Source: Candidatus Zhuqueibacterota bacterium (lineage in GTDB: Bacteria; Zhuqueibacterota; Zhuqueibacteria; Oceanimicrobiales; Oceanimicrobiaceae). Taken from it: DNA of 36,225 bases. The DNA lies in contig JAJDAE010000118.1 of assembly GCA_029262035.1 (NCBI GenBank), positions 1 through 36,225 of the forward strand. Direction: 5' to 3'. This document shows positions 1-36,225 of this stretch, in pieces; position 1 is the stretch's first letter, and each line of letters starts with the position of its first letter. Under the pieces are notes generated by a model. That model had not been told where the DNA came from. It made no database searches and was given only the letters and a program-made list of their open reading frames with translations. A program made the translations under genes and the position numbers.

Positions 1-2550
1 CCAAATGTAACCGACGTGCTGCACATGGGGCATGCTTACAACAATACCATTCAGGATATTCTGATCCGTTTTAAAAGAATGCAGGGGATGGAAGCGCTCT
101 GGCTTCCGGGAACTGACCATGCCGGTATTGCCACCCAAAATGTGGTTGAACGATTTCTCCGAAAAGAGAAGAAACAAAGTCGCCACGATGTTGGCCGTGA
201 AAAATTCATCGATATGGTTTGGGACTGGAAGAATGACCGCGGCAATAAAATAGTTGAGCAACTCAAAAAGCTTGGTTTTAGCTGCGATTGGGACCGGTTA
301 AGTTTTACCATGGATGACCATCTATCGAAGGCAGTTTTAGAAGTTTTTGTCCGGCTTTTCGAAAAGGGATTAATTTACAAAGGCAAGTACATCATCAATT
401 GGTGCCCGCGCTGTCAAACCGCTTTGTCTGAAGAAGAAGTAGAGCATCAGGATACAAACGGCAATCTCTGGTACATTAATTACCCGGTTAAGGATTCCAG
501 TCAGTTTGTCACGGTTGCAACCACGCGGCCCGAAACCATGCTGGGAGATGTTGCGGTAGCCGTTCATCCTGATGACAAACGCTATAAAAAATTAATCGGC
601 AAAACTATAATTTTGCCTGTTGTCGGCAGGGAGCTGAAGATTATCGCCGATGATATGGTGGATAAGGAATTTGGCACCGGCGCAGTTAAAATTACACCCG
701 CACATGACCCCAACGATTTTCTGATGGGGCGCAGGCATAATCTCACCCCGATCAACGTGATGAATGAAGACGCAACCATGAACGAACTGGCCGGTAAGTT
801 TGAAGGCATGGATCGCCTGAAAGCCAGAAAGAATCTTCTGCAGGAATTGAAAGAAGGCGACTATCTTAAAAAAGTCGAAGACCACCAGAATTCGGTTGGG
901 CATTGCTACCGCTGCAGCACTGTGGTGGAGCCTTACCTTTCAGAACAGTGGTTTGTTAAAATGAAACCGCTGGCCGAGCCCGCATTGGCTGCTGTGAAAG
1001 CGGGTAAAATTAAACTGCACCCGGCACGCTGGCAAAAGGTATTTATTCACTGGTTGGACAATATCCATGACTGGTGCATCAGTCGCCAAATTTGGTGGGG
1101 ACATCGGATTCCAATTTACACCTGTAAAAACTGCAATGAAGTTATGGCTGCGGTAGAGTCACCAACTGCTTGCAAAAAGTGTGGCAAAGGTGAGTTCGAG
1201 CAAGAAACGGATGTTCTGGATACCTGGTTTTCATCTCAATTGTGGCCATTGGCTACGCTGGGTTGGCCGGAAGAAACTGAAGATTTGAAATATTTCTACC
1301 CGACGGATACGCTCGTAACTGCCCCGGATATCATCTTTTTTTGGGTTTCCAGAATGGTGATGATGGGGTTGGAACTTCGCGGAGAGGTACCGTTCAACTC
1401 AGTTTATTTCAACGGCATCATTCGTGACAAGCAGGGTCGAAAAATGAGCAAGTCCCTCGGCAATGGCATTAACCCCCTTAAAATGGTGGATAAATACAGC
1501 GCCGATGCTGTACGATATTCTCTGCTTGATTTATCATCAGAAGGCAAAGACATTAATCTTTCCGAAAATGATTTTGAAGTTGGACGAAATTTTTCCAACA
1601 AAGTCTGGAATGCTTTTCGCTTTCTCTGGATGAATTTGGAAGAAAGTGATATTAAAAATGCCAATGCCGCTTATGTACAGTCTGCGTTTGATGATGGCTT
1701 ACTTGATCTTTCTGATAAATGGATTTTGAGCCGCTACCAGAAAGCTATTAAAAAAATAACTCGCGGACTGGAACAGTTTAAACTGCATGAAACGGCTGAA
1801 TCCATTTATACATTCTTCTGGAGTGAATACTGTGACTGGTATCTGGAGTTCATAAAACCACGGCTTTATGGCAAAGAAAATGAAGCAGAAAAACGCGCTA
1901 CACTGACTGTTGCAACCTACGTGATGAAGGGCATGCTGCAACTTTTACATCCCCTTATTCCTTTTATTACGGAAGAGCTTTGGCAAAACATCCGCAATGA
2001 GGAAGATGCAGAGAGTATTATGATTTCCTCATGGCCCATCGAAAGTCGAAAATTTATTTCAGCGGAAATTGAGCGCGAAGTTGGGTTTGTTCAAAGTTTG
2101 GTTGGAGCTGTCCGCAATATCCGTGGTGAAATGAATGTGGCGCCAAATAAATCTGCCCGTGTTGTGGTTATCAAAGAAGAAAAAAATGGTTTTGATGAAA
2201 GTGCTATTTTGGCCTCTCAGCCTTATCTTCAGCATCTTGCAAAAGTAAGCGCTTTGGAATTTACTGATAAAGCAAACCGTCCGAAAAATTCAGCAAATGC
2301 CATCATAAATAAAATGGAAATTTTGGTACCGCTTGAAGGTTTAATTGATTTTGAAGTTGAAAGAGCACGGTTGCAAAAAGAGATTATCCGGGTTGAAAAG
2401 CAGCTTGAAGGTTTGAATACAAAGCTGCATAGCTCTGATTTTATAAACAGGGCACCTGAAGAAATCGTTGAGGGACAGAAAAAGAAAAAAGTAGATTTCG
2501 AGTTTAATTTAGCGAAATTAAAATCAAGTCTTGAAAGCATAGCTGCTTAG
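1..2550 (+). CDS. valS: Valine--tRNA ligase, 5' end missing
   Basis: Class I aminoacyl-tRNA synthetase that charges tRNA-Val with valine and edits mischarged threonine in the cytoplasm. The reading frame is open from base 1, and its first codons read PNVTDVLHMGH, the conserved start of the catalytic domain with the HIGH-type signature HMGH. The true start, probably some 40 to 50 residues earlier, therefore lies outside the window, and the GTG at 16 is not a real start. The editing domain carries TTRPETMLGDVAVAV. Cys pairs (CPRC, CYRC, CKNC, CKKC) suggest zinc sites. KMSKS is encoded at 1441-1455. The C-terminus (about 2340-2540) is a charged coiled coil typical of the ValRS tRNA-binding arm. 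An Asp replaces the usual Gly in PNVTG; this is probably neutral. Identification is very secure. Confidence 0.97.
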   Translation, partial: PNVTDVLHMGHAYNNTIQDILIRFKRMQGMEALWLPGTDHAGIATQNVVERFLRKEKKQSRHDVGREKFIDMVWDWKNDRGNKIVEQLKKLGFSCDWDRLSFTMDDHLSKAVLEVFVRLFEKGLIYKGKYIINWCPRCQTALSEEEVEHQDTNGNLWYINYPVKDSSQFVTVATTRPETMLGDVAVAVHPDDKRYKKLIGKTIILPVVGRELKIIADDMVDKEFGTGAVKITPAHDPNDFLMGRRHNLTPINVMNEDATMNELAGKFEGMDRLKARKNLLQELKEGDYLKKVEDHQNSVGHCYRCSTVVEPYLSEQWFVKMKPLAEPALAAVKAGKIKLHPARWQKVFIHWLDNIHDWCISRQIWWGHRIPIYTCKNCNEVMAAVESPTACKKCGKGEFEQETDVLDTWFSSQLWPLATLGWPEETEDLKYFYPTDTLVTAPDIIFFWVSRMVMMGLELRGEVPFNSVYFNGIIRDKQGRKMSKSLGNGINPLKMVDKYSADAVRYSLLDLSSEGKDINLSENDFEVGRNFSNKVWNAFRFLWMNLEESDIKNANAAYVQSAFDDGLLDLSDKWILSRYQKAIKKITRGLEQFKLHETAESIYTFFWSEYCDWYLEFIKPRLYGKENEAEKRATLTVATYVMKGMLQLLHPLIPFITEELWQNIRNEEDAESIMISSWPIESRKFISAEIEREVGFVQSLVGAVRNIRGEMNVAPNKSARVVVIKEEKNGFDESAILASQPYLQHLAKVSALEFTDKANRPKNSANAIINKMEILVPLEGLIDFEVERARLQKEIIRVEKQLEGLNTKLHSSDFINRAPEEIVEGQKKKKVDFEFNLAKLKSSLESIAA

Positions 2551-2595
2551 TTTATAAATTACTGTATAAAAGACCTCAGTTTGTCAGGTTAGAAA

Positions 2596-3960
2596 ATGAG
2601 TTTAATAAAACTATCTTTGGCTGCATTTGTTACAATTTTCAGTATAACTCTTAGTGCCCAGGAAAAACAAGTTGCGGTTACCATTTACAATGATAATCTC
2701 GCGCTGGTTAAAGACGTGCGCACATTAGATCTGAAGTCAGGGTTAAACCAGGTTGCATTTCGTGATATTTCAGCGCTGATTGATCCGACATCCGTTTACT
2801 TTGTTTCGAAAAGCAGTCCGGACAAAGTAAAGGTGCTTGAGCAGAATTTTGTATATGACCTGGTTAATTCTAATAAACTTTTACAAAAATATATCGACCA
2901 ACGAATTTCATTTGAATTGGAAAAAGGACAAAGTGCTTCGGGTATATTATTGAGTGCTTCGGGCGCAGATATCATCATCAAAGATGAGGCCTCTAACGCA
3001 ATTCGGCTTTTTAAAAACTCTGTGATTAAGAATATTTCTTTTCCGGAATTGCCTGAAGGTCTTATTACCAAACCAACACTTGCCTGGAAGCTGAATTCAA
3101 AAAACGCCGGCAGTAATCAAGTGGAAATCGGTTACTTAACAGGCGGCATAAGTTGGCACGCAGAATATGTTGGTGTTATTGATGAGCAAGATAAGTTGAT
3201 GGAAGTGGGTGCCTGGGTTTCTATCGAAAATAATTCCGGCACAAGCTATGAAAACGCAGGCCTTAAACTCGTTGCCGGTGACGTAAATAAGGCTAGAGAA
3301 ATTCGTAGAAGATACAAAGGCGCTCAGGTTGAATCGCTGGCAATGGCCGACGCACCCCAATTTCAGGAAAAGGCTTTTTTTGAATACCATGTTTATACGC
3401 TGCAAAAAAAGACCACAGTTGCAAATGCTCAAATTAAACAAATATCATTGTTTGCCCCGGCTGATGTAAAGGTGGAAAAGAACTATTATTACGATGGCAG
3501 CCGCAATGGTTCAAAGGTTAATGTCAAGCTTGAGTTTGCGAATGACAAAAAATCGGGCTTAGGAATACCGCTGCCAAAGGGGAAATTCAGAGTTTACAAG
3601 AGAGACAGTGACGATTCCTTGATTTTAATTGGTGAAGATTTTCTCGACCACACGCCGGAAAACCAAGAGGTTCGGGTTACAGTTGGCAATGCTTTTGATG
3701 TGACCGGGGAAAGAACTCAAAAGAACCGTCAAAGTACCGGTAAATATGAGTGGGAAGCTACCTGGGAAATTAAGCTGAAAAATCAAAAGAAAGAAGCTGT
3801 TAAAGTCATCGTGCAAGAGCGATTGGGCGTTAACTGGAAAATCATCAGCAAGACACATGATTTCAAGAAGCCAAATGCGAATACAGCTGAGTTTACAATT
3901 ACAGTACCGAGTGGTGGAGAGGTTGTGGTTGAGTACACGGTTAAGTATAAGAATAGATAA
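2596..3960 (+). CDS. Secreted DUF4139 domain-containing protein
   Basis: A 454-residue protein of unknown function. An N-terminal signal peptide is visible (MSLIKLSLAAFVTIFSITLSA, cleavage likely near residue 21), so it should be exported to the periplasm or cell surface. The mature start (VAVTIYNDNLALVKDVRTLDL) and later segments such as GGISWHAEYVGVI and the C-terminal GGEVVVEYTVKYKNR match the DUF4139 family as I know it. Those proteins are beta-rich; MuiA-like members add an N-terminal DUF4140. No catalytic motif is apparent. The start ATG is 45 bases after valS with only a weak upstream AGGTTA. It may be co-transcribed with valS, but nothing ties the functions together. The family call is fairly sure; the role is unknown. 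Confidence 0.8.
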   Translation: MSLIKLSLAAFVTIFSITLSAQEKQVAVTIYNDNLALVKDVRTLDLKSGLNQVAFRDISALIDPTSVYFVSKSSPDKVKVLEQNFVYDLVNSNKLLQKYIDQRISFELEKGQSASGILLSASGADIIIKDEASNAIRLFKNSVIKNISFPELPEGLITKPTLAWKLNSKNAGSNQVEIGYLTGGISWHAEYVGVIDEQDKLMEVGAWVSIENNSGTSYENAGLKLVAGDVNKAREIRRRYKGAQVESLAMADAPQFQEKAFFEYHVYTLQKKTTVANAQIKQISLFAPADVKVEKNYYYDGSRNGSKVNVKLEFANDKKSGLGIPLPKGKFRVYKRDSDDSLILIGEDFLDHTPENQEVRVTVGNAFDVTGERTQKNRQSTGKYEWEATWEIKLKNQKKEAVKVIVQERLGVNWKIISKTHDFKKPNANTAEFTITVPSGGEVVVEYTVKYKNR

Positions 3961-3962
3961 AT

Positions 3963-4060
3963 GTAAAGAGTAGAGGGGAGAGCGTAAAGGGAAGAGCATA
4001 GAGCGAAAAAAATGATTTAACACTTTTCTCTCTTCTATCTTTTCTTCTCTCAACGCCCTA
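3963..4060. repeat. GA-rich/CT-rich imperfect inverted repeat with about 7-base periodicity
   Basis: Between the DUF4139 gene and recG the + strand is almost pure purine from about 3963 to 4011, with loosely repeating heptads such as AGAGCGT, AGAGCAT and AGAGCGA. It then switches to a pyrimidine-rich arm (about 4021-4060) of CTCT/TTCT runs. The second arm, reverse-complemented, resembles the first (shared AGTAG and GAGAG blocks), so the unit could fold as a long imperfect hairpin. It might act as a weak terminator or be a degenerate intergenic repeat family. Copies elsewhere in the genome cannot be tested here. Confidence 0.5.
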
Positions 4061-4098
4061 CTTTGAACAAAAATAAGTGAATAGTTCTGGATAAGTAT

Positions 4099-6204
4099 TT
4101 GAACCACGATACCCAAATAAATCATTTAAAGACATCCGTACAATTTTTAAAGGGTATTGGCGAAAAAAGAGCAGACCGTTTAAAAGAGGTCGGGGTGGAA
4201 AGCATACTCGACCTTCTTTATTATTTCCCACGGCGTTACTTAGATCGCAGCCATATACCCAAAATTAAAGATTTGCGGGAAAATGAAACGGTCACTGTGG
4301 TGGGTAAAGTACAATTTATGGGGGTTAAGCCTGGCCGGAAAAAGCGATTTGTCCTTGTTTTGAATGATGGCACCGGCTATTTGAATTGTGTCTGGTTTCG
4401 TGGTGTTGCATTTTTGCAGAAGGCTTTTGAAACAGGGGAAACCCTGGCGGTGAGCGGCAAGATTGGTTATTTTCGTGATTTTCAAATGGTGCATCCTGAT
4501 TTCGACCGTTTATCTGATGGCGGCGACTCGGACTTCAGAAATACCGGCAGGATTATTCCGCTATATTCTTCAACGGAAGGTTTAGGTAAGATTGGTCTGG
4601 ATAGCCGTGGATTTCGACGAGTGGTAAGAGAAGCGTTGCCTGGCTTTGTCAAGGAGTTGGAAGAAACTTTGCCTGCCGGTGTTTTGAAGCGGCAAGAACT
4701 GGTTGGTTTAAAAACAGCAATTGCTCAAGTGCATTTTCCGGATGATAAAGATGCGCTTCGCAGCGCCCGTAAACGGTTGAAGTTTGATGAATTATTTTAT
4801 CTGGAATTGATGTTGGCATACCGGCGACAAAAAATAGATCGAACGGAAAAAGGTATTGAGTTTACAAAAGTAGGGGAGCGCACCCGCAAGCTGATCGAAG
4901 CGTTGCCTTTTGAACTTACCGGCGCTCAAAAACGAGTTCTTAAAGAAATCCGGGAAGACATGAAAAAAATCTCGCCGATGAATCGGCTGATTCAGGGAGA
5001 TGTCGGGTCCGGTAAAACCGCAGTAGGGCTTATAGCGATGATGATGGCGCTTGAAAATAACTATCAAGCCGCACTTATGGCGCCTACAGAAATTCTTGCT
5101 GAACAACATTTTTTGACCATACATGAACTCTTGGAGAAATTGCAAGTTAAAGTGGTGTTATTGGTGGGAGGACTCCCCAAAAAACTTCGAGAGGAAGCTC
5201 TGGAGTTAATTCAAAGCGGGGAGGCAGATATTATTGTCGGGACTCACGCTTTAATTCAAGACACTGTAACATTTAAAAAGCTTGGCTTTGCAATTATTGA
5301 TGAACAGCACCGTTTTGGTGTCATGCAGCGCGTTGCGTTAATGAAAAAAGGGTTGACTCCGGATGTGCTCGTTATGACGGCTACACCCATTCCAAGAACA
5401 CTCTCATTGACGCTATACGGTGACTTGGACGTTTCAATTATAGACGAACTGCCGCCGGGAAGAAAGCCTATTAAAACAGTTTGGCGTGGAGATAAGAAAC
5501 GCAACGAGATTTATAAATTTGTTTTGGAACAAATCGCTCAGGGTGATCAAGCCTACATTATTTTTCCCTTAATAGAAGAATCTGAAAAAATCGACCTGCA
5601 GGCAGCAATTGAAAACTATGAAACGATGAAACAAGGGATTTTTTCTAATTATGAAGTTGGGTTATTGCACGGGCGTATGAAGAGTCAGGAAAAAGAAATT
5701 GTTATGTCCGACTTCAAGAGTGGCAAGATAAACGTGTTGGTAAGCACTACTGTTATTGAAGTTGGCGTTGATGTGCCTAATGCGACAATTATGGTTGTTG
5801 AAAATGCCGAGCGGTTTGGATTGCCGCAGTTGCATCAATTACGCGGACGAGTTGGGCGAGGCGGTAAGGCATCCTATTGTTTTTTAATAGCGAAATATCC
5901 AATTTCGGAGGAAGCAAAAACTCGGCTGAACACATTGGCGGAAACTAATGATGGTTTTAAAATAGCTGAAGTAGATTTGAAATTACGTGGCCCCGGTGAT
6001 TTTTTTGGCACCAAACAGAGTGGCCTGCCGGAAATGCGAATTGCAGATCTAGTAAAAGACACTGAACTTTTAGTTACAGCCAGGGAAGAAGCTTTTGACC
6101 TGGTTTTTTCAAATAAGCAAAAAATGAACCTGGAGGACCTGCCTTCAAAAGCACATTTTTTTCAAAATTATCACGATAAATTTGAGCTGTCGCGGGCTGG
6201 TTAA
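4099..6204 (+). CDS. recG: ATP-dependent DNA helicase RecG
   Basis: A 701-residue superfamily 2 helicase that remodels stalled replication forks and Holliday junctions by branch migration. The N-terminal wedge/OB-fold region includes the helix-hairpin-helix-like FLKGIGEKRADRLKEVGV. Walker A (GDVGSGKT, around residues 300-307), the motif II box DEQH (401-404), TATPIPRTLSLTLYGDLD, and the terminal helicase segment with QLRGRVGRGG are all present, and length is normal for the family. The only plausible start is TTG at 4099: an in-frame stop sits at 4078-4080 and the next Met is deep inside the wedge domain. The Shine-Dalgarno is poor. It is preceded by the GA/CT inverted repeat and followed by a 96-base gap, so it is probably monocistronic. 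Confidence 0.96.
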   Translation: MNHDTQINHLKTSVQFLKGIGEKRADRLKEVGVESILDLLYYFPRRYLDRSHIPKIKDLRENETVTVVGKVQFMGVKPGRKKRFVLVLNDGTGYLNCVWFRGVAFLQKAFETGETLAVSGKIGYFRDFQMVHPDFDRLSDGGDSDFRNTGRIIPLYSSTEGLGKIGLDSRGFRRVVREALPGFVKELEETLPAGVLKRQELVGLKTAIAQVHFPDDKDALRSARKRLKFDELFYLELMLAYRRQKIDRTEKGIEFTKVGERTRKLIEALPFELTGAQKRVLKEIREDMKKISPMNRLIQGDVGSGKTAVGLIAMMMALENNYQAALMAPTEILAEQHFLTIHELLEKLQVKVVLLVGGLPKKLREEALELIQSGEADIIVGTHALIQDTVTFKKLGFAIIDEQHRFGVMQRVALMKKGLTPDVLVMTATPIPRTLSLTLYGDLDVSIIDELPPGRKPIKTVWRGDKKRNEIYKFVLEQIAQGDQAYIIFPLIEESEKIDLQAAIENYETMKQGIFSNYEVGLLHGRMKSQEKEIVMSDFKSGKINVLVSTTVIEVGVDVPNATIMVVENAERFGLPQLHQLRGRVGRGGKASYCFLIAKYPISEEAKTRLNTLAETNDGFKIAEVDLKLRGPGDFFGTKQSGLPEMRIADLVKDTELLVTAREEAFDLVFSNKQKMNLEDLPSKAHFFQNYHDKFELSRAG

Positions 6205-6254
6205 TATAAATTGAACTTAAATAGCTAAAATTGAAAATGGCTAAAGTATTTCTA

Positions 6255-6283
6255 TTTGAGTATGTTTAGGCATTATAACTTTG
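6255..6283 (+). promoter_or_regulatory. Possible FCB-type promoter TTTG-N17-TAnnTTTG
   Basis: TTTG at 6255-6258 and TAACTTTG at 6276-6283 are separated by 17 bases and fit the Bacteroidetes-type -33/-7 consensus (TTTG ... TAnnTTTG). Caution: the implied transcript would begin only about 10 bases before the ATG at 6301 and would overlap the Shine-Dalgarno sequence, so this may be chance. Confidence 0.3.
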
Positions 6284-6289
6284 GAGGAG
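6283..6289 (+). promoter_or_regulatory. Strong ribosome binding site for the DUF2723 gene
   Basis: GGAGGAG lies 11 bases before the ATG at 6301 and fixes that start. It shows that this organism uses classical Shine-Dalgarno sites, at least for some genes. Confidence 0.75.
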
Positions 6290-6300
6290 AAAAGCACTAA

Positions 6301-9021
6301 ATGGAGCATTATAAACTAAATCGGATTATGGGGGCGATTGTTTTTGCAATCTCTTTTGTGGTTTACTGCTTTACCGTTGCACCAACAACTTCTTACTGGG
6401 ACTGTGGCGAATTCATAACCTGCGCACATACAATGGGAGTGCCGCATCCTCCCGGAGCGCCGCTTTTTATTATGATAGGCCGTGTTGTTTCAATGATTCC
6501 CTTCGTGGCGGATATTGGCTTACGTATAAATATGATTTCTGTTTTGGTGAGTGCCCTAACAGTTATGTTTACATATTTAATCGTAGTTCGTTTGTTACGT
6601 GCTTGGAAAGGTTTACCCGAAACAATTGAAGAAAAAATTATTATGTATGGTGGTGGTATTATGGGTGCGCTTGCATTTGCCTTCACCGACTCTTTCTGGT
6701 TTAACGCGGTTGAAGCCGAAGTTTATGCCGTATCTATGTTTTTCACCGGCATCATTGTCTGGCTGATCCTGGTCTGGGAAGAAAAAGCCGATAGCGGCCA
6801 AGGCGATAAAATTTTGCTTTTGATCGCGTATTTAATCGGGCTTGCATTAGGCGTTCATTTACTCAATATTTTAGCTATTCCTACATTATTTTTAATAATT
6901 TATTTTAAACGGTCGGAGTTGAACATAACCAATTTTGCGCTGTGGGGTGCCTTTGCAGCCGCTATATTTGGCACCATCTATCCTGGAGTTGTAAAAGGCA
7001 TACCATGGATGTTAAAAGAGTATGGATTTTTGTCCATTGTTGTCGCAGTTGGTGCTTTACTTGTTGGCATTGTTTACACAATTCAAAACAACAAACGCAT
7101 ACTAAGTCTGTTGCTAATGGGAATGATGCTCATTACCATAAGTTACTCAACTTACACAATGCTGTACATTCGGTCCGGCTTAAAACCAGCGATTAATGAA
7201 AACCATCCTGACACACCGAAAAAATTTGTCAGCTATTTAAATCGAGAGCAATATGGTGATATTCCACTTGACGAACGGCGTGCGCCTATGTGGGAGTATC
7301 AGATTAAGAAAATGTATGTTAGATATTTTGCCTGGCAGTTTATTGGCACCGGCAATACAATTGGAAAAGACGGTTATATTACGGAAACTCTTTCCTTAAG
7401 GGGGTTAATGGGGCTGCCATTTTTAATCGGTTTAATTGGTATGTATTATCATTTCCGACACGACTGGAAGCGAGGTCTATCGGTACTCGCACTATTTGTT
7501 ATGACGGGAATTGCCATAACCATCTATCTGAACCAGGAAAACCCGCAACCCAGGGAGCGTGATTACGCCTATGTCGGATCGTTTTTCGCCTTTGCCATCT
7601 GGATCGGACTTGGAGCCAGTGCCCTTCTTGAATTTGTGAGCAAAAATATTGTGAGTAATCAATCCTTGCGCAAAGTTGGTTTTGGTGGTATGGGAGCGCT
7701 GCTTTTGTTTGCATTACCTGTAAACCTTTTCAATCACAATTATGATACCCACAATCGTTCCGGAAATTACGTGGCGTACGATTATTCTTACAACATTCTG
7801 CAAAGCTGCGAGAAGGATGGGATTTTATTTACAAACGGTGATAACGATACTTTCCCGCTTTGGTTTTTGCAATACGTCTATAATATCCGAACCGATGTAC
7901 GCGTTGTAAATTTAAGTCTTTTAAATACACCCTGGTACATAAAACAATTGCGTGATGAAGAACCGAAGATACCGATCACACTTTCGGATACTCAAATTGA
8001 TGCGCTGCAGGCAAGGCTGTGGGAAAAACCAAGACAAATGAAAATTGAAGTACCCCGTGAAACCATTTTGGCTGAATTGAAAAAGGCCGAGGATAACACC
8101 CAAATCACTTTGGAGGATATTGGTGAAAATCCGGCAGTAGCATGGGAAATGAAAAATACAAAAAATCTCTCCGGTTATCCGGTAATTTTGGTGCAGGATA
8201 TTATGGTCGTGCATATTCTGGCTGCTAACAAATTTAAAAAACCAGTCTATTTTGCAGTGACTGTTGCAGGTTCAAATATGCTTGGCCTGGATAATAATCG
8301 TGGCCGTGGAAAAGGGAAAAATTATTTGAGAATGGACGGTCTGGCTTTCAGAGTTATGCCATACTCCGGACCAACAGATTTTATTTCTCACAAGCAACTG
8401 GAAGACAATCTTTTTAACGAATTTAAATATAGAAATCTGGATAACCCGGATGTTTTCTATAATCGAAATATCAAAGGTTTACTGCAAAATTACAGATCTG
8501 CTTTCCTGCGATTGACCAATTATTATCAAACCATGGACTCCCCTGATGGAAAAGAAAAAGCAATTGGAGTTTTGGATAAAATGGAGGAATTTATACCCGA
8601 AAAGGTAATACCTTTGACCAACTACCAGTTGTCCCTTAATTTTGGGCGATTATATAAAGATGTGGGGCGCCCGGAAGAGCTTGAGCGCCGCATTGATAAT
8701 ATTCTTGAAACGACGAACTTGGCTCCGTATGACAAAATGTTTATGGCGCAGACTTATTTTCATGAACTAAATAACATGGCAAAGGCAGAGTCGTTGGCTA
8801 AATCTGTCGTTGCTGAAAATCCTAATTTTGTGCAAGGATATAGTTGGCTGGTTAGCTTATATTCTCAATCTAAAGAATATGACAAAGGAATTGCGCTGAT
8901 GGAGGAGTGGTTAAAGAAAGTGCCAAATGATCCAAATGCAATGCGGCAGCTCTCCGAGTTAAAAACCCTGGCGTCTTTGGATAGTGCGCAAGGAAAACAG
9001 CCATCATCTAGTCCAGAGTAA
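6301..9021 (+). CDS. DUF2723 (GT117) membrane glycosyltransferase with C-terminal TPR-like region
   Basis: A 906-residue polytopic membrane protein. It begins with a TM helix and then SYWDCGEFITCAHTMGVPHP, where D34 and E37 sit in the first extracytoplasmic loop, as in GT-C enzymes that use polyprenyl-phosphate sugars. Many hydrophobic helices follow to about residue 480, then a soluble part with the family-typical FTNGDNDTFPLWFLQY and NTPWYIKQL segments, and a helical TPR-like C-terminus (about 760-890). DUF2723 proteins are the bacterial relatives of human TMEM260, a protein O-mannosyltransferase. I infer a transferase that adds a sugar, possibly mannose, to exported proteins or glycans. 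A GT2 gene follows one base after the stop, and a Dpm1-like donor synthase lies 5.5 kb downstream in the same block. Confidence 0.87.
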   Translation: MEHYKLNRIMGAIVFAISFVVYCFTVAPTTSYWDCGEFITCAHTMGVPHPPGAPLFIMIGRVVSMIPFVADIGLRINMISVLVSALTVMFTYLIVVRLLRAWKGLPETIEEKIIMYGGGIMGALAFAFTDSFWFNAVEAEVYAVSMFFTGIIVWLILVWEEKADSGQGDKILLLIAYLIGLALGVHLLNILAIPTLFLIIYFKRSELNITNFALWGAFAAAIFGTIYPGVVKGIPWMLKEYGFLSIVVAVGALLVGIVYTIQNNKRILSLLLMGMMLITISYSTYTMLYIRSGLKPAINENHPDTPKKFVSYLNREQYGDIPLDERRAPMWEYQIKKMYVRYFAWQFIGTGNTIGKDGYITETLSLRGLMGLPFLIGLIGMYYHFRHDWKRGLSVLALFVMTGIAITIYLNQENPQPRERDYAYVGSFFAFAIWIGLGASALLEFVSKNIVSNQSLRKVGFGGMGALLLFALPVNLFNHNYDTHNRSGNYVAYDYSYNILQSCEKDGILFTNGDNDTFPLWFLQYVYNIRTDVRVVNLSLLNTPWYIKQLRDEEPKIPITLSDTQIDALQARLWEKPRQMKIEVPRETILAELKKAEDNTQITLEDIGENPAVAWEMKNTKNLSGYPVILVQDIMVVHILAANKFKKPVYFAVTVAGSNMLGLDNNRGRGKGKNYLRMDGLAFRVMPYSGPTDFISHKQLEDNLFNEFKYRNLDNPDVFYNRNIKGLLQNYRSAFLRLTNYYQTMDSPDGKEKAIGVLDKMEEFIPEKVIPLTNYQLSLNFGRLYKDVGRPEELERRIDNILETTNLAPYDKMFMAQTYFHELNNMAKAESLAKSVVAENPNFVQGYSWLVSLYSQSKEYDKGIALMEEWLKKVPNDPNAMRQLSELKTLASLDSAQGKQPSSSPE

Positions 9022-9022
9022 G

Positions 9023-10063
9023 ATGAGCGAACCTTATGTTTCTATCATTATTCCGCATTTTAACGGACGTGAAATTTTAAACAATTGTCTTGGATGCATA
9101 GAAAAAACATCTTATCAAAATAAGGAAGTTATTCTCGTAGATAACGCATCAACAGACAATAGTGCTTTTGATGCTGAAAAAGAATTTCCCTGGTTGAAAG
9201 TTATTCACAATCAGGAAAATATTGGATACGCCGGCGGTTGCAATATTGGCTTTGAGGCTTCCAAAGGTGAATTGGTATTGTTCTTAAATAATGATACCGA
9301 GTTTGCCCCGGACTGGCTGGACGCCTTGACAGATGCCTTCTCAAAGGATAAAAATATTGCGGCCTGTCAACCCAAACTTCTTGCCCTGAAAAATCCGGAC
9401 ACGTTTGACTATTCGGGTGCTGCCGGTGGACTAATCGATGTTTTTGGGTATCCTTTTGCCAAAGGGCGTATTTTTTTCGAACTTGAACCAGATAATGAAC
9501 AGTATGATGTAAGTTCGGATATTTTCTGGGCGTCGGGTACGGCTTTTATAGTTAGAAGAAAGGCGATGCAGGAAGTCGGTTCATTCGATGAAGATTTTTT
9601 TGCACACATGGAAGAAATTGATTTGAATTGGCGTTTGCATTTGGCTGGATATCGCGTGGTCTCTGTACCAAAGTCCGTGGTTTATCATAATTCGGCTTCA
9701 ACTTTAAAAGCGAACTCATTTAAAAAGCAATTCCTGAACCATCGAAATAATTTGTACATGCTTTTAAAAAATTATCAACTTTCTACATTATTATGGATTT
9801 TTCCTGCCAGATTATTACTCGAACTGGTTACGATTTTATTTGCACTGCTAAGATTTGACTTTACTCGCGTGTATGCTGTCTGTGCAGCGCTTGGATCTTT
9901 AGTTCTAAAAATCCCCATAATAGTGGAAAAGCATAATAGAGTTTTGAGAATCAGAAAATGCAGGGATGCCGAAATTTTTGCGAAAATGTATAGGGGCAGC
10001 ATTGTGTTGGACTATTTTATTCGAGGAAAAAAAACAGTTAATGAGTTGAAGTTAGGTCGATGA
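9023..10063 (+). CDS. Family 2 glycosyltransferase (COG1216, rhamnosyltransferase-like)
   Basis: A 346-residue inverting GT-A enzyme likely to add a sugar to a lipid-linked or surface glycan on the cytoplasmic face. The nucleotide-sugar fold is evident from SIIIPHFNG (7-15), VDNASTDNS (D40) and the metal-binding LNNDTEF (NND at 89-91). The acceptor-side motif SGTAFIVRRKAM, followed by GSFDEDFFAHMEEIDLNWRL, marks the COG1216 group. A hydrophobic stretch near residues 250-295 probably anchors it to the membrane. I chose the ATG at 9023, one base after the previous stop: the upstream in-frame GTG at 8984 lies inside the preceding gene and adds residues foreign to the family. Its stop overlaps the next ATG by four bases (ATGA), implying translational coupling. 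Exact sugar unknown. Confidence 0.9.
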   Translation: MSEPYVSIIIPHFNGREILNNCLGCIEKTSYQNKEVILVDNASTDNSAFDAEKEFPWLKVIHNQENIGYAGGCNIGFEASKGELVLFLNNDTEFAPDWLDALTDAFSKDKNIAACQPKLLALKNPDTFDYSGAAGGLIDVFGYPFAKGRIFFELEPDNEQYDVSSDIFWASGTAFIVRRKAMQEVGSFDEDFFAHMEEIDLNWRLHLAGYRVVSVPKSVVYHNSASTLKANSFKKQFLNHRNNLYMLLKNYQLSTLLWIFPARLLLELVTILFALLRFDFTRVYAVCAALGSLVLKIPIIVEKHNRVLRIRKCRDAEIFAKMYRGSIVLDYFIRGKKTVNELKLGR

Positions 10064-11031
10064 AAGCAACCGATTCCCACGAAAAGAGAAGTGGCTTTGA
10101 AAATATAAACTGTCCAATTTGTCATTCTAAAAAACAGACTGACTTATTCAAAGTCCCGGATAGGTTTAAGCTTCAGGATGGCGACACTTTTCAACTTGTC
10201 AGTTGTGAACAGTGTGAACTTGTTTTTCTTAATCCACGCCCCAAACCTGATACAATTTCTCAATTCTATCAAAATGTTGAATACCAACCGTTCCTTTCTA
10301 CACAGAAAAAACTTTCTATTTTTGAACAGCTCTACACATTAATCCGAACCTTTGCCAACAAAAATAAACTCCGAAAAATTTTGAAACTAAAACCGCCCGG
10401 ACGCATTCTTGATATAGGCTGCGGTACGGGTGAATTCTTAAATGTTATGAAACTGAATGGCTGGGAAACATTTGGCGTTGAAAAAGATTCTTCGGCTGTT
10501 GAATTTGCAAAGTCAGCGTATAATTTGAACGTGAAGACTGGCGAACTGGCAGAAGCAGGTTTCGAAAAAAAAGGCTTTGATGTTATTTCAATGTGGCATG
10601 TCCTTGAGCATGTTTACCAACCCTGCGATGAATTAAGCCGTATAAAAAGCCTGTTAAAAGATGATGGTCTTCTGCTCATTGCAGTACCAAACATTGCGAG
10701 TCCTGATGCGGGGTTTTATAAAAATAATTGGATCGCGTTGGATACGCCGCGTCATCTGACACATTTTACAGAAAAGAATATGGCCGACTTATGTAGCAGA
10801 AACGGTTTTCAAGTCGTTGGTGCCGGGCAGCTTATTCAAGACGCTTTTTTTAATTGTTTGATGAGTGAAAAAATTGTTTTAGATAAAAGTAAAAAAAGTA
10901 AAGTGTTTTTCCTGATTTTTGCATTTAGAGCTTTGTATATTTCTTTGAAAACTATATATTTATCCTCACGGTTTTCAAAAAAATATACTGGTTCTTCAAC
11001 ACTATATTTAATTGAGCCGGTTAACCATTGA
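10060..11031 (+). CDS. Class I SAM-dependent methyltransferase with N-terminal zinc-ribbon
   Basis: A 323-residue methyltransferase. An N-terminal Cys4 knuckle (CPIC at 18-21 and CEQC at 49-52) precedes FLNPRPKPDTISQFY, an arrangement common in methyltransferases from polysaccharide and lipid-glycan clusters. The SAM-binding motif I is ILDIGCGTGEF (116-126), followed by the acidic FGVEKDSS and a post-motif MWHVLEHVY. A hydrophobic C-terminal segment (about 285-305) may touch the membrane. It is coupled to the GT2 gene by an ATGA overlap, so it probably methylates a sugar of the glycan assembled by its neighbours, for example as cap or decoration. The substrate is not deducible from sequence. 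An alternative is methylation of a lipid or quinone-like acceptor. Confidence 0.88.
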   Translation: MKATDSHEKRSGFENINCPICHSKKQTDLFKVPDRFKLQDGDTFQLVSCEQCELVFLNPRPKPDTISQFYQNVEYQPFLSTQKKLSIFEQLYTLIRTFANKNKLRKILKLKPPGRILDIGCGTGEFLNVMKLNGWETFGVEKDSSAVEFAKSAYNLNVKTGELAEAGFEKKGFDVISMWHVLEHVYQPCDELSRIKSLLKDDGLLLIAVPNIASPDAGFYKNNWIALDTPRHLTHFTEKNMADLCSRNGFQVVGAGQLIQDAFFNCLMSEKIVLDKSKKSKVFFLIFAFRALYISLKTIYLSSRFSKKYTGSSTLYLIEPVNH

Positions 11032-11068
11032 GATTAGTGGAAAAACTAACAAAAAGTATGAGATAGCC

Positions 11069-12124
11069 ATGAAACAATATTTTACAAGAGTTTTGTTTGC
11101 AACCAGTTTTCTGGTTCTGGTTGTGTCCTGTACAAATAAAAAAGAAAGCTACGGCGATGGCAGTCATGTATATGTAATTGCCGATTCGGATACTTGGTCT
11201 GTTTTGGAAGATACTTTAAAAACTGTCTTTGAACATACAATTAGGACACCGCAGCCAGAGAAAACAATCAGCCTTTCCCACGTCCCGACGGAAAAGTTTG
11301 GCGAGTTTGCCATGCGTAAAAACCTTATGATCGTCGGAACTTTGGATTCCGATGAGGAAATTTCTAAAAAAGTATCCGGCATGTTGTCAGCAGATGTCAA
11401 AGCAAAAGTTAAAGATGGCTCGGCTTATGTTTTCCCGAAAAACAATCCTTGGGCCGCAAACCAAAACTTATTAGTGCTTGCCGGAAATTCACACGATGAA
11501 TTGGGGCAAAAACTTCTGGGAAACCGGGACTATTTGTATAATTATTTTTATAAGCGGCTCATTAGTGGTACTCGAGAACGAATGTTTAGCAGGCTTGAGC
11601 AAAAGGAACTCAGCGAAGAACTGATGGAGAAATATGGTTGGAGCATAAGAATTCAGCATGATTACACTGTAAATACGGAACGTTCTGATTTAAATTTTTA
11701 CATGCTGCGCCGTTCCCTGCCTGGCAGAGAAAGATGGCTTTTTGTTCATTGGGTGGATAACGCCGATCCGGCAATCATAAATGAAGAATGGCTAATTGAC
11801 ACAAGAGATAGGTTTACTCAGGAATTTTACAAGGGTGACCTTGTGAACCGCAATCCAATTGTTTTAAGGTTTGATGACGTTAACTTTTCAAACAGACCTG
11901 CTTTGATGGCAGAAGGGCTTTGGGAAAATGAAACAGAAATGGCTGGCGGTCCATTTAAAAGTTATAGTTTTTTTGATGCACCCTCCGGCCGAATTTATTT
12001 GATAGATTGCGCTGTTTATTTCCCCGGAGGTGCCAAAATACCCTTTTTGTTGCAATTGGATATCATGGCGGGAACATTTAAAACCATAAATGATGTTAAG
12101 AATAAATCTGAGGATGATAGTTAA
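11069..12124 (+). CDS. DUF4837 family lipoprotein
   Basis: A 351-residue predicted lipoprotein. The start at 11069 gives a short charged N-terminus, a hydrophobic core and the lipobox LVVSC with C21 as the lipidated residue; starting further upstream (11012) would add a stretch overlapping the methyltransferase and spoil the signal. The body (HVYVIADSDTWSVLEDTL, MRKNLMIVGTL, NPWAANQNLLVL) resembles DUF4837, a family I know mainly from Bacteroidota and relatives, with no assigned biochemical role. It should sit in the inner or outer membrane facing the periplasm. It lies between glycan genes and purE, 37 bases after the methyltransferase. Family assignment is fairly confident; function unknown. 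Confidence 0.78.
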   Translation: MKQYFTRVLFATSFLVLVVSCTNKKESYGDGSHVYVIADSDTWSVLEDTLKTVFEHTIRTPQPEKTISLSHVPTEKFGEFAMRKNLMIVGTLDSDEEISKKVSGMLSADVKAKVKDGSAYVFPKNNPWAANQNLLVLAGNSHDELGQKLLGNRDYLYNYFYKRLISGTRERMFSRLEQKELSEELMEKYGWSIRIQHDYTVNTERSDLNFYMLRRSLPGRERWLFVHWVDNADPAIINEEWLIDTRDRFTQEFYKGDLVNRNPIVLRFDDVNFSNRPALMAEGLWENETEMAGGPFKSYSFFDAPSGRIYLIDCAVYFPGGAKIPFLLQLDIMAGTFKTINDVKNKSEDDS

Positions 12125-12128
12125 AGAC

Positions 12129-12590
12129 ATGTCGAAAGTAGCAATAATAATGGGTAGTAATTCTGATTTGAAAAACATGGAGTCTTGCAAAAGATATCTG
12201 GATTATTTTGAAATTCCTTACGACGAATTTGTGATGTCCGCACATAGAAATCCACATCAAACTTCTGAGTTTTCAGAAACGGCCGAAGAAAAAGGGTATA
12301 AAATATTAATTGGTGCCGCAGGTATGGCAGCACATTTATGTGGTGTACTGGCAGCGCATACCACATTGCCTGTTATTGGCGTTCCGATGCAAGGCTCTCA
12401 CTTAAACGGTGTAGATGCATTATACTCAACCGTTCAAATGCCTGCAGGGGTTCCCGTTGCAACAGTTGCAATTGGCAGCGCCGGTGCAGCCAACGCTGCG
12501 GTCCTATCCGCTCAAATTCTTGCGCTCCATGATGAAAAAATTAAATCAAAGTTAGTAGAATTTAAACAACAAGGCAGTCCTAAGCTGTAG
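12129..12590 (+). CDS. purE: N5-carboxyaminoimidazole ribonucleotide mutase (PurE)
   Basis: A 153-residue class I PurE that rearranges N5-CAIR to CAIR in de novo purine synthesis. It has IIMGSNSDL (6-14), SAHRNPHQT (the family usually has SAHRTP), GMAAHLCGVLAAHTTLPVIGVP and the C-terminal MPAGVPVATVAIG loop. Length matches the family. The start at 12129 aligns with the usual MSxVxIIMGS N-terminus; ATGs at 12114 and further upstream are in frame but would extend into the preceding lipoprotein gene, and the likely Shine-Dalgarno GAGG (12110-12113) serves either poorly. purK is not in the window. Placement among envelope genes appears incidental, four bases after the lipoprotein stop. Confidence 0.95.
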   Translation: MSKVAIIMGSNSDLKNMESCKRYLDYFEIPYDEFVMSAHRNPHQTSEFSETAEEKGYKILIGAAGMAAHLCGVLAAHTTLPVIGVPMQGSHLNGVDALYSTVQMPAGVPVATVAIGSAGAANAAVLSAQILALHDEKIKSKLVEFKQQGSPKL

Positions 12591-12605
12591 TATTATTTTA
12601 TATAT

Positions 12606-13517
12606 ATGAAGATTAGCGTAATAGGCACTTTTGTTCGGGATATTATTTACCCATGGAAGTCGGAGCCGGTAAAAAGCATAGGCGGGTTATTTTATACGAT
12701 TTCTTATCTTGCCAATTTAGCCGGAAAAGAGACTCAAATTTGGCCGGTGTGTTTTGTTGGTGAGGATTTTTACGATCAACTTGTTCATGAATTGAGAAAA
12801 TATGAAAATGTAAGAACGGATTGTATAAAAAAGTTAAATCTTGAAAATACAACAGTAAAGCTTAGTTACACAAGCCAAGGGGAGAGAGAAGAGGCAACCA
12901 CTGAGCCAATGCCGGCGTTACAGGCTGAAAACCTTGATTTGATTTTGGATTCCGATTTAACTATTGTAAACTTGATTACCGGTACAGATTTGGAATTGAA
13001 AGCGTTAAAGTATCTGCGCTTAAATTCACGAGCACAAATATACCTTGATTTGCATTCCCGGACTCTTGGAATAGATGAGAATGGAAAACGGTATTTGAAA
13101 AGACCTCATGATTGGGCTGATTGGTTTCGCGAGGTAGATATTGTGCAAATGAACGAAAACGAAGCTTTTCTTTTAAGTGAGTCACCGCGCGAATCGAAAT
13201 CTCTGGTTGAATTTGGCAAGAAAGTGCTCGATATAAACCCTTCCATTTGCCATATTACTTTGGAAGAAAGGGGCTCGTATCTTTTCTATCTACATAATAA
13301 TCAATCGAAATTTTTAAAGATAGATGCGGAGAGCGTGGATGAGGTTGTAGATAGGATAGGTTGCGGGGATGCATTTGAGGCTGCTTTTAGTCTGCACTAC
13401 TTTAAAAACGGACATGTTGCAAATGCGGCTCAGTTTGCGCATAAAATTGCTGCAGAAAATTGCAGGTTTTATGGTAGTTCCGGTATTGAACAAGTACAGC
13501 GATACAGGCTTAATTAA
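12606..13517 (+). CDS. PfkB-family carbohydrate/nucleoside kinase, substrate unknown
   Basis: A 303-residue ribokinase-fold kinase. The N-terminus MKISVIGTFVRDIIYPW and the GG at 26-27 (IGGLFYT) correspond to the first PfkB signature. The anion-hole motif GCGDAF (252-257), with D255 as catalytic base, is the second. It should phosphorylate a small sugar, nucleoside or related alcohol with ATP. The usual substrate-defining residues do not let me choose between ribokinase, adenosine kinase-like or sugar kinase roles. The gene follows purE by 15 bases and precedes an RmlD-like gene by 27 bases. No clear Shine-Dalgarno is seen before the ATG. Confidence 0.85.
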   Translation: MKISVIGTFVRDIIYPWKSEPVKSIGGLFYTISYLANLAGKETQIWPVCFVGEDFYDQLVHELRKYENVRTDCIKKLNLENTTVKLSYTSQGEREEATTEPMPALQAENLDLILDSDLTIVNLITGTDLELKALKYLRLNSRAQIYLDLHSRTLGIDENGKRYLKRPHDWADWFREVDIVQMNENEAFLLSESPRESKSLVEFGKKVLDINPSICHITLEERGSYLFYLHNNQSKFLKIDAESVDEVVDRIGCGDAFEAAFSLHYFKNGHVANAAQFAHKIAAENCRFYGSSGIEQVQRYRLN

Positions 13518-13544
13518 AACATTTGATAACGGTGACACTAATTC

Positions 13545-14453
13545 ATGGCGAAATTGAAATTGTTAAAAAATAAAGTTTTGGTTACTGGTGCAAATGGTTT
13601 ATTGGGTCAGCAAATAGTAACACAACTTAAGGATGGCTTTGAAGTGATGGCTACCGGGCGAGATGATATGCTTGCTCTCGGCGACATTTGCAGTTATTCA
13701 AAATGTGATATCACCAATCGCAAAGAAACAATTGATTTAATTAAATCATTTAAACCTCAATATATTGTTAATTCCGCAGCCTATACAAATGTTGACAAGG
13801 CGGAAGAAGAAAAAGAGCTGTGTTGGAGAATAAATGTTTCCGGGGTTGAATATTTGGCACAGGCCGCAAAACAAATCGGTGCAAAACTCGTGCATATTTC
13901 CACGGATTATGTGTTTGATGGAAAAAGTGGTGGTTACCATGAAAAATCTATCCCTAATCCTTTAGGATATTATGGACGTTCCAAGCTTGCCGGAGAAAAC
14001 GCAATTCTTGCAAGTGGGGTTGAGCATATGATTCTGCGGACCATGGTACTTTACGGCAGGGGAATAAATCTAAAACCAAATTTTGCAATTTGGCTGATAA
14101 ACAATCTGCAACATGACCATAATGTTCGAATTGTGGATGATCAGTTTGGGCATCCGACACTTGCAGATGATTTAGCTCTGGCAATAAAATATCTGATTGA
14201 AAAAAATAGTAGCGGAACATTTCATGTCGTTGGAGATGAGTGTGGTAATCGTTTCGATTTCTCAATTAAGTTAGCTGAGATTTTTGGCTTTGACTGCACA
14301 TTAATCTCACCTTTAAAAACCGCAGAACTAAATCAAAAGGCGCCAAGACCTTTGAATTCAAGTTTTGAATTGGATAAATTGTATTCAGAAATTGACTTTA
14401 AATTAAGCGGTATCGAAGAAGGAATAAAAAAGTTAAAAGAGAAATTAGGGTAA
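13545..14453 (+). CDS. rfbD: RmlD-like dTDP-4-dehydrorhamnose reductase (SDR family)
   Basis: A 302-residue extended short-chain dehydrogenase. The NAD(P)-binding motif GANGLLGQ (15-22) is close to the N-terminus, followed by NSAAYTNVDKAE, HISTDYVFDG (117-126) and the catalytic YGRSK (Y143, K147). These are hallmarks of RmlD/RfbD, the last enzyme of dTDP-L-rhamnose synthesis, which reduces the 4-keto sugar in the cytoplasm. rmlA, rmlB and rmlC are not in the window, so an equivalent reductase for another nucleotide sugar is possible. A role in supplying sugar to the neighbouring glycosyltransferases fits the context. The ATG has only a weak upstream GGTGA. Confidence 0.85.
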   Translation: MAKLKLLKNKVLVTGANGLLGQQIVTQLKDGFEVMATGRDDMLALGDICSYSKCDITNRKETIDLIKSFKPQYIVNSAAYTNVDKAEEEKELCWRINVSGVEYLAQAAKQIGAKLVHISTDYVFDGKSGGYHEKSIPNPLGYYGRSKLAGENAILASGVEHMILRTMVLYGRGINLKPNFAIWLINNLQHDHNVRIVDDQFGHPTLADDLALAIKYLIEKNSSGTFHVVGDECGNRFDFSIKLAEIFGFDCTLISPLKTAELNQKAPRPLNSSFELDKLYSEIDFKLSGIEEGIKKLKEKLG

Positions 14454-14478
14454 TTCCCCCCAATTTATAGTACGGAAG

Positions 14479-15216
14479 ATGATAGAGAAAATACTGGTAA
14501 TTATACCAACTTATAATGAAATCGAAAATATAAGCGAGATCATTGACGAAGTTATCGGATTAAATATCCCCAACCTGTCAGTGCTGGTCGTAGATGACAA
14601 TTCACCTGATGGAACCGGCAAATTGGTAAGTGAGATAGCCAAAAAAGACCACAGGGTAAAGTTGAAGGAGCGTAAAGGGAAGTTGGGCTTGGGTACAGCT
14701 TATATTGAGGGATTTAAGCTGGCTTTGGCAGAAGGTTTCGATTATGTGTTTGAGATGGATGCAGACCACTCGCATAATCCCGAAGAAATTCCGCATATGT
14801 TGGAAAAGGCGAAATCTTTTGATTTGGTTATCGGGTCGCGCTATCAAACAGGGGTGAATGTAATCAATTGGCCCTTTTCAAGGCTTTTAATGAGTTTGTT
14901 TGCCAATTGGTATACTCGTTTCATCACACGTCTGCCAGTTCGGGATTGCACCAGCGGCTTCAAATGCTTTCGCATTAAGGTACTGCAGAATATTAAGATG
15001 GATAAAATTTCCAGTGATGGCTATACATTTCAAATAGAAATGACTTATAAGGCCTGGATTAGAGGATTTAAGATTACGGAGCACCCGATTATTTTTTATG
15101 ATAGAAAAAAGGGTGTTTCGAAGATGAGTATAAAAATTGTGCAGGAAGCGGTATGGATTGTATGGAGACTGCGTATCTGGACTATCGTTTATAAAGTGAA
15201 AAAATGGCTGAGATAG
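14479..15216 (+). CDS. Polyprenol monophosphomannose synthase (Dpm1-like GT2)
   Basis: A 245-residue GT2 of the dolichol-phosphate mannosyltransferase type. It transfers mannose (or a related hexose) from GDP-sugar to polyprenyl phosphate at the inner membrane. Signatures are IIPTYNE (8-14), VVDDNSPDGTG (DD at 39-40), GLGTAYIEGF, the metal-binding MDADHSHNPEEI (DAD at 94-96) and DCTSGFKCFR. It is a single-domain enzyme without the C-terminal TM helices or GtrA-type tail seen in long Dpm homologues, though the last helix is basic and amphipathic. The ATG at 14479 directly abuts GGAAG, an unusually close spacing. Its 3' end overlaps the next gene by 13 bases. Its product is a plausible donor for the DUF2723 enzyme upstream. 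Confidence 0.9.
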   Translation: MIEKILVIIPTYNEIENISEIIDEVIGLNIPNLSVLVVDDNSPDGTGKLVSEIAKKDHRVKLKERKGKLGLGTAYIEGFKLALAEGFDYVFEMDADHSHNPEEIPHMLEKAKSFDLVIGSRYQTGVNVINWPFSRLLMSLFANWYTRFITRLPVRDCTSGFKCFRIKVLQNIKMDKISSDGYTFQIEMTYKAWIRGFKITEHPIIFYDRKKGVSKMSIKIVQEAVWIVWRLRIWTIVYKVKKWLR

Positions 15217-17339
15217 TCAAGAAGTCCATTCCTCGCCGCAAGAAAGAAAACCCTCAAAAAATCCAGCTTTCAATCATTATTGTAAACTTCAATGTGAAGG
15301 AATTTTTGGAGCAAACGCTAGTCTCCGTTTTTAAAGCTGTAGCGGGTATCCCCACCGAAGTTATCGTCATAGACAATGCATCAATTGATGGCAGTATTGA
15401 ACTTCTAAAAAAGCAATTTCCTAAAGTTAAAACCATAGCCAATAAAAACAATGTGGGGTTTGGCAAGGCATCGAATCAGGGTTTGCGGATAGCTCGGGGC
15501 AAATTCTTCGTACTATTAAATCCTGACACGATCGTACAGGGTGATACCTTCACAAAAACAATTACTTTTTTTGATGAAAACAGTGAAACAGGTTTACTCG
15601 GTTGCAAAATACTCAATCCGGATGGTTCACTTCAACTTGCCTGCAGACGGAGTTTTCCAACACCCTGGGTGGCGTTTTCCAAACTAAGTGGCCTAAGCGC
15701 TCTTTTTTCTAAAAGTGAACTCTTTGGCAAATACAATCTTACCTATCTTGATCCTGACGAGGCTTATGAAGTTGAGGCGATTTCCGGATCGTTTATGATG
15801 ATCCGTCGCGAGACTGTTGAACAAGTTGGCTTATTAGATGAAGCTTTTTTCATGTATGGTGAAGATTTGGACTGGTGCTATCGTGTTGGGCAAAGTGGCT
15901 GGAAAGTGATGTATTATCCACACACACAAATCATTCATTTTAAAGGGGAAAGCGCTAAAAAGGCCAAGCTGGACAGCATGAAAACCTTCTATTCTGCCAT
16001 GAGCCTTTTTGCTGAGAAACATTTAAAAAATAAATATTTTTTTATGCCGTATTGGTTTATCTGGATTGCAATCTGGTTGCGCGGCGCTCTATCATTCTTA
16101 TTTAGCCTTGTCACAACTACCGGGGTTGGACTAACGGATTTTTCATTTTTGAGCCTAAGCCTTTTAGGTGGTGTTTATTTTCGTTTCGGCCATTTTGAAA
16201 ATATTACACAATTTCTACCCGTAATATTTCTGTACCTAACTATCTGGATGACTATTCTAAAAAGTTTTGGTTGTTACAACAAAAATCGTTTTTCTTCATC
16301 GTCAGCAGGATTAGCATTTCTAACCGGATTTTTACTGAATACCAGCCTGACTTTCTTTTTGCCGCAATATGCGTTTTCCAGGGCGGCGGTAATATATAGC
16401 AGTTTGATAGGTTTTGTCGCTATTCCCGGTTGGCGGTTACTTATTAAACTTCTGGCTACTTCCGGGGTTATGCCGTTTCGCGGTACATTTGGTAAGTTGC
16501 TTCTGGCCAGAAATACGATTCTTGTCGGTGATTTGGAATCATGCCGGAGGTTGATACAAAAGTTGAACGTACAAATTGAAAGCGGATATAATGTAACCGG
16601 CCTTGTTTTAACTAACGGGGATGCTGTAGGGGAGACAATTAGTGGTGCAAAAGTTTTGGGCGGCATAGATAATATCGCTTCCATTCTTGATGATAAGAGT
16701 ATCAGTGAAGTAATATTCTCTACTCATCAGCTCTCTTATGATCAAATTTTAAATATAATTTCGACTACCGACAACCCCAGGATAAATTTTAAACTCATTC
16801 CAAGCAATTTGGATGTAATTATAGGGAAAGCATCAATTGATAGAATCGACGATGTTCCTTTTTTGGAGATAGATTACAAGCTTCACAAAAAGGGATATAA
16901 ATTTTTAAAGAGAACAAATGATATCGTATTATCCATTTTGTTATTGTTTTTGTCACTTCCTTTCTTTTTATTTAAGAGATTTGTCGTAAACTCAAAGATT
17001 GTTGAAAAAAGAATCTGTGGTTTAAGTGATATGGTTATTTTGTCAGAGTTTGAGGGCAGAGGAAGGACCATAAGAAAAATACCGTATTTATGGTCGGTTT
17101 TAAAAGGAGACCTGAGCTTTGTTGGGGCGGAGTTACAAAATGTTGATGATGAAGAAAATGATACTGATACTGATTCCATCGCTCCGAGGTTAAAACCGGG
17201 TATTACCGGACTTGCACAAATAAATTATAATAAAAATTTAACGCCTGAAGAAAAGGATAAATACTTGGTCTATTATCTGAAAAACTATTCACCCTTTTTA
17301 GATATTGAAATCCTTTTTAAGGCACTTTTTAACAGATAA
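15204..17339 (+). CDS. GT2 glycosyltransferase fused to a degenerate WbaP-like phosphoglycosyl transferase
   Basis: A 711-residue fusion. Residues 22-260 form a COG1216-type GT2 domain ([18 protein letters not shown] with D57, LLNPDTIV with NPD at 106-108, and a GEDLDWCYR segment). Four or five TM helices span about 283-415. A Rossmann-like CoA_binding_3 region follows (about 436-545, starting [15 protein letters not shown]). The C-terminus (565-711) resembles the bacterial sugar transferase (PF02397-type) domain: KRTNDIVLS, then [11 protein letters not shown] and [13 protein letters not shown]. The central catalytic block of that family, with its usual SPGP...KFRSM motif and acidic dyad, is not recognisable and the region is shortened. 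The GT2 part is probably active and the C-terminal part perhaps structural. Expected at the inner membrane in glycan assembly. Confidence 0.85.
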
Positions 17340-17349
17340 AATTAAAATT

Positions 17350-18312
17350 ATGAGTGAATATATATTAGAATTCGAAAAGCCAGTTGTTGAATTAGAAAAG
17401 AAAATTCGTGAAATGCGTGAATATTCGGAAACTGAAAATGTCGAGATATCCGAAGAAATCACTCGTTTGGAAGAAAAAGCTGAAAAGCTTCGTACGGATA
17501 TCTATTCCAAGCTTTCGCGATGGGAAATACTGCAGATAGCGCGGCACCCGCAACGCCCATACACCAGAGATTACATCGAGCACATGTTCGATGATTTTGT
17601 TGAATTGCATGGAGACCGTGCGTTTGGTGATGACCCTGCAATAATTAGTGGGATTGGAAAATTGGGTAATCGTAAAGTTGTGGCAATTGGTCACCAAAAA
17701 GGTAGAACCACCAAACAGAAGCTCTTTCGTAATTTTGGCATGCCACACCCTGAAGGTTATAGAAAAGCTTTACGAGTGATGAAACTGGCAGAAAAGTTTA
17801 ACCGGCCGGTTGTCACTTTTATAGATACGCCGGGTGCATTTCCCGGAATAGGCGCTGAGGAAAGAGGACAGGCAGAAGCCATCGCAAAAAATTTACTTGA
17901 AATGTCACGGCTTCGTGTGCCGATTATTGTGGTTATTATTGGTGAAGGCGCTTCCGGCGGAGCTTTAGGTATCGGCCTTGGCGATAGAATTCTCATGATG
18001 GAAAATACCTGGTATTCCGTTATTTCACCTGAAGGATGTGCTGCCATTTTGTGGCACGATAGTACTAAAGCCGTTCAGGCGGCTGAAGCCATGAAATTAA
18101 CAGCCGTTGATCTTCTTGAATTGGGGGTTGTGGACAAGTCTGTTAGGGAGCCATTAGGAGGCGCGCATCACGACTACGAAAAAGCTGCACAAATTCTCAA
18201 AGAAGAAATTAACGCAGAGTTGGAGAAACTGGAAAAAGTACCCCCGCAGGAACTCATAGAAAACCGAATAGAAAAATATGCACAAATGGGCTTTTTTGAG
18301 GAACAAAGTTGA
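17350..18312 (+). CDS. accA: Acetyl-CoA carboxylase carboxyltransferase subunit alpha
   Basis: A 320-residue alpha subunit of the carboxyltransferase half of acetyl-CoA carboxylase, which makes malonyl-CoA for fatty-acid synthesis together with AccD. The N-terminal coiled coil, [11 protein letters not shown], the [23 protein letters not shown] region, [21 protein letters not shown] and [17 protein letters not shown] are all characteristic, and length is normal. I start at ATG 17350, which gives the typical short [11 protein letters not shown] lead; an upstream in-frame codon at 17305 lies inside the previous gene. It follows the fusion glycosyltransferase by only 10 bases and may share its transcript. 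accD is not in the window. Confidence 0.96.
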
Positions 18313-18336
18313 CATATTTTTGCACCCAGAAATTGC

Positions 18337-18367
18337 TTGACTCTTTATATTATTTGTTGTACTTTTG
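18337..18367 (+). promoter_or_regulatory. Putative promoter upstream of the scpA-rpsA operon
   Basis: TTGACT at 18337-18342, 17 bases, then TACTTT (18360-18365). The same bases also read TACTTTTG (18360-18367), an exact TAnnTTTG -7 element with TTG 20 bases before it, so the site fits either a sigma-70 or a Bacteroidetes-type promoter. It lies in the 171-base gap after accA, about 120 bases before the scpA start. Confidence 0.5.
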
Positions 18368-18460
18368 CGAGTTTTATCGGCTTCGCTAACGTGATATTGA
18401 ATTTGAAGTTACCTGCTAATATTTATTATAGGTTATAATTCTTAACAGAATTAAAATGGG

Positions 18461-18482
18461 AGCCCCTTAAAAGGGCTTTTTT
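18461..18482 (+). terminator. Short terminator-like hairpin abutting the scpA start codon
   Basis: AGCCC (18461-18465) pairs with GGGCT (18473-18477) around a seven-base loop, followed by a run of six T ending at 18482. The ATG of scpA is at 18484. It may end the accA transcript, attenuate scpA, or end a short RNA started at 18337-18367. The stem is only five base pairs, so strength is uncertain. Confidence 0.5.
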
Positions 18483-18483
18483 A

Positions 18484-19206
18484 ATGAAATATAGAATTCA
18501 TCTTCAAAACTTTGATGGCCCGCTCGACTTACTTTTATTTCTGATCAAGAAAAATGAAGTCGATATTTATGATATTCCAATGGCTGAAATTACTCAGCAA
18601 TTTATGGAATATCTTGAGGCAATTGAGATGCTCGATCTCGATCATGCCAGTGACTTTATTCTGATGGCTGCAACTTTGATTCGAATAAAAGTACAAATGC
18701 TGCTTCCCAAACCTGAAGTAGATGATGATGAAGAAGCTGAAGATCCGCGCCAGGAATTGGTACAGCGTTTACTTGAATATCAGAGATTTAAAGAATCAGC
18801 AGCAGAATTAGGCGAGTTGGAAATTGAACAGCGAGACTTTTTCAAACTTGCTAATTATGATTTCTTGGATGATCAAAAACCCGAAGAGGTTGAGCCGTTA
18901 GGTAAAAGCGATGTTAATTTGTACGATTTAATGTCCGTCTTTGTCGAAGTTTTGAAAAGAGTACCTCCTGTAGTTGAGCATACTGTAGAGAGAATTCCGG
19001 TAACCATCGAAGAACAGGCAAAGATTATTCTTAGTTTTCTTGAGACACAAAGCCGGGTTCTTTTTAAGGATATTCTTTTGAAACATGTAACAGAAAAAAT
19101 TATTTTAATTGTAACGTTTATCGCTGTTTTAGAATTGGTAAAAGGAAAACAGGTTGCATTAAACCAAAACCAGCCGTTTTCTGAAATTTGGATTAGCAAA
19201 GAATAA
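18484..19206 (+). CDS. scpA: Segregation and condensation protein A
   Basis: A 240-residue kleisin that bridges SMC heads with ScpB in the condensin complex, compacting and segregating the chromosome. The N-terminus (IHLQNFDGPLDLLLFLIKKN) followed by EVDIYDIPMAEITQQFMEYL and LDHASDFILMAATLIRIKVQMLL is diagnostic. An acidic linker (DDDEEAEDPR) follows, and the C-terminal winged helix closes the protein. The ATG directly follows a hairpin and T-run with no Shine-Dalgarno, so initiation may be unusual. It is the first gene of scpA-scpB-rluB-cmk-rpsA, with scpB starting two bases after its stop. Confidence 0.95.
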   Translation: MKYRIHLQNFDGPLDLLLFLIKKNEVDIYDIPMAEITQQFMEYLEAIEMLDLDHASDFILMAATLIRIKVQMLLPKPEVDDDEEAEDPRQELVQRLLEYQRFKESAAELGELEIEQRDFFKLANYDFLDDQKPEEVEPLGKSDVNLYDLMSVFVEVLKRVPPVVEHTVERIPVTIEEQAKIILSFLETQSRVLFKDILLKHVTEKIILIVTFIAVLELVKGKQVALNQNQPFSEIWISKE

Positions 19207-19208
19207 TA

Positions 19209-19886
19209 ATGGAACATGATTACAAGAAGCAATTGATTGAGGCGTTAGTTTTCGCCAGCGATGTTCCAATTTCGGGGAAAAAAATAGCATCGATTATTGA
19301 GGAAGATGTAACACCGGGGCAGGTGAATAAAATTATTGATGGGCTGAATAAAGAGTTTGTAAAAAGCAAACGTGCATTTTCAATCGTTCGTATCGCGGGT
19401 GGGTACCAAGTGAACACGCGTCAGGATTTCGCTCCCTGGATTAAAAAACTTTTTAAGGGTAGAATTAGAACACGCTTAAGTCAGGCAAGTTTGGAATCGC
19501 TTGCCATTATTGTTTTTAGGCAGCCTATTAGCAAAGTTGAGGTTGATGATATTCGGGGTGTAAACTCCGGCGGTGTCGTTAAAAATCTTCTTGAAAGAAA
19601 TTTGATTTCTATTACTGGCCGTTCGGATGGACCCGGTAAACCTTTGCTTTACGGGACAACCAAAGAATTTCTTCAGTACCTTGGCATAAATGAAATCAGT
19701 GAACTGCCTAAACCTAAGGAAATTGCTGAAATAATGGGCAGAATGGAAAGTAAAGAAGGTATATCCGAGAATATAATCGAGGCGCTTGCCGGCATTGAAG
19801 GTTCAGATGAAATTCTTGAGGAAATGTCACAGGAAAAAGAGACAAATGGTGCAACACCAAAAGTAGAAGATGATAAGACTGAATAA
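19209..19886 (+). CDS. scpB: Segregation and condensation protein B
   Basis: A 225-residue partner of ScpA in SMC-ScpAB condensin. Tandem winged-helix domains are seen: the N-terminal KKQLIEALVFASDVPISGKKIA, and the family motif RLSQASLESLAIIVFRQPISKVEVDDIRG followed by LLERNLISITGRSDGPGKPLLYGTT. The tail (about 180-225) is acidic and probably disordered. It begins two bases after scpA and its end overlaps rluB by 17 bases, so the three genes are almost certainly co-translated. Very secure. Confidence 0.96.
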   Translation: MEHDYKKQLIEALVFASDVPISGKKIASIIEEDVTPGQVNKIIDGLNKEFVKSKRAFSIVRIAGGYQVNTRQDFAPWIKKLFKGRIRTRLSQASLESLAIIVFRQPISKVEVDDIRGVNSGGVVKNLLERNLISITGRSDGPGKPLLYGTTKEFLQYLGINEISELPKPKEIAEIMGRMESKEGISENIIEALAGIEGSDEILEEMSQEKETNGATPKVEDDKTE

Positions 19887-20574
19887 GTATTTGGCAACAT
19901 GTGGTGTTGGTGCTCGCAGGAAGTGCGACATGCTTATTGCCAACGGTGACGTTTCGATAAATAATGTCATTGAGACAAAACTAGGAATAAAAATAGATCA
20001 AGACCGGGATCTTATAAAAGTTCGAGATAAAAAAGTACAACCAAAAACCGGCTTTGAATATATTATCTTAAATAAGCCCAAAGGAGTCCTTACAACCGCA
20101 AATGATGACAAGGGCAGAAAAACAGTTCTTGACTTGGTAAGATTAAAATCAAGAGTTTTCCCTGTTGGCAGACTTGATAGAAATACATCGGGTCTATTGC
20201 TATTAACCAGTGATGGCGATATTGCGTATAAAGTAACACATCCTAAACATCAGATCAGAAAGACTTACGAAGTCAGGTTAGACAAGAAACTTACACCTGA
20301 GGTCCTTTTGAAATTGGAATCAGGCATTGATTTGGAGGAGGGTAAAACCTCGCCATCTGAGTTGAGTTTTATACTTCCCGATAATTTTAAATATGTGAAA
20401 ATGACGATTCATCAAGGTTGGAATCGCCAAATACGCAGAATGTTTGAAGCTTTGGGATATGACGTTACAAGTTTGAAACGAACAGCTATTGGTACTTTAG
20501 CGCTTTCTCGTATCCGGGTTGGGGAATGGCGCCGATTAACAAGAAATGAAATTGCTGCTTTAAAAGCTTTGTAA
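19870..20574 (+). CDS. rluB: Large-subunit rRNA pseudouridine synthase, RluB/RsuA family
   Basis: A 234-residue enzyme that isomerises a uridine in ribosomal RNA, most likely the 23S position modified by RluB. The N-terminal S4 RNA-binding domain is MIRLNKYLATCGVGARRKCD, followed by EYIILNKPKGVL. The catalytic motif GRLDRNTSGLLLLTSDG has the nucleophile D103. HQGWNRQIRRMFEALGYDV is the usual C-terminal signature. The ATG at 19870 lies inside the end of scpB, and its frame yields the correct S4 start. Position between scpB and cmk is a widespread gene order. The RluB versus RluE/RluF/RsuA choice rests mainly on context. Confidence 0.92.
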   Translation: MIRLNKYLATCGVGARRKCDMLIANGDVSINNVIETKLGIKIDQDRDLIKVRDKKVQPKTGFEYIILNKPKGVLTTANDDKGRKTVLDLVRLKSRVFPVGRLDRNTSGLLLLTSDGDIAYKVTHPKHQIRKTYEVRLDKKLTPEVLLKLESGIDLEEGKTSPSELSFILPDNFKYVKMTIHQGWNRQIRRMFEALGYDVTSLKRTAIGTLALSRIRVGEWRRLTRNEIAALKAL

Positions 20575-20583
20575 ACTAGTTCT

Positions 20584-21270
20584 TTGAATAAAAATAAAAT
20601 AATCGCAATCGATGGACCGGCTGGTTCCGGAAAAAGTTCTGTTGCAAAAATGGTAGCACACCGTTTAGCCATTTTACATCTGGATTCAGGTGCTTTCTAC
20701 AGAGCAGTGACTCTTACCTTTTTGAGGAATAAGATTGCACGGCCTTTCAACGGACCAAAGGTTGAAGATTTGTTAAGATGCACAGAGGTTGAGCTCAGGC
20801 AAATTGGTAACACCCTTCAAGTTTATCTTAATAGTGAAGATGTCAGTACTGAAATTCGCTTAAAAGAAGTTACAGCGTGTGTGTCGGAGGTTTCTGAGAG
20901 TGCTTTGGTTAGAAAAATAGTCACTGCGAAATTAAGAGAATTAGCAAAATCGGAATCTGTGGTTATGGAGGGAAGGGATATTGGAACCGTGGTTTTTCCA
21001 AAAGCCGAAGTGAAAATATTTTTAACTGCAACTCCGGGGGAGCGTGCCAAACGCAGATACCTGGAAATGGCAAAGGCTGGCATTGATGCTGATTTAAATG
21101 AAATTACATACGCAATCAAAAAAAGAGATAAAATTGATTCAAGCCGAGAAATTGCGCCTTTAAGACAGGCGGATGATGCATTTTTTTTAGATTCAACCGG
21201 AATGACAATGGATATGGTTGTTGATTCCATAATTAGAGAGTACAACAAAAGTTTGAATAAATCTGACTGA
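20584..21270 (+). CDS. cmk: (d)CMP kinase
   Basis: A 228-residue cytidylate kinase that phosphorylates CMP and dCMP with ATP in pyrimidine nucleotide supply. The P-loop GPAGSGKSS (11-19), LDSGAFYRAVTLTFLRN, MEGRDIGTVVFPKAEVKIFLTA and the lid RDKIDSSREIAPLRQADDA are intact. The start is TTG at 20584, nine bases after rluB; no ATG or GTG is available at a sensible place and the encoded MNKNKIIAIDGPAG is typical. It lies directly upstream of rpsA, one of the most conserved bacterial gene pairs. Confidence 0.95.
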   Translation: MNKNKIIAIDGPAGSGKSSVAKMVAHRLAILHLDSGAFYRAVTLTFLRNKIARPFNGPKVEDLLRCTEVELRQIGNTLQVYLNSEDVSTEIRLKEVTACVSEVSESALVRKIVTAKLRELAKSESVVMEGRDIGTVVFPKAEVKIFLTATPGERAKRRYLEMAKAGIDADLNEITYAIKKRDKIDSSREIAPLRQADDAFFLDSTGMTMDMVVDSIIREYNKSLNKSD

Positions 21271-21288
21271 TTAAAGTCAAAAACCCAT

Positions 21289-21295
21289 AGGAGGT
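21289..21295 (+). promoter_or_regulatory. Consensus Shine-Dalgarno for rpsA
   Basis: AGGAGGT is placed seven bases before the ATG at 21303. This contrasts with Escherichia coli rpsA, which has a poor Shine-Dalgarno and is autoregulated by S1, so control here may differ. Confidence 0.85.
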
Positions 21296-21302
21296 AATTT
21301 TA

Positions 21303-23453
21303 ATGTCGGAAAATTTAGAACAAACCCAAGCTAGCGTAGAAAGCGCAGCAAAAATTGAAGAAGGAGGTGAAAGTACAGCTACCGTTGAAACGGCTCAGAA
21401 ACCTGAAAAGTCTGAAAAGCCGGTATTTGAAGAAAGAACGATTTCTTTGGAAGAGTTGGAAGAGGAGTCTGAATACTCTGAAGATGAATACAACGAATTG
21501 ATAGGTTTGTATGATAAAACTTTGACAGATTTTGTTGAAGGTGAACTGGTTGTAGGCAAAATTCTCGCTGTAAACGATAAAGAGGTTGCTGTAGATATCG
21601 GCTTTAAGTCAGAAGGTGTTATTCCAATCGATGAATTTTACAAGATTGATGATATTAAAATTGGCGATGATATCGAAGTTTTCCTCGACAATGTTGAAGA
21701 TAATGATGGCCAGTTGGTTCTATCAAAAAGAAAGGCAGATTTCCTCAGAATTTGGGCAAGAATAATAGAAGCCCATGATAAAGAAGAAATCCTGCAAGGA
21801 ATTTGTACACGCAGAATTAAAGGTGGTATTGTCGTTGACCTTATGGGTGTCGATGCCTTTCTGCCGGGCTCACAAATCGATGTTAAGCCGATTAGAGATT
21901 TTGATGCTCTTATTGGTCAGGAAATGGACTTTAAGATTGTTAAAGTCAATGAAATGAGAAAAAATATCGTTGTATCGCATCGTGCCTTGATTGAAGAAGG
22001 TATGAAGGAACAACGCGCAAAGATTCTCGAGAATCTCGAGAAAGGCCAGATTCTGGAAGGTTCAGTCAAGAACATCACCGACTTTGGCGTCTTTATTGAC
22101 TTAGGCGGAGTTGATGGACTGCTGCATATCAATGATCTTTCATGGGGCCGTGTCAATCATCCATCCGAAATTGTATCCCTTGATGAAAAAATCGAGATAC
22201 AGATACTTGATTTTAATGATGAGAAGAATAGAATTTCACTCGGCTATAAACAATTGCAGCCCCATCCATGGGATAATGTAAAAGATAAATACACAGAAGG
22301 CAATGTCATCACAGGAAAAGTTGTAAATATTTCTGATTACGGTTCATTTATCGAACTTGAAAAAGGCGTTGAAGGTCTGATTCATATCTCTGAAATGTCA
22401 TGGACACAACATATTAAACATCCATCTAAAATACTTTCTTTGGGTGAAATGGTTGAAGCTAAGATTTTAAACCTGGATTTTGACGGACGTAAAATCTCCC
22501 TTGGCTTAAAGCAGCTTGAGCCGGATCCCTGGGAAGGTATTGAGGCAAAATACCCGGTTGATTCACAGCAAAAGGGTATTGTTCGCAATTTGACCAATTT
22601 TGGTGCATTTGTTGAACTGGAAGAAGGTGTTGATGGTTTAATACATATTTCAGATTTATCCTGGACAAAGAAAATCAGGCACCCTGGAGAAGTTTTGAAA
22701 AAAGCTGACGAGGTTGAAATCGTTGTTTTGAATATTGAGCAAGGCAATCGAAGAATCTCATTAGGCTTCAAGCAAACCATGGATAACCCATGGGATTCAT
22801 TTGAAGATACTTATAAACCAGGTACCCTTACTTCCGGTGAAATTGTACGTATGATTGAAAAAGGTGTAATTGTTGAATTACCTGATTCAGTTGATGGTTT
22901 TGTGCCAATTTCTCAACTCAAGAAAGATGGGATTCAGAAACCTGCGGATGGTTACAATGTTGGCGATAAAATTGAGTTAACCGTTCTTGAAATAAATAAG
23001 GAAAACAAAAAAATAATCCTTTCTGAAAAACAGGTTGGTAGTGAGGTTGCTGGTAAGCTTGAGAAAGATGATGTCGATGCAATCGCTGAATTTGAAAAAG
23101 ATGTTGCTTCAGTAGAAGGCTTTAAAAGCAAATCGACTCCAAAGAGCAAACCAAAGCCAGTGGAAGCTAAAAAGAAGCCAGCAGAAGAAGCTGAAGGTGA
23201 GCCAGAAGTTAAAGAGGAACCAGAGGCGAAAGCTAAAGTAAAGAAAGCTAAGGCAAAGGAAGAAAAGGCCGAAGAACCTGCTGTTAAAGAAGAAACTGAG
23301 GCAGCTGCAAAAGCTGAAGCTGAGCCGGAAGCAGTATCTGCCCCGGAGCCTGAAAAAGAAGTTGAAGCAAAAGCCGATGCAGAAGAAAAGCCCGAAGCCG
23401 AATCTGGTTCGACTGAAACTGATGCTGACGCTGAGAAAGAAACCAAGAAATAG
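21303..23453 (+). CDS. rpsA: Ribosomal protein S1 with six S1 domains and long charged tails
   Basis: A 716-residue S1 protein of the small ribosomal subunit that binds mRNA and aids initiation. After an acidic N-terminal extension of about 70 residues, six S1 (OB-fold) repeats can be read. They begin near EGELVVGKILAVNDK, QGICTRRIKGG, EGSVKNITDFGVFI, TGKVVNISDYGSFI, KGIVRNLTNFGAFV and SGEIVRMIEKGVIV. The middle ones share the VDGLIHISDLSW-type strand, and linkers carry DPW/HPW/NPW motifs. Beyond residue about 600 the protein becomes a Lys/Glu/Ala/Pro-rich low-complexity tail of about 110 residues, longer than in E. coli (557 residues in total). A strong terminator follows eight bases after the stop. 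Confidence 0.95.
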   Translation: MSENLEQTQASVESAAKIEEGGESTATVETAQKPEKSEKPVFEERTISLEELEEESEYSEDEYNELIGLYDKTLTDFVEGELVVGKILAVNDKEVAVDIGFKSEGVIPIDEFYKIDDIKIGDDIEVFLDNVEDNDGQLVLSKRKADFLRIWARIIEAHDKEEILQGICTRRIKGGIVVDLMGVDAFLPGSQIDVKPIRDFDALIGQEMDFKIVKVNEMRKNIVVSHRALIEEGMKEQRAKILENLEKGQILEGSVKNITDFGVFIDLGGVDGLLHINDLSWGRVNHPSEIVSLDEKIEIQILDFNDEKNRISLGYKQLQPHPWDNVKDKYTEGNVITGKVVNISDYGSFIELEKGVEGLIHISEMSWTQHIKHPSKILSLGEMVEAKILNLDFDGRKISLGLKQLEPDPWEGIEAKYPVDSQQKGIVRNLTNFGAFVELEEGVDGLIHISDLSWTKKIRHPGEVLKKADEVEIVVLNIEQGNRRISLGFKQTMDNPWDSFEDTYKPGTLTSGEIVRMIEKGVIVELPDSVDGFVPISQLKKDGIQKPADGYNVGDKIELTVLEINKENKKIILSEKQVGSEVAGKLEKDDVDAIAEFEKDVASVEGFKSKSTPKSKPKPVEAKKKPAEEAEGEPEVKEEPEAKAKVKKAKAKEEKAEEPAVKEETEAAAKAEAEPEAVSAPEPEKEVEAKADAEEKPEAESGSTETDADAEKETKK

Positions 23454-23461
23454 AAAAATTG

Positions 23462-23490
23462 GCCGACTGCGGATTCGCAGTCGGCTTTTT
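23462..23490 (+). terminator. Rho-independent terminator after rpsA
   Basis: A perfect 10-bp stem, GCCGACTGCG (23462-23471) with CGCAGTCGGC (23476-23485), a GATT loop and a following T run. It ends the scpA-scpB-rluB-cmk-rpsA transcript and separates it from lapA. Confidence 0.95.
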
Positions 23491-23534
23491 ATATAACCAT
23501 AAATTTTTTGAAACGCTCAAAAGGAGATTAGAGC

Positions 23535-23867
23535 ATGTGGGCTATAAAGTGGTTCTTGTCAGTGATTGTGATTTTGGTTATTCTGGGTTTTGCTTTACAA
23601 AACAGTGAACAAACAGTTTCAGTAGTTTTTTTGTCTGACACTTGGAAGTACGATAGCGTCCAGTTATGGATGGTAATTTATATGTCTTTCGGACTTGGTG
23701 TTTTGTTCTGGTTAATGGTTTCTATCTTTCAAGTTCTGGAATTAAAAAACGAAATACGCCGTCTTAAAAAGAACCGGCACGAAATGGAAAGCGAACTGGA
23801 TAGTTTGAGAAATCTTTCAATCGGAGATGATGACCCCGAATTTGGCATGAAAGAGGAGGGTGTTTAA
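23535..23867 (+). CDS. lapA: LapA family inner-membrane protein (DUF1049)
   Basis: A 110-residue membrane protein with two TM helices (about 5-21 and 44-66) separated by a short loop containing NSEQTVSVVFL. A cytoplasmic coiled coil follows (LELKNEIRRLKKNRHEMESELDSLRN). This is the architecture of LapA/YciS, which in E. coli associates with LapB in control of lipopolysaccharide synthesis. A good Shine-Dalgarno (AAGGAG near 23520-23525) precedes the ATG. The next gene is an N-terminally anchored TPR protein starting six bases after the stop, as expected for a lapA-lapB pair, and both follow cmk-rpsA as in Proteobacteria. The role here is inferred from family and synteny. Confidence 0.82.
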   Translation: MWAIKWFLSVIVILVILGFALQNSEQTVSVVFLSDTWKYDSVQLWMVIYMSFGLGVLFWLMVSIFQVLELKNEIRRLKKNRHEMESELDSLRNLSIGDDDPEFGMKEEGV

Positions 23868-23873
23868 CAGACA

Positions 23874-24968
23874 GTGGAAGCTTCAATAATTCTCCTCTTT
23901 ATTATTCTGAGTGCAACCGTCGCTTTGGTAGCTATTCTTGCTTTTAGAAAAAAACCGGAGCATCCAGCGGAAATATCTGGAAATAACTATGCGGAAGGCC
24001 TGAACCTTTTACTCGCGGGCGATCGCTCCGGGGCACTAAATAAATTTAAAGAAACCGTGAAACACGATAGCCGGAATATAGATGCTTATCTTAAGATTGG
24101 CGATATTTTTAGAGGATTCGAACAGGTTGAAAAAGCAATTAACGTGCATAAGTATTTGACTGTTAGAAAGAATCTTACCAAAAAACAACATAATTTGATC
24201 CTGAACAGTCTGGCTTTAGATTATATTGCTTCAAAAGAATACGAAAAAGCATTACAGGTAATTGATAATGTCCTGGAAATAGTGAAGGATGTGCCTTGGG
24301 CACACCAAATGAAATTTGATATTTACGAATCAAACCAGAATTGGGGTAAGGCGTTTCAGGCATACAAAGAAATGATGCGAAAAGATAACACCCTGAAGAG
24401 TACGAAATTAGCCTATTGTCGAGTTCAGGAGGCGCTTAAGCTTCTGAAAAATGAAAAGAACAAAGAGGCCTTTACAAAATTTAAAGAGGCCATTAAAATA
24501 GACTCTACTTATGCACCCGGGTATATTTATCTCGCTGATTTTTACGAAAGTGAAGGCAACCAAAGCGCCGCCCTTGAAACATTGCGAGAATTTGTCGATA
24601 AGGTTCCTGCTCAGTCGCATCTTGCGTTTGGCAGGTTAAGAGATATTCTGTTTGAAGGCGGTATTTATGGTGAAATTGAAAATTTGTATAAAGAGATAAT
24701 CGATAAGCAACCGGATAATTTTGTTGCATATTTAGCGCTTGCCGAGAATTATGAAAAGAAGGGCGAACTCAATATGGCAATTGAAGTTTGCGAACAAGTC
24801 ATTGAAAGAGATCCTGATAATAAAGCCGCTCAAAAATATCTTGTTCGATTTTATCACGAAAAAGGACAGGATGAGGAAGCGTTAAAAATCGCTATTCAAT
24901 TACTGGAAGAACCCGAAAAGCCAAACTATCAAAGTGAATTAGATCTAACAGAGTTCACCGGCGATTAA
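23874..24968 (+). CDS. LapB-like TPR protein with N-terminal membrane anchor, lacking rubredoxin knuckle
   Basis: A 364-residue protein. One N-terminal TM helix (about 5-24) is followed by at least seven TPR-like repeats (for example YAEGLNLLLAGDRSGALNKF, YLKIGDIFRGFEQVEKAINV and YLALAENYEKKGELNMAIEV). This matches LapB/YciM, the adaptor that couples FtsH to LpxC and scaffolds lipopolysaccharide assembly. The C-terminus ends YLVRFYHEKGQ...ELDLTEFTGD with no CxxC pair, so the rubredoxin-like domain of E. coli LapB is absent. The start is GTG at 23874: it is the only start codon between the in-frame lapA stop at 23865-23867 and the TM segment, with GAGGAGGG some 14 bases upstream. Assignment leans on synteny with lapA. 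Confidence 0.8.
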   Translation: MEASIILLFIILSATVALVAILAFRKKPEHPAEISGNNYAEGLNLLLAGDRSGALNKFKETVKHDSRNIDAYLKIGDIFRGFEQVEKAINVHKYLTVRKNLTKKQHNLILNSLALDYIASKEYEKALQVIDNVLEIVKDVPWAHQMKFDIYESNQNWGKAFQAYKEMMRKDNTLKSTKLAYCRVQEALKLLKNEKNKEAFTKFKEAIKIDSTYAPGYIYLADFYESEGNQSAALETLREFVDKVPAQSHLAFGRLRDILFEGGIYGEIENLYKEIIDKQPDNFVAYLALAENYEKKGELNMAIEVCEQVIERDPDNKAAQKYLVRFYHEKGQDEEALKIAIQLLEEPEKPNYQSELDLTEFTGD

Positions 24969-25043
24969 TATGAGTTTCTACTTTAGAAATATTATCTGAC
25001 GAGTTAATGCCAGGGGGAGCTTAATTCGTATTTTGGAATAAAC

Positions 25044-25835
25044 ATGCGTTCATTTTTTTTTGCCTTACTCTTTGTAATATCCGCTCATGCACAAGTAGGT
25101 TCTTTTGATTATGAAAATGAATTACAAAATACAAATACTCCCGAATTTAGAAAAAAAATTGAATACATTATTCGAAATAACCCGGGCACTGTAGAGGCAA
25201 TCTTTTTTGGCGCAATCATTGAAACGAACGCTGAAAATTCAATTGTTGCCTATAACAAAGTTGTAGAAAAATTCCCCCGGTCTGATTTCGCTGCAAAATC
25301 CCTTTTTAAACTTGGTCAATATAATTATTCCAAGGGGCTTTATGTCTCTGCTCGTGAAAGTTTCCTGAAGCTGCTTAACGATTTTCCCGATTCGCCGCTC
25401 TTCGCAAAATCAGCTTATTTTGCAGCATCCTGTCTTTGCGCTTCAAAAAAAATAAATGAATGCAGCGATGAATTGAAAAGATTTATCTCGGAGCATGATG
25501 ACTCGGAATTACTAAACTTAGCGCAATTAGATTATGAAGAGTTAAGGCCCGGTCCTCAGCAATTCACTGTTTCTCCAAAAGAACTGAGGTTTGATAAGAA
25601 TGCCAAGTTTACATTGCAAATGGGTGTTTTTACCAAACCGAATAATGCTATGAATTATAGAAATTTTTTTACCAAATTAAATCTGCCTGCTGTCATTCGT
25701 AAAAGAAAAATGAGAAATAAACCGATATATTTTGTTCTCATTGGTTCATTTCAAGATAAAAATACCGCAGAAAAGATGGGTGAAAAGCTTAGGCACCAGC
25801 ATGGCAAACCATATCGCGTTGTAAAAATTAAATAA
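25044..25835 (+). CDS. Secreted TPR protein with C-terminal SPOR domain
   Basis: A 263-residue exported protein. A short signal peptide (MRSFFFALLFVISAHA) is followed by tetratricopeptide-like helices (SIVAYNKVVEKFPRSDFAAKSLFKLGQYNYSKGL and ESFLKLLNDFPDSPLFAKSAY) resembling the TPR_6/CpoB type. The end (KFTLQMGVFTKPNNAMNYRNFF and PIYFVLIGSFQDKNTAEKMGEKL) is a SPOR domain, which binds denuded peptidoglycan. It likely works in the periplasm at septal or remodelled cell wall. The ATG at 25044 is the only usable start; a GGGGGAG stretch lies about 23 bases upstream, too far for a normal Shine-Dalgarno. It lies between lapB and moeA. No closer function can be assigned. Confidence 0.82.
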   Translation: MRSFFFALLFVISAHAQVGSFDYENELQNTNTPEFRKKIEYIIRNNPGTVEAIFFGAIIETNAENSIVAYNKVVEKFPRSDFAAKSLFKLGQYNYSKGLYVSARESFLKLLNDFPDSPLFAKSAYFAASCLCASKKINECSDELKRFISEHDDSELLNLAQLDYEELRPGPQQFTVSPKELRFDKNAKFTLQMGVFTKPNNAMNYRNFFTKLNLPAVIRKRKMRNKPIYFVLIGSFQDKNTAEKMGEKLRHQHGKPYRVVKIK

Positions 25836-25841
25836 ATTGCA

Positions 25842-27050
25842 ATGATTTCTTTGAGCGAAGCCTTTGAGCTCACTTTGAGCAAAACTAATATTCTTGGGAC
25901 TGAAACTGTCACCATTTCAGAATGTGGTGGTTTTGTTCTTGCAGAAGATGTTTTCTCTGATGTGAGTATGCCACCATTTGATAAATCCATGATGGATGGC
26001 TACGCCGTTCGTTCTGCCGATTGTGAAAAGACGCCGGTAACCCTCAAAATCGTAGAAACAATTCCCGCAGGATATTACCCCAAAGTTGTTTTAAAGCCGG
26101 GGCAAGCCTCTAAGATTATGACGGGTGCGCCAATACCGGAAGGCGCCGATACAGTACAAATGGTGGAAAAAACGGAGCAGATAGCCACAGATCAAGTTAA
26201 GATTTTTGAATCTATTCCAACCAGAAAACACATAGCCTACAAAAGTGAAGTTATGGTATCCGGGGGCGTGGTCATTAAAAAAGGCAGTGTTCTCTCGCCC
26301 GGTAAAATAGGTGTACTTGCCTCCGTTGGAAAATCTTCTGTGAAAATTTACAAACGCCCGCGCGTGGCAATTTTAGTTACAGGTAGCGAACTTGTTGAAA
26401 TTAATGAGAAGCCTGGAACCGGTCAGATAAGAAACAGCAATGGCTATGCTTTGTATGAGCAGGCACTAAATGCTGGCTGTCTACCTACTTTATTGAGCAT
26501 TGCCTCTGATGAACTGGAGCAATTAAAGGCCAATATTGAACTTGGGTTACAAAGCGACGTTCTTTTGATTTCTGGTGGTGTTTCTATGGGGGAGTTTGAC
26601 TTGGTTAAGGATGTGCTTGATGATTTAGGGATTGAGTTTTACTTTGATAAAATAAATATCAAGCCTGGAAAGCCAACTGTATTTGGAGTGAAGGATAACA
26701 CTTTGATTTTTGGTTTACCCGGAAATCCGGTTTCCGCCAGTACTATTTTTGAATTGATAGTCAGACCCGCGTTGAGAAAAACCATTGGGCATGCGCAGCT
26801 TTCGCATCGGGTGGTTACTGCAATATTAGGCAAGGATTTTAATAGCAGAACCAAACGGGAATGTTATCATCCTGCGTTTGTTCGTTATGAGGAAAATAAT
26901 TTTTTTGCGGCGCCAATAAAATCCAAAGGCTCTGCCGATATTGTGGCTTTTGCCAACAGTAATTCCTTTATTGTGACAAATGAAACAAAGCAAGCCTATG
27001 AGAAAGGTGAACTCATAACGGCAGTATTGAGAAATGATTTCTGGCAGTAA
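25842..27050 (+). CDS. moeA: Molybdopterin molybdotransferase (MoeA)
   Basis: A 402-residue enzyme that inserts molybdate into adenylylated molybdopterin, the last step of molybdenum cofactor synthesis. Signatures include SMPPFDKSMMDGYAVRSAD, KIMTGAPIPEGADTVQMVE, VTGSELVEINEKPGTGQIRNSNGYAL, LISGGVSMGEFDLVKDVL and FGLPGNPVSA. All four MoeA domains seem present and length is normal. It starts six bases after the SPOR gene without an obvious own Shine-Dalgarno. A second cofactor gene, moaC, lies 8 kb downstream. Confidence 0.95.
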   Translation: MISLSEAFELTLSKTNILGTETVTISECGGFVLAEDVFSDVSMPPFDKSMMDGYAVRSADCEKTPVTLKIVETIPAGYYPKVVLKPGQASKIMTGAPIPEGADTVQMVEKTEQIATDQVKIFESIPTRKHIAYKSEVMVSGGVVIKKGSVLSPGKIGVLASVGKSSVKIYKRPRVAILVTGSELVEINEKPGTGQIRNSNGYALYEQALNAGCLPTLLSIASDELEQLKANIELGLQSDVLLISGGVSMGEFDLVKDVLDDLGIEFYFDKINIKPGKPTVFGVKDNTLIFGLPGNPVSASTIFELIVRPALRKTIGHAQLSHRVVTAILGKDFNSRTKRECYHPAFVRYEENNFFAAPIKSKGSADIVAFANSNSFIVTNETKQAYEKGELITAVLRNDFWQ

Positions 27051-27394
27051 ATTTCAACTCTTCTTACAATCTTATTCTCGCTGATGATGTTTCAGTTATG
27101 ATTCTCCGAGACCATTTTCATTATTTTTCCCGAACCCTGCCACAATCAAAGAAGAAGTTATTAAGAAACTAAATCGAACTATTTTCGGTTCATTATATAA
27201 TAAGCCTCTATTTGCAGAATACCGCAAACGAGTCAGAGTTAATTTAAGCTGTGTTTAATAACTGCCAGAGAAGAGGATAAAACACTCGAATCTAATCTTC
27301 ATCAGAAAAGCTGGTACAAAGTTTCATCAAACAATCGGAAATTTTAAGTCCGGGTTGTCTTGTTATAACAAATAGAAAAATAGAGGTGATAATC
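27051..27394. other. Intergenic stretch without a convincing gene
   Basis: This stretch between moeA and the lipoprotein gene is AT-rich. A startless open frame on the + strand (27085-27258) would encode about 57 residues, ending in EEVIKKLNRTIFGSL and EYRKRVRVNLSCV. I cannot match it to a family; it may be a gene remnant or chance. No terminator or clear promoter was recognised. The last bases hold the Shine-Dalgarno for the next gene. Confidence 0.5.
27383..27389 (+). promoter_or_regulatory. Ribosome binding site deciding the lipoprotein start
   Basis: GAGGTGA is five bases before the ATG at 27395. It overlaps the in-frame GTG at 27386, which is therefore unlikely to be the start. Confidence 0.75.
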
Positions 27395-27811
27395 ATGCAA
27401 ATGCTTGACATTCGTTATTTAGTGATTATTTTGTTAATATCATTTACTGCTTGCTCAAAATATAATGGCAAACCCCAAAGTATAGGAAAAAGCAATATGA
27501 GCCACAGAGTATTTGTAGATGAAGTTCAGGCTGCTCAATCAATTCGTGCTTCAGAAACTCTTACAATTGAAGTCACCGGGAATTTACCTTCGCCTGCACA
27601 CTCCCTAAAGGGTTTTAATGTCAAGGTTAAGGAGAAATCCATAGAAATTAGCCCTGTCACTGAAATTAATTCAGAAGTAATGGCCGCTCAGGTTTTGGTG
27701 CCTTTTCAAGAAATTGTTACTGTTGAAAACCTGAAGCCCGGGAAGTACGAGATCAAAATTTTCTCAGGAAAGGATTCGGTTTTTGAAGGTAAACCAGTTG
27801 AGGTAAAATAG
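27395..27811 (+). CDS. Small putative lipoprotein with Ig-like fold
   Basis: A 138-residue predicted lipoprotein with no recognised family. The N-terminus is a basic/hydrophobic signal ending LISFTAC, whose Cys would be lipidated at the membrane. The rest is beta-rich, with the pattern LTIEVTGNLPSPAHSL ... VLVPFQEIVTVENLKPGKYEIKIF reminiscent of an immunoglobulin-like beta sandwich, but I cannot assign a Pfam family. The start is set by the Shine-Dalgarno at 27383-27389. The stop is five bases before the deacetylase-family gene, so the two are probably co-transcribed; no functional link is known. Confidence 0.7.
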   Translation: MQMLDIRYLVIILLISFTACSKYNGKPQSIGKSNMSHRVFVDEVQAAQSIRASETLTIEVTGNLPSPAHSLKGFNVKVKEKSIEISPVTEINSEVMAAQVLVPFQEIVTVENLKPGKYEIKIFSGKDSVFEGKPVEVK

Positions 27812-27816
27812 GGAGG

Positions 27817-28755
27817 ATGACTAAAACAGGTTTTGTATATCATCCTGACTTTCTTAAGCACAACACAGGTGTCGGACATCCTGAGTGCCCGGAAAGACTT
27901 ATTCATGTTATTAAAAAGATACGAGACTCAGAGCTTGGTGACTTGCTGATAAATTTAGATTTTGAGCCTGCCACCCGGGATATAATTAAATTGGTTCATC
28001 CTGAAAACTATATCGACAAAGTACAACATTCTTGCAAAGAGGGACTACATTATTTAGATTCGGACACAGTTGTATGCCTGGAGTCTTACAAGATTGCATT
28101 GCTTGCCGTTGGTGGAATTATTGAGGCGTGCAAGAATGTCAGTTCCGGAAAATTGACCAATGCGTTTTGTGCTGTCAGGCCGCCCGGGCATCATGCTGAG
28201 CCACTGCGCTCGATGGGGTTCTGTCTGTTCAGTAACATAGCAATTGCAGCACGGTGGTTGCAAAAAAATACGGATGTTGAGCGGGTCTGCATTATCGATT
28301 GGGATGTTCATCATGGTAACGGGTCACAAGCAGCTTTCCGGGAGGATCCCTCTGTCTTATATATCAGCGTACATCAACATCCGTTATACCCGGGAACGGG
28401 TTTGGGCGGAGAAATCGGCGAAGGGGAAGGGGAGGGGTTTACTCTAAATATTCCCCTGCCGGCCGGAAGTAATGACATGGATTATCAGCGTGTTTTTGAC
28501 GAGTATATTGTGCCGGCAGTTAGAAAATTTAAACCAGACTTTCTGTTAGTTTCCGCAGGATTCGATGCCCATGCAAGCGATCCCCTGGCATCAATGAATG
28601 TAACGGAGAGCGGTTTTAAAATGATGACAGAATACGTTAAAGTCTTGGCTTCAGACTTATGTGATAATCGTCTTGTTTCTGTGTTAGAAGGGGGGTATAA
28701 CCTGGAAGTTTTGTCGTCAAGTGTTCATGATCACATCCAAAGCTTGATAAAATAA
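27817..28755 (+). CDS. Histone deacetylase-family (AcuC/APAH-like) amidohydrolase
   Basis: A 312-residue zinc-dependent deacetylase of the arginase/deacetylase fold. The N-terminal HPECPERL, RPPGHHAEP (H125 and H126, the charge-relay histidines), the metal ligands in DWDVHHGNG (D163, H165) and GFDAHASDPLA (D250), and the final LEGGYNL with a likely catalytic Tyr are all intact. In bacteria such enzymes act on acetylated proteins (AcuC on acetyl-CoA synthetase), acetylpolyamines or other acylated small molecules; the substrate here cannot be chosen. The ATG directly follows GGGAGG with no spacer, an unusually tight Shine-Dalgarno. It follows the lipoprotein gene by five bases. Confidence 0.92.
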   Translation: MTKTGFVYHPDFLKHNTGVGHPECPERLIHVIKKIRDSELGDLLINLDFEPATRDIIKLVHPENYIDKVQHSCKEGLHYLDSDTVVCLESYKIALLAVGGIIEACKNVSSGKLTNAFCAVRPPGHHAEPLRSMGFCLFSNIAIAARWLQKNTDVERVCIIDWDVHHGNGSQAAFREDPSVLYISVHQHPLYPGTGLGGEIGEGEGEGFTLNIPLPAGSNDMDYQRVFDEYIVPAVRKFKPDFLLVSAGFDAHASDPLASMNVTESGFKMMTEYVKVLASDLCDNRLVSVLEGGYNLEVLSSSVHDHIQSLIK

Positions 28756-28793
28756 ATTCTATTGGTTATATTCAAATAATAGCCGGTTTAATC

Positions 28794-28802
28794 GGGGAGA
28801 GG
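28794..28802 (+). promoter_or_regulatory. Ribosome binding site supporting the GTG start of pcm
   Basis: GGGGAGAGG (28794-28802) is five bases before GTG 28808. No ATG is available nearby that preserves the family N-terminus. Confidence 0.7.
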
Positions 28803-28807
28803 AAAAC

Positions 28808-29494
28808 GTGGTAAATCTTGAAAAAGAACTAGAATTAAGACCAGGTGATACAGAAAAGTACCTTTTATCGAGAAGGAAAATGATAAAAGACCAGATAGTC
28901 GCTCGTGGTATTAAAGACCCTGCTGTTTTGAAGGCGATTGCCGAAACGCCACGACATCGTTTCGTATTGGAGAACCTCGAACCTTCCGCTTACGATGATA
29001 CACCACTGCCAATTGGGGAAAATCAAACAATTTCCCAACCTTTTATTGTGGCATACATGACTGAAGCTTTGGAATTACGGGGCGATGAAAAGGTACTTGA
29101 AGTTGGCACGGGTTCTGGTTACCAGACTGCTGTATTAGCCGAAATTGTACAGGATATTTACAGCGTCGAAATTAATGAAGACCTTGTGATCCAGGCCGCG
29201 TTGCGCTTTAAGAAAATGGGGTTAACAAATATCCGGCTTCGCTATTGTGATGGTTATAAAGGTTGGGCTGAAGAAGGGCCATTCGACCGAATTATTGTTA
29301 CTGCCGCTCCAGATCATATTCCAGAATCTTTGATCAAGCAACTCAAAGTTGGCGGGAAAATGGTAATCCCCGTTGGAGATAGTGAGCAGGAGTTGATACT
29401 CGTGACAAAAGTCAATAAAGAAAACTATTCTAAAGACGTGAGAATCCCTGTTCGGTTTGTGCCGATGTTGCGTGAAGAGGAGAGAAAGAATTAA
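28808..29494 (+). CDS. pcm: Protein-L-isoaspartate O-methyltransferase
   Basis: A 228-residue repair methyltransferase that uses SAM to methylate L-isoaspartyl residues in damaged proteins, allowing their reconversion to aspartate. The N-terminal RRKMIKDQIVARGIKDPAVL, TPRHRFV, PLPIGENQTISQPFIVA, the SAM motif VLEVGTGSGYQTAVLA and RIIVTAAPDHIPESL are diagnostic of Pcm. It starts at GTG 28808 with a good Shine-Dalgarno. It has about 20 extra charged N-terminal residues. The next gene, rpiB, begins five bases after the stop. Confidence 0.95.
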   Translation: MVNLEKELELRPGDTEKYLLSRRKMIKDQIVARGIKDPAVLKAIAETPRHRFVLENLEPSAYDDTPLPIGENQTISQPFIVAYMTEALELRGDEKVLEVGTGSGYQTAVLAEIVQDIYSVEINEDLVIQAALRFKKMGLTNIRLRYCDGYKGWAEEGPFDRIIVTAAPDHIPESLIKQLKVGGKMVIPVGDSEQELILVTKVNKENYSKDVRIPVRFVPMLREEERKN

Positions 29495-29499
29495 CATCT

Positions 29500-30147
29500 A
29501 TGCGAAAATTGTTAACCGAATATGATGTTACTGCTGCAAAAAAAAATAAAAATTCACAAATCATAGTTGATGAAGGATGTGTCATTACTCCTGCTGCTTT
29601 GGATGCGGCAAAATATCACCAAATTAAGATTGTTTCCCGGTCATCTATTCAAATTTCTCCAGGTGCAAATCAAACTAATTCTGAAACCCGGAAGCCTTCA
29701 AAAATAGTTTTGGGAGCCGACCACGGTGGCTTTGAATTAAAAGGAGTTTTAATCAAACTTTTGGAAGATAGTGGTTATGCAACCGAGGATGTTGGCACCT
29801 ACTCCAAAAGTTCAGTCGATTACCCTGATTACGCCCACGCCGTCGCAAAAAGAGTCTCGGAAAATTTAACCTCGGTTGGCATTATAATCGACGGCGCTGG
29901 TGTAGGTTCTGCTATGGCCGCAAATAAAGTCCCTGGTATCCGCGCAGCAGCATGTTATGATGTTAGAGTTGCCATGAATAGCCGCGAACATAACTTTGCA
30001 AATGTTCTGACTTTGGGCAGCGGGATTACGGACTCTCAAACCGCTAAAGAAATTACTAAGGTTTGGCTCGAAACAAGTTACGGCGCTGAGCGCCATGAAA
30101 GAAGAGTTAATAAAATAATGAAGATAGAAAGTGATTATCGCTCTTAG
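29500..30147 (+). CDS. RpiB-type ribose-5-phosphate isomerase with N-terminal extension and altered active site
   Basis: A 215-residue protein. Residues 68-210 match the RpiB/LacAB sugar-phosphate isomerase fold (IVLGADHGGFELK with H75, VDYPDYAHAVA, GSAMAANKVPGIRAA, REHNFANVLTLGSG with H163). RpiB interconverts ribose 5-phosphate and ribulose 5-phosphate. The position of the E. coli active-site Cys (ICGTGIG) is Asp131 here (IIDGAGVG), so chemistry or substrate may differ. Residues 1-50 (LLTEYDVTAAKKN ... VITPAALDAAKYHQIKIV) form an extra small domain. It resembles a short TExDV/ITPAARDLA motif I associate with bacterial microcompartment-linked proteins; no shell genes are in the window. The family is secure, the exact activity not. 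Confidence 0.83.
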   Translation: MRKLLTEYDVTAAKKNKNSQIIVDEGCVITPAALDAAKYHQIKIVSRSSIQISPGANQTNSETRKPSKIVLGADHGGFELKGVLIKLLEDSGYATEDVGTYSKSSVDYPDYAHAVAKRVSENLTSVGIIIDGAGVGSAMAANKVPGIRAAACYDVRVAMNSREHNFANVLTLGSGITDSQTAKEITKVWLETSYGAERHERRVNKIMKIESDYRS

Positions 30148-30224
30148 CCCGGAAACTTAAACCGCATTCTTTACGTTACTTTGTTGGAAATCACAACCTC
30201 TTCTCAAAAGTTATAAGGAATAAA

Positions 30225-31106
30225 ATGGCTGAAATTAAATCTGACAAAGACCAAGTGCAACGAAAGTTGTATCGTTCTCAATCTGAGCGGGTAATAGGCG
30301 GTGTGGCTTCGGGGCTTGCAAAGTACTTTAATGTCGATGCGATAGTTGTCCGGGTAGTGTTTATTCTGGCTGCTGTTCTTGGCGGCCTGGGAGTACCTTT
30401 GTACATTATTGCATGGATTATTGTACCCAAGGACGATTCTGTGGAGGAATCATCGAAAGAAAAGTCGAATCAGGCAACGTTTATTTGGGGTGCGATGTTT
30501 GTCATTTTGGGGTTTATCATTCTGGGACGTCAGTTTTATTGGTGGGACTATGATAATTTTTATTATGACTGGCACTGGCATCCGTGGTCATTTCTTGGTT
30601 TCGACTTTGAGTTCATTCTTCCAGTCGCCTTAATTTTGGCTGGTATTTTTTATATTATGAAAACCCGAAAAGAAAAAAGTGATGGTGTGGAGACATCAAA
30701 ACAAAAATCCGGAGAAAATAAAATGGAAAAAAAACTAACACGCTCAGTAAATGACAAAATGGTTGGGGGTGTTTGCGGTGGTTTGTCAAAATATTTGAAC
30801 TTGGATGTTTCGGTGGTTAGAATTGGCTTTGCGCTTTTGACTATTGGTAGCGGTTTTTTCACGGGCGTCATCGTCTATGCTGCCATGATTTTTATTGTAC
30901 CTGAAGAAGATGAAGAAACGGCCAAAGTTAAACCAGCTGATGTTAAGGCCTCCGGTCCTTCAGGGTCAGAAAAAACAACCACTGCAAAATCTACTACCGT
31001 AAAAAGTGCTTCCAATAAACCCAAGTCTAAGGCAAAACCCAAGACCAAGCCGGCGTCTAAAGCAAAGAAGCCCAAAGATAGTGGAGAAAGTAAGCAAACA
31101 TCATGA
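30225..31106 (+). CDS. Membrane protein with two PspC domains and a basic low-complexity tail
   Basis: A 293-residue membrane protein. Two PspC domains are internal duplicates: KLYRSQSERVIGGVASGLAKYF (14-35) with a TM hairpin to about 68, and KLTRSVNDKMVGGVCGGLSKYL (170-191) with TM to about 226. Between them are two TM helices (about 85-100 and 129-145) with an aromatic loop rich in Trp and Tyr, like LiaF/DUF5668 segments. The last 60 residues are Lys/Ser/Thr/Pro-rich and probably disordered in the cytoplasm. PspC-domain proteins act in envelope-stress (phage shock) sensing. The ATG has AAGGA just upstream. Its TGA overlaps the next gene's ATG at 31103 by four bases, so the two are coupled. 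Confidence 0.88.
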   Translation: MAEIKSDKDQVQRKLYRSQSERVIGGVASGLAKYFNVDAIVVRVVFILAAVLGGLGVPLYIIAWIIVPKDDSVEESSKEKSNQATFIWGAMFVILGFIILGRQFYWWDYDNFYYDWHWHPWSFLGFDFEFILPVALILAGIFYIMKTRKEKSDGVETSKQKSGENKMEKKLTRSVNDKMVGGVCGGLSKYLNLDVSVVRIGFALLTIGSGFFTGVIVYAAMIFIVPEEDEETAKVKPADVKASGPSGSEKTTTAKSTTVKSASNKPKSKAKPKTKPASKAKKPKDSGESKQTS

Positions 31107-31617
31107 CAGCTCAAAGAAAATCCGGTTTGCCTGGAGTAATTCTGATTGTGGTGGGTTTGTATTTGCTTCTTACTCAGTTTAACATATTCTCAATCGATTG
31201 GAATATTGTTTTTCCTCTCGGTATGCTGGGTTTAAGCGCATTTTTTTCATCAGTTATTCAAGCAAGCAAGACACGTCCTTAATTTTTCCAGCTACTGTGC
31301 TTTTTGTCTTAGGATTCTTTTTCTTTATTCGTAATTATAATCTTTTTGATCTGAAGTTTGATTTTTACCATTTGCGGGACTACTGGCCAATATTTTTAAT
31401 TGCTTTTGGCGCTGGAGGCGCAGCACAAGCAGCTATAAAAGGTGAAGGTATGGGGTCAGTGTTCATGGGCATTATAGCAGCTTTTGTTGGCCTTATATTT
31501 ATTTTTGATTTTTCATATATATTTTATCGGTTCGACTGGCAAAAGTTTTCGCCGATTGTGTTGATTCTCATTGGGGTTTCCCTAATTTTTAAGCACCGAA
31601 AACGAAATTCAAATTAA
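31103..31617 (+). pseudogene. LiaF/DUF5668-like membrane protein gene split by a frameshift near (CAAG)3
   Basis: The ATG at 31103 overlaps the stop of the PspC gene (ATGA) and opens a frame reading MTAQRKSGLPGVILIVVGLYLL and more, which stops at 31280-31282 after 59 residues. The continuation (LIFPATVLFVLGFFFFIRNY to HRKRNSN, stop 31615-31617) lies in another frame. Both halves are TM-rich and together resemble the LiaF-type TM module of PspC/LiaF proteins. The junction holds three tandem CAAG units (31259-31270): a fourth unit would join the frames and give about 171 residues reading VIQASKQDTSLIFP. A T7 run (31241-31247) is another possible slip site. It may be a phase-variable gene, a fresh pseudogene or an assembly error. 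A downstream TTG at 31198 could only make a poor fragment. Confidence 0.75.
31259..31270 (+). repeat. Tandem tetranucleotide repeat (CAAG)3 at the frameshift
   Basis: Three perfect CAAG copies sit exactly where the two halves of the membrane-protein gene change frame. One added unit (+4 bases) restores a single reading frame. Confidence 0.8.
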
Positions 31618-31626
31618 CAAACTATT

Positions 31627-31653
31627 AAAAGGCTCTTTTCTAAGAGCCTTTTT
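31627..31653 (+). terminator. Rho-independent terminator after the PspC/LiaF-like pair
   Basis: An 11-bp stem, AAAAGGCTCTT (31627-31637) with AAGAGCCTTTT (31642-31652), a TTCT loop and a T-rich tail. It begins ten bases after the membrane-gene stop. Confidence 0.93.
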
Positions 31654-31673
31654 AGTTTTAACGACCAAACACC

Positions 31674-31702
31674 TTGACCAAAACAATTATCTTATGTAAA
31701 TA
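31674..31702 (+). promoter_or_regulatory. Putative sigma-70 promoter for the dehydrogenase-aroB pair
   Basis: TTGACC (31674-31679), a 17-base spacer and TAAATA (31697-31702), located just after a terminator and 28 bases before the ATG at 31730. Confidence 0.6.
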
Positions 31703-31729
31703 GATAATCGCCTTATCCAAAAAGTATTT

Positions 31730-32686
31730 ATGAAAGCATTATATTTAGAAAACACCGTACTTGAACTAAGAGATGTTGAGCTGCCCAAACCCGCAGACAA
31801 TCAGGCTTTGGTCAAAGTTAAGATGGCTGGTATTTGTAATACCGATATTGAACTGGTAAAGGGTTATATGGGTTTCAACGGAATTCTGGGGCACGAATTC
31901 GTAGGTGTGGTGGAAGAATCCAGTCAGCCGGAATTAATTGGTAAACGAGTTTGCGGGGAGATTAATTTGGGCTGCGGCAGGTGCGATTATTGTAGTAAAG
32001 GCCTGAGCCGTCATTGTCCGAATCGCTCGGTGTTAGGCATTGTGAATCAGGCCGGTGTTTTTGCAGAGTATATGGCAATCCCAAATGAAAATTTGCAGAT
32101 AGTACCGGATTCGATCTCAAACGAAGCAGCCGTTTTTGTAGAACCAATCGCCGCAGCATTTGAAATCTTGGAACAAGTACACATTCAGCCCGACCAGCGA
32201 ATTGCGGTAATTGGCGATGGTAAACTTGGATTACTTATTTGTCAGGTTTTAAAACTAACTTGTGCCGAGCTTATTCTTGTAGGGAAGCATGAAAGTAAAC
32301 TTGAGCTCGCACGTTCATTCGGCATTAATGCCATCCCAAAAGATAAACAGATTTTAGAAAAGTTCGATATTGTTGTTGAAGCCTCAGGTTCTCCGTCGGG
32401 CTTTTCAACTGCAATGTCTCTTGTGCGACCGCGTGGAACATTCGTGTTGAAAAGTACGTTTGCCAGCAATCTTGAAATTAATGCGGCGCCAATAGTTATT
32501 GACGAAATAAATATCGTTGGCTCCCGGTGTGGTCAGTTTAAGCCTGCCATTCGAGCACTTGAGCAAAATCAAATTCAAACCAGCCCTTTGGTAGACTCTG
32601 TTTATCCATTTGAGAAAGTCCTGGAAGCATTTGAAAGGGCGAAATCTCCGGGAACCCTAAAGGTATTATTACAACTCGATGATTAA
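31730..32686 (+). CDS. Zinc-dependent medium-chain alcohol dehydrogenase-like protein
   Basis: A 318-residue MDR-superfamily oxidoreductase. Catalytic-zinc residues are visible: C36 in GICNTDIE, H55-E56 in GHEF, and E138 in EPIAAAFE. A structural zinc lobe has C82, C85, C88 and C96 (CGRCDYCSKGLSRHC). The dinucleotide motif is IGDGKLGLL (161-169). It would oxidise or reduce an alcohol or polyol with NAD(P); the length is slightly short for sorbitol/threonine dehydrogenase types, and the substrate is unknown. It lies behind a promoter at 31674-31702, and its stop overlaps aroB by eight bases, so the genes are co-expressed, though no shikimate role is known for this family. Confidence 0.9.
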   Translation: MKALYLENTVLELRDVELPKPADNQALVKVKMAGICNTDIELVKGYMGFNGILGHEFVGVVEESSQPELIGKRVCGEINLGCGRCDYCSKGLSRHCPNRSVLGIVNQAGVFAEYMAIPNENLQIVPDSISNEAAVFVEPIAAAFEILEQVHIQPDQRIAVIGDGKLGLLICQVLKLTCAELILVGKHESKLELARSFGINAIPKDKQILEKFDIVVEASGSPSGFSTAMSLVRPRGTFVLKSTFASNLEINAAPIVIDEINIVGSRCGQFKPAIRALEQNQIQTSPLVDSVYPFEKVLEAFERAKSPGTLKVLLQLDD

Positions 32687-33764
32687 CCTAAAAGTTGAAC
32701 TTGGAGACAATTCCTATCCGATTTTTATTGGCGAGAAAATATTTGATAAACTCAGTGAAACCCTTTCGCTTTATGATTTTTCCAAAAAAATAGTCCTGGT
32801 TACTGATTCAGATATTTACAAAATTTATGGGGATTTAATTGAACGTGGTTTCGCAGGTTTTGTTGAACTCTTGGACATTATCGTTGTGCCGTCAGGTGAA
32901 AAATCCAAATCTTTTGCCGGGGTTGACCAAATCATATCCAGAATGTTGGAACTACAGTGTGATCGGAATGTAGCGGTAATTGCATTTGGCGGCGGTGTTG
33001 TGGGTGATTTAGCTGGTTTTGCTGCGGCAATTTATAAACGTGGCGTCAATTATATCCAAGTGCCGACAACATTGTTGGCTCAGGTCGACTCAAGTGTTGG
33101 CGGCAAAACGGGTATAAATCACGCGTTGGGAAAAAATTTGATAGGCTCATTTCACCAGCCAAAACTGGTTTGGAGCGACTTGGATTTTCTTAACTCCCTC
33201 CCTGAAAAGGAAATCCGTTCCGGCCTCGGGGAAATAATCAAATATGGCGTAATCTGGGACGAGAAGTTGTTTTCTTTTCTTGAAGAAAATATAAACTCTG
33301 TGTTTGAACTTGATATGGATTCTATCGCCTATCTGGTAAAGCGAAGTTGTGAGATTAAAGCTGAGGTTGTCGCGCAGGATGAGCGCGAATTTGGTTTACG
33401 TATGATTCTGAATTTTGGGCATACTATCGGCCATGGCATTGAGGCAGAAATGGGATATAAAATACTTTCACACGGCGAGGCTGTGTTGGTTGGCATGTTG
33501 GCAGAAAGTAAAATCGCTCTGGAAATGGAACTTCTTTCGCAAATTGAATTTGAAAGAATTGCCAACCTGATTTCAATTTTTAACCTCAAGAAAAAACTTA
33601 AAATTAATCCGGACTCTGTTTTGGAATTTATGCAGTCTGACAAAAAGGCCCTTGAAGGAAAATTGCGTTTTGCCTTGCCCACTCAAATTGGGAAAGTTGA
33701 AGTTTTTGATAATGTCTCCAATGACCAGGTACGGAGAAGTATAAATTATGTTATTAAACATTAA
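32679..33764 (+). CDS. aroB: 3-dehydroquinate synthase
   Basis: A 361-residue enzyme that converts DAHP to 3-dehydroquinate, the second step of the shikimate pathway to aromatic amino acids, using NAD+ and a divalent metal. The NAD-binding GGGVVGDLAGFAAAIYKRG, VPTTLLAQVDSSVGGKTGIN, the metal-ligand sites SGLGEIIKYG, NFGHTIGHGIE and LSHGEAV, and a normal length make this certain. The ATG is inside the end of the dehydrogenase gene (eight-base overlap). The 124 bases after its stop contain the next promoter but no clear terminator. Confidence 0.96.
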   Translation: MINLKVELGDNSYPIFIGEKIFDKLSETLSLYDFSKKIVLVTDSDIYKIYGDLIERGFAGFVELLDIIVVPSGEKSKSFAGVDQIISRMLELQCDRNVAVIAFGGGVVGDLAGFAAAIYKRGVNYIQVPTTLLAQVDSSVGGKTGINHALGKNLIGSFHQPKLVWSDLDFLNSLPEKEIRSGLGEIIKYGVIWDEKLFSFLEENINSVFELDMDSIAYLVKRSCEIKAEVVAQDEREFGLRMILNFGHTIGHGIEAEMGYKILSHGEAVLVGMLAESKIALEMELLSQIEFERIANLISIFNLKKKLKINPDSVLEFMQSDKKALEGKLRFALPTQIGKVEVFDNVSNDQVRRSINYVIKH

Positions 33765-33829
33765 AACCACAATCACCCACCTTCGAATTATTAAACTGTA
33801 ATCAATGACAATTTAATCAGCTTTTGTAT

Positions 33830-33858
33830 TTGACAAAATCCAATATTTTCTCTAAATT
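33830..33858 (+). promoter_or_regulatory. Consensus sigma-70 promoter upstream of the carboxylate-amine ligase
   Basis: A perfect TTGACA -35 (33830-33835), a 17-base spacer and TAAATT (33853-33858), 31 bases before the ATG at 33889. It shows classical promoter architecture in this genome. Confidence 0.75.
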
Positions 33859-33879
33859 TAACCTCAGCCACAATTAACC

Positions 33880-33884
33880 GGAGG
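33880..33884 (+). promoter_or_regulatory. Ribosome binding site for the carboxylate-amine ligase
   Basis: GGAGG lies four bases before the ATG at 33889. A second ATG at 33885 is out of frame. Confidence 0.7.
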
Positions 33885-33888
33885 ATGG

Positions 33889-35013
33889 ATGAAGCTACAT
33901 TTTAATGGCTCTCCCAACCCAACACTTGGTGTTGAGTTGGAACTACAAGTGATTGATCCCGAAACAAAAAACCTCGTCTCAGGTGCTCAGCAAATCATGG
34001 AAAATGCAGATGATGACGAACATATCAAGCCTGAATTAATTCAGTCGACTATAGAACTCAATACAGATGTTTGTGCTAATATCACGGCCGTAACCACTGA
34101 TCTTACCGAGCGATTGGCATCTCTAATAAAAACTTGCGATAAGTTGGGTTATGAGCTTGCTGGCATTGGAACTCATCCGTTTGCGAAATGGGATGAGCAG
34201 GATATTTCCCCCAGAGATCGCTATCACATGTTGATTGATCGGTGTCAGTGGCCTGCGCGGAGATTGATGATTTTTGGACTTCATGTCCATGTTGGCGTGC
34301 AGAGCGGGGAAAAGGCAATTACTGTATTTAACGCCTTATCAAATTATTTACCACATTTACTTGCGCTTTCAGCAAGTTCTCCATTTTTTGATAATATCGA
34401 TACAGGACTGGCCTCGACCAGAGTGAAAATATTTGAAACGCTACCAACCGCAGGTTTGCCCTACCGTTTATTAAATTGGGGAGAATTTCAACGTTTTATA
34501 AACACACTGGTCAATGCAAAAGCGATTCAAAGCATACAAGAAGTTTGGTGGGATATTCGTCCGCACCCTGGTTTTGGAACGATTGAAATTCGGGTTTGTG
34601 ATGGTTTGTCAACACTGGGTGAGGTTTTCTCAGTCACAGCCCTAATCCAGGCATTGGTTGTTTGGCTTTGCGAACAATACGATGAAGGTGCGTATATTCC
34701 GGTGCATCGGCATTGGATTATTCGCGAAAATAAATGGCGGGCTTGCCGCTGGTCGGTTGACGCTGAAATTATTGTTGATGACCATGGCAATTTGAAGCCC
34801 ATTGCTGAGGATATTTATGAATTGCTCGAAATTTTGGAACCCATTGCCAAACGGCTTGGCAGCCATAAAGAGCTGATGGGGATTAAAGACATTGTCAAAG
34901 ATGGACCAAGCTATAAAAGGCAACGCAAAATATACGCAGAGACCGGAGACTTTAAGAAAGTGATGGAAGCAAATATAAAAGAGCTGCGGGAAAATATTAA
35001 GGTAACGGCTTGA
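33889..35013 (+). CDS. YbdK-type carboxylate-amine ligase (GCS2 family)
   Basis: A 374-residue ATP-grasp-like ligase of the GCS2 family (YbdK, weak glutamate-cysteine ligase). The start TLGVELELQVIDPETKNL, the acidic ELIQSTIELNTDVC, FGLHVHVGV and DIRPHPGFGTIEIRVCDG follow the family pattern of Glu and His metal/ATP ligands. It would join the gamma-carboxyl of glutamate, or another carboxylate, to an amine. Whether this organism makes glutathione is unknown: gshB is not in the window, and YbdK enzymes often have other unknown substrates. It has its own strong promoter and Shine-Dalgarno and seems to be transcribed alone or with moaC, 57 bases downstream. Confidence 0.9.
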   Translation: MKLHFNGSPNPTLGVELELQVIDPETKNLVSGAQQIMENADDDEHIKPELIQSTIELNTDVCANITAVTTDLTERLASLIKTCDKLGYELAGIGTHPFAKWDEQDISPRDRYHMLIDRCQWPARRLMIFGLHVHVGVQSGEKAITVFNALSNYLPHLLALSASSPFFDNIDTGLASTRVKIFETLPTAGLPYRLLNWGEFQRFINTLVNAKAIQSIQEVWWDIRPHPGFGTIEIRVCDGLSTLGEVFSVTALIQALVVWLCEQYDEGAYIPVHRHWIIRENKWRACRWSVDAEIIVDDHGNLKPIAEDIYELLEILEPIAKRLGSHKELMGIKDIVKDGPSYKRQRKIYAETGDFKKVMEANIKELRENIKVTA

Positions 35014-35022
35014 AAACTAACC

Positions 35023-35055
35023 AACTTTTCCAAACTCCCCAAATTCCGGAAAGTT
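35023..35055 (+). repeat. Weak inverted repeat between the ligase and moaC genes
   Basis: AACTTTTCC (35023-35031) and GGAAAGTT (35048-35055) are complementary apart from one extra T, around a 16-base loop. No T-run follows, so it is not a classical terminator. Significance is doubtful. Confidence 0.3.
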
Positions 35056-35070
35056 AAGCCAGGATAAAAA

Positions 35071-35550
35071 TTGTCAGAAAAGAAACTCAGTCATTACGAT
35101 AAAAAAGGTCAACCTAAAATGGTTGAGGTGACCGAAAAATTAGATACTGTTCGGGAAGCTGTTGCCTCAGGCTACGTCTCTCTTTCAAAAGAAGTCATCA
35201 AACTCATTCAGGAAAATCAAATAAAAAAGGGCGACCCGCTGGAAATCGCTAAAATTGCCGGCATTATGGCTGCCAAGAAAACCTACGAACTTATCCCTCT
35301 ATGTCATCAATTACTGTTAACCAAAGTTGATGTTAGCCTGAAATTAGAAGACACCGGTATTTGTATAGAAAGCCAAGTGGTGTGCCTGGGCAAAACCGGC
35401 GTTGAGATGGAGGCTCTGACCGCAGTTTCAATTGCTGCTTTAACAATTTATGATATGTGCAAGGCGGTTGATAAAAGCATTGAAATCGGAAAGATTAAAT
35501 TGCTAAAAAAAACCGGCGGCAAAAGTGGGATTTTTATCAATAAAAGATAA
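35071..35550 (+). CDS. moaC: Cyclic pyranopterin monophosphate synthase (MoaC)
   Basis: A 159-residue enzyme that converts the MoaA product (3',8-cyclo-7,8-dihydro-GTP) to cyclic pyranopterin monophosphate in molybdenum cofactor synthesis. Signatures: KMVEVTEKLDTVREAVASG, AKIAGIMAAKKTYELIPLCHQL with the catalytic-region His, KTGVEMEALTAVSIAALTIYDMCKAVDK and the C-terminal KTGGKSG with the conserved lysine. Length is typical. The start is TTG at 35071, with AGGAT about six bases upstream; no ATG fits the N-terminal LSHYD. With moeA upstream it shows a working Moco pathway, although moaA, moaD and moaE are outside the window. Confidence 0.95.
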   Translation: MSEKKLSHYDKKGQPKMVEVTEKLDTVREAVASGYVSLSKEVIKLIQENQIKKGDPLEIAKIAGIMAAKKTYELIPLCHQLLLTKVDVSLKLEDTGICIESQVVCLGKTGVEMEALTAVSIAALTIYDMCKAVDKSIEIGKIKLLKKTGGKSGIFINKR

Positions 35551-35610
35551 GAACAGTCATTAATTATATTTTATAGATTCAATTGGCTAATATTATCTAC
35601 AGGAGTTAAG

Positions 35611-36225
35611 ATGCAGGAACAAGATGTTGTTTTTTTATCCGGTGTAAGAACGCCATTTGGTGCTTTTGGCGGTTCTCTAAAAGGAAATAGTGCCACTGAT
35701 CTGGGAGTACTTGCCGGACAAGGCGCCATCGAAAAGTCGGGCTTGAAAGCTCAGGATGTTCAGCATGTTGTTTTTGGTAACGTGCTGCAAACATCTCCCG
35801 ATGCCATTTATCTTGCTCGCCATATTGGGTTGAAGGCAGGTGTGCCGCAACATGTTCCGGCGCTAACTGTAAACCGTTTATGCGGGTCAGGTTTTGAGGC
35901 GATCGTACAAGCCGCGCGGATGATTGGACAGCATGAAATAAATTGCGCATTAGTTGGCGGCACAGAAAGTATGAGTCAGGCACCTTACGTTGTTCGTGAT
36001 GCGCGTTGGGGCTTACGCTTAAATCATAGTAAAATGGAAGATTTTTTGTGGGAGTCGCTGCTGGATTCGTATTGTGGCTGTGAAATGGGGATGACCGCTG
36101 AAAACCTCGCTGAGCGCTATCAGATTTCCCGCCGGGAAGTAGATGAATATGCAAATACCAGCCAGTCTCGCGCAAATGCCGCCTGGACTTCCGGTAAAAT
36201 GTCTAAGGAAATAATTCCCGTTGAA
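35611..36225 (+). CDS. Acetyl-CoA acetyltransferase (thiolase), 3' end missing
   Basis: The first 205 residues of a thiolase; the frame is open to the last base of the window. The start MQEQDVVFLSGVRTPFGAFGG, the nucleophile C91 in VNRLCGSGFEA, and GGTESMSQAPYVV are diagnostic of the thiolase N-terminal domain. The C-terminal catalytic His and Cys motifs lie beyond the window. It condenses two acetyl-CoA or cleaves 3-ketoacyl-CoA; the degradative versus biosynthetic choice cannot be made from this part. AGGAGT (35601-35606) precedes the ATG at 35611 by four bases and fixes the start. Confidence 0.93.
   Translation, partial: MQEQDVVFLSGVRTPFGAFGGSLKGNSATDLGVLAGQGAIEKSGLKAQDVQHVVFGNVLQTSPDAIYLARHIGLKAGVPQHVPALTVNRLCGSGFEAIVQAARMIGQHEINCALVGGTESMSQAPYVVRDARWGLRLNHSKMEDFLWESLLDSYCGCEMGMTAENLAERYQISRREVDEYANTSQSRANAAWTSGKMSKEIIPVE

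Follow-up and report, generated by a model that had tools for sequence, protein, structure and literature searches.

Monotopic phosphoglycosyl transferases (PGTs, PF02397) transfer sugar-1-phosphate to polyprenyl phosphate. The large WbaP-type members (PDB 8t53 and 9s7s; PF13727 plus PF02397) combine a transmembrane (TM) bundle and a Rossmann-type "DUF" with the PGT fold and its reentrant helix, and PglC (8e37, 8g1n) is a small monotopic PGT. According to passages in Entova et al. (2018, PMC6133551), K7 of PglC forms a salt bridge with D169, R8 contacts a phospholipid head group, P24 is a helix breaker and proposed mediator of polyprenol binding, and the K7A and P24A variants are inactive. A passage of PMC10942596, referring to O'Toole 2021, describes Bi-PGTs, in which a functional domain is fused to a PGT core called catalytic. 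Our search of open-licence PMC literature found no report of PGT pseudoenzymes or degenerate initiating glycosyltransferases, and in the passages returned from that literature the only "catalytically inactive" PGT homologs were mutants of PglC.

The gene described here lies in the window, i.e., the whole stretch of 36,225 nucleotides that was analysed. Its product shares with WbaP-type PGTs the TM bundle, the Rossmann DUF, the PGT fold and the reentrant helix, but lacks the Asp-Glu dyad, the KFRSM/RVG block and the PRP arginine, and has a family 2 glycosyltransferase (GT2) domain joined in front. With PglC it has in common the C-terminal fold and the K-R, Pro and Asp residues of the membrane helix and lock, whereas D93-E94 of PglC is replaced by R-K and the PGT domain is not a stand-alone protein. 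Like Bi-PGTs, it combines a PGT core with a functional domain; unlike them, its PGT half is without the dyad across the whole family. We conclude that it is a real, conserved pseudoenzyme fusion, each part of which comes from a known family.

Domain layout of the fusion protein

The fusion gene and its parts are as follows.

15204..17339, plus strand: GT2/WbaP-like fusion, 711 aa, ATG start; orthologues have about the same length
15261..16028, plus strand: GT2 domain (PF00535), residues 20-275, acidic motifs kept
15519..15527, plus strand: N106-P-D108, which we take to be the GT2 metal/donor motif; N and D in 115/115 rows
15858..15875, plus strand: G219-E-D-L-D-W224, presumably the GT2 ED motif, in which the catalytic base is expected; G, E, D, L and D in 115/115 rows, W in 106/115
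16044..16463, plus strand: bundle of about four TM helices in the AlphaFold2 model, residues 281-420; profile match to WbaP 8t53 and 9s7s
16485..16871, plus strand: Rossmann-type CoA_binding_3/WbaP "DUF" (PF13727), residues 428-556; profile match to WbaP chains
16890..16985, plus strand: equivalent of the reentrant membrane helix of the PGT domain, residues 563-594, with K569-R570, D573 and P586
16998..17051, plus strand: degenerate beta-hairpin, residues 599-616, at the place of GPVFFRQERVG..FxxxKFRSM in intact enzymes
17073..17078, plus strand: R624-K625 at the catalytic Asp-Glu site, by alignment
17100..17132, plus strand: kept LKGDLSFVG loop, residues 633-643, with E643 at the Arg of PRP
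17193..17225, plus strand: second kept block, residues 664-674; P665 in 88, G666 in 114, T668 in 93, G669 in 96 and Q672 in 86 of 117 relatives
17244..17333, plus strand: C-terminal helices, residues 681-710, with Y691, N694, D700 and E702

Pfam detects Glycos_transf_2 at residues 23-206 (5.5e-22), CoA_binding_3 at residues 371-533 (9e-10) and Bac_transf at residues 623-708 (4.7e-18), the last of which spans only positions 88-174 of the 179-position profile. The PF02397 score over this limited part is 65.8 bits against a cut-off of 27, and on this score alone the fusion would be annotated as a PGT. In the AlphaFold2 model, the helices of the bundle are residues 281-328, 334-354, 365-385 and 393-420, and G442 of the Rossmann domain is invariant in the 55-row alignment. 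The four-TM bundle and the CoA_binding_3/DUF domain are placed ahead of the PGT domain, as is characteristic of large WbaP-type PGTs.

The fusion has the GT-A fold and the conserved acidic motifs expected of GT2 enzymes. N106, D108, E220, D221, D223, R227 and H245 are found in all of the 115 near-complete family rows, and the domain matches the GT2 structure 6p61 with a VIA Z of 24.2 (186 residues, 1.8 A), while all of its NCBIfam matches are far below cut-off. On the basis of the invariant motifs and the model, the N-terminus is predicted to be a working GT2.

The model of the whole fusion, built from 55 window and named-locus sequences, has a mean pLDDT of 84.0, and its top PDB match by Foldseek is WbaP 8t53; a profile search with the fusion matches structures of GT2, WbaP and PglC. 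With the whole model, VIA was dominated by the GT2 part, and residues 556-711 were therefore modelled and searched alone (pLDDT 90.7, pTM 0.83). The four PDB chains below E 0.001 for this C-terminal model are all PglC or WbaP, with VIA Z 18.0 to WbaP (148 residues, 2.6 A, 33% identity) and 16.4 (148 residues, 2.8 A) and 16.3 to two PglC entries. These values indicate that the modelled C-terminal domain retains the PGT fold, including the reentrant membrane helix of monotopic PGTs (PF02397).

The Asp-Glu catalytic dyad of these enzymes and the SPGP/KFRSM block are both missing. In the sequence alignment, R624-K625 of the fusion is opposite D93-E94 of PglC and E643 opposite R112, while K569-R570 is opposite K7-R8, P586 opposite P24 and D700 opposite D169 (PglC numbering is the chain index minus 4, by our own reckoning). 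The alignment to PglC (8e37) and WbaP (8t53) has a gap-free stretch at the lost dyad, which includes LDELPQLFNVLKGDMSFIGPR. Strands 599-605 and 610-616 are still modelled as a hairpin where the FxQ..KFRS motif was, which suggests that the frame of this block outlives its residues.

Conservation and loss among the relatives

Relatives were collected from related genomes and from the named genome contigs. The contig search gave at least 560 relatives, of which 80 were kept, labelled KSB1, Calditrichota, Ignavibacteria, Bacteroidota and Neomarinimicrobiota, among others. After leaving out identical copies, L006 (the window gene again), a fragment (L059, 203 bits) and the GT2-only L066 and L067, 117 distinct proteins were aligned. 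As the control set, 24 intact PGTs were obtained from 31 rows by removing 7 (L004, L005 and non-PGT ORFs).

None of the 117 relatives has a D-E pair at the dyad columns, and single acids there are few (at 624, D in 6 and E in 5; at 625, E in 1). The PRP arginine at position 643 is present in 3/117 relatives versus 24/24 intact PGTs, the loop that follows KFRSM has 22 columns at which every relative is gapped, and the hairpin 599-616 is gapped in about 45-57 of them. The KFRSM motif was also not found in 44 further distinct proteins. Within their last 200 residues, 16 of the 117 proteins and one of the 44 contain a "DE.P" pattern, but none of these lies at the catalytic columns: in 16 of the 17 cases it precedes the membrane-helix KRxxD, usually where the Rossmann domain ends, and in L054 it is 81 residues past KRxxD, inside a variable loop.

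K569, R570 and D573 are kept in 117/117 relatives and P586 in 108, and conservation is also high at G635 (116), S638 (106), G641 (116), Y691 (116), N694 (108) and D700 (115). E702 is present in 105/117, whereas 23 of the 24 intact PGTs have K at this position, which points to a family-specific change. Taken together with the roles of the corresponding PglC residues, this pattern suggests that the family has shed the catalytic and nucleotide-sugar parts of the PGT, while the membrane and carrier-facing parts have stayed.

The Nei-Gojobori method gives, in 16/16 close pairs, dN/dS values of 0.09-0.28 for the dead domain and, where computable, 0.03-0.15 for GT2, with dS saturated in several pairs; these values indicate purifying selection on the dead domain. 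Mean pairwise identity, calculated over 1500 random pairs from 115 rows, is 63% for GT2, 35% for TM, 39% for Rossmann and 34% for the dead domain, within which residues 662-706 reach 48%. A few relatives (e.g., L024 and L035) have one internal stop in the match. Sequencing error or a pseudogene was ruled out by the frame kept in hundreds of relatives, and chance was likewise rejected because the same state is found in 117/117 relatives and is accompanied by purifying selection. The preliminary description of this DNA, in which an intact GT2 was said to be fused to a degenerate PGT core, is thus confirmed, the dyad and the SPGP/KFRSM block being absent and all of the 117 relatives being alike; the comparison with PglC and WbaP that it proposed gave no refutation, since the fold is retained in the model and the dyad is gone in the sequence alignment.

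Distribution, origin and neighbouring genes

With the family profile at a threshold of E 1e-100, the fusion gene was found in 76/82 genomes of the phylum of the window, in 83/100 genomes of the phylum of a Neomarinimicrobiota genome, and in 125/247 genomes of the phylum of a Chlorobi/Ignavibacteria-type genome, which was taken as Bacteroidota. The occurrence of the same fusion in other FCB genomes, which the preliminary description had proposed to look for, is therefore established for these samples, nearly always as one copy per genome. Because the fusion is kept in most of two phyla and about half of the third, the dead half has probably retained a function, e.g., to hold a lipid carrier or to anchor the enzyme. 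Since the PGT half is dead in the whole sampled family, the loss of catalysis probably dates from before the sampled FCB groups diverged.

In the Bacteroidota sample, 85 of 126 profile matches extend past position 620, while 15 end at 560-619, 7 at 430-559 and 19 before 430, some of these being gene pieces or contig ends. Inspection of 50 loci revealed forms of 611-620 aa (L158-L161), which have a relic C-terminus and are still located between the Dol-P-Man-synthase-like and accA-like genes listed below, and forms of 390-430 aa (L167-L174), which consist of GT2 and a Rossmann stub without the TM bundle. In a GT2 tree made with a quick method from 58 of 113 rows (30 of 85 family rows taken at random; the "short" label includes the non-family L066), short forms nest within long ones at more than one place with moderate support. 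Since the WbaP part has been eroded or lost in some Bacteroidota and GT2 has been kept, the WbaP part is not indispensable everywhere. The family was also seen within an open frame of 1492 aa (L177 956), which may represent another fusion or may simply be overlong.

Five genomes of the phylum have, alongside the dead form, intact GT2-WbaP fusions of 753-813 aa (L061-L065; in two pieces in G045). Their domain order is as in the dead fusion, and the dyad is present in 5/6. L062 (759 aa), one of the 24 controls, has E-K at the dyad, with LEKIPQ instead of LDEIPQ, and judging from this change may itself be losing activity. In a tree of the WbaP part, with 30 family rows picked for diversity from the 117, the dead family forms one clade (100/100), and the fused intact proteins (97/98) are grouped with stand-alone intact PGTs. 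Descent of the dead family from the L061-L065 fusions was ruled out by this separation, and because the intact fusions group with stand-alone PGTs, the GT2-PGT fusion seems to have arisen twice, independently. Such repeated fusion suggests that attachment to a large PGT is of advantage to a GT2. Intact PGT domains were also observed in frames of 828 and 944 aa (L088 1645 and G068 C150), possibly further fusions.

The neighbouring genes considered in this study are as follows.

6301..9021, plus strand: TMEM260-like protein O-mannosyltransferase homologue (PF11028, 5.5e-67)
13545..14453, plus strand: RmlD-like dTDP-4-dehydrorhamnose reductase (PF04321, 4.9e-78); homologue in 14/80 related loci
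14479..15216, plus strand: Dol-P-Man-synthase-like GT2 (PF00535), the conserved upstream neighbour
17305..18312, plus strand: downstream neighbour, which we take to be accA-like; homologue in 76/80 related loci, some flanks incomplete

A homologue of the Dol-P-Man-synthase-like gene is located upstream in 61 of the 80 related loci kept from at least 560, some with incomplete flanks; its best NCBIfam matches are AglJ, PgfS and PpgS, all below cut-off. The TTG start listed for the accA-like ORF lies inside the fusion gene, and the true start is probably further downstream. The TMEM260-like gene is present in 79/82 genomes of the phylum of the window. Among the 30 own-phylum genomes with both genes on a single contig, 29 have the TMEM260-like gene 6-14 kb upstream of the fusion and in the same orientation, in a count based on one family row per genome (76 genomes) and mainly on the best TMEM260-like row of each. 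Since this gene is near-universal in the Bacteroidota sample (246/247), its presence says little, and gene order says more. An RmlC-like gene is located on another contig of the own genome.

A Wzx-type flippase (PF01943/PF13440) is downstream of the fusion in 30/54 loci, an intact PGT ORF is present in 32 of the 80 related loci kept from at least 560, and an intact WbaP-type PGT is 1.4-5.2 kb upstream in 29 of the 53 loci with at least 4.5 kb of upstream sequence. No adjoining intact PGT was found in the window or in the loci labelled KSB1, Calditrichota or Neomarinimicrobiota, and no nearby Wzx-type flippase in the loci with these labels. The own genome encodes three other PF02397 proteins matched over 1-178, plus two weaker ones, and at least one full PF02397 protein was found in 11/11 further genomes. 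Because intact PGTs are thus present in every genome checked and are often adjoining, the proposal in the preliminary description that the fusion merges the first two glycan steps or replaces the first one is not supported. Contig C196 of the own genome carries two neighbouring PF02397-like proteins of 398 and 538 aa (L004 and L005) with partial profile coverage (70-78 bits) and D-E-L/F-P kept, unlike ordinary PGTs.

Possible roles of the dead half

We consider it reasonably probable that the protein is an active GT2 whose attached large PGT, conserved but catalytically dead, provides a membrane platform and probably a lipid-carrier dock. The purifying selection on the dead domain and the gene neighbourhood of lipid-linked glycan assembly, with the Dol-P-Man-synthase-like gene, the accA-like gene and the Wzx-type flippase, speak in its favour. 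The dead domain, the TM bundle and the Rossmann domain would together form the platform, which would keep an acceptor linked to polyprenyl phosphate, or the carrier itself, positioned for GT2, and GT2 would then attach the next sugar at the cytoplasmic side of the membrane. The initial sugar would come from another enzyme, i.e., an intact PGT and/or the Dol-P-Man-synthase-like neighbour. The earlier suggestion of a membrane scaffold or lipid-carrier binder that delivers acceptor to GT2 agrees with the kept reentrant helix, salt-bridge partner and Pro, from which we infer the lipid binding; the erosion or loss of the WbaP part in several Bacteroidota lineages that keep GT2 speaks against its being essential. 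Points against docking are that folding and anchoring of the domain might be the only reason why the salt bridge and Pro persist, that several Bacteroidota lost the domain, that the dead domain is less conserved than GT2 and that the hairpin is often gapped.

In another reading, the WbaP-derived half is an inherited membrane anchor and dimerisation module that binds no ligand and is slowly eroding, with selection keeping GT2 alone. The shortened Bacteroidota forms of both size classes (611-620 and 390-430 aa), their nesting within long ones at more than one place in the moderately supported GT2 tree, and the fact that GT2 is by far the best conserved part all agree with it. However, an anchor of this kind fits poorly with the low dN/dS of the dead domain in 16/16 pairs, with the 48% identity of residues 662-706 against 35% for the TM bundle and 39% for Rossmann, and with the near fixation of the family-specific E702 against K in nearly all intact enzymes, and we regard it as unlikely, though with a chance that deserves attention. 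We give a somewhat smaller chance to a regulatory pseudoenzyme, in which the dead half would use the TM/DUF interface known from WbaP to form a mixed dimer with an intact large PGT and couple step one to the GT2 step two, perhaps with UMP sensing by the Rossmann domain. Passages of PMC10942596 report that WbaP forms a dimer via TM helix 3 and the DUF and that the DUF is stabilised by UMP, UDP and UTP, and the intact PGTs upstream in 29/53 loci and present in 11/11 genomes could serve as partners; yet no adjoining intact PGT was found in the window or in the KSB1, Calditrichota and Neomarinimicrobiota loci, although the own genome has intact PGTs elsewhere.

An active initiating PGT was ruled out by the dyad missing in 117/117. 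That the domain remains a PGT with a rearranged active site is extremely improbable: the fold is kept and some members have a single acid at 624 or 625, but no member has a D-E pair, the PRP arginine is nearly always lost, the 22 loop columns are gapped throughout, and the substitutions at the dyad are diverse, not convergent.

If the preferred reading, a dead PGT acting as a platform for GT2, is true, a catalytically dead PGT has been kept by selection across several phyla inside a glycosyltransferase, and it would be a natural experiment on the role of the PGT fold beyond catalysis, namely binding and presenting a polyprenyl carrier at the membrane surface.

A passage of a 2025 review (PMC12871550) calls the core O-glycan machinery of Bacteroidota unidentified, and our search of open-licence PMC literature for this machinery found nothing. 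Motivated by this review, we mention a speculative and rather improbable possibility, in which the TMEM260-like protein, the Dol-P-Man-synthase-like GT2, RmlD and the fusion would form the machinery of the Bacteroidota mannose-rhamnose-glucuronic acid O-glycan core. The dead PGT pocket, ancestrally for polyprenyl monophosphate, would then hold polyprenyl-phosphate-mannose made by the neighbour, to which GT2 would add the next sugar. The conserved gene set with the Dol-P-Man-synthase-like and TMEM260-like genes offers candidates for this pathway.
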